DNA from: Puniceicoccus vermicola
GTDB taxonomy: Bacteria > Verrucomicrobiota > Verrucomicrobiia > Opitutales > Puniceicoccaceae
Assembly: GCF_014230055.1 (NCBI RefSeq)
Contig: NZ_JACHVA010000127.1
Location: 1-64,000 of the forward strand
Reading direction: 5' to 3'
Length of the DNA stretch: 64,000 bases
In this document: positions 1 through 64,000 of the stretch, in pieces
Layout: the number at the start of each line of letters is the position of its first letter
Position numbering within the stretch: position 1 is the stretch's first letter
Program-made: the position numbers and the translations under genes
Notes under the pieces: model-generated
Told to the model about the DNA's origin: nothing
Seen by the model: only the letters and a program-made list of their open reading frames with translations
Databases searched by the model: none

Positions 1-572
1 GAGAGCTCCTTTTCGCTGCGACCGGGCCTGACCTCGAAGACCCGATTGTTGCCGAGGTCGCAGAAGGTGGTGCAAAAGCGGTTCTTTTTGCCCAGGGTAT
101 GCTCGTCGATTCCGAGCATCCGGGGGCAATCCCGGTTGGAACGTTTGCGCACCTCCAGCTCGGTGTGCTGGTGATAAATCCGTTCGACCGTAGCCTGCCC
201 GATTCGCTCCCTCTTGGCCAAAGTGCTCGCGCAGATCCCGTCTTCGTGGCGCTGGTGGACTTCCTTGCGAAAGAGCTCCGAGCTCTGGCGATAAGGACGG
301 ATGCCCGGAAGCGTGGGAAGGAAACTCCGCTTGCACCTCCAGCACCAGAAACGGCGGGTGTGCACCAACAAAAAAGTTGAACGAACATAACCACTTCGAT
401 GACGCACCTTCCGAAGATAACGGCCCTTACTGCGCGGCCCCGGGGCCGCGCAGTAAGGGCATCTCTCAGGCTCCCTCTCCAGAACCGCCTCCAACTCGTC
501 CAAATCCGATTTGCATCGCTGCGAGATCACTTCGTAGCCTGCTATTCCTGTTAGGTTATTCATTGGGGACAT
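1..572 (-). CDS. ISL3-family transposase, 5' part only (runs off left edge)
   Basis: Reading leftwards from the ATG at 572 (a second ATG lies at 563) gives about 190 uninterrupted residues that leave the window open. Two Cys pairs, CPYC near residue 38 and CWRC near residue 77, form the N-terminal zinc-finger/HTH part of ISL3 transposases. MLGIDEHTLGKK near residue 152 carries the first catalytic Asp of the DDE domain, followed by the family-like stretch CDLGNNRVFEVRPGR. The rest of the catalytic domain lies outside, so whether the element is intact cannot be judged. The gene starts beside an inverted repeat at 563-599. Confidence 0.82.
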   Translation of the reverse strand, partial: MSPMNNLTGIAGYEVISQRCKSDLDELEAVLEREPERCPYCAAPGPRSKGRYLRKVRHRSGYVRSTFLLVHTRRFWCWRCKRSFLPTLPGIRPYRQSSELFRKEVHQRHEDGICASTLAKRERIGQATVERIYHQHTELEVRKRSNRDCPRMLGIDEHTLGKKNRFCTTFCDLGNNRVFEVRPGRSEKEL

Positions 573-599
573 GATGGTCTTTGCCCCTCATGTCCCCAA
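563..599. repeat. Inverted repeat at the 5' end of the ISL3 transposase gene
   Basis: Arms TTGGGGACATGA (563-574) and TCATGTCCCCAA (588-599) are perfectly inverted around a 13-base loop. The transposase start codons fall inside or beside the left arm, so this could be an operator or translation-blocking hairpin, or part of the element's end. No target duplication can be assessed because the other end of the element is outside the window. Confidence 0.6.
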
Positions 600-620
600 A
601 CTTTGAGGAAGACCGTGAAA

Positions 621-645
621 GCGACGCCGAGTCGCTTTTTTTTTT
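621..645 (+). terminator. Rho-independent terminator-like hairpin
   Basis: Stem GCGAC/GTCGC with a 5-base loop is followed by a run of ten T. No plus-strand gene ends just upstream, so it may shield the znuA-like gene from transcription coming out of the transposon side, or may be a remnant. Confidence 0.55.
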
Positions 646-652
646 GCGGCAT

Positions 653-680
653 GTAGTCGTGAGAGCTTCCAGCTCTCTCA
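653..680 (+). repeat. REP-like element, family C, single copy
   Basis: A lone copy of the hairpin with core GAGAGCT-TCC-AGCTCTC that recurs at about 17.5, 18.8, 21.4, 26.5-27.1, 53.9, 54.1, 58.1 and 58.7 kb. Here the lead-in is GTAGTCG rather than the usual GTAGTG. Confidence 0.75.
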
Positions 681-758
681 CCCGTTCGATCGGACCAACT
701 GGCCCGTAATCGGGTCTTCAATTGACTTTGGTTGAGTCGAGGGTTCGATGCATCACCA

Positions 759-1760
759 ATGAAATCACGGTTTATCCACCTGCTCTTCGGGCTCATCTTG
801 GCAATGAGTCCAGTCGCCGCCCTCGAGGTAGCGAGCCTTCATCCACTCGTCAGCGAACTGGCCCGCGAGGTAGGCGGGGACTCGGTAACCGTAATTGATC
901 TGATCGAGCCGGGAAACAATCCACACGACTTCGACCCAAATCCGCAAACCTTCGCCGCTGCCTCCCAAGCCTCTCTAGTCCTCATTTCCGGGAAAGGACT
1001 CGAGGACTCCTACCTCGAAAAACTCGCGGACAACCTCGGACCGGATACCGAGATCTTCGACGTGGGCGAAGGAGCCTACACCCTCACCTTTGCAGAAAAC
1101 CTGTCCTCTCCGAATGCAGACCCGCACGAGGATCATGACGATCACGATGGCCACGAGGATCATAGTGAGCATGAGGAGCATCCCTCCCAGGAGAGCGAGG
1201 AAGCCCCTGACGGCCACCACCATCATCACGACCACGGATCGGTGGATCCTCACTGGTGGCACGATCCCGACAACATGCGGCGGGCCGCCTTTGTCCTCGC
1301 TCAGAAGATGGGTGAGATCGATCCAGAGAATGCGGAAGCCTACAATGCCAATGCTCTCGCCTATGCCCGTGAGATGCGCTCTCTCAAACGGTGGATTCGC
1401 CAACAGATCGAAACGATCCCTCCTTCGGATCGGATTCTCGCAACCTCCCACCTCGCCTATGGTTACCTGTGCCACGCCTATGGAATTCAAGCGATCGCCA
1501 TCCAGGGATACAACCGCGAGGACAACGCCTCTCCTCAGGAGCTTGCCGAATTGATTGATTTCCTTCGGACCCATCAAGTCCGCGTCCTCTTCCCGGAGAT
1601 CGGCTCCAATCCCAAGTCTTTACAATCTGTCGCGCAGGATACCGGTCTGGTCATCGGGCCACCTCTCATCGCGGACGGCACGGGCATGGCTCCCGGTGAT
1701 GGCTATGAGGAAATGATGCGCTCCAACGTTACCGCTATCGTGACGGGGCTTTCGGATTAA
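759..1760 (+). CDS. znuA: Zinc/manganese ABC transporter substrate-binding protein (ZnuA/TroA-like)
   Basis: A 333-residue periplasmic metal receptor of the cluster A-I (TroA/ZnuA) family. The ATG at 759 is preferred over a TTG at 732 because a signal peptide (two basic residues, then a hydrophobic run ending SPVAA) follows directly. Metal-ligand motifs: NPHDFDPNPQTF, then a His/Asp/Glu-rich loop around residues 120-160 with a run of five His, then VDPHWWHDPDN, ATSHLAYGYLCHAYG and FPEIGSNPKSL. The His-rich loop is typical of the zinc-specific members. No permease or ATPase gene is adjacent, so the transporter's other parts must be elsewhere. Zinc rather than manganese is inferred from the loop. 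Confidence 0.88.
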   Translation: MKSRFIHLLFGLILAMSPVAALEVASLHPLVSELAREVGGDSVTVIDLIEPGNNPHDFDPNPQTFAAASQASLVLISGKGLEDSYLEKLADNLGPDTEIFDVGEGAYTLTFAENLSSPNADPHEDHDDHDGHEDHSEHEEHPSQESEEAPDGHHHHHDHGSVDPHWWHDPDNMRRAAFVLAQKMGEIDPENAEAYNANALAYAREMRSLKRWIRQQIETIPPSDRILATSHLAYGYLCHAYGIQAIAIQGYNREDNASPQELAELIDFLRTHQVRVLFPEIGSNPKSLQSVAQDTGLVIGPPLIADGTGMAPGDGYEEMMRSNVTAIVTGLSD

Positions 1761-1827
1761 TCTCCCTAAGCCGGTGCAGCCCTGCACCTCCAAGCGAGTT
1801 TCTTTCGGGAAAGGTTGCAGAAAATCG

Positions 1828-2493
1828 ATGGGCACATCTCTTTCCCCTATGGCATTTTCACGCAAATCCCCCCTCCTCGCTCTGATCATCTCGGCCTTTA
1901 GTCTTCTCGCAGCCTGTTCGAGTCCGGCCAAGGACACCAGCAAAGCCACCATCCCGACAGAGCTAACCGAGAACTATGAAGTCGCCACCCTGGCAGGAGG
2001 TTGCTTTTGGTGCATGGAACCGCCCTTTGAAGACCTCGAAGGCGTCCAGGCCGTAATCTCAGGATTCTCCGGTGGCGAAGAAGTCGACCCTTCCTATCAG
2101 GACGTAGCCTACGGGCGCACTGGCCATACGGAGAGTGTCCAAATTTATTTCGACCCCTCGATCATCTCCTACGAGGAAATTCTTGGGGTCTATTGGCGAC
2201 AGATCGATCCGACTGATCTGAAAGGTCAATTCGTCGACCGCGGCCCGCAATATCGCCCTGAGATCTTTGTTCACTCCTCCGCGCAGCGAAAGGTCGCCGA
2301 GGAATCCAGAAAAGAATTGGAAGAGAGCGGGCGATTCAATGAAGCGATCGTCGTCCCTGTAACGGATTTCGTCTCCTTCTACCCGGCCGAAGAATATCAC
2401 CAGGATTTCTACAAGAAGAGTCCCCAACGGTATTACGGATACCGCAAAGGCTCGGGACGGGATCAATTCATCGAATCCCACTGGAAGGACTAA
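1828..2493 (+). CDS. msrA: Peptide-methionine (S)-S-oxide reductase MsrA, lipoprotein form
   Basis: MsrA reduces methionine-S-sulfoxide in damaged proteins. The catalytic motif GGCFWC (Cys near residue 59) is followed by the conserved EPPFEDLEGV, GGEEVDPSYQDVAYGRTGHTE-type core and YHQDFYKK near the C terminus. Before the domain lies a lipoprotein signal with lipobox LAAC at about residue 30, so the enzyme is probably anchored on the outer side of a membrane and repairs envelope proteins. Starts at ATG 1828 or ATG 1849 both keep the signal; the GTG at 1774 would add an unlikely polar leader. It follows the metal-receptor gene on the same strand by 67 bases. Confidence 0.93.
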   Translation: MGTSLSPMAFSRKSPLLALIISAFSLLAACSSPAKDTSKATIPTELTENYEVATLAGGCFWCMEPPFEDLEGVQAVISGFSGGEEVDPSYQDVAYGRTGHTESVQIYFDPSIISYEEILGVYWRQIDPTDLKGQFVDRGPQYRPEIFVHSSAQRKVAEESRKELEESGRFNEAIVVPVTDFVSFYPAEEYHQDFYKKSPQRYYGYRKGSGRDQFIESHWKD

Positions 2494-2547
2494 CTCCTTG
2501 TTTTTGAATTTACCTCTTGGATCCAACGAATAAGCATAGTAGCCGCC

Positions 2548-3126
2548 ATGGGAGACTCCTTCATTCGCAAGAGAAAAATCGCAGCTTTTTCCCGCGAGGA
2601 ACTGATTGAGAAGTTTGAAAGCCTTCCGCCTTCGCCGAGCGAGATGGGAACCGTCGAAATGCTGGCCGTGCGCCCCTCCCAAGGCGTTCACGAAGAACGG
2701 GAAGAGCTCACACTCTCTCCCGAGGGCGGCGTTTCCGGAGACCGCTGGATTAAGGGAAGCTGGATGTCTCTCGAAGACGGGTCGCCGGACCCTCAGGTGC
2801 AAGTGGCGATGACCAACAGCCAAGTCATGTCGGTGGTCGCCGGTTCCCTCGAGGCAGGAAAGGAGTGTGGCGACAACCTCTACGTTAACTTCGATATTTC
2901 AGAAGAAAACCTACCAGTCGGGACCCAAGTTCGGGTTGGCGAATGCATTCTCGAAGTGAGCGGCGTAGTCAACGATGGCTGCAGTAAATTCACCCAACGC
3001 TTCGGTCGAGACGCCTACGAATGGGTCAGCAATCCTGACGAGAGCCATCGCCGACTTCGCGGAATTTTCTGCCGTGTAGTCAAACCGGGCAAAGTGCGTA
3101 TCGGCGATGCCGTGACGAAGAGTTGA
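2548..3126 (+). CDS. MOSC domain protein
   Basis: A 192-residue protein made up almost wholly of a MOSC (molybdenum cofactor sulfurase C-terminal) domain. Visible features are the N-terminal strand GTVEMLAVRPSQG, a glycine-rich GGVSGDRW turn, the region DNLYVNFDISEENLPVGTQV and the conserved Cys in NDGCSKFTQRFG. MOSC proteins bind or transfer sulfur or molybdenum cofactor; the YiiM-type members act on N-hydroxylated compounds. Its actual substrate is not evident. It is the last gene of a plus-strand run that ends tail to tail with menD (1 base apart). Confidence 0.85.
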   Translation: MGDSFIRKRKIAAFSREELIEKFESLPPSPSEMGTVEMLAVRPSQGVHEEREELTLSPEGGVSGDRWIKGSWMSLEDGSPDPQVQVAMTNSQVMSVVAGSLEAGKECGDNLYVNFDISEENLPVGTQVRVGECILEVSGVVNDGCSKFTQRFGRDAYEWVSNPDESHRRLRGIFCRVVKPGKVRIGDAVTKS

Positions 3127-4923
3127 TCAACTCTCAATCTCGCGAAAGAGTTTCCTCCATTCGCTCCGCCGTTCATCATCGACCGCCGGATCCGTTTGCA
3201 CGATGACGCCCCGCACCCCGCGGAAAGGCTTCGAGAGCAAATCCTGAAAGCCACCGGATCCCGATAGAGTTTGCACGGGGATCCCATGTGCCTCGCAGAC
3301 TTTCGCTAGATCTACCGCTTGCGGGGTCAGGAAGAACTCATCAAAGACCTGCTCCTCGGAGCGAATCGGCAACTGCCCAAAGATCCGCCCTCCCCCATTG
3401 TCGATGACAACGAAGGTCAAGGATCCCTCGATCTGCGAAGCCGCTTTCAATCCTCCCACATCGTGGAGGAAGGCCAAGTCACCGAGAACTGCGAAAGTCG
3501 TATCGCCACCGTCTGCCATACCCGCAGCCATCGAGACCAGCCCCTCAATCCCGCTCGCTCCCCGATTCGAAAAGATCCGAGGACCGCGCGGGCGATTGGC
3601 AAACCAGAAGCGCTCCGCGTCACGAACCGGCATGCTGTTGGCGATCAAAACCTGGCTTTTCCGAGGCGCGCTCACTGCGATCTCATGGTGAATTTTTCCT
3701 TCGAAATTTTCGGGCATCGAGTCGAGCCAATCAGAGACCACAGCCACCGTCTTCGCTTCCGCCTCAAGCCAAGCTCCTCGGAAAGCCTCTTCGGGAAAAA
3801 CATCCGGAAGGTCTCCCAATCCCTCAGGAGTCCCACCGATCCAAGTAAACGGCTTCCGCGCGGGGTCCAAACCTCCGGGGAGCCTTGACCACTGCCATCG
3901 AGGCCCTTCAAACCGGGCCAACCACTGCCGAAGGCTCTTCGCGGTCGGTTGAATTCCCACCTGCAGAATTGCTTGGGGCGCAAAATCAGAATGTCGGTCC
4001 AGCCATCCCGCAGACAAGAGCCCCTCATACTGAGTCACTACCCGTTCTCCCGCTCCGGGCATCTGCCGAAGTGGATTCAGAACGTCTGCGAGAATGGGCC
4101 ATCCGAGGTAGTCACTCAGCCGAAAAAGACCATCCGCCCAGCGCTTTGGATTCGGGGGATTCGCGGAGCCCACTATAATCCATCCCGGCCCGGCATTGCG
4201 GAGCGATTCCCAGTCAGCGGAAACCTCTGGATCTGGACCTGCGGGTTCATTCAATTCACCTTTTTCAAATGAACCATTGGGCACCGCTGGCAAAAACGGT
4301 TCCCGGAAAGGCAGATTGAAATGCACGGGCCCCGGGTTCTGCCCGAGCGCCTCACTCAGACCCGCTTCAGCGATTCGCTCCAACTCACGGCAACCGTCGT
4401 CTCCACGCGGCACCTCTGCATCGATCGACCACCGAACAAATTTCCCGTAAATCCCAATCTGATCGATCGTCTGCCCGGCTCCACAGTCCCGCAACTCCGG
4501 GGGCCGATCCGCGGTGAGCAGCAACAACGGAATCCCCCGTTCCGAGGCCTCGATCACCCCGGGATAGTAATTCGCAGCCGCTGTCCCAGAGGTACAAATC
4601 AGAGCGACGGGACAATGGGAACGATCTGCAATCCCGAGGGCAAAGAAGACCGCCGAGCGCTCATCAAGAACAACCCGCGCCCGGACTTCCGAGAAATGCT
4701 GGAGAGCCAAGACCAGCGGCGTAGAGCGAGAACCAGGACTGACGACAAATTCCTTCACCCCCCGGGCAACCAGAGCTGCGAGGAAACTAAGAGCCTGGTG
4801 CGCACTCTCAGCCGGTTTTAATGCATTCGGTTCGTTCGGGTTCTGATCCACGATAAACCAGCTTGGAGTGATCCCGGAATGGCGACAAGAATCATCCGCC
4901 GGGCGAACATTCGATTCCTCCAT
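3127..4923 (-). CDS. menD: 2-succinyl-5-enolpyruvyl-6-hydroxy-3-cyclohexene-1-carboxylate synthase
   Basis: MenD is the thiamine-diphosphate enzyme that commits isochorismate to menaquinone synthesis. The N-terminal block VSPGSRSTPLVLALQ and CTSGTAAANYYPGVIEA are typical, and the C-terminal cofactor region GDLAFLHDVGGLKAA followed by NGGGRIFGQLPI carries the Mg/ThDP site. Length (598) is normal for the family. The first 45 residues before the conserved start are not family-like, so translation may begin at an internal codon instead of the ATG at 4923. No other men gene is next to it. Confidence 0.93.
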   Translation of the reverse strand: MEESNVRPADDSCRHSGITPSWFIVDQNPNEPNALKPAESAHQALSFLAALVARGVKEFVVSPGSRSTPLVLALQHFSEVRARVVLDERSAVFFALGIADRSHCPVALICTSGTAAANYYPGVIEASERGIPLLLLTADRPPELRDCGAGQTIDQIGIYGKFVRWSIDAEVPRGDDGCRELERIAEAGLSEALGQNPGPVHFNLPFREPFLPAVPNGSFEKGELNEPAGPDPEVSADWESLRNAGPGWIIVGSANPPNPKRWADGLFRLSDYLGWPILADVLNPLRQMPGAGERVVTQYEGLLSAGWLDRHSDFAPQAILQVGIQPTAKSLRQWLARFEGPRWQWSRLPGGLDPARKPFTWIGGTPEGLGDLPDVFPEEAFRGAWLEAEAKTVAVVSDWLDSMPENFEGKIHHEIAVSAPRKSQVLIANSMPVRDAERFWFANRPRGPRIFSNRGASGIEGLVSMAAGMADGGDTTFAVLGDLAFLHDVGGLKAASQIEGSLTFVVIDNGGGRIFGQLPIRSEEQVFDEFFLTPQAVDLAKVCEAHGIPVQTLSGSGGFQDLLSKPFRGVRGVIVQTDPAVDDERRSEWRKLFREIES

Positions 4924-5146
4924 CTGCAGAGAAATCCGGGCGAGTCAATTTGTCTCACACGGTCCCAGATTTGCCCTTCTCTGTCCCGACAGCGAAGCCG
5001 ATCACTTTGGTTAAAAGATACCTCCCCACCTTTTCGACAATCCCCTTACCTACTGACTAACGGCGTCTTACGAGATTTATAACCGAAAACAGCCCACCCG
5101 GCATTATGTCTAAAAACTCGGCATTCGTTATGCAATAGAGGGAACC

Positions 5147-7759
5147 ATGAATCCAGATTTTAACCGATTTACAGAAAAGGCACGCGAAGCGGTTGTGCAG
5201 GCACAAGCGCTCGCACGCGAAAACCAAAACGCTCAGATCGAGCCTGTACACCTCTTGGCGACTCTCGCCCATCAGGAGAATGGGATCGTTCCGGGCTTAC
5301 TCAACCATCTACAAATTCCTCCCAATGCGTTGGTCCTTGCCGCCAACCGGGAAGTCGGCAAATTGCCGAAAATTTCCGGATCGAACGGCCAGCCCGGCAT
5401 GGGCTCCGATCTCGCTTCGGCATTCACCGAGGCCGAGAAAGTCACATCCAAGCGGAAGGATGAATACATCAGCACGGAGCACCTCCTTCTCGGTCTCCTC
5501 ACCGTGGGACGCCCGAAAGCCCTAAAGGATCTATTCGACAGTTTTGATCTCGATGCAAAACGCCTCGAGAAGGCCATCAAGGACCTTCGCGGTGATCAAC
5601 GGGTCACCTCGGAGAACCCCGAAGCCTCGTTCGAAGCGCTTGCCAAATACGGGGAAGACCTCGTCCAGAAGGCGCGCGACAACAAGCTCGATCCAGTCAT
5701 CGGCCGCGACGAAGAGATTCGCCGGGTCATCCGCATTCTCTCGCGCAAGACCAAGAACAATCCGGTTCTCATCGGGGAGCCTGGCGTCGGGAAGACCGCG
5801 ATCGCCGAAGGCCTCGCCCAGCGCATCGTTCGGGGCGACGTTCCCGATGGCTTGAAAAATCGCACGATCTTCTCGCTCGATCTCGGATCGCTCCTCGCCG
5901 GTGCGAAATACCGGGGTGAATTTGAAGAACGCTTGAAGGCCGTCCTCCAAGAAGTGAAACAAAGCGACGGACGCATCATTCTCTTCATCGATGAGCTGCA
6001 CACGATTGTCGGAGCCGGGAAGGCCGAAGGCGCCATGGACGCGGGCAACATGCTCAAGCCCATGCTCGCACGCGGGGAGCTACACTGTATCGGGGCAACT
6101 ACCCTCGACGAGTACCGTCAGCACATTGAAAAGGACGCTGCTCTCGAGCGCCGCTTCCAGACCGTGCAAGTTGACCAACCCTCCGTCGAAGATACGATCT
6201 CGATCCTCCGCGGTTTGCGGGAGCGCTTCGAAGTCCACCACGGTGTCCGCATTCAGGATAACGCCTTGGTGCAGGCCTCCACCCTCTCCAATCGGTACAT
6301 CAGCGATCGTTTTCTTCCCGACAAGGCCATCGACCTCGTCGACGAAGCCTGCGCCCTGATCCGCACCGAAATGGACAGCATGCCCGGTGATATGGACTCG
6401 CTGAACCGCCGCATCCTCCAACTCGAAATTGAAGAGGCGGCCCTTCGGAATGAAAAAGACGAAGTCAGCCAGCGCCGACGGCAATCGCTCGGCAAAGAAC
6501 TCTCGGACCTCCGGGAAAACCTCGGCGGACTGAAAGCCGAATGGGAAAACGAGAAAAAGGTCATCAACGAAGCTCGCTCGATTCGTAAAGAGATTGAGGA
6601 TACGCGCCACGCCATGGAAACGGCCGAACGCCAGTATGATCTCAATACTCTCGCCGAACTGCGTCACGGGAAGTTGCCGCAACTCGAAGCCAAATTGAAA
6701 GAGTTCGAGAAGGCCGAGTCGAAGACCCACCTGTTGAAGGAAGTCGTCTCCGCCGATGAAATCGCGGAAATTGTCGGACGCTGGACCGGGATCCCGGTTT
6801 CCCGCCTCCTCGAAGGAGAACGGGAAAAGCTCTTACGACTCGAGGACATCCTTCACGAGCGTGTGGTCGGTCAGGAAGAAGCAGTCCAAAGGACCACCGA
6901 AGCCATCCTCCGCGCCCGTGCAGGAATTAAGGACCCGAAGCGCCCGATTGGTTCGTTCCTCTTCCTCGGACCGACCGGGGTCGGAAAGACCGAGCTGGCG
7001 AAGACCCTGGCCCGCACCCTCTTCGACACCGAAGCCAATCTCACGCGGATCGACATGTCCGAGTACATGGAGAAACACGCGGTGGCTCGACTCATCGGCG
7101 CACCTCCGGGATACGTCGGATTCGAGGAAGGCGGTCAGTTGACGGAATCCGTTCGGCGCAAGCCCTACAGCGTCCTTCTCTTCGACGAAGTGGAAAAGGC
7201 GCATCCAGATGTGTTCAACATCCTCCTTCAAGTCATGGACGACGGACACATCACCGATTCCCATGGTCGCACGGTCGACTTCAAGAACACCGTGATCATC
7301 ATGACCTCGAACATCGGCAGCCGTCACCTGCAAGAAGGGGTAAAAGGAGACCTGATTCCGGATGCGGTTCACGAGGCGGTCATGGCCGAACTACGACAAG
7401 CCTTCCGACCCGAGTTCCTCAACCGGATCGATGACACGGTTCTCTTCAAGCCATTGACCCGAAAGGAAATCGGCTCGATCACGAAACTCCTGATCGACGA
7501 CTTGAACCGTCGACTCGAGGATCAAAGAATCGTCGTCCAACCGACCGAGGCGGCCTACGAATGGCTCGCCGACGAAGGTTACGATCCCGTCTACGGCGCC
7601 CGCCCACTACGCCGCTTCATCCAGCGTCAAGTCGAGACCCATCTCGCCCGCGCCATGATCTCCGGCGAAGTGCAAGAAGGCCAAGCCGTGAAGTTGGACC
7701 ATCAAAACGGCGAAACGACACTGACCCCCGAAGGCGAATTCGTAGAAGCGAATGCCTAA
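5147..7759 (+). CDS. clpB: ATP-dependent disaggregase chaperone ClpB
   Basis: An 870-residue Hsp100 unfoldase that with DnaK rescues aggregated protein. Order: paired N-terminal Clp repeats (1-150), first AAA+ domain with Walker A GEPGVGKT near residue 210, a long coiled-coil middle domain (about 400-530) that marks ClpB rather than ClpA/C, second AAA+ domain with GPTGVGKT near residue 608, and a C-terminal small domain. The ATG at 5147 is preceded by GAGGG. The upstream 220 bases, shared with the divergent menD, show a repeated CGGCATT but no CIRCE element. A strong terminator follows at 7771-7805. Confidence 0.97.
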
Positions 7760-7770
7760 AGAGAAATTCC

Positions 7771-7805
7771 AGAGGCGACCGGAAATCCGGTCGCCTCTTT
7801 TTTTT
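7771..7805 (+). terminator. Terminator of clpB
   Basis: A perfect 12-bp stem, AGAGGCGACCGG with its complement, a 4-base loop AAAT and a run of T; it starts 11 bases after the clpB stop codon. Confidence 0.93.
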
Positions 7806-7815
7806 GAGAGAGCCC

Positions 7816-8028
7816 GTAGGGGCGCAGCTTCAGCTGCCCCCAATCGCGTCGGTTTCGGACCGGCACCCGGGAAGACCTTCCGTAACCCCAAGACCGCGCA
7901 GCTGAAGCTGAGCGGCTACTCATTGTAGGGGCGCAGCTTTAGCTGCCCCCCATCGCGTCGGTTCCGGAACGCACCCGGGAAGACCTTCCGCAACCCCAAG
8001 ACCGCGCAGCTGAAGCTGAGCGGCTACT
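7816..8028. repeat. Family A REP pair, two tandem units upstream of RAYT-1
   Basis: Two direct copies (7816-7920 and 7925-8028) of a unit of about 105 bp. Each unit holds two opposed hairpins: GTAG followed by a GCAGCT-TC-AGCTGC stem at the left, and on the opposite strand GTAG followed by a CAGCT-TC-AGCTG stem at the right end. This is the layout of a BIME, that is, two inverted REPs with a GTAG guide tetranucleotide at the foot of each hairpin. Copies differ by a few bases. Confidence 0.88.
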
Positions 8029-8112
8029 TGCGAAATCCGATCTTGCCATCATCTCGCAGACTCTCAGCATTCTGCCATCGATTCGTTCGATTTTCAGAGC
8101 CGTTTTATTGGC

Positions 8113-8703
8113 GTGTTTCGGGACACTCTTCCTCACTGGGTTGTGGACCGGGGATGTTATGCGGTCACTCTCCGCTGCCACGGGAGTTTGCCCGCCGAAG
8201 TGCTTTTTCGCTTACGGGAATATGGAGAGGCCGAGGAAGAACGTCCGCCTTCCAGCGAAGTCTATGAGCAACGACAACGGCATCTTTTCCGCATCCTCGA
8301 AACCTATCTGGATCAAGGTACGGGTTTCGCCCCGTTCACGGACTCCACTCTCGCCCGAATCTGCTCCGAATGGCTCAGGACCTACGATGAGGACGGACTT
8401 CGCTTTTCCGATTGGAGCGTCATGCCCAATCACCTTCACCTGATCACCCAGCCATTGTTTTGCGATTCCTGCGAAACCTTTCGAACGATCTGGGTTCGTT
8501 TTAAGATGAGGGCCTCCCATCTACTCAATCAGAACCTATCCCGAACGGGAAAGGTCTGGCAGCGATCTTGGTTCGACCGCTGGATCCGCACCCCCACAGA
8601 ACTCGCCCACTGGCAGAACTACGTCGAAAGCAATCCAGCAAAGACTAGACTCTGCCAGCAATCGCAAGACTGGCCAGGGAACTCGAATTATCGGAAGCGG
8701 TGA
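8113..8703 (+). CDS. REP-associated tyrosine transposase RAYT-1 (Y1/HUH family)
   Basis: A 196-residue IS200/IS605-like transposase domain protein. The HUH motif is in VMPNHLHLI (about residue 103), and the C-terminal helix WQNYVESNPAKTRL holds the expected catalytic Tyr. The stretch WFDRWIRTPTE is typical of RAYTs. It shares the N-terminal pattern W-V-GCY-VT-RC-GSLP with the second RAYT at 41.3 kb. It starts at a GTG (8113). Two family A units lie on each side. RAYTs cut single-stranded REP hairpins next to a guide tetranucleotide; here that would be GTAG. Confidence 0.88.
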   Translation: MFRDTLPHWVVDRGCYAVTLRCHGSLPAEVLFRLREYGEAEEERPPSSEVYEQRQRHLFRILETYLDQGTGFAPFTDSTLARICSEWLRTYDEDGLRFSDWSVMPNHLHLITQPLFCDSCETFRTIWVRFKMRASHLLNQNLSRTGKVWQRSWFDRWIRTPTELAHWQNYVESNPAKTRLCQQSQDWPGNSNYRKR

Positions 8704-8747
8704 GGCCATTCTCCGCGAAGTTATCGACCAGGGAGGAAGATTTCGCC

Positions 8748-8958
8748 GTCGGGGCGCGGCTTCAGCTGCCCCCAATCGCGTCTGTTCGGAATCGCACCCA
8801 GAAAACCTTCCGCAACCACAGGACCGCGCAGCTGAAGCTGAGCGGCTACTTCTCTGTAGGGGCGCAGCTTTAGCTGCCCCCATCGCGTATGTTTCGGACC
8901 GCACCCAGGGAAACCTTCCGTAACCGCAGGACCGCGCAGCTGAAGCTGAGCGGCTACT
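8748..8958. repeat. Family A REP pair, two tandem units downstream of RAYT-1
   Basis: Copies at 8748-8850 and 8856-8958, same orientation as the upstream pair. The first copy starts GTCG instead of GTAG. The second ends only four bases from the stop codon of the Feo-associated small gene, so the hairpin may also act at the 3' end of the feo transcript. Confidence 0.87.
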
Positions 8959-8962
8959 TGCT

Positions 8963-9130
8963 TCAACTCCCCCCGGTCCGCGTCAAATTCCGACCTGCGG
9001 AGCAGCCGCAGGTTCCTCCTCCGCATAGAGAGGATCGATTCCTGCGCTTGCGGCGCCAGCGCAGGAACAAATACGTGAAAGCGGCTAAAATGGCTCCGAG
9101 AACCACTAGGAAATCAACGATCTGACTCAT
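8963..9130 (-). CDS. FeoB-associated Cys-rich membrane protein
   Basis: A 55-residue protein: MSQIVDFLVVLGAILAAFTY forms a single N-terminal membrane helix, then a basic stretch (RWRRKRRNR), then a Cys-rich tail with CGGGTCGCS. Proteins of this shape (one helix, basic patch, C-x-G/C cluster) are known as the FeoB-associated Cys-rich family and sit last in feo operons. Here it starts 13 bases after feoB. The role is thought to be helping FeoB, perhaps by binding iron at the inner face; that is inference from the family. Confidence 0.85.
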   Translation of the reverse strand: MSQIVDFLVVLGAILAAFTYLFLRWRRKRRNRSSLCGGGTCGCSAGRNLTRTGGS

Positions 9131-9143
9131 TTTGCCAATTGGG

Positions 9144-11345
9144 TTAAAGGAGGGTTCCGACTTGATAGACGAGGACGGCGGCCACCCAGGCCAGGGCCGT
9201 CATTCCGAAGAATGAACCTGCAGCGTACCAGCCGTTGAGTTCCTTGGCAATCAAGGCCACTGTTGCACCGCATTGCAGGCAAAGGCAGAAGAAGATCAAG
9301 ACCGAGAAAACCACGGGTAGCGTAAAGACCGGCATGCCTGCCTTCGGCCCGGAGGGCCAGGTCTCGTTTGCGATCTGGTCCCTCAACCCCGAGGACTCCT
9401 CATCCACATCGGGACCGAGTTGATAGATGATTCCCAAGGTCGAGATCACGAGTTCGCGGGCCGGAAAACTGGAGAGCACCCCGACGGTGATTTTCCAATC
9501 AAATCCCGCTGGTGCAAAAACTGGCTGCACCCATTGGCCGAAACGGCCCAGATAGCTATTTTCCAGATAGGCTGCCGCGAGAAGATTATCGTATTCAGCG
9601 AAGTAAGGACTCTCCTGATCGGCAAGTAGCTCATCTGCCTTTGCAGAGGTCACCGAGAGCGCCTGAGTGATTCGCTCTACTGATTGTGCGTGTATCTCGG
9701 TCTCGACCGATTCACTTCGAGGGAAGTAAAGGAGGGCCCAGATCAAAACCGAGAAAGCGAGAATCACCGACCCGGCCCGCATCAAAAACTCTCGCCCACT
9801 CTCCCACATCCGCAGCAGAAGATTCCGGAGATGAGGCACTTTGTAGTGCGGCATCTCGAGAATGAACGGCGAAGCCCCCGAAGGTGCGAAAAACCGATGG
9901 GCCACCCAAGCCAAAGAGGCGGCAATGAAGAGCCCAACGAAGTGAAGGAGGAACAGCGTCCACCCGGCAGCTGCCGCGCCGTAGGTCGGCTCGACAAAGG
10001 CACCGATGAAGAGAACATAGACTGGCAACCGCGCCGAGCAGCTCATGAACGGTGCCATGAGAATGGTGGTCGTCCGGGACCAGCGGCTTTCCAGGGTTCG
10101 CGCGGCCATGATCCCCGGGATCGCGCAGGCATAGCTGGAAAGCAGTGGGACAAAACTCTTCCCATTCAAACCACACCAACCGAGCGCTTTATCCATCAGG
10201 AAAGCTGCTCGGGCCATGTAGCCCGTATCCTCGAGGAGACCGATAAAGAAAAAGAGAACAAAGATCTGCGGTAGGAAGATGATGACGCCACCGACCCCGG
10301 CAACAATTCCATCGACGACCAAGCTCTCCAGAAGCGGAGTTCCGGATAGAACGGGACGCAAGGCCTCTTGGGTCGCCCCCGTCAAGAAATCCAGCCCGTC
10401 CATGATCGGGCCGGCCCAGCTGTACACCGACTGGAATACGACCCACATAACCGCAACGAAAATGATCGATCCCCAAAAACGATGGAGCAAAAGCCGGTCA
10501 ATGGACTCCGAAGCACCCACCGCACGGCGTTCTTTCTGGTTCGAGACGTCGGCCAGAATCTCGCGGATCCTTCCGTATTGGATCAGAGCCTCCGCCGGTC
10601 CGGGATTGAGCCCAGCGGCCGCGATTTTCCGGCGACCTTCTTCGACAATCTGGCCAATTTCTTCGCGTTGGTCTGGCCAACGGCCATAAAGAGCGCTCCG
10701 TGGATCAAAAAGAAAACGCAAAGCCTCGGCGCGCCGCAATCCAGAGACGGTCTCGCAAAGCTGGTTCAGGGTCTGCTCGACTTCGAGATTCCAATCGGTG
10801 GGCTTGATATAGGAAGGCACCTCCAACTTTTTGCGGATCGTCTCTTCCAGTTTCGCCATTCCCTCTCCCGACCGGGCCGAGATCGGCACGACAGGAACTC
10901 CGAAGCGCTCCGCGAGTTTATCGCAATCGATGTTCAGACCTCTTTTCCGGGCAATGTCCCACTGGTTCAGGACCAGGATCATCGGGAGCCCGAAGTCCGC
11001 CGCTTGCAGAGGAAGAAATAAATTCCGCTCCAAATTCGTCGGATCGATTACACAAATCAGGAGGTCGAGTTCATCTCGTCCCGACCGGGCAGCCAGAGCA
11101 TCCAATACCGCCCTTTCGTCCGCCGTCGTCGCCGAAAGACTGTAAGCCCCCGGCAAGTCGACGAGCTCCAGAGGATCATTCCCTGCAAAAGCGGTCCCGA
11201 CGCGTTCTTCTACCGTAATCCCCGGATAATTGGCGATACGCTGCCGGAGTCCAGTCAGCCGATTGAAGAGGGTCGATTTTCCCGTGTTGGGGTTTCCGAT
11301 GAGACCGACTCGAGCGGTCTTCTTTTTCTCAGCCGCCAATACCAC
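9144..11345 (-). CDS. feoB: Ferrous iron transport protein FeoB
   Basis: A 733-residue inner-membrane Fe(II) transporter with a cytosolic G domain. G1 is GNPNTGKS near residue 18, the switch G2 follows, G3 is DLPG, G4 is NQWD. Two Gate-type membrane blocks follow, with conserved VVDGIVAGVGGVIIFLPQI and SYACAIPGIMAART (membrane Cys thought to lie on the ion path), and a third block with SSFPARELVISTLG. Its start overlaps the end of feoA by 17 bases, so translation is probably coupled. Confidence 0.96.
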   Translation of the reverse strand: MVLAAEKKKTARVGLIGNPNTGKSTLFNRLTGLRQRIANYPGITVEERVGTAFAGNDPLELVDLPGAYSLSATTADERAVLDALAARSGRDELDLLICVIDPTNLERNLFLPLQAADFGLPMILVLNQWDIARKRGLNIDCDKLAERFGVPVVPISARSGEGMAKLEETIRKKLEVPSYIKPTDWNLEVEQTLNQLCETVSGLRRAEALRFLFDPRSALYGRWPDQREEIGQIVEEGRRKIAAAGLNPGPAEALIQYGRIREILADVSNQKERRAVGASESIDRLLLHRFWGSIIFVAVMWVVFQSVYSWAGPIMDGLDFLTGATQEALRPVLSGTPLLESLVVDGIVAGVGGVIIFLPQIFVLFFFIGLLEDTGYMARAAFLMDKALGWCGLNGKSFVPLLSSYACAIPGIMAARTLESRWSRTTTILMAPFMSCSARLPVYVLFIGAFVEPTYGAAAAGWTLFLLHFVGLFIAASLAWVAHRFFAPSGASPFILEMPHYKVPHLRNLLLRMWESGREFLMRAGSVILAFSVLIWALLYFPRSESVETEIHAQSVERITQALSVTSAKADELLADQESPYFAEYDNLLAAAYLENSYLGRFGQWVQPVFAPAGFDWKITVGVLSSFPARELVISTLGIIYQLGPDVDEESSGLRDQIANETWPSGPKAGMPVFTLPVVFSVLIFFCLCLQCGATVALIAKELNGWYAAGSFFGMTALAWVAAVLVYQVGTLL

Positions 11346-11610
11346 TGAATTTTCTCCACTGTCCCACTAAAACTGCTTTCGCTTCGACTTTGCGAAGACC
11401 AATCCGTTGTCCGCCAAGATCCACCGCAATCGGGTCCCCCAAAGGAGCAACCCTGGCGAGACGTAGGATCTGCCCGGGGAGAAACCCCAGCGAACTTAGA
11501 CGCAATGCTGAGGGACAGTTATCATCGACCTCACTGATCTCACATTCGTAGCCCAGAGGAAGTTGGTCCAACGACCCGCATATCCCCTCCCCCTTGTTTG
11601 TGTGACTCAT
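11329..11610 (-). CDS. feoA: Ferrous iron transport protein FeoA
   Basis: A 93-residue SH3-like FeoA protein; LSSLGFLPGQILRLARVAPLGDPIAV is cut here as family signature LGFLPGQ and APLGDPIAV. The ATG at 11610 is chosen because AGGGG lies 8 bases upstream; ATGs at 11616 and 11646 are alternatives. FeoA stimulates FeoB activity at the membrane. The operon order is feoA-feoB-small Cys-rich protein. No convincing Fur box is visible in the 190 bases to uvrA. Confidence 0.92.
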   Translation of the reverse strand: MSHTNKGEGICGSLDQLPLGYECEISEVDDNCPSALRLSSLGFLPGQILRLARVAPLGDPIAVDLGGQRIGLRKVEAKAVLVGQWRKFSGIGG

Positions 11611-11845
11611 CTCCATTGCCCCTGTTTTCCTAAAATTGAGACTCATGAGCAACCATTTTTGATACTGAATCCCACTCTAGGCTTCTTCCTTATTCAGTGA
11701 ATTAGAAGATCTTTCCGATGGACTCCGAACGCACAAGCCACTCAGCCTGCGGCCCAATAATTGCAAATTGCATGAATTTCGGGGATTTGGAAAAAATTCT
11801 CCTATCCTCATTGCAACTATGGGGAAGCCTAGTTAGCTCCCGAGA

Positions 11846-14800
11846 ATGTCCCGCAAAGCGAAAGCCATCCGTCTCCGAGGAGTCCGGCAAAACAATTTAA
11901 AGAACCTTTCCGTCGATATCCCGCTCGGTAAGGTAACGGTCGTAACTGGGCTCAGTGGAGCCGGTAAATCATCCCTCGTCTTCGAAACCCTCCACGCCGA
12001 GGGACAGCGCCGCTATGTAGAGACCTTTAACGCCTATACCCGCCAATTTCTTGAAACGATCGGGCGTCCGGACGTGGACTCGATTGAGAACATCTGCCCC
12101 TCCATTGCCATTGAGCAGAAGAACTCCGTACGGACTTCTCGCTCCACAGTCGGAACCATGACGGAGCTTTGCGATTTCTTCAAAGTCTGGTTTCCCTCCG
12201 TCGCCACCCTGTACGATCCGGCCACGGGGCACCCTATCGGAGACGATTCGCCGCAATCGGTCTGGAAACGTCTGCTCGCTGCGAGTGAAAGCACCGACCC
12301 CTGCCTCATCGGCTTCCGAATCGAAAAGCCCAAAAACATCGACTGGGAGGAGATTCTCTCGTCGCTCGGAAAGCAGGGGTACAATCGTGGAGTTCACGGA
12401 GGAGAAGTCATCCGGCTCGGGGAGATCCAACCCGACGCCCTCAAGGGAAGCCAGTCGCTCCTCGTCGTTCAGGATCGACTCAAGATCGCCCCTACCAACC
12501 GAAACCGTTTTCTCGAGGCAGCGACAACCGCCTTCCAGCACGGCCACGGCGAGATGCTCATCTTCGATTCTTCGGGCGAGATCCTGCACTCTTTTTCAGA
12601 GGGTTTGCGCTCCCCGGAAACCGGCCGCACCTTCCGCCCTCCTCAGCCCGCAGTCTTCTCGTTCAACTCACCGATTGGGGCATGTCCCAGCTGCCGCGGT
12701 TTCGGAAGAGTCATCGGCCTGAACCGCGACTTAGTCATCCCGGATCAAACTCTTTCTCTCAACAAAGGAGCCATCCGTCCGTTTCAAGGCAAAGTGTATT
12801 CCAATTCCCTCGACGACCTGCGCCGTCGGGCAAAAGATTTCGGTCTGCGCATGGACGTCCCCTGGCAGGACCTGACCGACCGGGAAAAGCGCTTTGTCTG
12901 GGAAGGTGATACCGACTACCCCAGCGGAGAAGATGAGGCCTGGATCGGCCGCTGGTACGGAATCGAACGTTTTTTCGCCTGGCTCGAGAAAAATGTCTAC
13001 AAGATGCACGTCCGGGTTTTCCTGTCGAAATACCGTGCCTACGACACTTGTCCCGATTGCAATGGAAAACGCCTCGGCGAGGAATCTCTCTGCTGGAAAT
13101 GGAACGGGGTCACCCTGCCCGACCTTTACGAGAAAGAAGTTGGCGAACTCCGGGCCCTCATCGAACCTCATCAAGAAGACCTCGACCCCGGGGATATCCT
13201 GGGACCCATCCTTCAGCGCCTGCGTTTCCTCGATGATGTCGGGCTGGGTTATCTAACCCTCAATCGAGCCACCCGCACGCTCAGCGGCGGGGAGACCGAA
13301 CGAGTCAATCTCACGACCTGCCTCGGGACCTCGATGGTCGACACCCTGTTCGTCCTCGACGAACCTTCAGTAGGACTTCATCCCCGTGATATTGACCGCC
13401 TGATCGGAATTCTTCGCGGACTCGCGGCCCAGGGTAATACCGTCGTCGTCGTCGAGCACGACGAACGGATCATGCGCGCCGCAGACCGCATCCTCGAGAT
13501 CGGGCCCAACCCCGGCCGCCGAGGAGGAGAAATCGTCTTCGAAGGAACGCCCGCTCAAATCTGCTCTTCTCGCAAAAGTCTGACTGGCTCGTATCTTTCC
13601 GGTGAAGTGGGTGCCGCTTCGTCGGAATCACGCCGCCCGGTCGAGATGGATCAACGCAAAAAGGAAAGCTGCGGGCGCCTCTCGATTTACGGAGCCTCCA
13701 AACACAACCTCAACGACATCAACCTACATCTTCCGCTCAAGCGCTTTGTCGCCATCAGCGGAGTTTCGGGGTCTGGGAAATCTACGCTCCTGCAAAAAGT
13801 CATCTACGACGGCCTTCTCCGGCAAAGAGGTCAACCTGTCGATGATCCCGCCCAGATTCGTGACATCGATTCCAGCGAGTCCATTGGCGAGGTCGTTCGC
13901 ATTGACCAGAGCAGCCTGAGCAAAACCCCGCGCTCCAACCCTGCCCTCCTCACCGGAGCCTGGGAAGAGTTTCGTAAGGCTTTTGCCGCGACCGAAGAGG
14001 CGATCAGCAGCGGCATGACTCCGGGAACTTTTTCCTTCAATGCGGGAGACGGCCGCTGCGACCATTGCCAAGGTCTTGGCTACGAACATGTGGAGATGCA
14101 GTTCCTCTCGGACCTCTACCTCCCCTGCCCGGTCTGCGAAGGCCGCCGTTTCAAGCCGGAGGTCCTCGCGATTCAACTGGAAGGTTGCTCGGTCGACCAA
14201 TTGCTCAAGATGGAGGTAAACGACGCTCTTGAACGCTTCGCGGACCGTCCGAAAATCGTCGAAAAACTCGAACCGATCCAGCGGGTCGGTCTCGGCTACC
14301 TTCCCTTGGGCCATCCGCTCAATCAACTTTCCGGAGGCGAATCTCAACGGCTAAAGCTGGTGCGCCACTTGGGCAAGATGGGCAACAAGAAATCGAAAGC
14401 CCCCCGGGGCGCCGCGCTCATTCTGATCGATGAGCCGACCACCGGTCTCCACCGCCACGACATCGCCAATCTTCTCGAAGTCTTTCAGGAACTTGTGAAG
14501 GCGGGCAACAGCCTCGTCGTCGTCGAGCATCACCCGGATGTGCTCACCGCTGCCGACTGGATGATCGAGATGGGCCCAGGCGCCGGATCGGCCGGTGGCA
14601 AAATCGTCGCCGAAGGAACTCCCCTCGAAATTGCCCAAGGCCAAACCGAATCCGCTCCGTTTCTCCGCGAAGCGTTTGGAAGCGAAGGCGAGATCATCCC
14701 ATTTCCCTCCGCGGAGTCGAGCGAGGAAGTCGCGCTCGTCGCCGAGTCAGCGGTTCCCTATGGCGACCGGCCCCGGGCCATCGCTGTCGAAGGCGCCCGT

Positions 14801-17356
14801 GAGCACAACCTTCGGGACATCAGTGTCCAAATCCCTCACGGAAAAACCACGGTCATTGCCGGAGTTTCCGGAAGTGGAAAATCGACTCTGGCCTTCGACA
14901 TCATTTTCGCGGAGGGACAGCGGCGTTTCATGGAGTCGATGTCCGCCTACGCCCGTCAGTTTGTCGAGCAACTGCCGAAGCCCGAGGTGACTCGGCTGAG
15001 CGGACTCGCGCCGAGTGTAGCCATCGAACAACGAGTAACCCACGGCACCGCGAAATCAACCGTCGCCACCATCACGGAGGTCGCTCAGTACCTGCGCCTG
15101 CTCTTTGCAAGAATCGGCATCCAGCATAATCCAGTGACCGGGAACCCGGTGAGCGGACTCTCCGAAACCGAGCTTACCCGATTGTTCGAAAAGCTTCGCA
15201 AAGATCTGCAAAGTTCCAAAGGGAAAGCGTTCGTCGGAGCCCCACTGATACGAGGACGCAAAGGACACCACCAACCGCTGGCCGACTGGGCCGCAGCGCG
15301 GGAATATCCTTATTTGATCTGCGACGGAAACTGGGTCCGCCCCAATGAGTTCACCAAACTGGATCGTTACCGTGAGCATGATGTCGACGTCATTCTTGCA
15401 GACCTGACCGATCTTGACAAAGCGGAGGCCCACGAACGTTTCGGCCTCGCCCTCAAATTGGGACACGGTACCGCTTTCGTTCAACTCGGCAAAGCAGGCC
15501 AGCGGCATCACTTTTCGAGTTCCCGGGTCGATCCCGAGACGGGCGAAGCCTTTCCGGAGCTGGATCCCAAGCACTTTTCGTGGAACTCACCCCGCGGATG
15601 GTGCCCCACCTGCCGCGGGCGGGGAACGCTCATTGAAGAAGCGGTCGAAGGTGGCGATGAACCGATCTGTCCAGACTGCGAAGGCACCCGACTGAATGAA
15701 CTGAGTCGCCACGTCTACCTGCGAACTGGCCCTAAGGATCGGGTCAACCTTCCCCACTTGCTCGCGTTGAACGCCCCGCAACTGATTCAGACCATTGAAA
15801 AGGTTCAGGGGAATCCACGCGACCGAGCCATTCTCAAAGAGATCTTTCCGGAAATTCGCGAACGACTCCAACTCATGGAGCAAATTGGGCTCGATTACCT
15901 CACCTTGGATCGCTCCACTCGCACCCTATCCGGCGGGGAGGCCCAGCGCATTCGCCTCACTTCGCAACTCGGCTCGAATCTGACAGGGGTCCTCTACGTT
16001 CTGGACGAACCCACCATCGGGCTCCACGCCCGCGATAATGAAAGACTTCTCCAGTCCATCGACACATTGAAGCGTCGCGGCAATACCGTTCTCGTCGTCG
16101 AACACGATGCCGACGTCATTCTCAACGCAGATCGGGTCATCGACATGGGCCCCGGCGCAGGTGTGCACGGGGGAGAGATCGTCGCCGAGGGCACTCCGAA
16201 GCAAATCATCCGCAACGCAGCATCGGTGACCGGGAAACACTTGGCTCGCCAAGCCGTCCATCCTCTGCGCGGAAACCGCCGCGATCTGCCGAAAGCGGGC
16301 AAGGAATGGATTCGCCTCGATGAGGTCCGCCTCCGCAATTGGCAAGGAGACTCCGTCGCCATTCCCCGCCGACGTCTAACCGCGGTTTGCGGAGTTTCCG
16401 GGGCAGGAAAATCGACCTTGGTGCACGAAGCACTTCAGCGGTCGGTAGACGGGGCGCTGAAAGCAGGAAAGAACCAACTCGGTGTCACCGCTTTGCGTTC
16501 ACTCTTTGCGGGCTCAGGAGAGAAAAATCCGATCGCTAAAGTGAGCGGATTTGCCGGCATTCGCAAGGTCATCGAGATCGACCAATCTCCGATCGGGAAG
16601 ACCTCGCGCTCCACTCCAGCCACCTACATCGGAGTCTTTGATATGATTCGCGCCTCTTTCTCGGCCCTTCCGGAGGCCAAGATGCGCGGTCTCACCTCCA
16701 GTGCCTTCTCTTTCAACACCGCAGGAGGCCGCTGCGAAGCTTGTAAGGGCGCGGGTGTCCGCAAACTGGAGATGAACTTCCTCCCAGATGCTTCCGTCGT
16801 CTGTGAAGAATGTGGCGGCAAGCGCTACCGGGGAGATCTTCTCGATATTCATTGGCGCGGAAAGTCGATCGCCGATGTCCTCGAGATGTCCTTCGAAGAA
16901 GCTGCAGAATTTTTCTCCTTCGACCAGCGCATCCACCAAATCCTCGCCCTGATGGTCGAGACCGGTCTCGGCTACCTGAACCTCGGGCAACCCTCTCCCA
17001 CCCTCAGTGGCGGAGAAGCCCAACGGCTGAAGCTGGTGAGCGAACTAGCCGGAGGAACGGCAGGACCCATCGGATCCGAGAATCTCTATCTCCTTGAAGA
17101 GCCAACAATCGGACTCCACCTCAAAGATTGCGAACGATTGACAGGACTCCTCCACCGACTCGTGGACGAGGGCCATACCGTCGTCGTCGTCGAGCACCAG
17201 ACCGACATACTCGCCGAAGCCGACTACCTCATTGAAATCGGTCCCGAAGGCGGAGACCGCGGCGGTCAGGTCATTTTTGAAGGGATCCCCGAAGCGATGC
17301 TCAAATCCAAACAAAGCCTAACCGCCTCCTGCCTGAAGCCATTACTGAAAGGTTGA
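11846..17356 (+). CDS. uvrA: Double-length excinuclease ABC subunit A (tandem UvrA)
   Basis: 1836 residues, about twice a normal UvrA, made of two complete UvrA units (about 1-965 and 970-1836). Four Walker A motifs are visible: GLSGAGKS near 35, GVSGSGKS near 639, GVSGSGKS near 1006 and GVSGAGKS near 1515, each paired with an LSGGE signature. The C-terminal zinc finger of both units is complete (CDHC...CPVC near 738-765; CEAC...CEEC near 1630-1656). The first zinc finger is incomplete in both units: only CPSC (about 279) and CPTC (about 1253) remain, and the preceding Cys pair is missing. UvrA scans DNA for lesions as a dimer; here one chain can supply both halves. Tandem UvrA is known from Chlamydia. 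Confidence 0.95.
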
Positions 17357-17442
17357 GATTGGCCGAACGGCTGCATTCGACGAGCTCATGCGGAGAGCCT
17401 TGGTCGGGATACGGCCTTTCCCGCTCTCCCATGGCTTTTTTT

Positions 17443-17712
17443 TGATTGAGAAGAGTGTCGGAGGCAAAGACTGCAGGTCTACTCTCGTACCACAGGCTGC
17501 TCGCCTGTGACGCGAATCGAGAGCTGGAAGCTCTCGCTACTCTGGTCTCCCAGTATCCCGTGACTTTTCGGATTGAGAAGAGTGACGCAGGCAGAGGCTG
17601 CAGACCTACTCTCGTACCACTGGCTGCTCGCCTGTGCTGCGAATCGAGAGCTGGAAGCTCTCGCTACTTTGGTATCCCGTTCTCGCATGACTTTAGTCGT
17701 GTGATTCCCACG
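17443..17712. repeat. Two family C repeat units ending in a GTTC (family B) hairpin
   Basis: Two direct units of about 126 bp, each with a CACAGGC-type hairpin after GTAC and, on the opposite strand, GTAGCGAGAGCT-TCC-AGCTCTCG. The array ends at about 17682-17712 with GTTCTCGCATGACTTTAGTC, which is the family B REP found around RAYT-2. It is therefore a mosaic of two REP types. This fills most of the 400 bases between uvrA and the next gene; a weak terminator-like GGAGAG/CTCTCC stem with a T run lies just before it (17392-17443). Confidence 0.8.
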
Positions 17713-17761
17713 GTCGGAAGGCACTCCGGATTACCGAAGCCTCCCCCCGGTCGCCTAAGCC

Positions 17762-17995
17762 TTAGTTGTGATGGCAACCGCAGCTCCCGCCACAGCAACC
17801 CCCGCCGCTCGAGGAAGCGGACGCCGAGGAGGAGGATCCTCCGCCTACGGCAAAGGCGGTAAAGACTTTCTTGAGCTTTTCCCCCGTCTCCGGGTGGTGG
17901 GTCAAGGGCTCGTCCGACATGCTTTGGCGGATTTCGTAGTGCTTCACCTTTTCTCCCTTTTTCGAAGGGACCGTTTCGTATTCGTAGATGGGCAT
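17762..17995 (-). CDS. FmdB-like small protein lacking the usual zinc ribbon cysteines
   Basis: A 77-residue protein that begins MPIYEYETV and has SMSDEPLTHHPETGEKLKKV, the skeleton of FmdB-type zinc-ribbon proteins. The two CxxC pairs that normally follow Y-x-C and sit around L-x-x-CP-x-CG are replaced by other residues (two His remain). All cysteines are instead in a Ser/Gly-rich tail ending GGGCCGGSCGCHHN. The protein may bind metal through the tail; the function is not known. It is followed 21 bases upstream on the same strand by a secreted-protein gene. Confidence 0.75.
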   Translation of the reverse strand: MPIYEYETVPSKKGEKVKHYEIRQSMSDEPLTHHPETGEKLKKVFTAFAVGGGSSSSASASSSGGGCCGGSCGCHHN

Positions 17996-18016
17996 AATGG
18001 AGGTTCGATAAAAGAG

Positions 18017-18565
18017 TTATTCTGCCGCTTCGGCGCTCGCGGCTTGTTGCACCGGAATCCCCGGTTCGCGCGAGTGGCTCCGTCGAAATTGATACCGGTT
18101 CAAGTCGGCGAGTGAAAGACGCTCAGCCATGTCGTCGATTTCCCGCACTGAATTCTCGTCGACCAACCTCGAATTCTTTTTAACGTCGTGGTGGAGGGTG
18201 TTGTACTTGATCTGATCCAATTCCTTCGACGAGAAGAGTTGATCGCCGCCACGGAAGTCCACTGGCTCGACCATTTCCATGTCTAGCTCTTTGGTTCTGA
18301 AACGGTCCGACTTGTACAAATCCATTTTCTGGACCTTGAACTTGTCGTCTGAAAAGCGATACTGCTGCGTGGAAAACTGGGTGGTATCGAACCGTTTCGA
18401 CATCCACCGGTTGGTGGGCTGCGGGATCTCGCCCTTGGTATCGTAACGCTGACTCTCGATTTTCCGGTTTCGCTTCGAGAAATCCGTTTGGGTCACCTGT
18501 GCGCCAAGAGCCGAGGCGATGATGGTCCCCAAAGCGCAAAGGATGATCTGGCGAAAACGGTTCAC
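18017..18565 (-). CDS. Hypothetical secreted protein
   Basis: A GTG at 18565 opens 182 residues with an N-terminal signal (NRFRQIILCALGTIIASALG). The open frame continues upstream to 18850, but that part is the translated family C repeat and is not protein-like. The mature part is polar, rich in Arg, Lys, Asp, Phe and Gln, with loosely repeated short phrases such as SKRFDTTQF, QQYRFSDDKF and KSDRFRTKELD, and no Cys. It is perhaps an extended or fibrous envelope protein. No family recognised. It lies just upstream of the FmdB-like gene, likely in one transcript. Confidence 0.7.
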   Translation of the reverse strand: MNRFRQIILCALGTIIASALGAQVTQTDFSKRNRKIESQRYDTKGEIPQPTNRWMSKRFDTTQFSTQQYRFSDDKFKVQKMDLYKSDRFRTKELDMEMVEPVDFRGGDQLFSSKELDQIKYNTLHHDVKKNSRLVDENSVREIDDMAERLSLADLNRYQFRRSHSREPGIPVQQAASAEAAE

Positions 18566-18699
18566 TGCCCAGAATTGAAGGATAATTTTGTCAGAATTGC
18601 AAGAATCCTGAAAGGCCGCACCCCGGACGGGTGTCGCTACCCGTGCGGAAGAGTTTTGGACCGAAACGATCCCATTTTCCACGGCATTTCGGAATCGCA

Positions 18700-18817
18700 G
18701 GGCTTCAGCTGCGCCTTTCTTCTCAACTTGAAAAAGGCATGCGAGAACGGAAGCCCAAAGTAGCGAAACCTTCCAGCTCTCGATTTGCAGCACAGGCTGA
18801 CAGCCTGTGGTACGGGA
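18700..18817. repeat. Family C repeat unit, inverted
   Basis: One degenerate unit in opposite orientation to those at 17.4 and 21.3 kb: GTAGCGAAACCTTCCAGCTC followed by the CACAGGC/GCCTGTG hairpin and GTAC. A further hairpin with an inverted GTAG foot lies at about 18615-18640. The unit occupies the upstream part of the 375-base gap to the MFS gene. Confidence 0.65.
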
Positions 18818-18941
18818 GAAATGCCCAGGCTTCTGCGGACATAGAAGCACCGCGCGCCTCGAAACCTCTCCGGGGTTATTTTACAAAACGGCTGCAAATG
18901 AGCGGTGAAGTCCCCGCATTTCTGGTTGCACCCCCGGTATC

Positions 18942-20516
18942 CTAGGGCCGGTCTTCGCTTTCGACCTGCCCCTCCTGCTCACCGAGCGGCGACTCAGCCG
19001 AATCCGTTTCCCGATTCCCATTCTTCTTTTCGCCCCCATTACGGGATGGGATTGCAGCCAAAAGATAGAATGGGAAATAAGCCAACTTCCGTAAGCCCGC
19101 GACGTTGGAGATACTCGTCAGGCTCTTGCGGGTTTCGGCGATCACGGTGTCGAGGCGGAGTCGCTCCGTTCGGGATTCCGGCTCTTCCACGTAGGCCAGA
19201 CGGTGGAGTCCGTAGAACCCGACAATGGCCGCGAGAAAAAAGACAAAATCGAGCCCCCGAAGATTCAGCGCCGAAAAGACGATCGGATCCCCGTCGGTGA
19301 GAACTTCGGTAAAAGAGAAATTGGCCGCAAACTCACTGCCCGCCAAAACATCGGCGATGATCCCCCCAACAATCGGAGCCATCGTAGCCGCTGCTCCGTT
19401 AAACAGAGCATTGCTCGCCAAGAAAGCGGTGGCCTTGCCTTTAGGGGCATTCTTCATCGCCAGATTTCCCGTCGAGAGGATCACCCCCGCCGTCGAGATT
19501 CCGGTCAACACGTGGATCAGGATCAAGAGCGGAATGGTTAGGGCATACTTTTCCGGGAAGGTTGTGAAGGGCCAGACGAGCGTAGCGATCATGAACAGCT
19601 GGCCTGCCACGAGGAGGACTGAACGGTTACTCCACGCATCGGCCAAGGTTCCCCAGATTCGATAGAAGAGCACATTCACGACCTGGCTGAGGACGCTGAG
19701 TGAAATGACGATTCCCATCGGAATCTCCAACCGCTGGAGCATGTAGACCCCGAAAAACGCCCCGGCCATGTTGGCCGCAAAGCTCCAGAAAACCGTAAAA
19801 ATCAAAAGCTGCCGGAAGGGCTTCGAACGAATGGGTTCGAAGAGAAGAGATAAGAAAGGGGCCAATTCGGCAGGTTCCGGCTTGGGCTCCGGCACCTGGT
19901 TCAGAAATTTGGTCCCGAGAATGCCCACCAGCCCGGCAATGACAAAAAAGAGGCTGTAAGGAACAAATGGATCACCGCTCCACTCAAGCAAGGGTGTCAC
20001 GGCCCAACCAGCACCCAGGGTCACTGCTGCCCCGACCGCAGAAGCGATCGACAATCTCTTCCCGAAAAAACCTCCAAACTCCTTCTGAGGGATCAGATCC
20101 CGCATCCACGAATTGAAGGCACACCCGGCGGTGGCGCTGATCCCAAAATAGAAAACGATGAGCCCAAGAAGCGCCCCGGACCAGTAATCCGGAGGGAGAA
20201 GAAAAGGAATGAAGGGGATGAACAACCAGGCAAAGCGGCCGATCAAAGCCGGCAAGACAACCAGAGCCTTTCGATTCCGCAACTTCTCGACCGCGTAAAT
20301 CGAAGGAATCTGCAAAATCTGGCTCGCCGGACCGATCGCTGCCAAGAAACCGATCAAGAGATTCGAGGCATTCAGTTCGAGCGCGAAGGCGACGAGGAAT
20401 GCGCCTCCCCCGAGCACCCCCAGGATCTGCGAACAAACCGCATCGTAATTGAGAAGGCGCATTCCACTGCGCAGTTCACTCTCTGAAACGGTTTCTTTTT
20501 GCTGAAATAAACTCAA
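18942..20516 (-). CDS. Major facilitator superfamily transporter
   Basis: A 524-residue membrane protein with about 12 hydrophobic helices and a charged tail (GGEKKNGN, ESPLGEQEG). Start: TTG at 20516, chosen because AAGGGGAG lies about ten bases upstream; an internal ATG at 20462 is the alternative. The N-terminal phrase ELRSGMRLLNYDAVCSQ then VLGGGAFLVAFALELNAS resembles a group of MFS proteins common in Verrucomicrobiota whose substrates are unknown. It lies downstream of the phosphatase gene on the same strand; a GAGCGCC/GGCGCTC hairpin (20607-20626) separates the two. Confidence 0.82.
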   Translation of the reverse strand: MSLFQQKETVSESELRSGMRLLNYDAVCSQILGVLGGGAFLVAFALELNASNLLIGFLAAIGPASQILQIPSIYAVEKLRNRKALVVLPALIGRFAWLFIPFIPFLLPPDYWSGALLGLIVFYFGISATAGCAFNSWMRDLIPQKEFGGFFGKRLSIASAVGAAVTLGAGWAVTPLLEWSGDPFVPYSLFFVIAGLVGILGTKFLNQVPEPKPEPAELAPFLSLLFEPIRSKPFRQLLIFTVFWSFAANMAGAFFGVYMLQRLEIPMGIVISLSVLSQVVNVLFYRIWGTLADAWSNRSVLLVAGQLFMIATLVWPFTTFPEKYALTIPLLILIHVLTGISTAGVILSTGNLAMKNAPKGKATAFLASNALFNGAAATMAPIVGGIIADVLAGSEFAANFSFTEVLTDGDPIVFSALNLRGLDFVFFLAAIVGFYGLHRLAYVEEPESRTERLRLDTVIAETRKSLTSISNVAGLRKLAYFPFYLLAAIPSRNGGEKKNGNRETDSAESPLGEQEGQVESEDRP

Positions 20517-20634
20517 AATTAAAGATCTCCCCTTACATCCAATTAAGCAGAGGCCATTCCACAATTCATCTGCTTTTTACCGGGGACCATTCCCCGATCC
20601 CCAACTGAGCGCCCCAAATGGCGCTCTCGTTGCC

Positions 20635-21222
20635 CTAGCGGTCTACCGGAGCGTTCCAGATCTCGATGGCACGATTCTCGTGCTCGTAGCCGAGGCGGAT
20701 CAAAGAACCCGTGTGGATGACGAAATGACGCCCTTCACTCGGCCCTAGCCTCAACCAGCGAACCGTAAACACGCGCAGAAGATGACCGTGCGCAAACAAG
20801 GCCACATCCCCGGAGGCCTCCAAAACTCTTTGAATTACCCGGTCGCACCGGGCCGCCACCTCTTCCCCCGTCTCTCCACCGGGAACGGGATGGGTGAAAA
20901 TGTTCCATCCGGGCACTTTCTCCCGAATTTCAGAAGTCGTCATGCCTTCGTAATCGCCGTAAAACCATTCCGCAAGGTCCTCATCGATCTCCATCCGATC
21001 CCCGACTCCCGCCAATTCAGCGGTTTCCTTCGCCCGCTTCCGCGGACTACTCAAAATCAGGGAAAAGTCGCAGAGTTCGACCACGGGCTTGAGCGCTTTC
21101 GCGTCGTCCCTCCCGTTCGCCGTAAGGGGTAAATCTGTAATCGAAGTATGCTGCCCAGACCGACTCCACTCCGTCTCCCCGTGACGAAACAGAAATACCT
21201 TTTTTTGAGTATCCTCCGACAT
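20635..21222 (-). CDS. Histidine phosphatase family protein
   Basis: 195 residues from the ATG at 21222. The motif FLFRHGETEWSRSGQHTS carries the catalytic RHG His, LSSPRKRAKETAELAG the second Arg, and FAHGHLLRVFTVRWL the second catalytic His. The general acid Glu lies in LAEWFYGDYEGM. This matches phosphoglycerate mutase-like (SixA/GpmB type) phosphatases; similar proteins include acid phosphatases and alpha-ribazole phosphatase, so the substrate is open. The frame extends to 21384 only through repeat sequence. Confidence 0.85.
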   Translation of the reverse strand: MSEDTQKKVFLFRHGETEWSRSGQHTSITDLPLTANGRDDAKALKPVVELCDFSLILSSPRKRAKETAELAGVGDRMEIDEDLAEWFYGDYEGMTTSEIREKVPGWNIFTHPVPGGETGEEVAARCDRVIQRVLEASGDVALFAHGHLLRVFTVRWLRLGPSEGRHFVIHTGSLIRLGYEHENRAIEIWNAPVDR

Positions 21223-21331
21223 GATGAAAGCATTGATACCATTTCCCACGGAAGCACAAGACCCAGATGCATTTTTTGGGCAAATGCCAAAGGATCTTCT
21301 AGAACGCACTCTCGTTCTGGCGTTACTTTTC

Positions 21332-21730
21332 GCATTGAGAAGAGAATGGCACAGACTGAAGCTGCGGCCCTGCTCCTGTAACACAGGCTGCTAGCCTGTG
21401 TCGCGAATCGAGAGCTGGAAGCTCTCGCTACTTTGGGCTTCCGCTCTTGCATGACTTTTTCAAGTTGAGAAGAGAGGCGCAGCTGAAGCTGCGTCCCTAC
21501 TCCCGTACCACAGGCTGCTAGCCTGTTACGCGAATCGAGAGCTGGAAGCTCTCGCTACTTTGGGCTTCCGCTCTTGCATGACTTTTTCAAGTTGAGGAGA
21601 AAGGCGCAGCTGAAGCCGCGGCCCTGCTCCTGAACCACAGGCTGCTAGCCTGTGACGCGAATCGAGAGCTGGAAGCTCTCGCTCTACTTTCGGCTCCCCG
21701 TTCTCGCATGACTTTAGTCGTGCGATTCCC
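21332..21730. repeat. Three tandem family C repeat units ending in a GTTC hairpin
   Basis: Three direct units of about 125 bp (starting near 21332, 21468 and 21590). Each has a GCGCAGCTGAAGC-like stretch, the CACAGGCTGCTAGCCTGTG hairpin, then GAGAGCT-GGA-AGCTCTC with an inverted GTAG foot. The array ends with the same GTTCTCGCATGACTTTAGTC hairpin as the array at 17.4 kb. It fills most of the 600-base gap between the phosphatase and folA. Confidence 0.8.
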
Positions 21731-21831
21731 ACGCAAGGAAAAGCACCCTCCCCGAGCGACCGCCTATTCCCGCCCCAAAACTCCGAAATTCCCTCGACCC
21801 CGAATTGCCTCCGCACCGCCACTGCTGGCGA

Positions 21832-22332
21832 CTATCGACGCGCAAAATGCTCTACAGCGAAATCGTCTTCTTCGTGCACCGTCTCAGGGGCGGCAAATCG
21901 TTCTTCGAATGGAGGGAAGAAGGTGTCGCCCTCGGACGCGAGTTTGACGCGCGTGAGGTAGACTTCGGTCCAGAGATCCATGGTCAGGCGGTAGATCTCG
22001 GCCCCACCGATCACGTACACCTTCTCATCCGGAGCCAAGGCTGACTGAAGCGCCTTTACCGAGGAGAAGACTTCAATTCCCGGGGCTTCAAAATCCGAAC
22101 GACTGAGGACAAGGTTGCGCCGCTTCGGCAAGGGGCGTCCGATCGATTCATAGGTTTTCCTTCCCATGAGAATCGTGGCGCCGCTGGTCAGGTTTTTGAA
22201 AAACTTCAAATCACCGGGAAGATGCCAGGGCAATTGCCCGTCGCGCCCGATGACCCGGTTATCCGCCATGGCGGCCACTGCGATCCATGAGTGTGACGAC
22301 TCTTCGGATTTGGGCTGGGAAGATGTCTCCAT
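21832..22332 (-). CDS. folA: Dihydrofolate reductase
   Basis: FolA reduces dihydrofolate with NADPH and thereby recycles the product of thymidylate synthase. Visible motifs: WIAVAAMADNRVIGRDGQLPWHLP broken here as VIGRDGQLPWHLPGD, MGRKTYESIGRPLP and YVIGGAEIY. Length (166-167) is normal. The ATG at 22332 overlaps the thyA stop (TGATG), so the two are translationally coupled; a GTG one codon upstream is also possible. Confidence 0.96.
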   Translation of the reverse strand: METSSQPKSEESSHSWIAVAAMADNRVIGRDGQLPWHLPGDLKFFKNLTSGATILMGRKTYESIGRPLPKRRNLVLSRSDFEAPGIEVFSSVKALQSALAPDEKVYVIGGAEIYRLTMDLWTEVYLTRVKLASEGDTFFPPFEERFAAPETVHEEDDFAVEHFARR

Positions 22333-23126
22333 CACACCGCGACCGGAGCCTTAATGCCAGGATGAGGATCGTAGCCCTCGAGCGTGAAGTCCTCGTACTC
22401 GAATTCGTCGATCTCCCGCCGTTCCGGATTGATGATCATCCGCGGTAGAGGTCTAGGCTCACGGGCGAGTTGAGTCTCGGCCTGCTCCCGGTGATTGGCA
22501 TAGAGATGAACGTCTCCAAAAGTGTGAACGAAATCGCCCGGCTCCAGATCACAGACTTGCGCCATCATTTGCAGGAGCAAGGCATAGGAAGCGATGTTGA
22601 AGGGCACTCCGAGAAAAATATCGGCGCTGCGCTGATAGAGCTGGCAGCTGAGCTTTCCATCGGCCACGTAGAATTGGAAAAGCGCATGGCACGGGGGCAA
22701 TGCCATCTGATCGATCTCCCCGGGGTTCCAAGCCAAGACCATGTGCCGGCGACTGGCCGGATTCTTGCGCAACGACTCGACTACTTCCGCAATCTGGTCG
22801 ACTTTTTTCCCGTCAGGCCCCTGCCACGACCGCCATTGGGCCCCATAGATGCGCCCCAGATCTCCATTGGGCGCGGCCCATTCGTTCCAAATTTTTACGC
22901 CGTTTTCCTGCAGAGAACGGGCGTTCGTTTCGCCTCGGAGGAACCAGAGCAATTCATGAATGATCGATTTCAGGTGAACTTTCTTCGTCGTCACCAACGG
23001 AAATCCTTCGCTCAGGGGAAATCGCAATTGAGCCCCGAAAAGGGACCAAGTGCCCGTTCCGGTCCGGTCATCGCGGAAACTTCCCGTTTCCAGGATCGAA
23101 CGCATTAAATCGAGATAGACCTTCAT
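22332..23126 (-). CDS. thyA: Thymidylate synthase
   Basis: 264 residues, the length of E. coli ThyA. It methylates dUMP using methylene-tetrahydrofolate. The nucleophile Cys146 is in [25 protein letters not shown] near the N terminus is the phosphate-binding loop and [20 protein letters not shown] is the substrate-binding block (cited in part: [15 protein letters not shown]). The gene overlaps both neighbours by ATGA/TGATG junctions, giving lipoprotein-thyA-folA. Confidence 0.97.
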
Positions 23127-23953
23127 GGCTTTTCAGCTTCGTCTTCCGCAGGCGCGGTGACAAGGGTCCAATTTTTCTCGGGCGTATCAATTTCGAGTTT
23201 CAGGGCTTCACCGGCACCGACTTCGACCACGCCTTCGGCAATGGAAGAATCAGGCCGCCCTTGAGGAACTCCATCGGTGATCCAGTAATAAAAAGATGCA
23301 TCTTCTTCGTTCAGATTCCAGAAGGTGATATTGGCCATATACCCCTCTTCGCTCAGTTTCAGCTGCGTCGATTCCTTAAAGTAAACGTTGCGGGTCGCAG
23401 GGCCGGGAATCGCCATCCACCCTTCTGGTGCCGAAGCCTTCGATTCCATGCGATACCATCCCTGCTTGCGGGAGACGATGAACGTGCCCTGCCAGGTTTC
23501 TCCGGCTTGAAGAACAATCGGATCAACCCCGAGAAATGGCTGAAAATCCCCAATCAAATTTGGGGTGCGACGGCGTATCTCCAGATCGGTGATTTCGATC
23601 ACAACGGAGTCGGAATTTTTCAACTCCAGAGTCGCCGGATATCCGATAACAACATTCCCTCTCACGGGAAAGGTGAGACCGCTAATCTGCTGCAGCGGAG
23701 CCCCGGTCACCCGTTGATTGGAAACTTTGGTGCGCACCTCCAGCTTGGGAAAGTCGGAAACTGTCTTGTAGGGACCAAATGGATCTTTCGCTAGATCAGA
23801 TAGAGCCAGTTTCAAGGTCTTCTCTTGTGCGGCCGTCTCATCCGGGCTTAGCGATGCGGTCGAAGCACACCCGGAGGCAAGGATCAGGGTAACCATTCCC
23901 GCCAAGGCTCCCAGGACGGAAGAAGAGAAAAATCGCGAATTTGGGAGAATCAT
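23123..23953 (-). CDS. Hypothetical lipoprotein upstream of thyA
   Basis: A 276-residue protein with a lipoprotein signal: hydrophobic stretch [14 protein letters not shown] then lipobox ASGC at about residue 29. The mature part has two beta-rich domains with no recognised motif; the phrase [21 protein letters not shown] suggests an immunoglobulin-like fold. The stop overlaps the thyA start (ATGA), an odd partner for a nucleotide enzyme; the link may be only co-transcription. It seems to be the first gene of the operon. Confidence 0.75.
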
Positions 23954-24017
23954 GATCGCCCGAGAAAAGAACTTCCCGAGGCGGGGAGCAAGCCCGATTC
24001 AGCCGGAAACGAATCGA

Positions 24018-24845
24018 TCAGCTCTCGATCGTGCAGCCCGCGACCATGTCGCGCAAAAACCCGGAAAAATCGCTCCACCCTTCCGTTGAATTCACCGAAA
24101 GATCTGCGCAACGCTTCACGATCGCACTACCGACCACCACCCCGGAGGCCCACTGTGCAGTCTGACGAACTTGACTCGGATCCGAAATTCCAAATCCGAC
24201 AACCGTCGGAAGTTCGGTCTGCTCCCGGATCGCCGAAAGGGCTTCCTCAACGCCTTCAGCCATATCCGTCCGCTCACCAGTAACTCCCTCGCGCGAGACA
24301 TAGTAGATAAACCCAGTAGCGGCGTCCGCAATCAACGGAATCCGCGATTTCGGGGTCGTCGGAGCCACGATAAAAACGGTCTTCAGATCATGCTTTTTGC
24401 AGATCTCCAGATAGTCAGCCCCCTCTTCCGGAGGAAGATCCAAAACGAGGAGACCATCGACCCCAGCAGCCTTCGCTTCGAGGACGTAATTCTCGATCCC
24501 TCGCGAGAAGACCAAGTTAAAATACGTATAGAAAACAATCGCAACCTCGTCGGAGATTTCACGAACCTTCCGCACCAATGCAAAAACGTCGGCAGAGGTC
24601 ACGCCGTTTGCCAAAGCTCGTTCGGCAGCGCGTTGATTGGTCGGACCATCCGCCAACGGGTCGCTGAAAGGAACGCCAATCTCGAGAACATCGACTCCCG
24701 ATTCAATCAGATGACGATAGATCTCGACCGAAGTTTCGAGATCCGGATCTCCGGCACAGGTATAGGAAACGAAGGCCGACTTCTTTCCCGCCGCCTTCAA
24801 ACGCTCGGCATCAAATGCCCGGGCAATGCGATCCGAATCACTCAT
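24018..24845 (-). CDS. trpA: Tryptophan synthase alpha subunit
   Basis: TrpA cleaves indole-3-glycerol phosphate to indole for the beta subunit. The catalytic Glu and Asp are in EIGVPFSDPLADGP (Glu55, Asp66, equivalent to Glu49 and Asp60 of E. coli). FIYYVSREGVTGER and VVGFGISDPSQV complete the phosphate site. 275 residues, normal. No trpB is adjacent in the window. The gene is the third in rplS-small membrane protein-trpA and overlaps the small gene by ATGA. Confidence 0.96.
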   Translation of the reverse strand: MSDSDRIARAFDAERLKAAGKKSAFVSYTCAGDPDLETSVEIYRHLIESGVDVLEIGVPFSDPLADGPTNQRAAERALANGVTSADVFALVRKVREISDEVAIVFYTYFNLVFSRGIENYVLEAKAAGVDGLLVLDLPPEEGADYLEICKKHDLKTVFIVAPTTPKSRIPLIADAATGFIYYVSREGVTGERTDMAEGVEEALSAIREQTELPTVVGFGISDPSQVRQTAQWASGVVVGSAIVKRCADLSVNSTEGWSDFSGFLRDMVAGCTIES

Positions 24846-25027
24846 GGTGCCGTAGAAGCTTCTCCTGAATCTGAATTCTGAATTTCGGCGGAATCCTCTG
24901 CCGGAGTCGTCTGAAAACTCTCCTCCAGCGCAGAGCGATAGAGGTATAACTTAAAGAGCCCGACTGCGATTGCCGCGATAATCAGAACGGCGCAAAACAG
25001 GTTACGGCTCCGTTTTTCTGGATCCAT
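24842..25027 (-). CDS. Small single-pass membrane protein between rplS and trpA
   Basis: 61 residues: a short basic N terminus (MDPEKRSRN), one membrane helix (LFCAVLIIAAIAVGLFKLYL) and an acidic Ser/Glu-rich tail. The stop codon overlaps the trpA start as ATGA, which supports it being translated. No family recognised. Confidence 0.62.
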   Translation of the reverse strand: MDPEKRSRNLFCAVLIIAAIAVGLFKLYLYRSALEESFQTTPAEDSAEIQNSDSGEASTAP

Positions 25028-25048
25028 CCCCCGTCTCCGCGGATCGGA

Positions 25049-25414
25049 TTAACTGCCTTGTTCAGCGAGGCGCTTTTCCTTCACGAGGCTGGCGCGCTTA
25101 CCGATACGCTCACGCATGTAGTACATACGGGCACGCATGACCACACTATCGCGATCGACTTCGATCTTTTCGATGTTGGGCGAGTGCACGGGGAAAACGC
25201 GTTCCACGCCAACACCCGAAGCAATGCGGCGAACCGTGAAAGTTTCGGTGATCCCCGTTCCCTTGCGGGCAATTACGATACCAGCAAAAACCTGAATACG
25301 GGTCTTTTCACCTTCACGGACACGGGTGTGCACCTTAACCCCGTCACCAACTTTAAAATTGGCGCGGTCGTCCTGCAGCTGCTCTTTGGAAATTTCGGAA
25401 ATCAACGCGTTCAT
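25049..25414 (-). CDS. rplS: 50S ribosomal protein L19
   Basis: 121 residues from the ATG at 25414. The block FKVGDGVKVHTRVREGEKTR, then QVFAGIVIARKGTG and FTVRRIASGVGVERVFPVHS are diagnostic of bL19, which sits at the 30S-50S interface. The open frame reaches 25531, but bL19 homologues begin near this Met. The usual rpsP-rimM-trmD neighbours are absent from the upstream side, where a tRNA gene lies divergently. Confidence 0.97.
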   Translation of the reverse strand: MNALISEISKEQLQDDRANFKVGDGVKVHTRVREGEKTRIQVFAGIVIARKGTGITETFTVRRIASGVGVERVFPVHSPNIEKIEVDRDSVVMRARMYYMRERIGKRASLVKEKRLAEQGS

Positions 25415-25558
25415 ATCTCTGGTCTTTGAATGAAAAGTAAACGGTGGAGAAAACAAGGTCGTTAGTCCCTCGTCAAGAGAAAGAAGAGTAATTTTTCTTC
25501 CAAAAATAAGAAAAAGAGGTTGCTTCCACATAAACCATCCTCAACCTACCTACTTTTC

Positions 25559-25935
<377 letters not shown>

Positions 25936-26328
25936 ATGTTAAAGTTCATCCTGCTCGGAGCCCTTGCGGCCTCCTCCCTCTGCGGAGATCCCCTAAAAAT
26001 CGGCATCTATGGAGGCGTTTTCGAACCCGGACAATACGAAATCCCCAGCGATGAGGGTCTGCTCCGCGGAATCTACCTCGCCGGCGGCATTCGCGGCGAC
26101 GGCTGTCCCGAGCACATCTACCTTCGAAGAAACACCGAAGAGGGCGTCAAAATGATCTCGGTCGATGCCTGGAAGATTGTCTTTGAAGACAAACCTGACG
26201 TCCCCCTTCAGGATAAGGATCTCATTCTGGCTCAGTTTCACATGATTTCCCACTTAAGTTTCGAAGAGATCAAACAGTTTAACCAGCAGCTTCCGATTTA
26301 TCTGGAGAAACAGAAAAAGGAGGAATGA
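25936..26328 (+). CDS. Small secreted SLBB-domain protein
   Basis: 130 residues: a signal peptide (LKFILLGALAASSLC, likely cleaved near residue 16-17) and one soluble-ligand-binding beta-grasp (SLBB) domain, recognised by GVFEPGQYEIPSDEGLLRGI and LAGGIRGDGCPEHIYLRR. SLBB domains bind polysaccharide in export proteins of the Wza class. Here the polysaccharide-export N-terminal domain is missing and no capsule genes are near. The last third is a charged helical tail ending KQKKEE. The exact role is unknown. Confidence 0.75.
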   Translation: MLKFILLGALAASSLCGDPLKIGIYGGVFEPGQYEIPSDEGLLRGIYLAGGIRGDGCPEHIYLRRNTEEGVKMISVDAWKIVFEDKPDVPLQDKDLILAQFHMISHLSFEEIKQFNQQLPIYLEKQKKEE

Positions 26329-26340
26329 AACCTATGGTCA

Positions 26341-27003
26341 TGCGAATTGAACGCGCGGGGCCAACCAACGAGCGGAGAGGCAGCGCGGCAGCTAAAGCTG
26401 CCGGTCCTTGGAGGATTCGCCCCGACCATGGACCATTATGTGCCCTGACACCGCATTCGAAAAAGTCCTGCCACAGCAAAATACCAAAGTAGTGAGAGCT
26501 TCCAGCTCTCTCACCCGTAGGAGCGGCCCCCGTAACGCCGAAATCGGCAGCTGAAGCAGCCGTTCCTTGGAAGGATTCTCCCCGACCACGGACCGTCAAG
26601 TGCCCTGGCACCCCATCCGAAAAAGTACTGCCACAGCAAAATCCAAAGTAGTGAGAGCTTCCAGCTCTCTCACACGTAGGAGCGGCCCCCGTAACGCCGA
26701 AATCGGCAGCTGAAGCAGCCGTTCCTTGGAAGGATTCTCCCCGACCACGGACCGTCAAGTGCCCTGGCACCCCATCCGAAAAGTACTGCCACAGCAAAAT
26801 CCAAAGTAGTGAGAGCTTCCAGCTCTCTCACACGTAGGAGCGGCCCCCGTAACGCCGAAATCGGCAGCTGAAGCAGCCGTTCCTTGGAAGGATTCTCCCC
26901 GACCACGGACCGTCAAGTGCCCTGGCACCCCATCCGAAAAAGTACTGCCACAGCAAAATCCAAAGTAGTGAGAGCTTCCAGCTCTCTCACACGTAGGAGC
27001 GGC
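26341..27003. repeat. Tandem array of about 159-bp REP-containing units
   Basis: The family C hairpin (GTAGTGAGAGCT-TCC-AGCTCTCTCA) occurs at 26489, 26648, 26806 and 26965, that is with periods of 159, 158 and 159 bases. The sequence between hairpins is almost identical in the last three units and includes a GGCAGCTGAAGCAGCC stem. The first unit (26341-26488) is diverged. Open frames on the minus strand here are only translations of the repeat. Confidence 0.88.
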
Positions 27004-27052
27004 CCGCCTGGCACAAGGATTCGGCAGTCGGTCCAGTTTCCAACATATCGCG

Positions 27053-27150
27053 ATTCGAGAGCTGGACTTGTCCAGCGAAGATCCAAATCGAGAGCTGGAA
27101 GCTCTCGCTACTTTGGTCTCCCGTTCTCGCATGACTTTTGTCGTGCAAAT
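27053..27150. repeat. Family C hairpins followed by a GTTC hairpin
   Basis: A partial GAGAGCTGG...CCAG hairpin, then an intact GAGAGCT-GGA-AGCTCTC with inverted GTAG foot at 27090-27115, then GTTCTCGCATGACTTTTGTC (27122-27141), the same order as at the ends of the arrays at 17.7 and 21.7 kb. Confidence 0.72.
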
Positions 27151-27216
27151 CGTGCAAATGGAAAAGCATTAGCAAGAACCCTCGAACTGAACGGATCTCG
27201 TCAAACGAAAGGCTTG

Positions 27217-27301
27217 TGGTGCCCAGGGAGGGACTTGAACCCTCACGCCTTGCGGCACTGGATCCTAAATCCAGCGTGTCTGCCAATTCCACCACCTAGG
27301 C
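27217..27301 (-). tRNA. tRNA-Leu (anticodon TAG)
   Basis: 85 bases with a long variable arm and an encoded CCA end. On the minus strand the acceptor GCCTAGG pairs with CCTGGGC, the anticodon stem CTGGA/TCCAG encloses TTTAGGA (anticodon TAG), the variable arm is TGCCGCAAGGCGT-like and the T arm is GAGGG-TTCAAGT-CCCTC. Confidence 0.95.
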
Positions 27302-27617
27302 AAGCTTGTCAGCCTTCGTCATTCAACGAAGCTCGGGAAGATAAGGAGAGCCCCAACCGATTAGCAAGGGGAATTGATAAGAAATTTTCGATCGTCGCCA
27401 AACTGGCCAAGTTCTCTGTCGGTAGAACAGCGGTCCTGCCCGTACCCGGCCCAAACGGAAATCACCCGCAAGCGCCGAAATAGACCGTTGCTCGCATCCT
27501 CTTCCCCGCTGCAACCAAATCTTTTCGTAATCGACTCCATTACCTCCGGTTATACCTTCTCGCCATTTCTTCCTTCGAGACCTCTCAGGCCCGATCTATG
27601 CAGCATTTCGGAGCATC
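27302..27617. other. Intergenic stretch with no gene seen
   Basis: 316 bases between the divergent tRNA-Leu and the next gene. No protein-like frame, hairpin or known repeat was noticed; it must hold the promoters for both sides. Confidence 0.5.
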
Positions 27618-28637
27618 ATGAAAACAATGGAATGCCAATATGGGGAGTTGCGGGGGATCACCAATTTCATGACCTACAAGAGCGGATCTTTGAAGTCGTG
27701 CATTGTCGATACCCGGAACGAAGTCACCACCTCCGCCGGGACTCTGGTTCCGCAATACCGCCCGCCCGTTCTGGGTGAGCGTCAAAAGAAGTATCGGAGC
27801 TCGTTGAGCTTCTTCGAAAATGGTCAAATCAAGAGCGCGGCCCTCGACGATTCGACGCCGTTGCAAACGCCCCTCGGCGTCTTTCACGCGGAGCTGGTTA
27901 CATTCTATGAGGATGGGGCCGTGAATCGGGTATTTCCTCTCAATGGAAAGATCGACGGCTACTGGTCAGAACAAAATGAAGGCGAGCTCGCCGAGGTTTT
28001 CGATTTCGATCTTCCGGTCGGCCAGTTCTCGGCAAAGATCATCGCTCTTCACTTCTACCCTTCCGGAGCCCTCAAAAGTCTTACCCTTTGGCCGGGCGAA
28101 AAGATTGTCCTCCAATCGCCTGTCGGGGAGATATCCGCCCGCACGGGCTTTGCCCTCTATGAAAACGGGTCCCTCCGTTCGCTGGAGCCGGCCGAACCAG
28201 CCAACCTTTTAACTCCGATTGGAGTCATTGCCGCCTACGACCCGGAAATGATCGGGATGAACGCCGACCAAAATTCCGTCCAGTTCGATCCGGAAGGGAA
28301 CCTCATTTCCGTAAAAACAGTGCATACGGGGATCAAGGTCATTGAGGAGGATGGATCCCTGCGGCAGATCGAGCCAGTCGAAGCCCCCAGCCTCATCGAT
28401 ATTTTTGAGATGCGCACCGTCTCGATGCAGGTCGATTTCACCGGCGAACTGGTTCAAATCGAAGCCGACCGCATCTACGCCTACAATCTCGAAGAAACCG
28501 ACATTGCCACCTTCATCCGCTCACAAGTCCTCCGGGACGCCTGCTCAGCCTGCGCGGGTTGCGGAAGCGGTGGGAGTTGTGGATCCGGGGACGACGGCGT
28601 TTGCGAGAAAGGCGACGATTGCTTTAAGAATCAGTAG
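27618..28637 (+). CDS. Hypothetical MORN/YwqK-like repeat protein with Cys-rich tail
   Basis: 339 residues with no signal peptide. The body repeats a motif of the form L-S-F-F-E-N-G-x-I-K-S (SLSFFENGQIKS, LVTFYEDGAVNRV, ALHFYPSGALKSL, GFALYENGSLRSL, SVQFDPEGNLISV), each followed by P/I-x-x-P-I/V-G. Such units resemble the beta-hairpin repeats of MORN or YwqK-type proteins. The last 30 residues are Cys- and Gly-rich (ACSACAGCGSGGSCGSG, then C-x6-C), a likely metal site. The N terminus CQYGELRGIT is unrelated to secretion. No function is assigned. Confidence 0.72.
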   Translation: MKTMECQYGELRGITNFMTYKSGSLKSCIVDTRNEVTTSAGTLVPQYRPPVLGERQKKYRSSLSFFENGQIKSAALDDSTPLQTPLGVFHAELVTFYEDGAVNRVFPLNGKIDGYWSEQNEGELAEVFDFDLPVGQFSAKIIALHFYPSGALKSLTLWPGEKIVLQSPVGEISARTGFALYENGSLRSLEPAEPANLLTPIGVIAAYDPEMIGMNADQNSVQFDPEGNLISVKTVHTGIKVIEEDGSLRQIEPVEAPSLIDIFEMRTVSMQVDFTGELVQIEADRIYAYNLEETDIATFIRSQVLRDACSACAGCGSGGSCGSGDDGVCEKGDDCFKNQ

Positions 28638-28647
28638 CCAGTATCCG

Positions 28648-28741
28648 GTAGCGAGCCATGGCCCATGGCTCATCCCCCGGTTCTTCAAGGATCGGTTTCT
28701 TGAATCCAAGCTTGGGTGCGGGTTGGGCCAACCCGCGCTAC
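28648..28741. repeat. Pair of opposed GTAG hairpins (REP-like, different core)
   Basis: GTAGCGAGCCATGGCCCATG (from 28648, completing a GAGCCATG/CATGGCTC stem) and, on the opposite strand, GTAGCGCGGGTTGG followed by its AACCCGC arm (28716-28741). The stem sequences differ from families A and C but keep the GTAG foot. Confidence 0.6.
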
Positions 28742-28764
28742 CCTATTGCGAATGCCCTCGCCTC

Positions 28765-29151
28765 TTAGGCGATTCTCTCGGCCCCTGCGAAAACTTCTTC
28801 CACGTGAAGGTAATAAGCGGCCCGCAGCGGCACATTCGGCCAGAGGGACTGTGCCCAAGCTGCGACCGATTCGAACCGTTCGCCTTCCGTCACCTCTTCC
28901 GCTCGGCATTTGATCTGAAAGGCTCGCTTGGTGTCTGGATTCATGACGAGGGCGCTCATGACCGGATTTTCGGCCAGATTGGCCTTGGTTTTCGAGAAGG
29001 CGCAATCTCCAACGACCAAGGTGTCGCTGTCGATGGCTTTGATCAGGGAGACGTAGACCAGATTCGGTCTCCCTTGAACATCGGCAGTGGCCACTCCCAT
29101 CGGAATGGTCTTTTCAACGGCGGTCAGAACTTCTTCGGATAGTTTACTCAT
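28765..29151 (-). CDS. Pyridoxamine 5'-phosphate oxidase-like FMN-binding split-barrel protein
   Basis: 128 residues with the split-barrel pattern: MGVATADVQGRPNLVYVSL, then VGDCAFSKTKANLAENP and SALVMNPDTKRAFQIKCRAE. The conserved K-x-x-N-L-x-x-N-P turn is typical of PNPOx-like proteins that bind FMN or F420. Substrate unknown. It stands alone on the minus strand. Confidence 0.8.
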   Translation of the reverse strand: MSKLSEEVLTAVEKTIPMGVATADVQGRPNLVYVSLIKAIDSDTLVVGDCAFSKTKANLAENPVMSALVMNPDTKRAFQIKCRAEEVTEGERFESVAAWAQSLWPNVPLRAAYYLHVEEVFAGAERIA

Positions 29152-29598
29152 CAGTCTTCATTCCAGGATGGCAGCAGAATCGTAGAATCACTCCATTTGC
29201 CGCGAGATCCCAGCCATCATCGCAATATGCAGCAGAGTATTAGAATGGGGACTGTTTACCTGAAGAAGCTTGAATAGTCCAAAGAGGCTTTCTGGCCGGA
29301 GACTGACCGAAATCTGGAAGATTGGCGGATCAGAATCGGTGGAATTCCGGCGGAGTACTGAAGTGTTTTAGAGAAGGGTATTTCTGGGAAACTGGGGACT
29401 GAGGGGCAGCGTCGGCAGCTTAAGCAGCCGGTCCCAGTTTACCCGTCAACCGCTCTCCTTCCATCCGTGCAGCTTCAGCAAACCGCCTTTCCCGATCCGG
29501 CGAGGACTGAGGGGCAGCGTCAGGCGCATGGATCGCCCTGATCTGGTGAGACATCTGAGATTTGAAATAGAGGTCACGACATAGCTGCGTTCACAAAA
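29152..29598. other. Intergenic stretch with a short direct repeat, no gene seen
   Basis: About 450 bases. GACTGAGGGGCAGCGTC occurs twice (about 29398 and 29506), the first followed by GGCAGC-TTAA-GCAGCC. No coding frame is convincing. Confidence 0.5.
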
Positions 29599-29702
29599 AG
29601 TAGCCGCTCAGCTTTAGCTGCGCGGTCTTGGGGTTACGGAAGGTTTTTCCGGGTGCCGTTCCGAAGCAGACGCGATGGGGGCAGCTGAAGCTGCACCCCT
29701 AC
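29599..29702 (-). repeat. Family A REP unit, dispersed copy
   Basis: A full-length single copy, inverted relative to those around RAYT-1 and about 21 kb away from it. It shows that family A units occur away from the transposase. It lies 50 bases upstream of rlmF. Confidence 0.87.
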
Positions 29703-29752
29703 AAGAAGTCGCCGCTCGCCATTGGCTCGATTGCCTTTCAGCCTCCCTCTCC

Positions 29753-30625
29753 ATGCATCCGAGGAATCCACACCAAGGTCGGTACGACTTCGACGCCCTC
29801 TGCGACGCTTGTCCAGAGTTAGCCGGCTTCCTGCGCCCGAATCCGAAAGGAGACCGCACGATCGATTTCAGCGATCCGGAGGCGGTTCTCTGTCTCAATC
29901 GCGCTCTCCTTTCTCACCAGTACCAAGTTCACCATTGGGCCATCCCTCAAGGTTATCTCTGCCCACCGATTCCGGGACGCGCGGACTACATTCATCATTT
30001 GGCAGACTTGATCGGGGTCGACCGTTCGGCGGACTCGCGCAAACGGATCTTCGACATCGGCACGGGCGCGAATTGCATCTATCCGATTCTTGGCAACCGC
30101 AGCTACGGATGGAACTTCGTGGGGACAGAGGTTGAGCTCAGGGCGTTCCGCTCGGCGCGGGCCATCGTCGAAGCCAATCCTTGCCTGCAAAAAAACATCC
30201 GAATCGTTCGACAGAAGAATGAGGGCGCCATTTTCACCGGAATTCTGAAACCGAGTGATTCCTTCGCTGCGACAATGTGCAACCCACCCTTCCACCCCTC
30301 CCCGGACGAAGCCCGCAGCCAGAACCAACGCAAAACCAGAAACCTGAAACGAACGAAAATTCCGCCAAAATCATCCAACCTCAATTTTGGCGGGCAGCCC
30401 CGGGAACTTTGGTGTGTTGGTGGCGAGGTGGGCTTCCTGAAACGAATGATCGCCGAGAGCCAGAAGTTCGCCGGGCAGGTCGGATGGTTCACTTCACTGG
30501 TCTCCAAAAGCGCAAACTTGCCCTACCTTCGGTCACAACTTGAACAAGCAAAAGCCGCAGAGGTGAAGGTCGTCCCCATGGAGCAGGGACAGAAACAAAG
30601 CCGCCTCCTCGCTTGGAAGTTTTAG
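29753..30625 (+). CDS. rlmF: 23S rRNA (adenine(1618)-N(6))-methyltransferase
   Basis: 290 residues from the ATG at 29753; the upstream open frame is repeat sequence. MHPRNPHQGRYDFDAL and WAIPQGYLCPPIPGRADYIH (first part) are typical RlmF openings. FDIGTGANCIYPILG is the SAM-binding loop and CNPPFHPS is the NPPF catalytic motif of N6-adenine methyltransferases. It modifies one adenine of 23S rRNA. Confidence 0.94.
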   Translation: MHPRNPHQGRYDFDALCDACPELAGFLRPNPKGDRTIDFSDPEAVLCLNRALLSHQYQVHHWAIPQGYLCPPIPGRADYIHHLADLIGVDRSADSRKRIFDIGTGANCIYPILGNRSYGWNFVGTEVELRAFRSARAIVEANPCLQKNIRIVRQKNEGAIFTGILKPSDSFAATMCNPPFHPSPDEARSQNQRKTRNLKRTKIPPKSSNLNFGGQPRELWCVGGEVGFLKRMIAESQKFAGQVGWFTSLVSKSANLPYLRSQLEQAKAAEVKVVPMEQGQKQSRLLAWKF

Positions 30626-31627
30626 CTAAGCTCGAGGAATTTGCTGGGTCACGCAGTGAATCCCCCCGCCTCCGAGATAAAAGGGCCGGGCGTCGATGGG
30701 AACCACTTCCCGATCCGGAAAGTGTTCTTCCAAGAGTCCGCAAAAATAGTCGTCTTTCTTGTCCCCAAAAATCGGAGCGATGACTCCGCCATTGCAGAGA
30801 TAGAAATTCAAGTAACTGTAGGCCAGCCGATCACCACCGGCATAGCGAGCCTCCGGCTGAGGAACCGAAATCACCTCCAACCCGGCCGCCTTCAGCGTCC
30901 GAATATTTTCCCGAGATCCTTCCACGTTGGGGTCGGAGCTATCCGTGCAATCATTGATCAACACCGCTCCACTGGGTGCAAAAGCAGCGATGACATCAAT
31001 ATGACCGCCGGTATCGTCCCCAGCGTAGGCACGCGGAAGACTCACGATATGGGATGCCCCTAAAGTTGTGGCCAGCTGTTCCTGCAATTCGTTGGAAGGG
31101 ACTCCCGGATTGCGACCGGGGTCTTCGAGAACCGGAGTCGTAGTGAGAATGGTGCCCTGCCCATTCGAATGAATACCGCCTCCCTCCAAAGCCAACTTTG
31201 AACGGATGATCAGGAGACCCATGCCCTCCGCAATGCGACTGCTGGCTTTTGCATCGGCCTCAATGGGACCGAACCTCCCACCCCATCCGGTAAAGCGCCA
31301 GCAAAGAGCGGCGAGATCATTGTTCTCGAAAATAAAGGTGGGAGCCGCATCGCGGGCCCAAGCATCGTCGAGGGGGAACTCATGAACCGTCGCCCGACGG
31401 CCGAGAATCGACTCCGCCTCCTGACGCACCGACGCATCCGCCCCTACCTTGACTGGCTCGAAGGAACAAAGCACATCGACCAGTTTCTGGAAAGCATCGC
31501 GAACGGTGGAAAAATCCGAAGCCGAACCGTAGAGGTACTGCTCCGGACGAGTCGGCCAAAAGATCCACGTCCCGGCGTGAGGTTCCCACTCCGCCGGCAT
31601 CCGGCGCGTGTTATCACTCGTGCTCAC
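30626..31627 (-). CDS. aguA: Agmatine deiminase
   Basis: 333 residues of the peptidyl-arginine-deiminase-like family; it hydrolyses agmatine to N-carbamoylputrescine. Motifs: PAEWEPHAGTWIFWP, DDAWARDAAPTF, LEGGGIHSNGQGTILTT, DDTGGHID and the C-terminal GGGGIHCVTQQIP with the catalytic Cys325. The stop abuts the rlmF stop (convergent). No carbamoylputrescine amidase is in the window. Confidence 0.94.
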   Translation of the reverse strand: MSTSDNTRRMPAEWEPHAGTWIFWPTRPEQYLYGSASDFSTVRDAFQKLVDVLCSFEPVKVGADASVRQEAESILGRRATVHEFPLDDAWARDAAPTFIFENNDLAALCWRFTGWGGRFGPIEADAKASSRIAEGMGLLIIRSKLALEGGGIHSNGQGTILTTTPVLEDPGRNPGVPSNELQEQLATTLGASHIVSLPRAYAGDDTGGHIDVIAAFAPSGAVLINDCTDSSDPNVEGSRENIRTLKAAGLEVISVPQPEARYAGGDRLAYSYLNFYLCNGGVIAPIFGDKKDDYFCGLLEEHFPDREVVPIDARPFYLGGGGIHCVTQQIPRA

Positions 31628-31672
31628 GAGCCGTATCTCAAAGAATTGAAACCGAAAAAGCGGATCCGCTCA

Positions 31673-33703
31673 TCAAGCGGGGGCACCGGAGGGCTCACGT
31701 CCTCCGCCCATGTCCTCGCTTTTTTCATCCGACTTCTTTTCCTTACCTTCATCGCTTTCGGCCTTGCTGCCCCGAAAACGAACAGGCTCGATCTGGACGA
31801 CGTCCGACTGGATGGAACCGGTATCGATGATTTCATGCACATGCTTGCCTTCGACGGTCTCGTGCTCCAAGAGAGCCGCCGCCAAAGTATGCAGGTGCTC
31901 GAGGTGCTCTTCGAGAATCTCCTGACAGCGCTTATACTGCTTGATGACAATATCGTGAATGGCCTTATCTATCGCCTGAGCGGTGGCCTCACTGTAATTT
32001 TGATCGCGGGAGATTTCCTTCCCGAGGAAGATGTGATCCTGATTGTCACCGAAGGCAATCGGCCCCAATTCACTCATTCCCCAATCGCAAACCATACGGC
32101 GAGCCATCTTGGTCGCCATCTTGATGTCACCGGAGGCTCCGCTGGTGATTTCATCGAGAACCATGTCCTCGGCGATACGGCCGCCCATCGCGCAGCAGAT
32201 CTGGTTCAGGGCACGCTTTTTCGCTTGGTTAAGAATATCCTTCTTCGGCGAAAACATCGTGCTCCCAAGGCTCTGGCCACGTGGGATGATGGTCACTTTG
32301 TGAATGGGCAGGTGTCCGTCGTCGATGACGGCTTGGACAATGGCGTGACCCGCTTCGTGGTAAGCAGTGATCTTCTTATCTTCGTCATCCATAAGACGAC
32401 GACGTTCCCGACCGAAAGAGATCTTCTCGCGGGCCTCATCGAGGTCGCTCATTTCCACTTCCTTCTTGGAACGGCGGGCGGCAATCAGCGCCCCTTCATT
32501 CAGAAGATTAGCCAGATCGGCCCCAGCAAATCCAGGAGTTGCCCGAGCGATAACGTGCAAATCGATGTCCTTCGAAAGCTTAATCTTCCGGGCATGGACC
32601 TGAAGAATCTCTTCGCGTCCGTTCAGATCGGGAGGATCGATCATCACCTGACGGTCGAAACGGCCTGGGCGCAAGAGGGCGCGGTCGAGGACGTCCGGAC
32701 GATTGGTGGCGGCGATGACAATGATGCCTTCGTGACCATCAAAACCATCCATCTCGACGAGGAGCGAATTCAGCGTCTGCTCGCGCTCGTCGTTTCCACC
32801 ACCAAGACCTGCACCCCGCTGGCGACCGACCGCGTCGATTTCGTCAATGAAGATGATGCAGGGAGAATTCTTGCGGGCTTGCTCGAACATGTCGCGGACA
32901 CGAGCGGCCCCGACTCCGACGAACATCTCCACAAAGTCTGAACCGGAAATCGTAAAAAACGGAACATCCGCCTCGCCAGCAACGGCCTTGGCGAGAAGGG
33001 TTTTCCCCGTCCCCGGAGGGCCCACCATGAGCACGCCTTTCGGGATCTTACCCCCGATGCGCTGGAAACGCTTGGGATCCTTAAGGAAGTCAACAATCTC
33101 GCTGACTTCTTCCTTGGCTTCATCGCAACCCGCCACGTCCCGAAAAACCACTTTCTCGCGGTCCCGGGTAAGCATCTTCGCTTTGCTCTTGCCGAAGCTC
33201 ATAGCTCCCCGCCCTGCATTGCGCAATTGGCGGATGAAGAGGAAATAAAGGAGTCCGATGATGAGGAGAAACGGAACGATATTGAGAATCAGATCCGTGA
33301 GAAAGGTGCTGGCTGGCTCCTCACGAAAAGCGGCACGGATTTTCGTGTAATCGTCTTCCGTGAGCCGTCCCCGGGCCTCAAAGCGCTCGGGCTTCAAGCT
33401 CGCGTCGGCTTCCACCTGCTTCGCAGTATCCCCGTCGGGAGCAATCTCCCCACTGATGATGTACCATTCACTGCCACCCGTCGGATCGTTTTTAATCGTC
33501 CCACTGACAATTTGGTTCGCTTCGACCGCTTGGATCACCTCAGGAACGCTGAGCTTCTCCATCGAGGCGCGCTGCGAGTCACTGAGAGCGTAGAGTGCAA
33601 ATATGGCCGCGATGATTCCGAGCCAGATCATCAAGACCTTCGGCTGGAAACGATCGGGTTGGGGCGGGCGCTGCGGCGTCTTCCTATCTTTATCTTCTTT
33701 CAT
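31673..33703 (-). CDS. ftsH: ATP-dependent zinc metalloprotease FtsH
   Basis: 676 residues from the ATG at 33703 (another, ten codons upstream, is less likely). Two membrane helices (about 25-43 and 145-165) flank a periplasmic domain. The AAA+ domain has Walker A GPPGTGKT near residue 227 and the second region of homology [20 protein letters not shown]; the protease site is HEAGH near 449. The C-terminal tail is charged and ends with a Gly/Glu-rich stretch. It follows tilS, a common order. Confidence 0.97.
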
Positions 33704-33747
33704 TAGCGGTGGTTGCGACCTTTTTAGCCGCAAGCTAGTAAATTTCG

Positions 33748-35163
33748 TTAGCTCGGTTCGTAAGTCAAACTCAGAAGGTTCTCTTCTGGAGAAGTCAGCC
33801 GATAGTTATGCGCCGGTGGCAAGCCTGGAACCCATAGAATCTGGTCTTGGTGCGCAATTACCGGCAATTGCCTCCTCCGTTCGGAGGAGATTTTTCGGTC
33901 GGTGAACCAGTCCTGCAACTTACGACTTCCCGGAGATCCCAAGGGACGAAAACGATCACCCGCCCGCCACAGCCGCACTATCAACGGAGCGTCAGGATCC
34001 ATCGGACCTTGAAGATAAACGTGCCGGCAGGGATCTACCGCCCCGCTGCGGATGCGCTCATAAAGCTTCCGGTCAGAGGCCAATGTTTTCCGCTGCAACC
34101 GACTCCCATCCGGCAGACATAGAGTCTTCCCCGCCAACCATTCCAACGGATCCCATTCAACGAGCTCCGATTCCGACTCCCAAAGAAGGCCCTCTGAATC
34201 GAGGGTAATCCACTTCCCTACTCCGACGCTCCAGCGCCCATTCTCCCCGTGTAAACAGGCTCGCACGACGGCATCGACCGCCTCTGGGACCAACTCTCCT
34301 CCATGCGCGTAGAGCCAGCGTTGAATGGCAAAGCGAACCGGGGCCGCACATTGTCCTTTCAAGGCCTTCGCCTCGATACGATCCGATCCCCAGCCATCTG
34401 GAACCAACTGACGAGCGGATTCCTCAAGAAACTGGGCCACCTCGGCAAATTGCCGCCGCGACCGCTCGATCCCTCCCAGCAGATCCCGATCAGATGCTTC
34501 CTTCCAAGCCGGTATTACCTGGGAGCGAATCCGGTTGCGCAGGTAGGCATCCGATCGATTGGAAGGATCCTCAGCAGCGGCCAATCCCTCCTCCTGTAGA
34601 AAAGATCGGATGGCATCGCCAGAAAAATGGAGCAGCGGACGGACCCGAGAATGTTTCCAGTCGCCACCGTGGAGACTGATGGGCCGTGGCGCCGCCAATC
34701 CCTCCGGTCCCGAGCCCCTCGCAAGTCGGGCCAGCATCGTCTCGGCCACATCGTCCGCCTGATGACCCAGAAGGAGAGCCGAGATTTCCGCAGTCTTCAT
34801 CTCCCGTTGAAAAAAGAGAAAACGTGCTCGCCGAAGACTCTCCTCCGACGACCCGAGCCTATCATCCCTATGCCCGAGGCAAAAACGATAGCCCAACCTT
34901 CCCGCAAACTCCCGGGCGATTTCCGCTTCCCGCGCATTCTCTTCGGGCCGTGTCTGGTGGTTGAAATGCAAAGCCAATGAGCGGCTCGCCAGATTTGGAA
35001 AGTGTGCTCTGAGCCAGATCAGGAGAAAGAGGGAATCCGGCCCTCCGGAAAAAGCGAACGCTACTCGCCCCGATTCCGACTCATTTTCAAGCAACGTACA
35101 AACATCTTCCGGACACGAAGTAACCGGAAACTCGTCGCGCACTCTTTGCAAAGTCGATTCCAA
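33748..35163 (-). CDS. tilS: tRNA(Ile)-lysidine synthase
   Basis: 471 residues; TilS attaches lysine to C34 of the CAT-anticodon tRNA-Ile. The PP-loop SGGPDSLFLL is near residue 39, followed by LALHFNHQTRPEENAREAE (short form LHFNHQTR) and LLGHQADDVAETMLARLARG. The C-terminal domain with RLWRAGDRFRPLGSPGSRKLQ-like sequence (RAGDRFRPLG) recognises the tRNA. It lies 44 bases upstream of ftsH on the same strand. Confidence 0.94.
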   Translation of the reverse strand: MESTLQRVRDEFPVTSCPEDVCTLLENESESGRVAFAFSGGPDSLFLLIWLRAHFPNLASRSLALHFNHQTRPEENAREAEIAREFAGRLGYRFCLGHRDDRLGSSEESLRRARFLFFQREMKTAEISALLLGHQADDVAETMLARLARGSGPEGLAAPRPISLHGGDWKHSRVRPLLHFSGDAIRSFLQEEGLAAAEDPSNRSDAYLRNRIRSQVIPAWKEASDRDLLGGIERSRRQFAEVAQFLEESARQLVPDGWGSDRIEAKALKGQCAAPVRFAIQRWLYAHGGELVPEAVDAVVRACLHGENGRWSVGVGKWITLDSEGLLWESESELVEWDPLEWLAGKTLCLPDGSRLQRKTLASDRKLYERIRSGAVDPCRHVYLQGPMDPDAPLIVRLWRAGDRFRPLGSPGSRKLQDWFTDRKISSERRRQLPVIAHQDQILWVPGLPPAHNYRLTSPEENLLSLTYEPS

Positions 35164-35446
35164 GACGTGAATCTAGGAGGAAAAATCGACTTCCGACAAC
35201 ACCCGATCAAAATGCTCCATACCGGCAATCTGTAGGGAACTCATTGCTTTTATCGAAAAGACGGCATCATGTTTCTCAGCCACGGAACAGCAAAATGCCT
35301 CCATGCACCCTGTTCCCCAGCTCGGCTCACGGAAACATTTTCTGGATGGACCCGAGACAAAAACCTAGTAACTCCTAAATACCTTACCATACTGATCCTC
35401 AACGCGAGCCCTGCGGTCCGCCCATAAAAAACTGCTGTACTCTTAT

Positions 35447-36532
35447 ATGACCCAACCCAGCCCATCTCCGCGAAACAAGCAGGCGCATGTCATCTCCGAC
35501 CTTACCCTCACGGCCCATCGCCTCGGTCCGGGGACAAAACTCCCCACCGCCCAGGACCTCGCTAAAAAATACGAGATCACCCTGACGACTCTTGACCGCG
35601 CTTTGGCGAAACTGGAGACCCAAGGAGTGATTCACCGGCGCCAAGGCAGTGGCATTTACGTTTCGCAGTATTTGAACCAGAAACGAGTGGGATTGGTCTT
35701 TGGTCAGAATCTATTTCAGTTCGGAAGCTCCGCCTTTTGCCTCCTCCTACTCCAGCATTGCGAAAAACGTGCCCGCGACCAAAACGAACGATTCACGTTT
35801 TTCCTGCTTCAGCCCGGCGAAGACCAAACCTCAGCTGAGACGATCGTGAATCAGGATCTAAGCGAGTCCCTCAAGCAGGGTAAACTCGACGGACTCCTCC
35901 TCTGCGATTTGAAAGATCCGGCCCACCGAAAATGGATCAGGGAACAAGAGATCCAAACCGTGGCCCTTTTCAATTTCCAAGGCTCTCCAGCGGTGATTAT
36001 GGACATGAAGACGATGATCGACCTCGCCGCAGGGGCCCTTGCGAAGAAGGGTTGCAAGACCATCGGCCTCCTCGGAATCCTTCGTAGCCATACCCCCGTT
36101 GTCCGTCAAGCTGCCACCAAATATTCCCTCAAACTGGTCGACTCGTGGATCGGCTGCCCCGACGACGAGAACGATCCCCCATTTGATCGACACGAAGACA
36201 TGGGAATCGAACTCATGAGCCACCTCCTGGAAGAAAACGAAGGTCTTCCAGACGGTCTAATTGTCACCGATGACGTTCTCGCCCGAGGTGCCTGTCTCGC
36301 GCTGAAAAAGGCCGGGCTGGTGATCGGAAAAGATCTCCAGATCGCCACCCATGCCAACCGTGGATCCCTCGCTCTCGAATATTGGCAGGACAGCCTCATT
36401 CGTGTTGAGTTTGATCCAGCCGAGGTCGTCGACAAGATGTTTGCCATGCTGGAGGTCCTGATGAGCGGAAAAACCCTGAAGAAGAAACGCACTACGGTTA
36501 TTCCGACTCTCCATGAACCAGCGACCCCCTAA
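35447..36532 (+). CDS. GntR-type HTH / LacI-type sensor transcriptional regulator
   Basis: 361 residues. N-terminal winged helix of the GntR kind: LGPGTKLPTAQDLAKKYEI, LTTLDRALAKLETQGVIHRR and QGSGIYVS. This is followed by a LacI/periplasmic-binding-like sensor (VGLVFGQNLFQFGS to the C terminus; FDRHEDMGIELMSHLLE; LIVTDDVLARGACLALKKAG). The same fusion is known from AraR. It is placed just upstream of an oxidoreductase and a sugar isomerase on the same strand, so it probably controls them in response to their sugar substrate. Confidence 0.88.
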   Translation: MTQPSPSPRNKQAHVISDLTLTAHRLGPGTKLPTAQDLAKKYEITLTTLDRALAKLETQGVIHRRQGSGIYVSQYLNQKRVGLVFGQNLFQFGSSAFCLLLLQHCEKRARDQNERFTFFLLQPGEDQTSAETIVNQDLSESLKQGKLDGLLLCDLKDPAHRKWIREQEIQTVALFNFQGSPAVIMDMKTMIDLAAGALAKKGCKTIGLLGILRSHTPVVRQAATKYSLKLVDSWIGCPDDENDPPFDRHEDMGIELMSHLLEENEGLPDGLIVTDDVLARGACLALKKAGLVIGKDLQIATHANRGSLALEYWQDSLIRVEFDPAEVVDKMFAMLEVLMSGKTLKKKRTTVIPTLHEPATP

Positions 36533-36662
36533 ATCGAAAATGCGCCCAAACGGATTCTCAACGCCCGGCAAAAACCTCCGACTCGAAGATTCCGCTCCGT
36601 ATTGAAACCGTACCAATTGAACGCCCCGCGGTTCTCCACCTAAATCATTTCTTTTTCCAACT

Positions 36663-37712
36663 ATGATCAAACTCGGAATACTCGGAACCGGAGGCATGGC
36701 CCTCGCCCACGCCAACGCTTTCAACTCCATCGACGGTTGCAAAATTGTCGCGGCCTGCGACATCGACTCCAAGCGGGTGAACGATTTCGCTGCGAAACAT
36801 GGTATTCCCGAAGTCTACACCGATGCCGATGAGATGCTAGCGCAGTCGGACCTTGATGCCGTAACGATCGTCACTCCCGACCCCTTTCATCATCCCTTGG
36901 CCCTCAAAGTCATCGCGGCGGGCAAACACATCCTCTGCGAAAAGCCCCTGGCTCTCAATCATGCCGACGCCCTGGAGATGCGCGATGCCGCCCAAAAAGC
37001 GGGAGTCATCAATATGGTAAACTTCAGCTACCGCAACAGCTCTGCCATTCAAAAAGCCACTGAACTCGTCGCCCAAGGCGCCCTCGGGACGATCCGGCAC
37101 GTACACGCCTACTACCATCAGAGCTGGCTGGTCCATGACTACTGGGGCCATTGGCCGACCTCCCCAACGTGGCTCTGGCGGCTCTCGAAATCTCATGGCA
37201 GCGCCGGGGTCATCAATGACATCGGAATTCATATCCTGGATTTTGCCTCCATGCCTCTGGGCTCGCTCGCATCCGTTCATTGTCGGCTCAAATGCTTCGA
37301 CAAGGCTGAGGGGAATCAGATCGGCGAATACAAACTCGACGCCAACGACTCCGCGGTCATTACAACTGAGTTCACCAACGGAGCCCTTGGAACGATTCAC
37401 ACGACTCGCTGGGCCTACCCTCACAAGAACTCGCTCCGCCTCGACCTCTACGGCGACAAGGCATCGATCGAGATCGACCTCAATGCCTCCAGCACCGAGC
37501 TCAAAATCAACCGCATCCTTGGACGCACGGCAATGGAGTGGGAAACGTTGGACTGCGGAAAAACCCCAACCAATTTCGAACGCTTCATCAAATCGATCCA
37601 AACCGGGGTCCAAGACCAACCCGACTTCGCCCGCGGGGCCGAGATCCAATCCGTTCTCGATGCCTGCCATCTTTCTGCCGAAAACGATAAAACGATCCAA
37701 ATCCATTCCTGA
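36663..37712 (+). CDS. Gfo/Idh/MocA family NAD(P)-dependent oxidoreductase
   Basis: 349 residues. The Rossmann start is IKLGILGTGGMALAHANAF with G-x-G-x-x-A; HILCEKPLALNHADALEM holds the EKP Lys of the active site. The C-terminal domain GVINDIGIHILDFASM with the conserved Asp/His is typical. Substrates are usually sugars or inositols; which one is not evident. It is followed after 2 bases by an isomerase, so the two probably form a sugar-oxidation pathway. Confidence 0.9.
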   Translation: MIKLGILGTGGMALAHANAFNSIDGCKIVAACDIDSKRVNDFAAKHGIPEVYTDADEMLAQSDLDAVTIVTPDPFHHPLALKVIAAGKHILCEKPLALNHADALEMRDAAQKAGVINMVNFSYRNSSAIQKATELVAQGALGTIRHVHAYYHQSWLVHDYWGHWPTSPTWLWRLSKSHGSAGVINDIGIHILDFASMPLGSLASVHCRLKCFDKAEGNQIGEYKLDANDSAVITTEFTNGALGTIHTTRWAYPHKNSLRLDLYGDKASIEIDLNASSTELKINRILGRTAMEWETLDCGKTPTNFERFIKSIQTGVQDQPDFARGAEIQSVLDACHLSAENDKTIQIHS

Positions 37713-37714
37713 CC

Positions 37715-38614
37715 ATGCTTTCTTCACACGACATCCGCATTGGCACCCTCGCCGGCAAGGGAAACCAGACTCCCGACTATATTGCCAAAATCCTCCCTCA
37801 CGGATTCGAGTCCTTCCAGATCAATTTCTGGCAAACACTGGGCGACGTCGATTTGCACCGCCTATCAACTGAAGTCTCTCAAGTCCTCGACGGCCACGAT
37901 GCCATCATCTCCTCCCTCGGCATTTTTGGAAATCCTTTGGAGAGCGACGACGAGGCGGAAGCCACTCGCAAGGGATGGGAAGCCTGCATTGATCATGCCT
38001 ACGAGTTCGGCACGGACCTCGTCTGCGGATTTGCCGGGCGCGTCCGCGATGTCCCGGTTCCGGATTCTCTATCACGCTACAAAGAAGTCTTTGGCCCCTT
38101 AGCCCAACGCGCTGCCGACAAGGGCGTCCGGATTGCCTTTGAGAACTGCCCGATGGGAGGCAGTTGGCAAAGCGGCGATTGGAACATCGCCTTCAACCCC
38201 AAGGCATGGGACATGATGTTCAACGAACTCGAGGCAAAGAACATCGGCCTCGAGTGGGAACCCTGCCACCAGATGACCCAGCTCATCGACCCTCTACCCC
38301 AACTTAAAAAATACCTTCCAAAAATCTTCCACATCCACGGGAAAGACGCAACCATCCATGGAGACGTCCTCCGCGAGACCGGAATTTTCGGCCCTCAACC
38401 CGTTATTGAACACCGTCACCCCGGTTTCGGCGACAGCAACTGGACTGACATTATCAGCGAGTTGCGACGCGGTGGATACACGAGCACCATCGACATCGAA
38501 GGCTGGCACGATCCCGTCTACAAGGATGAGCTGGAAATGACCGGTCAAGTCCGGGCATTGCAATACCTCAAGGAATGCCGGGGCACCTACGTCTCGAACC
38601 CCGAAGGATTCTGA
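37715..38614 (+). CDS. Sugar phosphate isomerase/epimerase (TIM-barrel, AP-endonuclease-2 type)
   Basis: 299 residues of the xylose-isomerase-like TIM-barrel fold. Metal ligands are expected in VRIAFENCPMGG (Glu), IGLEWEPCHQM (Glu or His), FHIHGKDATI (His, Asp) and DIEGWHDP (Glu) near the C terminus. It is next to the oxidoreductase, and both follow the regulator. A role in inositol or keto-sugar isomerisation is inferred. Confidence 0.87.
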   Translation: MLSSHDIRIGTLAGKGNQTPDYIAKILPHGFESFQINFWQTLGDVDLHRLSTEVSQVLDGHDAIISSLGIFGNPLESDDEAEATRKGWEACIDHAYEFGTDLVCGFAGRVRDVPVPDSLSRYKEVFGPLAQRAADKGVRIAFENCPMGGSWQSGDWNIAFNPKAWDMMFNELEAKNIGLEWEPCHQMTQLIDPLPQLKKYLPKIFHIHGKDATIHGDVLRETGIFGPQPVIEHRHPGFGDSNWTDIISELRRGGYTSTIDIEGWHDPVYKDELEMTGQVRALQYLKECRGTYVSNPEGF

Positions 38615-38630
38615 TCGGCGGACTGTTGAA

Positions 38631-38858
38631 GGGATCGCACGACTAAAGTCATGCTAGAACGGGGGAGAATCGTTCCCGACTGACTTTAGTCATTCGGACG
38701 ACGCGGCCTACAGACTCGAGCCCAACGAGGACGTTACCTCGCCGCGGAGTAGCTTCTGAACCTTTCGCCAGATTTCTACCGCAGCAGTCGCACGACTGAA
38801 GTCATGCGAGAACGCGAGAATCGTTCCCGATTGACTTTAGTCATTCGGACGACGCGGG
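38631..38858. repeat. Family B (GTTC) REP pairs, two copies
   Basis: Copies at 38631-38707 and 38785-38858. Each has two hairpins facing outwards: an inverted GTTC-TAGCATGACTTTAGTC and a direct GTTCCCGATTGACTTTAGTC, with TGACT-TT-AGTCA cores and a spacer of about 10 bases. They precede the operator at 38934. Confidence 0.85.
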
Positions 38859-38933
38859 CTGCATGCTTTCGCGATCCAGTGATCGCCTTTGAAGCTATGC
38901 CTCCATCCCGGCGGCAACTCTGGTTGTCAACCC

Positions 38934-38984
38934 ACTTAATGAAAGTTACTTTCATTTTTATATTGCAAGAAACTTTCATTAAGT
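38934..38984. promoter_or_regulatory. Nested palindromic operator/promoter, putative Fur-family box
   Basis: AATGAAAGT-T-ACTTTCATT (38938-38956) is a perfect 9-1-9 palindrome of 19 bp. The half-site ACTTAATGAAAGT at 38934-38946 recurs as an exact inverted copy at 38972-38984, bracketing a TATATT hexamer at about 38959 that could be a -10 box. The geometry resembles Fur/Zur/PerR operators, and a Fur-family gene is third in the operon that follows. The identity of the binding protein is inferred. Confidence 0.7.
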
Positions 38985-38998
38985 CAAAACCGTGAATC

Positions 38999-39754
38999 AT
39001 GAAGATTCACGCAAGTACACTCATCACGAGCGCCTCCATTCTCCTCATCTCGGCCGGAGCGGCCTCGGCACAATTGGTTTATACCGCCGGTCACGCCGAC
39101 ATCGGGATCGCATACGAAGACGGAGAACTCGAACCACACTGGCACGTCGGGAGCGGCGCAATGGTGGACGGATCACCTCTCGCCACCGAAGAAGAATATG
39201 CGCCCTCCGAATTGATTGCGCAGGTCTCTTCTGTCCGGACCTCTCCCTCGGGTCTATCCAGCGGGATTGGCGTCGCCGACGGAACTGAAATCTACACGGC
39301 TGGCACCGCGGGCTACCAACCCAACCTAGGATTCGGAGCCGAAGAGCTCAGCCCCAGTGATTGGATTGGGTCCATCACGCTAACCCTGACCGGATGGAGC
39401 ACCCCTTCCGGTGAAAACATTTCGCTCTACACGATGAACCTGGCCAACACCTCGGTGGCGGATATTGCCTTCTCGAGCTTCAACAGCGGATCTACCTTCG
39501 ACAACAATAGCGTAACCTTCCTTCCCGGAGATCATTTCCACCTCAACTGGGGATTCACGGACCTCGGAAACTTTGACGTTACCTTCAAATGGACAGGGGA
39601 GCATGTGACCGATGGCATTGTTTCCGCTGAGCAAACCTTCAGCCTCCAAGTCGTTCCCGAGCCGGCGCAGACGACTGCGATAGCGATGGTCGTAGCTGCC
39701 GTCGGGGCGGTTGCCTGCCGTCGGCGACGCTCTCCACAGAAAGCCTCCGTTTGA
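38999..39754 (+). CDS. Choice-of-anchor M domain surface protein with PEP-CTERM anchor
   Basis: 251 residues: signal peptide ending AGAASAQ (about residue 24), then a domain with HADIGIAYEDGELEPHWHVG, EEYAPSELI, LGFGAEELSPSDWIGSITL, LTGWSTPSGENISLYTMN and LPGDHFHLNWGFTDLGNFDV. This pattern is that of the surface-anchored repeat found beside metal ABC transporters in Actinobacteria (choice-of-anchor M). The C terminus VPEPAQT, a hydrophobic helix and CRRRRS is a PEP-CTERM sorting signal processed by exosortase, so the protein is exported and surface-bound. The several His may bind metal. First gene of a probable operon. Confidence 0.85.
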   Translation: MKIHASTLITSASILLISAGAASAQLVYTAGHADIGIAYEDGELEPHWHVGSGAMVDGSPLATEEEYAPSELIAQVSSVRTSPSGLSSGIGVADGTEIYTAGTAGYQPNLGFGAEELSPSDWIGSITLTLTGWSTPSGENISLYTMNLANTSVADIAFSSFNSGSTFDNNSVTFLPGDHFHLNWGFTDLGNFDVTFKWTGEHVTDGIVSAEQTFSLQVVPEPAQTTAIAMVVAAVGAVACRRRRSPQKASV

Positions 39755-40479
39755 GATATTTGGTTAGATCGAGAGGTTCGGAGGAGGTATCTGACCTCAA
39801 GTGCATCTCGGCGGGATTTACTCTCGTCGAGATGCTTCTTGTTCTCGCGGTGCTGGCGACCCTCGCGGCAATCCTCATTCCCGCAGTAGGTAGCGTTCGC
39901 TCCCACGCTCTCCTTGCCGAATGTTCGTCCAATCAAAGACAGATCGGCCTGGCGCTAAAACTATACGCAAATGACAACAAGGGCATCTATCCGCCCTCGA
40001 CCCATTCGACTGGCCCTTTCCGCCGAGACCGAAGCTGGATCTTTGCTCTCAATCAGTATTTCACCAACAAAATTGATGAGATCCGCGTCTGTCCGGTCGA
40101 CCCTCCCGAACGACAAAAGCAAGTTCTCGACCGTGGAGCGACCAGCTATGTCCTGAACGATCTCGTCTTCGACGACCCTCAATACCATGTACAACATTGG
40201 ATTCCCGAACCCTCTAGAACGCTCCTCCTTTTTATACTCAGCGAAGATCGCCCACCGAGCCTGACCAATGATCACATCCATGGCGGGGAATGGACAAACT
40301 GGTATGCAGCCCTAAACGACATCGAACCGGATCGGCACCGCAGTGGGAAACGATCAGCCGACCGTACGAAAGGTTCCGCACCCTACCTTTTCGCGGATGG
40401 CCATGTCGAAGTAATCGAAGCCGCCGATTTCAAAAGCCGATTCGATCGGGGCGAGAACCCCGCAGAAGTTCCGTTCTGA
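39751..40479 (+). CDS. Type II secretion pseudopilin-like protein (prepilin N-methylation motif)
   Basis: 242 residues from a TTG (39751) that overlaps the stop of the preceding gene. The prepilin cleavage motif is AGFTLVEMLLVLAVLATLAA, preceded by a 25-residue leader. The C-terminal half has CPVDPPERQKQ, a Tyr-rich region and YLFADGHVEVIE, typical of the large DUF1559/H-x9-DG pseudopilin group in Planctomycetes and Verrucomicrobia. Its role with the surface protein is not known; co-expression is supported by the overlap. Confidence 0.85.
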   Translation: MRYLVRSRGSEEVSDLKCISAGFTLVEMLLVLAVLATLAAILIPAVGSVRSHALLAECSSNQRQIGLALKLYANDNKGIYPPSTHSTGPFRRDRSWIFALNQYFTNKIDEIRVCPVDPPERQKQVLDRGATSYVLNDLVFDDPQYHVQHWIPEPSRTLLLFILSEDRPPSLTNDHIHGGEWTNWYAALNDIEPDRHRSGKRSADRTKGSAPYLFADGHVEVIEAADFKSRFDRGENPAEVPF

Positions 40480-40552
40480 TCCCCCGAAGATGCTCTCAGG
40501 GCGACCTTGCATTTTATGGAATTCTGACAATGGTATCCCTTGTTATCTCGAT

Positions 40553-40981
40553 ATGGGTCAATCTACGGACAATCTCAAAAAGGCAGTAACGGAGCGCCTC
40601 CAATCAAGTTCGCTACGAATCACCAAGAAGCGGCGGCGAATCCTTGAGGCTCTTCTGAACTTTGACCGCCCCGAAACGGCGGTTGAAATCCGCGAAGGTG
40701 CCAGCCTTCCCGAATCCGATCTCGTCACGGTTTACCGCACCATGGAGGCCTTCGAATCGATCGGCATCCTTCAAAAAGTTCCTCTCGAAAACGGCGGACA
40801 CTTGTTTGAGCTGATCGTGCCTGGCGACCATCACCACCATTTCGTCTGCCGGGAATGCCACAAGGCGGAGCGACTCGAAATGTGCCTCTTCACTGAGCTC
40901 GAGAAACGGGCCAAAACGCTCGGCTTCGCCAAGGTCGCTCACGTCATGGAAGTTTACGGGCTCTGCCCGAAGTGCCAATAA
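40553..40981 (+). CDS. Fur-family metalloregulator, Zur-like
   Basis: 142 residues from the ATG at 40553. The winged helix has LRITKKRRRILEALL and LVTVYRTMEAFESIGIL (DNA-recognition helix). The metal region is DHHHHFVCRECHK, with structural zinc Cys at 99, 102, 138 and 141 (CRECHK and CPKC) and a His cluster. The tail and lack of an acidic Fe-specific motif lean towards Zur, but Fur or PerR are possible. An imperfect palindrome (about 40527-40545) just upstream may be a self-operator. It is the last gene of the operon with the surface protein and the pseudopilin. Confidence 0.88.
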   Translation: MGQSTDNLKKAVTERLQSSSLRITKKRRRILEALLNFDRPETAVEIREGASLPESDLVTVYRTMEAFESIGILQKVPLENGGHLFELIVPGDHHHHFVCRECHKAERLEMCLFTELEKRAKTLGFAKVAHVMEVYGLCPKCQ

Positions 40982-40989
40982 GTATCCGC

Positions 40990-41297
40990 ACAACTCTTCG
41001 TTCCCGATTGACTTTAGTCATTCGGCCGACACGCCCACAGCCTCGCGCTCAACGGAAGCATCTCCGCGACGCGAAAGCCTCCCGAACTTCTCGCAAGGTT
41101 TCATACGCAGGAATCGCACGACTCAAGTCATGCGAGAACCCGGTGCACAACTCTTCGTTCCCGATTGACTTTAGTCATTCGGCCGACACGCCCACAGCCT
41201 CACGCTCAACGGAAGCATCTCCGCGCCGCGAAAACCCTCTCGAACTTCTCGCAAGGTTCCATACGCAGGAATCGCACGACTAAAGTCATGCGAGAAA
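40990..41297. repeat. Family B REP pair, two tandem units downstream of RAYT-2
   Basis: Direct units of about 155 bp at 40990-41145 and 41147-41297. Each starts with GTTCCCGATTGACTTTAGTC and ends with an inverted GTTC-TCGCATGACTTGAGTC-type hairpin about 85 bases later. The two hairpins face inwards, unlike the compact copies at 38.6 kb. Confidence 0.88.
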
Positions 41298-41317
41298 GAT
41301 CATGCGCGAACGAGGGG

Positions 41318-41971
41318 CTATTGAGGAATTTCTTTGGGAATTCGTTGAAACGGATACTCTCTCCCCTCGGGCACCAATCCGGCTTTCACCGGATTCATGC
41401 GGAAATACTCCACCCATCTTTGGTATTCGGAGGGACCCCGTATCCAACGGTCATACCCATTCTTCTGCCAAAATCGGCCTTGCCGCGTCAGTTTTTGGTT
41501 TAGAGCAATGGCAGTCTTTTGTTTAAAATGATTCCACCTCTTGAAGAAATGATCTGCATTCGCGCACGAAAAAGGATCCGTCAGCAGATGTAGATGATTG
41601 GGCATGATCACCCATCCCGCAAAGGCGAGCCCATCTCGCTGATACTTTTCGAGGAGGATCTGGAGTTCTTCGGCCACCTCCGCTTGCCGAAGCGGGGCAA
41701 ACCCCTCCGCACGATCCAAATAGGATTCGAGAATCGCGAAGTGTTTCCGGCGTTGAGCTTCCGCCGCCTCCGATTGGGGTTCAAGAGCGCTCAAGGTCTC
41801 AGCAATTTCGTTCATTTGGCCTAAAGCCGCCTCTGGGAGAGAACCTTCACACCGAAAAGTGACCGAATAGCATCCGAAATCGACCACCCAGTGAGGCAAC
41901 CCCCGAAAAGCAATCTCGACTAGAGAACCATGCCAAGGACTGACCGTGCTCCTAAAATGAACTCTCCTCAT
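41318..41971 (-). CDS. REP-associated tyrosine transposase RAYT-2
   Basis: 217 residues from the ATG at 41971 (the frame is open up to 42079 only through a repeat). The HUH motif is in VIMPNHLHLLTDPF; the C-terminal helix WVEYFRMNPVKAGL carries the catalytic Tyr; NGYDRWIRGPSEYQ is RAYT-like. It shares LPHWVVD-GCY-VT-RC-GSLP with RAYT-1 but the rest is diverged. Family B units lie in pairs on both sides (40990-41297 and 42023-42330), so its guide tetranucleotide would be GTTC. Confidence 0.9.
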   Translation of the reverse strand: MRRVHFRSTVSPWHGSLVEIAFRGLPHWVVDFGCYSVTFRCEGSLPEAALGQMNEIAETLSALEPQSEAAEAQRRKHFAILESYLDRAEGFAPLRQAEVAEELQILLEKYQRDGLAFAGWVIMPNHLHLLTDPFSCANADHFFKRWNHFKQKTAIALNQKLTRQGRFWQKNGYDRWIRGPSEYQRWVEYFRMNPVKAGLVPEGREYPFQRIPKEIPQ

Positions 41972-42022
41972 AGAAAGGTCGAATTCAAATTGGGTGAAGT
42001 AGAATGGTGCCTCCCAAGCGAA

Positions 42023-42330
42023 AACTCTTCGTTCCCGATTGACTTCAGTCATTCGGTCGACACGCCCACAACCTCGCACTCACCGGAAGCATCTCCGCGC
42101 CACAAAAGCCTCCCGAACTTCTCCCGAGGTTTCATTCGCAGGGATCGCACGACTCAAGTCATGCGAGAACGCGGGACACAACTCTTCGTTCCCGATTGAC
42201 TTCAGTCATTCGGTCGACACGCCCACAGCCTCGCGCCCATCGGAAGTATCTCCGCGCCACATAAGCCTCCCGAACTTCTCGCGAGGTTTCGTTCGCAGGG
42301 ATCTCTCAACTCGAGTGATATGAGGACGGG
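42023..42330. repeat. Family B REP pair, two tandem units upstream of RAYT-2
   Basis: Direct units at 42023-42175 and 42179-42330, same internal plan as the pair at 41.0 kb. The final hairpin of the second unit is degenerate (ATCTCTCAACTCGAGTGATA), which may mark an older copy. Confidence 0.87.
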
Positions 42331-42422
42331 AGAGGAATCGCTCTTTGAAAAACGATTCCCCGAAAAAATTGATTCGATTCCCCATCCGCATTTCGCGTAG
42401 AGTGAAGGATTTAAGACCGAGA

Positions 42423-43769
42423 ATGAGCACGGAAACACGGACATCCTCTTCAACAGACGGCGAATCTCCCATCAAGCCCACGGACTTGCGGGGGATCCTA
42501 AAGTATGTGCCCATGTTCCGCGGTCAGACCTTTATCATCTCCGTCGATGGCAGCGTCGTCGCCCACGAGGGTTTCCGCAATCTCCTCATGGACTTGGCGG
42601 TTTTCCGGAGCCTGAATATTCGGGTGGTCTTGGTTCACGGCGTCGGTCAACAGATCCGTTCCCTTGGCGAAAAACGGGGCGTCCCGATTCTCGACGCCTA
42701 CGGCTCCGGCCCCACAAACGAGGAGGTGCTTCAGCTGGCGATCGAATCATCCGGTGACGTCAGCACCCGGATTCTCTCCCAGTTCACCGAGTTGGGCGTC
42801 AGCTGCGCGATCCCGAATGCCATCCGGGCCACCGAGCGGGGCATCATCCGCGGAGAAGATTTTCTTTTCACCGGTAAGGTCGAGAAAGTCGACGCCCCGG
42901 TCCTTGAGGATTTGCTTTCGGCGGGCATCACTCCGCTGGTCAGCCCTGTCGCGGCGAACCGGAGTGGACAGATCCTGCGGGTCAATTCAGACGCGATCGC
43001 TGCCGAGATCGCTGCCGAACTCAAAGCCTCGAAGTTGATTTTCCTCACCTCTCATCCGGGGCTTCCAGTCAATGGGCAATCTCTGCTCAACGTTCCTGCG
43101 GAAGATCTCCGGAGAACGATGGCGGACAATCCTTCGGCGATCCCGGCCGAGCTTCTCTCGAAAGTGGAATCATCGCTCAGCGCTCTCGCTAAGGGAACTC
43201 CGCGAGCCCACATCCTCGACGGACGCATCTTCGGAGCCCTTCTCACCGAGGTTTTCGATAAGGTGGGATTGGGGACGATGATTCACAGCAACGAGTATGA
43301 TCAGATTCGTCCGGCGCGTCCTTCGGACCTTCATTCCCTCTACAACCTTATTCGCAATGCGGCCTCCAGTGATGCTGTCCGCGAGCGCTCCTTCGAATCC
43401 ATTCAGGAGAGTTTGAGCGATTTCTTCCTCTACGAAATTGATGGTAGTCTCGTGGCCTGCGCCGCGCTCATCCCCTATCCGAAAGAAAACGTGGCTGAGG
43501 TCGGTAGTGTTTTCGTCCAACCCTTCTATCAGGGTCGGGGCGTCGGGTTGAAGATGATCCACTACGCCGAACGGGAAGCCTTCGCCAAAGGATTCGACAA
43601 GCTCTTTGCCTTGAGCACCCAAACCTTTTCTTTTTTTCGGGAGGTCTGCCACTTCAGTGAAGCAACGCTGGAAGATCTGCCACAGGCCCGCCAAGAAATC
43701 CTTTTACACTCTGGACGACGATCAAAGATCCTCATGAAAGACCTAAAATCTTCGGGGACACCGTCTTGA
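42423..43769 (+). CDS. argA: Amino-acid N-acetyltransferase (N-acetylglutamate synthase)
   Basis: 448 residues from the ATG at 42423. An amino-acid-kinase fold (about 25-280: VVLVHGVGQQIRSLGEKRG, FLFTGKVEKVD) is fused to a GNAT domain (about 300-440: VGSVFVQPFYQGRGVGLKMI). ArgA makes N-acetylglutamate, the first step of arginine synthesis, and is the usual product of this fusion. It overlaps the next gene by 4 bases. Confidence 0.9.
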   Translation: MSTETRTSSSTDGESPIKPTDLRGILKYVPMFRGQTFIISVDGSVVAHEGFRNLLMDLAVFRSLNIRVVLVHGVGQQIRSLGEKRGVPILDAYGSGPTNEEVLQLAIESSGDVSTRILSQFTELGVSCAIPNAIRATERGIIRGEDFLFTGKVEKVDAPVLEDLLSAGITPLVSPVAANRSGQILRVNSDAIAAEIAAELKASKLIFLTSHPGLPVNGQSLLNVPAEDLRRTMADNPSAIPAELLSKVESSLSALAKGTPRAHILDGRIFGALLTEVFDKVGLGTMIHSNEYDQIRPARPSDLHSLYNLIRNAASSDAVRERSFESIQESLSDFFLYEIDGSLVACAALIPYPKENVAEVGSVFVQPFYQGRGVGLKMIHYAEREAFAKGFDKLFALSTQTFSFFREVCHFSEATLEDLPQARQEILLHSGRRSKILMKDLKSSGTPS

Positions 43770-45148
43770 GCTCCCCCACTTCATCCATGTACATAACGGA
43801 CCTCAACCGCGCCGGTGGTATCGGCGCCAATAGCCTTTTCGTTGAAATCGGGCCCTTCCGGGTTCTCGTCGACGCTGGCATGCATCCCAAAGCGGTCGGC
43901 CGGGAGGCCATGCCCCGCTTCGAGCTGCTCGACGATGTCGCCCTCGATCTGATCATCCTCACCCACTGTCACCTGGATCACCTCGGAAGCCTTCCGGTGG
44001 TAGCCCGTGAACATCCGGGCGCGGAGATTTGGATGTCCCGTGAATCCGCCGTACTCGCTCCCCGCATGATGCGGAATTCCGTGCGGGTCATGAGCCGCCA
44101 ACGCGAAGAAGCGGACATCCCGGAATACCCTCTTTTTACCGACGGAGAGGTCAAGGCGCTGGAGGAGCGGTTCACACCGATTCCGATCGGGCACACCAGT
44201 CAACTCCATGTCAATGGCCAGGTGCTCGAGGTCGAATTCTATCACGCGGGCCACGTGCCTGGCGCGGTCAGTGTCCTCCTCCGCCACGGGAAGGAGTCGA
44301 TCATGCTTTCGGGGGACGTGCTGTTCACCGACCAACACATTCTGCCGGGCGCCTCGCGAGACATTCCGAAAAACGTCAACGCTCTGGTTCTCGAAACCAC
44401 CCGCGGCGGAACCAGCCGCGAACCGGGGCAAAGCCGCGACGAGGAGATTGAGCGCCTGGTCGATACCATTGCCGATACCATCTCCCAAGGCGGTTCGGTT
44501 CTACTCCCGGTGTTCGCTCTCGGCCGCATGCAGGAGATTCTCAGCATCCTCCACGAAGGATTTCAGGAAAAGCTCATCCCCGAGTGCCCCGTCTACACCT
44601 CCGGCCTCGGGATGGATCTGGCCAATTATTTCGACTATCTCTCGAAAAAGAATAGTCCTCTTCGCTTCCGCAAACGGATCCTCAAAGACCTCAATGTCCG
44701 CAGGATGCCCCGTGACATTTTCCCGGGAAAGAATCCTCCTGGCCCGGCCATCTATGTCGCCAGTAGCGGAATGATGGTCGCCAACACTCCCTCCTATCGA
44801 CTCGCGGCTGCCATGATCGGCGAGCCTTCCAATGCCATTTGTTTCGTGGGCTATTGCGATCCGGACGCCCACGGCTACAAGGTCCTGAGCTCCAAGCCCG
44901 GCGACTCCATCCTCTTCGAGACACTCGATTACCGAGCCACCTCCCGCGCCAACATTGAGCGCTTTGACCTGAGCAGCCATGCCGACCGCGAGGAGCTCCT
45001 CGACTACGCCATCGCCATGAACCCGGGCACCGTCATTCTCAGCCACGGCGACCCCGACGCCCGCGGATGGTTTGAGGAGGAATTGTACGCCAGTGTCCTC
45101 GACAGCCGCATCATCGATCCCGAACCCCTGAAGCGGGTTCATTGCTAG
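43766..45148 (+). CDS. Metallo-beta-lactamase/beta-CASP ribonuclease-like protein
   Basis: 460 residues. The MBL site is LTHCHLDHLG with YHAGHVPGAVS, LSGDVLF and a C-terminal LSSHADREELLDYA plus LSHGDPDA. The beta-CASP insertion holds PVFALGRMQEILSIL and ASSGMMVANTPSYRLAA. The family (CPSF73/Ysh1-like) processes RNA, mainly mRNA 3' ends; the bacterial function is not settled. Start at 43766 is a TTG overlapping argA; the internal ATG (residue 8, MYITDLN) is an alternative. Confidence 0.88.
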   Translation: MSSPTSSMYITDLNRAGGIGANSLFVEIGPFRVLVDAGMHPKAVGREAMPRFELLDDVALDLIILTHCHLDHLGSLPVVAREHPGAEIWMSRESAVLAPRMMRNSVRVMSRQREEADIPEYPLFTDGEVKALEERFTPIPIGHTSQLHVNGQVLEVEFYHAGHVPGAVSVLLRHGKESIMLSGDVLFTDQHILPGASRDIPKNVNALVLETTRGGTSREPGQSRDEEIERLVDTIADTISQGGSVLLPVFALGRMQEILSILHEGFQEKLIPECPVYTSGLGMDLANYFDYLSKKNSPLRFRKRILKDLNVRRMPRDIFPGKNPPGPAIYVASSGMMVANTPSYRLAAAMIGEPSNAICFVGYCDPDAHGYKVLSSKPGDSILFETLDYRATSRANIERFDLSSHADREELLDYAIAMNPGTVILSHGDPDARGWFEEELYASVLDSRIIDPEPLKRVHC

Positions 45149-45154
45149 AATTTC

Positions 45155-45673
45155 ATGACCCAGGAACCCAGCTCTTCCCCTTCCTTATCCTCCGACTTCC
45201 TCTCCGGCGTCGCCGGGGTTGTCGAGAACCACGGTGAACGCCCCTCCTGGGACGAGTATTTCATGGCGACCGCCTTTCTCATCGCCAGCCGGTCCGCCTG
45301 CGGACGCCTCCATGTCGGCTCCGTCCTCGTCTCCGCCGGAGAACATCCCAACCGGATCATTGCCGCCGGCTACAACGGATTCCTCCCCGGCTCTCCGCAC
45401 CTCTCCCGCGTCCGTGAAGGACACGAGCAGGGCACCGTCCACGCTGAGCAAAATGCCATCGCCGATGCCGCCCGCCGCGGGATCTCCGTCGAAGGAGCTA
45501 CCGCCTACATAACCCACTTCCCCTGCATCCAGTGCGCAAAGATCCTCGCCGCCGCCGGCATCCGGATGATCAAATATTACCATAATTACCGGAATGATCC
45601 GATGGTGGTGGAAATTCTTGAAGAGTCCGGTATCGTACTTGAAAGTCTACTCACTGATGGAAAGCTCACCTAG
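45155..45673 (+). CDS. Deoxycytidylate (dCMP) deaminase family protein
   Basis: 172 residues. Zinc-binding motifs are HAEQNAIADAARRG and PCIQCAKILAAAG, as in dCMP deaminases and ComE-type proteins; the N-terminal block YFMATAFLIASRSACGRLHVG is typical of dCMP deaminase. It would make dUMP for thymidylate synthase, whose gene is at 22.3 kb. Starts 6 bases after the nuclease gene and overlaps yqgE by 17 bases, so these are one transcript. Confidence 0.9.
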   Translation: MTQEPSSSPSLSSDFLSGVAGVVENHGERPSWDEYFMATAFLIASRSACGRLHVGSVLVSAGEHPNRIIAAGYNGFLPGSPHLSRVREGHEQGTVHAEQNAIADAARRGISVEGATAYITHFPCIQCAKILAAAGIRMIKYYHNYRNDPMVVEILEESGIVLESLLTDGKLT

Positions 45674-46265
45674 ATTCCAGGCTCTGTCCGGTCTCTCCGG
45701 TTCGCTCCTCGTCGCCCACCCAACGTTGCAGGATCCGAACTTCGAGAAAACGGTCATTCTCCTGCCTATGCACTCTGACGAAGGCGGTGCCCTCGGCGTG
45801 ATTCTGAATCGCCCCACCGGCCAAACCTTGGGGGAAAAGTATCCCGATCAGGCCTTCGACAAACTCGCCAACATCCGCATTTTTGAAGGCGGCCCCGTCG
45901 ATCACAGCCAACTCATTCTTACGGCTTGGAAATGGGATGCGAACGAGAATTCCCACAAGATGTTTTTCGGGATCTCCAGCGAGCACGCACTGAACCTCAT
46001 CGAAAGTGGTGAAGACGTGACCGTGCGCGCCTACCTCGGCTACGCGGGTTGGAGCGCCGGGCAACTCGAGGCAGAGCTCGAAGCTCACGCCTGGATCACC
46101 AAGCCCATCGTCACCGAGGTCCTCGACCAGGAAGAAGGCACAGAACTCTGGGACCAGCTCGCCGAAGACGCAGAGGCCGCTCCACCGCCTACCCCCAATC
46201 CAGTCGATTCCATCGATCCTGAAGGCTCACTCCCTCCGCCTCCGGAGGATCTGGACTTCAACTGA
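45657..46265 (+). CDS. YqgE/AlgH family protein
   Basis: 202 residues from the ATG at 45657. The start LSGSLLVAHPTLQDPNFEKT, VILLPMHSDEGGALGVILNRPTG and YAGWSAGQLEAELEAHAW are diagnostic of UPF0301/YqgE. The function of this family is poorly known (possibly transcriptional regulation). The tail is Pro/Asp-rich (PPPTPNPVDS, PPPPEDLDFN) and is an addition to the usual domain. Confidence 0.9.
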   Translation: MESSPRFQALSGLSGSLLVAHPTLQDPNFEKTVILLPMHSDEGGALGVILNRPTGQTLGEKYPDQAFDKLANIRIFEGGPVDHSQLILTAWKWDANENSHKMFFGISSEHALNLIESGEDVTVRAYLGYAGWSAGQLEAELEAHAWITKPIVTEVLDQEEGTELWDQLAEDAEAAPPPTPNPVDSIDPEGSLPPPPEDLDFN

Positions 46266-46359
46266 CGATCAGTCGCGGGATTCTCTGGCCACATTCGCCA
46301 GAAGGGTGCGGAAAGGCTCTCCGTCCACATCTCCTTCTAATAAAGTCGCGCAAGTAATA

Positions 46360-46624
46360 CCGAATTTAGGAAGTTTTGATAGTTATGACGGGATGAGAAA
46401 TGAGCCTGAGCGAGGCGGCCCAATTGGAGGCGGGTCTCCGACCCGTGCCATTTGGGCTAACGCTGCTCAGGCGCATTGCCCGCCCGTCCCAGGGGGATGC
46501 GCCCAGAATCGAAGGTCGCGGCGTTGCAGGAATCGAAGCGTATCTCGATACGAATCCGATCCCTGCGCCTTGCGCTGCTTCGATTCTGCGCTGCACCATA
46601 ACCGTCAAAACTTACTAAATTCAG
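46360..46624. mobile_element. 265-bp TA-flanked MITE-like element, copy 1
   Basis: The element begins CCGAATTTAGGAAGTTTTGA and ends with a near-complement, giving terminal inverted repeats of about 30 bp, and lies between TA dinucleotides as in IS630/Tc1-type insertions. Inside are two long stem-loops: 46399-46476 (AATGAGCCTGAGC / GCTCAGGCGCATT around an inner CGGGTC/GACCCG) and 46499-46594 (GCGCCCAGAATCGAAG / CTTCGATTCTGCGC). It carries no transposase. The second copy is at 61198-61462. Confidence 0.83.
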
Positions 46625-46776
46625 TATAAGGCATCTGCCGGAGCGCCGAATACATTCTGCCCCGATGGAGCGGTTCCGAACGAATCGCGCATTTTCAGAT
46701 CTTCCGGCAACTGAACCGAGTAGATCGGATCACACGCCCCCCAATCCAAGACCCTCGCCCCAGCTTCCTAGTCAAC

Positions 46777-47835
46777 GTGGAAACTGCACAAGAATTTGCC
46801 CCCACCCCGAATTTCGACGATTTTCTACCCATGATTCAAAAACACCCCTCCAATCCAGTTCTCACTGCCGATCAAGTCCCCTACGAAGCCAGCTGCGTTT
46901 TCAACGCCGGAGTCGCCAAGATTGGCGACGAGTACATCATGATTTTCCGAAATGACTTCGATTACCTTGGCAAGGCAGCCTTCGCGGGAACATCTCTCGG
47001 CCTGGCTCGCAGCGCCGATGGAATCGACTGGAAGGTCGAGCCCGAGCCGATCCTTACCAACGAACAGGCGCGCGAATATTTCAAGGATTCCCATGAAGCC
47101 CGCTTCGGCCTTGAAGAGGTCCGCCGAGTCTATGACCCCCGCATCACCGTCATTGACGGCGAGATTTATCTGTGCACGGCAATGGATACCCCCCACGGTG
47201 TTCTCGGAGCAGTCCTGAAAACTCCGGACTTCCGCTCATTCGAGCTTCTCAGTCTGACGACTCCCGACAACCGCAACATGGTCCTCTTTCCAGAGAAGAT
47301 CAATGGGCTCTACTACCGACTCGAACGTCCTTTCCCCATCTACGGTCGGGGCCAGCCCGAAGCCTTTGAAATCTGGTCCTCTGCCTCGCCTGACCTCCGC
47401 TACTGGGGGGACACCCGCCTCGTTCTCGGCAGCGAAGAAGTTCCTTTCAGCAACTGCAAGATCGGACCGGCCGCTCCTCCCATTCGTACTGATGCGGGCT
47501 GGCTGACGACCATTCATGCCGTCAAGAAGGACACCGACAACCCACTCAAGGCTTGGGGAGGACAGAATTGGACGAAGACTTACTACGGGGGCTTGATGCT
47601 CCTCGACTTGGAGATTCCGCAAAAGGTGATCGGGCTCGCTTCCGAACCTCTCCTGGTCCCCGATACTTCCTACGAAATTGATGGATTCCGCGGGAGCGTA
47701 ATCTTCCCTGGTGGAATGATCCTCGAGGATAATGGAGAAGTGAAAATCTACTACGGAGCCTCGGACACCTTCGTCGCCCTCGCCACCGCCCCCGTTGAAG
47801 AGCTCGTTGCCCTCTGCAAACCGTTCCCAGCCTGA
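46777..47835 (+). CDS. Glycoside hydrolase family 130 protein (mannoside phosphorylase-like)
   Basis: 352 residues, or 334 if the ATG at 46831 is used instead of the GTG at 46777. Five-bladed propeller features: NPVLTADQVPYEASCVFNAG, GLARSADGIDW, RVYDPRITVIDGEIYL with the likely catalytic Asp, and PFSNCKIGPAAPPIRTDAGW. GH130 enzymes cleave beta-mannosides, mostly by phosphorolysis. The next gene is a LacI regulator 110 bases away, so sugar control is likely. Confidence 0.88.
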   Translation: METAQEFAPTPNFDDFLPMIQKHPSNPVLTADQVPYEASCVFNAGVAKIGDEYIMIFRNDFDYLGKAAFAGTSLGLARSADGIDWKVEPEPILTNEQAREYFKDSHEARFGLEEVRRVYDPRITVIDGEIYLCTAMDTPHGVLGAVLKTPDFRSFELLSLTTPDNRNMVLFPEKINGLYYRLERPFPIYGRGQPEAFEIWSSASPDLRYWGDTRLVLGSEEVPFSNCKIGPAAPPIRTDAGWLTTIHAVKKDTDNPLKAWGGQNWTKTYYGGLMLLDLEIPQKVIGLASEPLLVPDTSYEIDGFRGSVIFPGGMILEDNGEVKIYYGASDTFVALATAPVEELVALCKPFPA

Positions 47836-47874
47836 GGCGGAGAAGCCCGCCCCCACAGCATTTCCCAACGATCC

Positions 47875-47903
47875 AGGCCCCGGGCAATCGCTCGGGGCCT
47901 TTT
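47875..47903 (+). terminator. Terminator between the GH130 and LacI genes
   Basis: AGGCCCCG and CGGGGCCT form a stem around a 10-base loop, followed by TTT. It is a modest terminator placed 40 bases after the GH130 stop. Confidence 0.65.
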
Positions 47904-47945
47904 CCTGCCTTGTCCTCAGGAAAATAATTCCCCATTCTGCGCAAC

Positions 47946-48986
47946 GTGGAAAGCAAACCAGTCACTCTGCGGGACATCGCTCGTGAAGCGGGATGCTCTC
48001 ACAGCACAGTCTCCCTCGCTCTGCGCAACCACCCACGGATTCCCGAAAAGACCCGCCTCGCGATCCAGTCTTTGGCGGCGAAGATGGGGTACACCACCAA
48101 CCCTTATGTCCAGTCTCTCCTCAGTCAGGTACGGCGCGGGAAGGTACGTCCTCAGCAAGCGGGCCTCGCTCTGGTCTCCAATTACGAGAAACCCGAGCAA
48201 TGGCGTCAGATGCCCAACAACCGACTTGCCGTCCTCGGCGCCTTTCAACGGGCCGCTGAATTAGGATACAGCCTCGAGGAATTTTCCCTACGCTCCGAGG
48301 GCATGAACTTTGACCGACTGCGACGAATCCTTCTCGCCCGGGGAATTCGCGGAGTCCTCATCGCCCCAACTCCAGAGGACCGCCTGGACCTCTCCATGAA
48401 TATCGACCCATTCGCCGTCGTAAGTATGGGTCAGAGTCTCCTCAATCGAGAGATCTCCATGGTCTCCCACTATCATGGCCATTCAATGAGAACTTTGATC
48501 GAGGAGCTGGAGGCACGGGGCTATCAAAAAATCGGCTGCTCCATCGATTCGGGAATCAATCAACGCATCGAGGAAGCCTGGTCCGCCCAATACTTTCAAT
48601 ATCAGTCAAAATTGCCCCGAACGGATCAGATCCCGATCAACCTCCGACCGCCCGACTGCTCTTCAGAAGATTTTCGATCCTACCTGAAGAAGAACCGTCT
48701 CGATGCCATCATCACCGATCAGGACAACTATTACGAAGAGCTCCCGGAAAATTTGCTTCAAAGACCCGACCTTTTTGGATTCGGCTGCTTAGCCATCCAT
48801 CCGGACAAAACGACCATCGGCGGGATTCGCCAGAACAACCAGATGGCCGGATTCCGCTCGGTCGAGCTTCTGGTGCAGCTCATCAACAACGGAGTCTTCG
48901 GGGTCCCCGACTCTCCCCAAACCGTATTCACCCCGGGACAATGGGAAGAAGGAAAAACGCTGCGACCACGAGTAGTCGATCCGTGA
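47946..48986 (+). CDS. LacI-family transcriptional regulator
   Basis: 346 residues from a GTG. The HTH is TLRDIAREAGCSHSTVSLAL, with the hinge NHPRIPEKTRLAIQSLAAKMGY; the sensor is a periplasmic-binding-like domain ending IRQNNQMAGFRSVELLVQLI. It follows the GH130 gene and probably controls it and sugar uptake genes elsewhere. Confidence 0.9.
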   Translation: MESKPVTLRDIAREAGCSHSTVSLALRNHPRIPEKTRLAIQSLAAKMGYTTNPYVQSLLSQVRRGKVRPQQAGLALVSNYEKPEQWRQMPNNRLAVLGAFQRAAELGYSLEEFSLRSEGMNFDRLRRILLARGIRGVLIAPTPEDRLDLSMNIDPFAVVSMGQSLLNREISMVSHYHGHSMRTLIEELEARGYQKIGCSIDSGINQRIEEAWSAQYFQYQSKLPRTDQIPINLRPPDCSSEDFRSYLKKNRLDAIITDQDNYYEELPENLLQRPDLFGFGCLAIHPDKTTIGGIRQNNQMAGFRSVELLVQLINNGVFGVPDSPQTVFTPGQWEEGKTLRPRVVDP

Positions 48987-49048
48987 ATACTTTGGCGCCA
49001 ATGAGGTTAAATCCCCGCTCAAAACAAAACTCCCCTCCTGCGATGAGA

Positions 49049-49197
49049 CATAGCCTTACACACAAGCCTATGGCTCTGGACGGTCTCGAAAACGCAAGAA
49101 CATGGGAGCGCGTAATTCATTTTAGGCATACTCCGACAGGACAATTCGAAGATTTTACAGGAAAACGTTAGCCTAGGAATTTGTGTGTAAGGATATG
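49049..49197. repeat. Short inverted-repeat element (possible MITE or long hairpin)
   Basis: CATAGCCTTACACACAA (49049-49065) and its near-complement TTGTGTGTAAGGATATG (49181-49197) match at 16 of 17 positions and bracket 115 bases. Weaker complementarity (TCCCCTCCTGC and GCAGGGGA) extends outside. A second inverted pair, AGGGGAGGAGTC and GACTCCCCTCCT, follows at about 49205-49250. The 48987-49411 gap contains no gene that I can see. Confidence 0.5.
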
Positions 49198-49411
49198 CCC
49201 TGTAGCAGGGGAGGAGTCTTTCTGCAATTTTCTGACTCCCCTCCTACGAGTAGGAGCTGGTGGGTAGGTTTCATCCATCCTACCGGCCCTCTAAAATCAG
49301 TCCAATCCCCACGCATACTCCCCCATCCGCCCCATGGAAGTAAGACACGAATTGGGATCGCCAAAGCCCCAACCTCAAGATTAAACTCATTTTTAACAAG
49401 CCACTTCTCTT

Positions 49412-49933
49412 ATGAATAATATCCCTTCCCGCACTCTCTCGCTCAGCCTCCTCTCTCTCGCCTTCATCATGCTCTCCGGCTGTGCCGCTGCGGTAATGAC
49501 CAGCGCCAAGACGGTCAAAGGCTCCGAAAGCAACAACGTCATCATCGTCGAAAAGACCGAACCGATCACCGCAATTCGCGAGGTCACGGTCGACACCTCC
49601 GGTCTGAATAAGGACGACGCAGAGAAACAGAAAGATATCGCGGACCGAGTCACCTCTCTCCTCATCAGCAACCTCGAAAAGAAGAGCCTCTACCAGCCGA
49701 AAAATGAGGAGGCCTTCACCCTCACGGTCACCGTCCGCAACATGAAGCAGGACGTTAACGAGCGCGCCGTGTACGCGATCGTCAATATCCTCAACGCAGA
49801 GAAAGAGGCTATCTTCTCCTTTGCTTCCGTGGAGACTTCGGAAGGCCTCCGCACGATCAACTACATCGAGGAAACCTTTGCCGAGTCGGCCGTCGCGGAG
49901 ATTGCCAAGCCCGTTCCGGCACCTGCACAGTAG
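49412..49933 (+). CDS. Hypothetical lipoprotein
   Basis: 173 residues with a lipoprotein signal ([16 protein letters not shown], lipobox LSGC near residue 24). The mature part has a beta-alpha pattern and [20 protein letters not shown]; resembles periplasmic DUF4410-like proteins, but not strongly. No neighbour gives a clue. Confidence 0.72.
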
Positions 49934-50198
49934 CATCGCCTAGCGGGGAGGACTCCCCATCCTGCCCGGTTCCGTTTCTGGTGGAGCTCCCCCCCTTTCC
50001 TCTCTTCGGCTATCCACTGGCATCGGTGACAAGATTGTCACCCACTCCTCTCGGTCAGAATTCCCCTCTGCCCACTGCAGAATCCGCCAACTTCGGCCCA
50101 GACCCAACACCTGTTTGTTTTGATCGAAAAAAAGAAGGATTGCCCCCTTCCCCCTCCTGTCTCTTTGTGGGTACGTTCGCTCTCCTCCGGATGAGCTT
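49934..50198. other. Intergenic stretch before transketolase, no gene seen
   Basis: An open frame in phase with transketolase covers this stretch (49981-50244) but it is not protein-like and lacks family similarity; I read it as untranslated leader. No recognised repeat families. Confidence 0.5.
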
Positions 50199-50233
50199 CG
50201 AATTTACAAACGAAATCGAATTTACAAACGAAA
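50199..50233 (+). repeat. Two tandem 18-bp direct repeats ahead of tkt
   Basis: CGAATTTACAAACGAAA occurs at 50199-50215 and again at 50217-50233, 12 bases before the transketolase ATG, where the ribosome binding site is expected. No clear Shine-Dalgarno sequence is present. Confidence 0.7.
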
Positions 50234-50244
50234 GAACGAAAAAC

Positions 50245-52233
50245 ATGGCAATCAATCACGACATCCTCTCAACAGCTGCCACCCAAGCCCGCGGCCTCGC
50301 GATCGACGCAGTCGCCGCCTGCAATTCCGGGCACCTTGGCCTTCCCCTCGGCGCCGCCGACATGGGATCCTACCTTTTCAGCGATGGCCTGTCCTTCAAT
50401 CCATCTGAGCCTCGTTGGCTCAACCGCGACCGTTTTGTTCTCTCCGCTGGTCACGGAAGCATGTTCCTCTATTCTTGGCTTCACCTGAGCGGCTACGACC
50501 TCTCGATCGAGGAAGTGAAGAACTTCCGCCAGATGGGCAGCATCACTCCGGGTCACCCGGAATTCCACGAAACTCCCGGCGTAGAGTGCACAACCGGCCC
50601 TCTCGGTCAGGGCGTGGGCAACTCGGTAGGTCTCGCGATCTCCGGGAAAATGGCCGCCGCCAAATACAACACGGATGAGCACAAGATCTTTGGTCACAAC
50701 GTTGTCTGCCTCGCAGGTGACGGCTGCCTCCAAGAAGGGATTTCCTCCGAAGCCTCCGCTCTTGCGGGTCACCTCGGTCTGGACAACTTCATCCTCCTTT
50801 ACGATGACAACCGCGTCACCCTCGACGCCATGGCTGCCGAAACCCAAAGCGAAGATACCGCTGCGCGCTACGCCGCTTACGGTTTCGACGTTTACAAGGT
50901 CGACGGTCACGACACCCAAGCTTTTGCCGCCACCTTGGAAGAGGCGAAAGCCGACAAGAACGGTCATCCGAAGTTCATTCTCTGCCGCACCTTGATCGGT
51001 AAGGGCATCTCCGAAGTCGAAGGCACCTCGAAAGGTCACGGCGAAGGCGGTGCCAAGTTTGCCGCTGAATCTCGCAAGAAGCTCGGCCTCCCCGATGAAA
51101 CCTTCTATGTTTCTGATGAGGTGCAGAAGTTCTTCGCTGAGAAGAAAGCCGAGAAAATCGCCGCTTACGAAGAATGGGAAAAGACTTTCACCGCGTGGAA
51201 GTCCGCCAACCCCGAGCTCGCCGCTGAACTCGAAACAGCCGTGGCCAAGGATTTCCCAAGCGCCGAAGAATTGATGGACTCGATTCCCGAGTTCGACACC
51301 GAAAAAGCCGTCGCCACTCGCGCTTCCGGAGGCAAGATCCTCAACGCACTCGCCGCCAAGGTTCCGAATCTCATCAGTGGGAGCGCCGACCTTCATGGCT
51401 CGACCAAGAACTACCTAGACGATCTCGGAGACTTCAGCGCCGAAAATCATTCCGGCCGCAACCTTCGCTTCGGAATCCGCGAGCATGCCATGGGAGCCAT
51501 CGTCAACGGTCTCGCCTACGATGGTCTCTTCCTGGCCAGTGGCGCGACCTTCGCCACCTTTGCCGACTACATGCGCCCATCAGTACGCCTCTCGGCACTC
51601 TCCGGTCTTCACAACTTCAACATCTGGACCCACGACAGCATCGGTGTGGGCGAAGACGGCCCAACCCACCAACCGGTGGAAATCAACGCCGCTCTCCGCG
51701 CCATCCCGAATCTCGACGTTCTCCGTCCTGGCGATGCCGAGGAAGCTGTGGGAGCCCTGACCTCCGCAGTCTGCCGCAACGATGGACCTTCCGGTCTAAT
51801 CTTCAGCCGCCAGAACCTTCCCGCTTTGGCCGCCGACAAGGACGTCAAGCGCAAGGGCACTCTCAAAGGTGGCTACATCCTCAAGAAGGAAGAAGGCGAT
51901 CTCGACACCATCATTCTCGCCAGCGGCAGTGAAGTGCAGCACGCAATGGCCGCTGCTGAAGAGCTCGGTGCCGGAGTCCGCGTCGTCTCCATGCCCTGCA
52001 TGGAAATCTTTGACCGCCAAGACGAATCCTACCGCGAAGAAGTGCTTCCTTCCTCCTGCCGCAAACGCGTTTCCATCGAAGCCGGAGTTTCGCAACCCTG
52101 GTACAAGTATGTTGGACTCGACGGCAAGATCGTCGGAATCGACCGCTTTGGAATCAGCGCCCCCGGCGACGAGGTCATGGAAAAACTGGGCATGACCGCC
52201 GCCAACGTGGTCGCTACGGTCAAGTCCCTCTAA
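50245..52233 (+). CDS. tkt: Transketolase
   Basis: 662 residues from the ATG at 50245, the normal length. Transfers two-carbon units in the pentose phosphate pathway using thiamine diphosphate. Motifs: [36 protein letters not shown], the ThDP-Mg site [16 protein letters not shown] and [17 protein letters not shown] with the catalytic His/Glu region, then [17 protein letters not shown]. The DUF5069 gene follows after 6 bases. Confidence 0.97.
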
Positions 52234-52239
52234 TCTCCG

Positions 52240-52725
52240 ATGAGCGACGAGCAACCACTGGGGCCAACGGGAGTCATCCTTCGTGATCTCCCCTCCCCCT
52301 ACGTCCCTCACGCCTGCGGTCTTCTCCACTTGCCCCGTTTTCTGGCCAAGTGCGAGAAGCACCTGAACGGCGGTCTTCCGAAGTCTTATCAGCGGAACTT
52401 CCGCAAGGGCTTCGACGGCTTCCTTTGCCTCCACTTGGAGATCGATCCCGACGATGTCGTCGAGATCGTCCGCTCCAGTGAGAATGAGGCAGATCGGGAC
52501 AGTAAGCTGGCAGAACTATTCCCCGACGACCTCAAGGTCCACGTCTGGAACCGCAAGGTTGTGCAAATGGGAATGAGCGAAATGGGCCGGGAACGGTTGG
52601 AAGAGGTCAAAGCCGATATGGGCATCTCCGATCGCACCGACATCCTCTCCTTTGCCGATATGATCGATATCGATGAAGGGCGTATTCCCGGATACGATCC
52701 AAGCAAAGCTCCCAGCAAAGCCTAA
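52240..52725 (+). CDS. DUF5069 domain protein
   Basis: 161 residues. LRDLPSPYVPHACGLLHLPR and HLNGGLPKSYQRNFRKGFDGFL are typical of DUF5069, a family of small proteins common in Verrucomicrobiota with no known role. Starts 6 bases after tkt on the same strand, so co-transcribed; a strong terminator follows. Confidence 0.8.
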   Translation: MSDEQPLGPTGVILRDLPSPYVPHACGLLHLPRFLAKCEKHLNGGLPKSYQRNFRKGFDGFLCLHLEIDPDDVVEIVRSSENEADRDSKLAELFPDDLKVHVWNRKVVQMGMSEMGRERLEEVKADMGISDRTDILSFADMIDIDEGRIPGYDPSKAPSKA

Positions 52726-52773
52726 AAACCGCAAAACCAGTAGGATCCGGCCAGCCGGATTTCACGATTTCTT

Positions 52774-52812
52774 GAGAAAACCACCTCGACCTGAGGTGGT
52801 TTTCTCATTTTT
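52774..52812 (+). terminator. Terminator of the tkt operon
   Basis: Perfect 14-bp stem GAGAAAACCACCTC with its complement, loop GACCT, then ATTTTT. A smaller ATCCGGC/GCCGGAT hairpin (52744-52759) lies before it. Confidence 0.93.
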
Positions 52813-52974
52813 GGAGCACTGAAATCCCCGGCGGATTTGATGAACCCCGGATTCGATGATACTGTAAGGGTCCAACCCCAGACGGAGAACCTCACTGCTC
52901 CTTTCTCAATCTGCCGCAGTGGAACGGCCCCGTCTGATCCCCCGCAATTTTGAAATTAAAAAAAGGAGATTCTC

Positions 52975-53832
52975 ATGAAAGTGGACCCACAAACCGTCGT
53001 AAACTCCAACCAAGTCCGCCTCAAAAATGTTCACGGGCAGGACATTCCCGCTCTCGGTTTCGGAACCTATGAGCTCGAAGGAGATACCTGCCGCCGCGCC
53101 GTTGACGCAGCCCTCGGCACCGGCTACCGCCATATCGACACCGCGCGTATGTATGAAAATGAGGAAGAGGTAGGCCGCGCCATCGCAGAATCCCGCATCG
53201 ACCGGGACGACCTCTTCGTCACCAGTAAAATCTGGCGGGATGACCTCGACACTGAAGGAGTTGATCGGGAGATCAAAACCAGCCTCAAGCTCCTGAATCT
53301 CGATTATCTGGATCTCTATCTCATCCACTGGCCCAATCCCGAATATCCTCTGGAAGAAACCCTCGAAGCGCTCATGAAGCATCGCGAGAAAGGTTTAGTC
53401 CGCCACATCGGAGTGAGTAACTTCCCACCCAACCTCTTCCGGCAAGCCATCTCCCTCGCCCCGATCTTTTGCAATCAGGTTGAGTACCACCCATTCCTCC
53501 GCCAGGGCGAGAACATCCACATCGCCCGTGCTCATGACGCTCTAGTCACCGCCTACTCCCCCTTGGCGCAGGGAAAAGTCTCCGGCTGCGAAGCCATCGA
53601 AAGCATCGCCCAGAAACACGGGAAGAACGCCCAGCAGGTCACCCTCCGCTGGCTCCTCGAGCAGAACTCCGTAGCAGCCATCCCCCGCTCCTCCACACCC
53701 GAGCACATCGCCAACAACTTCGAGGTCTTCGACTTCCAACTCGACGACGGAGACCGCGCCCAGATCGCCAGCTTGGAAAAGGGCCAGAGAATCGTAGACC
53801 CAGATTTCGCCCCCGATTGGGACAACGGCTAA
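52975..53832 (+). CDS. Aldo/keto reductase
   Basis: 285 residues. The AKR tetrad is visible as Asp and Tyr in YRHIDTARMYENEEEVG, Lys in VTSKIW and His in LYLIHWPNP; NQVEYHPFLRQ and IPRSSTPEHI bind the NADPH. Resembles the 2,5-diketo-D-gluconate reductase group. The ATG is 6 bases after AAAGGAG, a good ribosome binding site. Substrate not determined. Confidence 0.92.
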   Translation: MKVDPQTVVNSNQVRLKNVHGQDIPALGFGTYELEGDTCRRAVDAALGTGYRHIDTARMYENEEEVGRAIAESRIDRDDLFVTSKIWRDDLDTEGVDREIKTSLKLLNLDYLDLYLIHWPNPEYPLEETLEALMKHREKGLVRHIGVSNFPPNLFRQAISLAPIFCNQVEYHPFLRQGENIHIARAHDALVTAYSPLAQGKVSGCEAIESIAQKHGKNAQQVTLRWLLEQNSVAAIPRSSTPEHIANNFEVFDFQLDDGDRAQIASLEKGQRIVDPDFAPDWDNG

Positions 53833-53875
53833 GAATATCCCTCGCCACGAAATCGGTTATACGCCAAAAGCCAAA

Positions 53876-53900
53876 GTAGTGAGAGCTTCCAGCTCTCTCA
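53876..53900 (+). repeat. Family C REP, single copy
   Basis: GTAGTGAGAGCT-TCC-AGCTCTCTCA, preceded by CCAAA. Marks the start of the AT-richer accessory zone. Confidence 0.85.
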
Positions 53901-54066
53901 AGCGCAACGGAAGAAAACGAGTAGCAACCACTCAAAGAACACGCTCAAAACAAAGGAAATCCAGACCACGGATTTGAATCCGCCCGATGGAATCGAACAA
54001 TTGACGGGTCTCATCTTCTAAAGGCCGCCATTAAACCGGCTCTCCAACAACCCTCAAAACACTAAA

Positions 54067-54090
54067 GTAGTGAGAGCTTCCAGCTCTCTC
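54067..54090 (+). repeat. Family C REP, single copy
   Basis: Same hairpin as at 53876, about 190 bases further on and with a short interior sequence. No gene is seen between 53833 and 54280. Confidence 0.83.
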
Positions 54091-54280
54091 GCCGCGCCCA
54101 GGCGAGCGGAAAAGTCCTCCCAGCGACTCTCCGCCACAAGCTTCCGCCCCACCAAAGAATGGCGCAACCGCCAGAATTTCCTTTCCCCTCGACTTTTCGG
54201 AGTCGGAGCAAATATCATTGCTGAAGTTTTTAAAACTTACTCATCTTCTGAAAATTAGGAGCACCCAAAATCTCCCGATA

Positions 54281-54787
54281 ATGAAAACGGACCCCGACTC
54301 GTCGACCGCCACTGGGCTTAGTGCTGAGAATGAGTTTTCCAAGAAAATGAAATCTAAGCCCATCCTAGCTCTTTCGCACATCATCATCGCAGCAATCGCT
54401 TTCGGGGCTGGTTTCTTTTCGGGAAAAAGTGAAATGCCAGAGAACATTCATTTCGTGGACGATGGGCTTTTCTACGAAGGAAATGTTTTATTCGATAAAA
54501 ACGCTGATCCCGAAAAGATTTACGAAATATACCGATATATCACAGTTCAGCACCTGCTAGTCGATGGAAAGATCGTTGGGCTACCATTGGAGGAAATCGG
54601 AGAGATAAGTGCCACCATTCCACGAAATGAAGATGGAGTTGGGATTGAGAAATTGAAGGTCATTGGCCCGAACCTGGCCATCGCGACGACTGGGGAAATC
54701 AATGGGCGACACACTAAATACGAACTGAAAAAAGAGGATGAGTCTTGGTCAATCGTTTCAGAAGACGCTGCCTTTTTGATTCATTGA
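54281..54787 (+). CDS. Hypothetical membrane-anchored protein
   Basis: 168 residues from the ATG at 54281 (an ATG at 54347 is possible). A single helix (ILALSHIIIAAIAFGAGFFS) is followed by a soluble part with YEGNVLFDKNADPEKIYEIY and ATIPRNEDGVGIEKLKVIG. No family recognised. The codon use is AT-richer than in neighbours, suggesting acquisition. Confidence 0.62.
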   Translation: MKTDPDSSTATGLSAENEFSKKMKSKPILALSHIIIAAIAFGAGFFSGKSEMPENIHFVDDGLFYEGNVLFDKNADPEKIYEIYRYITVQHLLVDGKIVGLPLEEIGEISATIPRNEDGVGIEKLKVIGPNLAIATTGEINGRHTKYELKKEDESWSIVSEDAAFLIH

Positions 54788-54860
54788 AAAGACAAAATAA
54801 CTCAAAGCTTGGGAAAGCTCCCTAAAGGACGAACCTCAGCTCCAGACTTCAACAGAAAAA

Positions 54861-55124
54861 ATGATCCGCGCAGCTCAAATACTGAATTTAGTGCTCTGCA
54901 ACACCTCGTTTCTGATTGCAGCACTGACGTCTTTAGCATGGTTCTTGCGTCTCCGAGAGTATCCTAATGTGCTACCCAATAGTCATCCACCCTACTCGAT
55001 GCGCTCCAATTTCTTCCCCGAAAGCGCCATTTTAGTCACGATTATTCTCATCTCATTTACGACCGGCACAATCCTCTTGCTCCGAAGATTATCTTGGAGG
55101 AAAAGGCTAAACAAATTATGCTGA
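54861..55124 (+). CDS. Hypothetical small membrane protein
   Basis: 87 residues with two hydrophobic helices (about 9-27 and 56-74) and a basic C terminus (RRLSWRKRLNK). No family recognised. AT-rich; no clear ribosome binding site seen. Confidence 0.5.
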   Translation: MIRAAQILNLVLCNTSFLIAALTSLAWFLRLREYPNVLPNSHPPYSMRSNFFPESAILVTIILISFTTGTILLLRRLSWRKRLNKLC

Positions 55125-55213
55125 GAATGATCGACGAACCATTCAGAGGAGCCAATTCCAAGTAGCGCTCCAACGCCATTCACGATACTTCCTACACGCT
55201 TACCGAATAGAAT

Positions 55214-55570
55214 TTGAAAAAAGAAGAACTGAAATACGAAGCAAAGATTACTGGCTATACATTTCTGGCCAGTGTCTTGTTCTTCCCAAGCCTCTTTTGG
55301 TTTCTGATTTCAGAAACACCAGAATATATCGACCCATATCCCGAATGGATAACAGAATTCTACGGATGTCTTTTTCGCCCGAGCATAGAATGTATAGGCG
55401 CATGGATCATACTGCTTGTCCCTGCATCTGCGCTTCAGATTATTAGGACGATTATTTTCTACTGGGAAGATCCTCAAAAACTAAAGGAAGTTTTTCGAGT
55501 ATATCGACCCATTCGAAAATCAAATCCAAGAGGCAATCAAGCCACGGCCAACGAGGCAAATGATGCATAG
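55214..55570 (+). CDS. Hypothetical membrane protein
   Basis: 118 residues from a TTG (55214). Two membrane helices (about 14-33 and 60-80); a charged tail after WEDPQKLKEVFRVYRP. No family recognised. Confidence 0.52.
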   Translation: MKKEELKYEAKITGYTFLASVLFFPSLFWFLISETPEYIDPYPEWITEFYGCLFRPSIECIGAWIILLVPASALQIIRTIIFYWEDPQKLKEVFRVYRPIRKSNPRGNQATANEANDA

Positions 55571-55669
55571 ATCCAAACGCGGCGATCAATCTATATTCAC
55601 CGCCAGGTATTCCCAAAACTCAGAACGATTCAGCCTCGAGGACTGAATGATCCTGCTCCACTTTCGTCA

Positions 55670-56194
55670 ATGAGAATGAAAAAACACCCAACAGCAGCCT
55701 CCGCACTTCTAGCATTTATCGCAGTGGTCACGAATTGGCATTGGTCACGAACAACCGAACACGAGTTTAACGATATGAGCTCCACCACCTCCGTCACGAT
55801 CGACGGACCTGCTGTGACCGCTTTTGTGTATACGATCCTCTCGATTCTTATGGTTTGGTCGATATATCGAACGATGCGAAGATGCTTGGACAAAGGGATA
55901 CACGTCCCATCCTTTAAACGTATGTTTCGATTCGGCGATCTTTGGCCGACGCTTCTAGCACTACCGCTCCTTGTTCAGATTAGGTCCTTCATGACGATTA
56001 CAGAGAAGGAGGAGATGGTTTCACACTACGCGCGAGGCTATGGATCTGACTCCTCGTCTTATTTATTGATGATAACCGTCTTCTGCATCATCTTTATTCA
56101 CATTCGAGCAGGTTGGTCACGCTGCGCTGAGCCAATCCAAGCAGGACCCAAGCGCTGGCAACGAGGACCATCACTGCGTCCCTTAGAGTCATAA
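55670..56194 (+). CDS. Hypothetical multi-pass membrane protein
   Basis: 174 residues: helices near 10-25, 48-65, 90-108 and 130-148. TM phrases AASALLAFIAVVTNWHWS and AVTAFVYTILSILMVWSIY. No family recognised. An alternative start two codons later gives a tidier MKKHPT N terminus. Confidence 0.58.
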   Translation: MRMKKHPTAASALLAFIAVVTNWHWSRTTEHEFNDMSSTTSVTIDGPAVTAFVYTILSILMVWSIYRTMRRCLDKGIHVPSFKRMFRFGDLWPTLLALPLLVQIRSFMTITEKEEMVSHYARGYGSDSSSYLLMITVFCIIFIHIRAGWSRCAEPIQAGPKRWQRGPSLRPLES

Positions 56195-56325
56195 TTGGAT
56201 AGTAATCTGGTCATTTCAACTCAGCCAATCGTGCAAATACCCGCCAACTCACCGTGCATTTTGCATGGCTCTTTTTAGCAGACATTGCTTGTTAAACGAG
56301 GAAACACGGGCAATTATAGCGGGTA

Positions 56326-57963
56326 ATGAAAAAGCTTCCCGGTCGTCTTTCCCGCTACGCGGATCTCGCTAATTTTTTCTGGTGGCACGCGCGTCCGGCC
56401 ATCAACCACAGCGATCCGCTTTCCGAGATCAATACAGACCCGGAGAAACACAAGGAACAAGCGGAGGCCTTCGCCGAGAGCTTGGAATCGATGGGGCCGA
56501 CCTATGTAAAATTCGGCCAGTTGCTCTCGACCCGCAGCGACATTCTCTCCGGGCCTTACGTCAAGGCCTTGGAGCGCTTGCAGGACGGCGTGGAGGAGCT
56601 GCCCTATGAAACGATCGAAGAAGTCTTTCAGGAGGAACTTGAGGTTTCCATCTCGAAGGTGTTTGCAGAATTCGATAAAACCCCGATCGCATCCGCCTCG
56701 CTGGGCCAGACGCACCGGGCAAAGACCCGTGAAGGTCAGGAGGTTGTGGTCAAAGTACAGCGCCCGGGCATCCGCAAACAGATCGTGGAGGACTTGGACA
56801 CCCTCGAGTCGTTGGCGGGCTTTGTCGATGAACATTCGGAAGTGGGCCAGCGCTATCGGTTTTCCGATATGGTCGATCAGTTCCGCCAAAGCCTACTGGA
56901 CGAGCTCAATTACAACCTGGAGGCCAAAAACCTCCTCCAGTTGGCGGAGGATATAAAGAAGTTCAAAGGCCTCTGCGTTCCGGCCCCTCACCTCTCCTTC
57001 TGCTCGGAGCGGGTCCTGACGATGGAACACATATCCGGCCAAAAGATCACGGACACCTCCGGAGTCAAGTTGACCGAATTGGATGGCTCTTTTCTGGTCG
57101 ATCAGCTGCTGCAGGCCTTTTTGGAACAATTTCTGGTCACTGGCTTCTTCCACGCGGATCCGCACCCGGGCAATCTGTTTCTCACCGAAGACGACAAAAT
57201 CGCTTTCATCGACCTCGGCATGGTGGGCCGCCTGAGCGGCCAGATGTGCGAACAGCTCTTCGACCTCTTCTCCGGAATATGCGACAACGAAAGTGAGCGG
57301 GTGGTTGAAGTCATCATGCACATCGGCCTGCAGGAGAACCACACCGTTGATCGCCAGCGTCTCAACTCGGAAGTCGCCGTACTCGTCTCGCGCTCGCAGA
57401 ATGTTTCCGTCAAGGAACTGCAGTTTGGAACGGTGGTGATGCGTATCGTCGATATGTGCACCCAGCACGGAATCATCTTGCCCCGTGAAATTACCATGGT
57501 GGGCAAGGTTTTGCTGAACCTCGACCGTGTCGGAATCACCCTCGCACCGGACTTCAATCCCTCCGAGAGCATCCGTAATCACCTCAGCAAGATCGCGACC
57601 AAGCGTTCGCTGGACGCCCTCAAGCCCGGAGACCTTCTTTCGGCCCTGAAGCAGATGAAGGAGTTGGTGCAGCGTTCCCCCAAACGAATCAACGACATAC
57701 TCGACAACCTGGCGGACAACAAATTCCGCATCGACGTGGATGCAGTTGATGAAACTGCGCTGATTCAAGGATTCCAGAAGATTGCCAACCGCATCACCAT
57801 GGGAGTCATTGTCGCCTCCATGGTCATTGCCGCCGCCCTTATCATGAATATCGACTCAAACTTCCAGATCTTCGGTTATTCAGGTTTCGCCATGATCCTC
57901 TTCTCCGTTGCTGCCATTTTCGGGGCATTTGTGGTCGTAGGCATCCTCCGAAACGATCGATGA
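56326..57963 (+). CDS. UbiB/AarF/ABC1-type atypical kinase
   Basis: 545 residues. The KxGQ motif is KFGQLLSTRSD near 62, the Ala-rich loop ASASLGQTHRA near 122, VVKVQRPGI and FHADPHPGNLF near 274 plus IDLGMVG carry the nucleotide and Mg site. Two C-terminal helices (about 493-512 and 517-540) anchor it in the membrane. UbiB supports quinone synthesis, fitting a menaquinone producer with menD at 3-5 kb. Unlike its neighbours it looks like a native chromosomal gene. Confidence 0.9.
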   Translation: MKKLPGRLSRYADLANFFWWHARPAINHSDPLSEINTDPEKHKEQAEAFAESLESMGPTYVKFGQLLSTRSDILSGPYVKALERLQDGVEELPYETIEEVFQEELEVSISKVFAEFDKTPIASASLGQTHRAKTREGQEVVVKVQRPGIRKQIVEDLDTLESLAGFVDEHSEVGQRYRFSDMVDQFRQSLLDELNYNLEAKNLLQLAEDIKKFKGLCVPAPHLSFCSERVLTMEHISGQKITDTSGVKLTELDGSFLVDQLLQAFLEQFLVTGFFHADPHPGNLFLTEDDKIAFIDLGMVGRLSGQMCEQLFDLFSGICDNESERVVEVIMHIGLQENHTVDRQRLNSEVAVLVSRSQNVSVKELQFGTVVMRIVDMCTQHGIILPREITMVGKVLLNLDRVGITLAPDFNPSESIRNHLSKIATKRSLDALKPGDLLSALKQMKELVQRSPKRINDILDNLADNKFRIDVDAVDETALIQGFQKIANRITMGVIVASMVIAAALIMNIDSNFQIFGYSGFAMILFSVAAIFGAFVVVGILRNDR

Positions 57964-58114
57964 GCCCCCAGAGGGGCTAAGACGAGAAACCAGAGCCCTG
58001 ACCTCACCTTCGCCCCCAGCCAGACAGACGGTCTCGAACCGCATCCGGCAGGAGATTTAAGAACACCCCTAAATTAAGTCACGGCGACAATTCCGACAAC
58101 TGGCAAAAGCCAAA

Positions 58115-58139
58115 GTAGTGATAGCTTCCAGCTCTCTCA
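58115..58139 (+). repeat. Family C REP, single copy
   Basis: GTAGTGATAGCT-TCC-AGCTCTCTCA (one base off the core), after CCAAA. About 75 bases before the next membrane gene. Confidence 0.82.
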
Positions 58140-58219
58140 AGCGCTTGGGCAGAAAACGAAGAAAATACTAAACGAGAACACGCTTGGGAAAAGGCAGCCC
58201 GGACAGCAGTGGATAAAAA

Positions 58220-58624
58220 ATGAAAGTAATTCGAATCATCCTCGGAATTATCCTTCCTCCCATCATAGGATCCTTATTCATCCTCGTCGCTGTCGCTTCC
58301 GAGTCTCTGAAGAAACATACCGGAATCGGGGAGATCTTTAGGGGAGCCATTCCAGGATATCTTTTCTACCTGACCTATGCATTTCCCATGATGCTTCTTC
58401 CGAGTATTATCTACTCTTTCGTCATGGAATTCGTCGGAAGTAAAATCAAAGAGAGGAAAATCCTTTTTTTACTCCTCTCCACTCTCATGGGCCTCGGAGC
58501 TGCACTTTTCAAATTCGGAACAGCCGAATACAAATTTATTTTTGCGGGGCTACTCACCGGCCTAACGGTTGGAGCCATTCTCCAAAAAATCCACGATAAA
58601 GAGAGATCGAACTGTTCGGCCTAG
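58220..58624 (+). CDS. Hypothetical membrane protein
   Basis: 134 residues with about four helices (IILGIILPPIIGSLFILVAV, PGYLFYLTYAFPMMLLPSII, ILFLLLSTLMGLGAALF, FIFAGLLTGLTVGAIL). Short, compact, no family recognised. The ATG at 58220 follows AAAAA with no ribosome binding site. Confidence 0.55.
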   Translation: MKVIRIILGIILPPIIGSLFILVAVASESLKKHTGIGEIFRGAIPGYLFYLTYAFPMMLLPSIIYSFVMEFVGSKIKERKILFLLLSTLMGLGAALFKFGTAEYKFIFAGLLTGLTVGAILQKIHDKERSNCSA

Positions 58625-58679
58625 GAAAACCCAATAGGAGAAGTCATCCCGAAACCGCCGACAACTGGCAAATGCCAAA

Positions 58680-58704
58680 GTAGTGAGAGCTTCCAGCTCT
58701 CTCA
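58680..58704 (+). repeat. Family C REP, single copy
   Basis: GTAGTGAGAGCT-TCC-AGCTCTCTCA preceded by CCAAA, with the same AACTGGCAAA lead-in as the copy at 58115. Confidence 0.85.
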
Positions 58705-58974
58705 AGCGTCTGGGCTGACCAGAGAGAAAGGGAAATCAAACTCCGCCCTCCGCGTTCCCTCACGCTCTCTCGGTGGATCGTCGCCCAAATCTCCCACTCA
58801 GGTTGCTACCTGCATTGGTGATATCGTCGGGAAAGGCCCTTCTGTTGAATAATGGCCAGCTCACAAGCTGGGAACAACCATTACCAATACAGATTTCCCG
58901 AACCGAATTCACCAACTTCGCTATCGTATAATCCGCGAAGATGCTCTAATTTTGGCCAATCAATTGAAGCCTTT

Positions 58975-59442
58975 ATGCCAGTATTTCATTCGATCTCATC
59001 TATTATTGTCTGCATCATTTTTGCTTTTCCGGCGGCGCCTACTCATGCAGAAGAGCCGAGGGTATTGGTATCCGTTGATCAATACGATGTCCTAGAATTG
59101 GAAAATTCACGAACGGTAACCCTCCGGCTCCTGGTTCATTTCCCGATTGAGTTCAGAGGATTTTCTCTACTTGTTGATACGAAATCAGAGAATCAATCCG
59201 ATCTCAGAAGCCGCTTCCCGATTGGGAGCCTTTACACAGCAAGTCTTTCAGATTCGATTATGGATTCATTCGATAGTAATATCAGGAATCGGAGTGCAAT
59301 CAAAAGATACGATGAAAATGGCGTAGAACCAGAAAGACGGTCGTTAGGAATCGAAATTCCCAGAGAAAATTTTTCCAATATTCAGCTAAATCCATTTACA
59401 CCTACCATTTTCAAGTCTGACCAGCAAAGCCCGAAGCCATAG
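58975..59442 (+). CDS. Hypothetical secreted protein
   Basis: 155 residues from the ATG at 58975 with a signal peptide (VFHSISSIIVCIIFAFPAAP, cleaved after THA). The mature part is polar with VLVSVDQYDVLELENSRTVT and no recognised domain. The C terminus SDQQSPKP is unstructured. Confidence 0.52.
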   Translation: MPVFHSISSIIVCIIFAFPAAPTHAEEPRVLVSVDQYDVLELENSRTVTLRLLVHFPIEFRGFSLLVDTKSENQSDLRSRFPIGSLYTASLSDSIMDSFDSNIRNRSAIKRYDENGVEPERRSLGIEIPRENFSNIQLNPFTPTIFKSDQQSPKP

Positions 59443-59490
59443 GCTCTATGGTAATTTCACCTTTGAAGGTGTTCCGCATTCAGGAATGAA

Positions 59491-59811
59491 GTGAAAACAA
59501 AAGTCACAATCCTCGTTCTATTGCTGACGTTGCCAGTTAGGCTTTTTCTCGTTCTTTTAGCCATCTCCTCTCGGATATATCGGTCCATTCACCCCATTCA
59601 CTTGGATTGGAAACTCAATCTTGCTACCAATCCTATCTTTTCAGCTCGCGAAACGACTGAAGAGTGGGAAGATTCGAATAACAAAACCTCGATTTTCATT
59701 CCTTCCAGCAGAAATGCGATCCGCCAAGACGGGAATCGAAGCTTCCAGGGGAACAGCATGATAGGCAGGATCTTTGCAGACCGAAAAGAATCGTCGAACA
59801 AATCGAGTTAG
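59491..59811 (+). CDS. Possible small hypothetical protein
   Basis: 106 residues from a GTG with a hydrophobic N terminus (VTILVLLLTLPVRLFLVLLA) and a polar, low-complexity rest. The evidence is weak. Confidence 0.3.
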   Translation: MKTKVTILVLLLTLPVRLFLVLLAISSRIYRSIHPIHLDWKLNLATNPIFSARETTEEWEDSNNKTSIFIPSSRNAIRQDGNRSFQGNSMIGRIFADRKESSNKSS

Positions 59812-59873
59812 ATCATGTGAACCAGCTGCACCTCTTACCTCATCGCTCGGCACAACGATCAACGAAACATCCC

Positions 59874-60383
59874 ATGAAAGAATCAGGCCTAAATTCATCG
59901 ATCATCGCCTACAAGAAGCAACTCGACATCGGCGAAATTCAGGTTGCCTACACACAGTTGGTAAAGTTCGTAATGGCGCTGAAAACTCGATTTTCAAACA
60001 CATTGAGTGATCAGTTTTCCTTCGGCGGGATTTTTCAGGGCTACATGGACTATACCTACTTTTACTTTGCCAATGACGATTGCCGGAAAAGGAAATTGAA
60101 GTTTGGTCTAGTCCTGAACCATGAAGAGATTCGGTTCGAAATCTGGCTTCTCGGCCAAACCAAGCCGGTCCAGGAGCACTATTGGAATCTACTGAAATCG
60201 ACAAAATGGATTCAAGGAGAGACAATCCCAAAGTATTCTATTTTCGAGCACATTTTGATCGAGAATCCGGACTTCGACGACCTCTCCACATTGAGAGAAA
60301 CGATCGAACAGAGGACAGTCAAAACTACGGATAAAATCCTCGCGTCACTGAATCAGATTGAAGCAGTGGAAACGCCGGAATAG
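59874..60383 (+). CDS. DUF7000-like cytosolic protein
   Basis: 169 residues from the ATG at 59874. AYKKQLDIGEIQVAYTQLVK, GIFQGYMDYTYFYFAN and LVLNHEEIRFEIWLLGQTKP match the pattern of the DUF7000 family (K-Q-L-G-I-Q-A-Y, Y-M-D-x-T-Y-F, F-E-x-W-L). Function unknown. Confidence 0.72.
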   Translation: MKESGLNSSIIAYKKQLDIGEIQVAYTQLVKFVMALKTRFSNTLSDQFSFGGIFQGYMDYTYFYFANDDCRKRKLKFGLVLNHEEIRFEIWLLGQTKPVQEHYWNLLKSTKWIQGETIPKYSIFEHILIENPDFDDLSTLRETIEQRTVKTTDKILASLNQIEAVETPE

Positions 60384-60465
60384 AAGCATTCCAAACGAGA
60401 ACTGTTTCCTAGCTCGACGGCTACTAAGCCTCTCACAATCCCATGATCTTGACCGCTAAACACAA

Positions 60466-61098
60466 ATGAAAAAAATATTTCTATCTTCTTCTTTCGCCGA
60501 TGTAACCGATCTATTTCTCAAATTCACTGAGGAAAAACAGGAGGGCAAAAGAGTCACATTTATTCCAACGGCAAGCCTTGTCGAAGATGTCACCTTTTAC
60601 GTCGAGGCGGGGAAGGCGGCCCTCGAAAAGATGAGCCTAACCGTTGATGAGCTGGAGATCTCAACCGCAACAATTCAAGAAATAGAAAGTAAGCTTCAAA
60701 ACAATGACTACATCTATATCACGGGTGGGAATACTTTTTTTCTACTTCAAGAGCTGCGAAGAACCGGCGCAGGTAGAATCATAACCGAACAAATCAATTC
60801 GGGTAAAATCTATATTGGAGAATCTGCAGGATCCATTGTTCTTTCTCCAAATATTGAATATATCAAAGACATGGACGACTTCACCGCCGCGCCAAAGATA
60901 GAATCTTTTTCATCACTGGGTGCAGTGGAATTTTACCCTGTTCCTCACCATACGAACTTTCCTTTCAAAGAAGCCGCTGAGCGGATAATTTCTACTTATG
61001 GCGGAAAATTAGATCTCTGCCCGATTCGCAATAATCAGGCAATTATCGTAAACGGAGATAAATTCGAGGTATGGGACAGCGACGCCCAGCAAGCGTAG
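60466..61098 (+). CDS. Peptidase E-like (family S51, class I glutamine amidotransferase-like) protein
   Basis: 210 residues. ITGGNTFFLLQEL and the nucleophile elbow YIGESAGSIVLSP (Ser) identify the S51 dipeptidase E family; PVPHHTNFPFKEAAER supplies a His. It may cleave Asp-containing dipeptides. The gene is markedly AT-rich and stands next to the second MITE copy, which suggests acquisition. Confidence 0.85.
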   Translation: MKKIFLSSSFADVTDLFLKFTEEKQEGKRVTFIPTASLVEDVTFYVEAGKAALEKMSLTVDELEISTATIQEIESKLQNNDYIYITGGNTFFLLQELRRTGAGRIITEQINSGKIYIGESAGSIVLSPNIEYIKDMDDFTAAPKIESFSSLGAVEFYPVPHHTNFPFKEAAERIISTYGGKLDLCPIRNNQAIIVNGDKFEVWDSDAQQA

Positions 61099-61197
61099 AC
61101 TGTATTGATCGTAAGCTATAACTTATGGATCCATTTTCATTTTGCCATCAGGCGCTACGCAAAAACTCCGTTCATCGATTTCGATAAGCGACTTATA

Positions 61198-61462
61198 CCG
61201 AATTTAGGAAGTTTTGATAGTTATGGCGGAATGGGAAATGAGTCTGAGCAAGGCGGCCCAATTGGAGGCGGGTCTGCGACCCGTGCCATTTGGGCTAACG
61301 CTGCTCAGGCTCATTTCCCGTCCGTCCCAAGGGGATGCGCCCAGAATCGAAGGTCGCGGCGTTGCAGGGATTGGAGCGTATCTCGATACGAACCCGATCC
61401 CTGCGCCTTGCGCTGCTTCGATTCTGCGCTGCACCATAACAGCCAAACCTTACTAAATTCGG
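61198..61462. mobile_element. 265-bp TA-flanked MITE-like element, copy 2
   Basis: Same length as copy 1 (265 bp) and also between TA dinucleotides. About 18 mismatches to copy 1 by eye, several of which keep the stems paired (for example AATGAGTCTGAGC pairs with GCTCAGGCTCATT here). Fills most of the 61099-61636 gap. Confidence 0.83.
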
Positions 61463-61636
61463 TATTACAGCTCTGATGATGAGTGCGAGGAGCGCAAGAT
61501 TTCTCAGCAGCGGCAGTTCTACATTCTTTGCATCTTTTGCGATCCCATTCGGAGGCAACTCTGGCCTTCTACTCAACTCACTGAAGAGAAAGCAAATCTT
61601 GACCGCCCCATCGGCGACCCGGATTCAAACCAGCCC

Positions 61637-62416
61637 TTAGATCAACGAGGGCCCGCTTTGGATCCAGGAGAAGTGGGCCCCCTTCTTCAACCCATCGGTA
61701 AGAAGTTCCTTTGCCGAATGAACCGACTGAATCAGGGAATCCCCACGCCCGAGAAAGCCCGCAATCGCGCTACTCAGAACGCAACCCGTCCCCCGAAGAT
61801 TCTCTGTTTCGATTCGAGGACTCGCAAAATTGGTTTCAGTTCCGTCCGGCATCAAGAGCCAGTCCTCGGAGGTCTGCCCGTCTTCGTGTCCACCCTTCAG
61901 GAGAACGGCCTGCCCGATCCCCTTCGCAAGTATTCGGCACGATTCAATTCGACCCTTGCGAACATCCTCCGCTGAAAGCACCCAGAGTTCATCGGAATTC
62001 GGAGTCGTCACGGTTGCACGCGGCATCAATCGTTCCCTCACCACTGCGACTCCTTCCTCCTCCAGTAGCCGGCTACCGCTGGTAGAAACGAGGACCGGGT
62101 CCAGAACATAGGGGATCGAAGGAAAGTCCTCCAAGACTTCGGCTACCGCTCCCGCGATCGACCCAGTCGCCAACATCCCACTTTTGATCGTAGCAACCGG
62201 AAAGGTCTCAAGGAGACGTCTCAGTTGCTTTGCGACAAATTCCGCAGAGGCGGGCTCGACGCGCTCCACCCCCGAAGGCGTTTGAAGGGTCACCGCAGTG
62301 ACGACGTTCAGGGGAAAGCCCCCGCTCGCGAGAATCGCCCTGTTGTCAGCCTGCATGCCCGCGCAACCGGAACTGTCCGATCCGGAAATCGTGAGAATGT
62401 AAGGTGGGTGGTTCAT
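61637..62416 (-). CDS. thiD: Hydroxymethylpyrimidine / phosphomethylpyrimidine kinase
   Basis: 259 residues. ThiD phosphorylates the pyrimidine half of thiamine. TISGSDSSGCAGMQADNRA is its hallmark N terminus; PNSDELWVL and AVLLKGGH belong to the ATP site, and ENLRGTGCVLSSAIAGFL holds the catalytic GTGC region. Last gene of thiH-thiF-thiD, 18 bases after thiF. Confidence 0.94.
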   Translation of the reverse strand: MNHPPYILTISGSDSSGCAGMQADNRAILASGGFPLNVVTAVTLQTPSGVERVEPASAEFVAKQLRRLLETFPVATIKSGMLATGSIAGAVAEVLEDFPSIPYVLDPVLVSTSGSRLLEEEGVAVVRERLMPRATVTTPNSDELWVLSAEDVRKGRIESCRILAKGIGQAVLLKGGHEDGQTSEDWLLMPDGTETNFASPRIETENLRGTGCVLSSAIAGFLGRGDSLIQSVHSAKELLTDGLKKGAHFSWIQSGPSLI

Positions 62417-62434
62417 GCAAACGGGTTACGCACC

Positions 62435-63523
62435 CTACTCATTCCACTCCAGCACTTTCACATCCCGAAATCCAAACTGATTGCGCAAGAGATTCGACCC
62501 GCGAACGCTCCGCAATCCTCCGGAGCAGAATACACAGGTCGGGACGCTGGGATCCAACCCGATTTCCTTCCAGTTCAAGCCACCTTCTTCAATCTGGATC
62601 AGCGGCAGCGAAACCGCTCCTTTGATTTCTCCGAGAACCCGTTCGCCCAAATCGCGAACATCGATGACCTGAAAAGCACCACTCCGGATCCCGGATTCAA
62701 TCTCGGCCTGTCCCATCGCGATTCGTTCGATTTCTTCAGTCCGGGTTGTGCTGATCGCCTCTTCTTCCTGCATATGAACCCGATCGATCTGCTCGGGATC
62801 GCGTTCGAAGCGGATCATTTGCTGGGTCATCTCCAGCGCATCGAAGATGAGCAGTTTCCCGATCAAAGGCGTTCCGATCCCCGTGAGGACCTTGATGGCT
62901 TCAGTCGCCTGAAAGGCTCCGATGATCCCCGGCAAAACGCCTAACACCCCATTCTCCGCACAATTGAGAGCATCTCCGGCTTCCGGAGGTTCGGGGAATA
63001 GACATCGGTAGGTCGGTCCCCCTTCGCAGTTCAGAACGCTCACCTGCCCTTGAAATGAATGAAGCGCGCCGAAGATCCACGGTTTCCCCGTCAAGACACA
63101 GGCATCGTTGATCACATACCGGGTGGAAAAATTATCGGTCCCATCGACGACCAGGTCATACTCTTCGATAAAATCAATCGCGCTCTCCGCATCAAGGCGA
63201 ACGGGATATGCATGGCAGGTAATGTCCCCATTCATCGCCCGCAACCGATCGGCGGCCACCTCAGCCTTCAACCGGCCCAAGTCTTCATCCGTAAAGAGCA
63301 CTTGGCGCTGCAGATTGGAGCGCGTGACCTTGTCGTCGTCGACAATCCCGATGGTCCCCACTCCGGCAGCGACCAAATACTGAAGAGCTGGACAGCCCAA
63401 TCCCCCGGCCCCCACCATGAGGACTCGGGATTTCTTCAATCGAAGCTGAGCCTCCCGCCCAAATCCGGGCAGGCTTAAATGTCTTTGATAACGTAGGGTT
63501 TCTTTCGGAGATAATACGGTCAT
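62435..63523 (-). CDS. thiF: MoeB/ThiF-type adenylyltransferase fused to rhodanese domain
   Basis: 362 residues from the ATG at 63523. The E1-like domain has VLMVGAGGLGCPALQYLVAA (nucleotide loop), DDDKVTRSNLQRQVLF, and NCAENGVLGVLPG. A C-terminal rhodanese domain (about 265-362) has the active loop CSGGLRS. This fusion activates the C terminus of ThiS or MoaD and brings sulfur; the thi neighbours favour ThiS. Start overlaps the thiH stop. Confidence 0.9.
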   Translation of the reverse strand: MTVLSPKETLRYQRHLSLPGFGREAQLRLKKSRVLMVGAGGLGCPALQYLVAAGVGTIGIVDDDKVTRSNLQRQVLFTDEDLGRLKAEVAADRLRAMNGDITCHAYPVRLDAESAIDFIEEYDLVVDGTDNFSTRYVINDACVLTGKPWIFGALHSFQGQVSVLNCEGGPTYRCLFPEPPEAGDALNCAENGVLGVLPGIIGAFQATEAIKVLTGIGTPLIGKLLIFDALEMTQQMIRFERDPEQIDRVHMQEEEAISTTRTEEIERIAMGQAEIESGIRSGAFQVIDVRDLGERVLGEIKGAVSLPLIQIEEGGLNWKEIGLDPSVPTCVFCSGGLRSVRGSNLLRNQFGFRDVKVLEWNE

Positions 63524-64000
63524 GCGTGCGCGAGATGACCAGAAGCCGTAGAGGAAAATCCGTCGTATGTCGAATCCCAGTCTTTCCAAACGACTTCATA
63601 CCCTCCACTGCGCAGCATCTCCGCCACCACCTCCGGACTCCGCTCGTCGGAAATCTCGAACTGCTCCAGAGTCTGCGGATCGACCGAGTATCCCCCCGGA
63701 TTCGTCTTCGATCCGGCGCTCATGGCCGTAATTCCGAGCCGATGCACATGATCCCGGAAGTGCTCAGACTCACGGGTTGAGAGAGAGAGCTCCACTTCGG
63801 GACTCAGGAGCCGACAGGCACAAATCAATTGCACCAAGTCACGATCCGTCATGACGGATTTCGGCGTCACCTCACCTTCGTGCGGACGGATCCGCGGGAA
63901 TGAGAGGCTGTAGCGGGACTTCCAGTAGGTCCTTTCCAGATACCGCAGGTGGGCGGCGACGAAAAAGGAATCGACCCTCCACTCATCAAGTCCGTAAAGC
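63520..64000 (-). CDS. thiH: 2-iminoacetate synthase ThiH, C-terminal part (runs off right edge)
   Basis: About 160 C-terminal residues, open at the window edge. LYGLDEWRVDSFFVAAHLRY, RYSLSFPRIRPHEGEV and AMSAGSKTNPGGYS match ThiH, a radical SAM enzyme that cleaves tyrosine to make dehydroglycine for the thiazole ring. The Fe-S CxxxCxxC motif is outside. An internal ATG (63870) is not the start. Confidence 0.92.
   Translation of the reverse strand, partial: LYGLDEWRVDSFFVAAHLRYLERTYWKSRYSLSFPRIRPHEGEVTPKSVMTDRDLVQLICACRLLSPEVELSLSTRESEHFRDHVHRLGITAMSAGSKTNPGGYSVDPQTLEQFEISDERSPEVVAEMLRSGGYEVVWKDWDSTYDGFSSTASGHLAHA

Follow-up and report, generated by a model that had tools for sequence, protein, structure and literature searches.

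Corynebacterium diphtheriae encodes a set of Zur-regulated proteins, ZnuE, ZnuF, ZnuG, and CmrA, that carry an HxD/HxH motif (PMC12445094, PMC6711530). The histidines of this motif matter for growth at low zinc, and experiments in vitro did not conclusively show that it binds zinc (PMC12445094, PMC6711530). ZepA (All3515) of Anabaena is a Zur-controlled, Sec-exported PEP-CTERM zinc exoprotein with homologues that include those of PVC bacteria, and the text of the paper that describes it mentions no pilin (PMC10957091). The Zur box of Streptomyces, an actinobacterial one, has the consensus TGAAAATGATTTTCA (PMC2823685).

The locus considered here lies in a stretch of 64,000 nucleotides of Puniceicoccus vermicola DNA, called the window below. 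It is probably an autoregulated zinc-starvation surface operon, in which a Zur-type repressor would act on tandem boxes, a choice-of-anchor M (chM) protein would capture zinc, and a pseudopilin would be the dedicated partner of chM. This reading rests on the gene families, the two operators, the recurrence of the box at the chM-locus genes of relatives, and the clade-specificity and co-occurrence of the pilin.

Surface protein and its neighbours in relatives

The run of chM, pseudopilin, and Fur-like genes named in a preliminary description of this DNA is borne out by matches to NF038134, TIGR02532/PF07596, and PF01475, respectively. The first gene, chM (38999..39754, + strand), encodes a surface protein of 251 aa that matches NF038134 at E 1e-17 (64.8 bits, cut-off 55) with the whole domain aligned, and it is the only chM copy in the genome. 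The N-terminus is a signal peptide. The HxD codons lie at 39092-39100 and the HxH codons at 39533-39541, which places 144 residues between H32-D34 and H179-H181; in the family, the two motifs are about 150 apart. HxH is present in all chM homologues (62/62), D34 in 56, and H32 in 51. At the C-terminus, a Pro-Glu-Pro (PEP at 39656-39664, VVPEPAQTTAIAMVVAAVGAVACRRRR), a predicted hydrophobic helix at residues 224-243, and a basic tail form a PEP-CTERM-like tail, and exosortase homologues were found in this genome. The Pfam PEP-CTERM model gave no match on the window chM and did match the chM of genome G001. The AlphaFold model (pLDDT 89) is beta-rich, and a PDB structure search with it returned nothing significant beyond generic beta-sandwiches and no close solved fold. 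Actinobacterial anchored-repeat models TIGR03769 and TIGR03773 also match chM, below cut-off. From these features we infer an HxD/HxH metal-binding surface protein that would bind zinc. At loci of relatives such as L061, L068, L069, and L076, a short chM with the PEP-CTERM tail is often accompanied by a longer chM that lacks it.

In relatives, chM adjoins genes for ZnuD-like receptors, ZigA-like GTPases, MerC, and Fur proteins. The TonB receptor matches the ZnuD model at E 5e-78 and the GTPase matches the ZigA model at 4e-95, both below the strict cut-off, and MerC matches PF03203 above cut-off. This genome has no CobW-family GTPase. Zinc is the metal favoured by context, namely by these ZnuD-like, ZigA-like, and MerC neighbours, by the Zur-like box, and by the HxD/HxH family. 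A fused MFS/spermidine-synthase-like membrane protein also adjoins chM (L071:1241-3757(-), L068:6920-9427(+), and seven further loci); it often has its own Zur-like box and could serve in the synthesis or export of a small ligand for zinc.

Instead of an uptake device, chM could be a surface store or buffer of zinc, which the pilin merely helps to place at the surface. This is rather unlikely, although it has a basis in C. diphtheriae, where ZnuF and ZnuG lower low-zinc growth in the absence of znuABC and storage is a stated possibility. In contrast, ZnuE is required for growth at low zinc, and uptake is suggested by the outer-membrane receptors and zinc GTPases that the chM genes of relatives adjoin.

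Tandem operators and the Fur-family regulator

Operator 1 (38938..38956) is a perfect 9-1-9 palindrome, AATGAAAGTTACTTTCATT, with the core TGAAAGTTACTTTCA, and operator 2 (38962..38980) is a degenerate 19-bp copy, ATTGCAAGAAACTTTCATT; neither is assigned to a strand. An outer 13-bp inverted repeat, ACTTAATGAAAGT (38934-38946) with ACTTTCATTAAGT (38972-38984), is perfect, as the preliminary description had held for both repeats. By its sequence, the element at 38934-38984 is better read as two predicted tandem operators with a centre-to-centre spacing of 24 bp, and the outer inverted repeat exists because two palindromic boxes are present. The tandem boxes end 18 bp 5' of the chM start codon, and a same-genus genome, G002, has a box pair 23 bp apart 5' of chM. 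The 5.2-Mb genome contains no second exact copy of the palindrome; a simple estimate gives an expectation of about 0.24 perfect 9-1-9 palindromes in 64 kb, and such a palindrome is therefore not rare. The self-regulated layout suggested earlier, with boxes upstream of a run that ends in a Fur-family gene, is supported. The boxes lie directly 5' of chM. The claim that the repeats enclose the promoter is unproven, as a consensus scan found no convincing sigma-70 promoter.

A box matrix was trained on the promoters of chM, pilin, Fur, MerC, CobW, TonB-receptor, and MFS-spermidine-synthase genes at 40 loci of relatives. The window box served as the seed, and the final matrix, A[AT]TG[CA]AA[AG]T-N-A[CT]TT[GT]CA[TA]T, contains only the sites of relatives and no window sequence. 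Across the 64-kb window, the two boxes are the best-scoring sites, at 25.1 and 24.9 bits, followed by a site of 15.9 bits, and 200 simulated windows of 64 kb gave no score as high as 24.9 bits (maximum 23.4). The same box recurs 5' of chM-locus genes in relatives. Sites above 14 bits were found in 48 of 114 chM-locus upstream regions against 12 of 301 control regions, a contrast that is optimistic because the target regions were also the training set. Single box-like sites of 20-24.5 bits occur elsewhere in the genome, for example an AT-rich match of 24.5 bits; a lone box is therefore weak evidence, whereas the pair is not. No other promoter of this genome was found to carry a perfect double site, and none of the other single matches examined lies upstream of recognisable zinc genes. 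A genome scan for further boxes near znu genes found none, and none of the three znuA loci has a strong box (best 14.5 bits, inside a gene). The three ZnuA-type binding proteins that lack a strong box are encoded at 759-1760 of the window and on genome contigs C19 and C82, and the C19 gene clusters with an MntR/DtxR-like gene.

The third gene (40490..40981, + strand) encodes a Fur-family regulator (PF01475, E 5e-18), and its homologues suggest that the true start is probably at 40553 (MGQSTDNL...). The regulator contains the structural CxxC...CxxC of the Fur-family domain as CREC and CPKC. It scores 29.8 bits against the Zur model PRK11639 (cut-off 167), and its best NCBIfam scores, to Fur/PerR models, fall far short of the cut-offs, which no Fur-family model reaches. 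At what we take to be the ligand positions, the Cys of Zur site 2 is absent and the Fur-like Glu of FEL is present. The ligands of the regulator itself do not discriminate zinc from iron; the protein is probably of the Zur type. It is 54-59% identical to the chM-adjoining Fur proteins of loci L053, L058, L076, and L077 in other genomes, and at most 32% identical, in short local matches, to the four Fur paralogues of its own genome. The strict trio of the preliminary description did not hold up as the unit that is conserved. Conservation applies to the chM-pilin pair, which the culturable relatives Cerasicoccus arenae, C. frondis, and C. maritimus also have, whereas Fur is adjacent at only about 7 of 40 loci of relatives, and the G002 orthologue of the regulator, 72% identical, lies on a separate contig. 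The strict chM-pilin-Fur order was seen in just one further genome, G128 (locus L087, identical to L166), and the Fur protein there is only 31% identical, which suggests that this position is taken by another Fur subgroup.

A response to another metal, likeliest iron or manganese, would require a Fur/Mur-type regulator and a chM that binds that metal. The top Fur/PerR scores, the FEL...H.HH arrangement of the regulator, which is like a Fur site, and the presence of MntR-like and ZnuA-type genes together elsewhere in the genome would agree with it. However, the chM neighbours of relatives match the zinc models ZnuD and ZigA as well as MerC, the box core is near the actinobacterial Zur box, and the same-motif proteins of C. 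diphtheriae are regulated by zinc and Zur, all of which makes iron or manganese distinctly improbable.

On either side of the operon lie repeated REP-like inverted units (GACTTTAGTCATTCGG / CGACTAAAGTCATGCG), at 38640-38870, 41000-41300, and 42030-42230. A Y1/RAYT-like transposase ORF with a weak Pfam Y1_Tnp match lies at 41318-42079(-), and the ORF at 8113-8703(+) resembles it by eye.

Proposed pseudopilin partner of the surface protein

The second gene (39751..40479, + strand) starts with TTG, overlaps the chM stop, and shares four bases with chM. Its product is a pseudopilin of 242 aa with TIGR02532 and PF07596 matches above cut-off. The prepilin cleavage/methylation N-terminus carries the motif GFTLVE (G|FTLVE; TIGR02532, 23.7 bits, cut-off 16.3). 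The structural model has a long N-terminal helix at 25-75, and a PDB structure search with it gave nothing significant beyond the type IV pilin helix. This pseudopilin is 35-67% identical over its length to chM-adjoining pilins of other genomes, and about 30% identical, in full-length matches, to its own-genome paralogues. The cassette pilins form a single clade (support 99/98) against 32 other pseudopilins. DHxH is present in 17/17 cassette pilins and in 0/29 own-genome paralogues, and the longer motif DHxHxxxW, which is DHIHGGEW in the window (codons 40270-40293), is invariant in the cassette pilins and found in 0 of the 29 paralogues.

To survey genomes, a profile of the pilin C-terminal domain was used on 177 of them. 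The cassette pilin is present in 21, that is, in 21 of the 32 related genomes with chM and in none of the 145 without it (Fisher p about 1e-19, shared ancestry ignored). A second collection of 80 named-genome loci was chosen by the pilin alone, and 79 of these have DHxH. It partly overlaps the first set (for example, L165 is the G002 locus), and the majority of its loci are new. The chM core domain lies within 1 kb of the pilin in 73 of the 80, and in four of the seven loci that lack a nearby chM the contig breaks off no more than about 900 bases from the pilin. By record titles, in which MAG labels are possibly wrong, these loci belong to Verrucomicrobiota, Kiritimatiellae, Planctomycetota, and Armatimonadota. 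The core-only chM profile replaced one that contained the tail, whose PEP-CTERM part had given five false matches beside paralogous pilins, and it found no match beside 29 unrelated own-genome pilins. That chance gene order placed one of many pseudopilins beside chM, with no common function, is strongly disfavoured by this linkage and co-occurrence, by the single supported clade, and by the private motif of the pilin, and is scarcely credible, even though about 40 related pseudopilins in the genome make one near any gene unsurprising.

The link to the pseudopilin is thus stronger than was claimed at the outset. The conserved pseudopilin is the new part of the system; the partnership with chM seems undescribed, as no description was found in the open-access literature searched. 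The earlier statement that no description of the combination is known holds only in part, given the Corynebacterium proteins that share the motif and are under Zur control (PMC6711530, PMC12445094) and given ZepA (PMC10957091). The earlier reading of a metal-starvation surface system survives in outline and is narrowed to zinc by independent evidence, with metal binding and repression as its inferred parts.

In the proposed mechanism, the product of the third gene would be a Zur that, loaded with zinc under replete conditions, occupies both tandem boxes and silences the operon. Zinc shortage would lift this repression, and chM would be exported and sorted to the outer surface by its PEP-CTERM tail. 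There, chM would capture zinc with its HxD/HxH site and pass it to uptake systems, which may be ZnuD-like receptors in relatives and, in this genome, ZnuA-type binding proteins. The pseudopilin, a dedicated partner, would be cleaved like other type IV pilins and would either export or display chM or carry zinc itself via DHxHxxxW. Tentatively, and with doubt, the pseudopilin itself may bind zinc through this motif and form, with chM, a zinc-scavenging pilus or pseudopilus. If this is true, such a pilus would represent pilus-linked metal acquisition across Verrucomicrobiota, Planctomycetota, and Armatimonadota.

Comparison with described zinc systems

These results suggest a conserved pair of proteins that would capture zinc at the surface of outer-membrane bacteria. 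One group among the very many PVC pseudopilins gains a specific context, and its link with chM makes that one testable. DUF1559 / H-X9-DG pseudopilins of Verrucomicrobiota and Planctomycetota have the same prepilin N-terminus and a C-terminal ADGH motif. The cassette pilins differ from them in forming a separate, chM-linked clade, with a DHxHxxxW that is missing from the paralogues examined.

The operators can be compared with the actinobacterial Zur box. When the central unpaired base is set aside, the 7-1-7 core of operator 1, TGAAAGT-T-ACTTTCA, is one base pair off per half-site. The consensus of relatives favours TGCAAAT...ATTTGCA, unlike the actinobacterial box, and the two tandem sites of the window operon are a further difference.

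ZepA is also a PEP-CTERM exoprotein, and among the genes near its own are those for TonB receptors, COG0523 GTPases, and Fur/Zur proteins (PMC10957091). Its zinc motif, H-X2-9-H-F/Y-H, is absent from the window chM, which is set apart by HxD/HxH. ZnuE/ZnuF/ZnuG and CmrA/CmrA2 of C. diphtheriae are, like chM, surface or membrane proteins with HxD and HxH about 150 residues apart. Unlike the window operon, the C. diphtheriae znu cluster is Gram-positive, its proteins are sortase- or membrane-anchored with a ZnuABC transporter as partner, no pseudopilin has been reported for it, and zur lies outside the cluster. The window operon would extend the recently described corynebacterial HxD/HxH zinc proteins to Gram-negative forms with an exosortase-type (PEP-CTERM) sorting tail.
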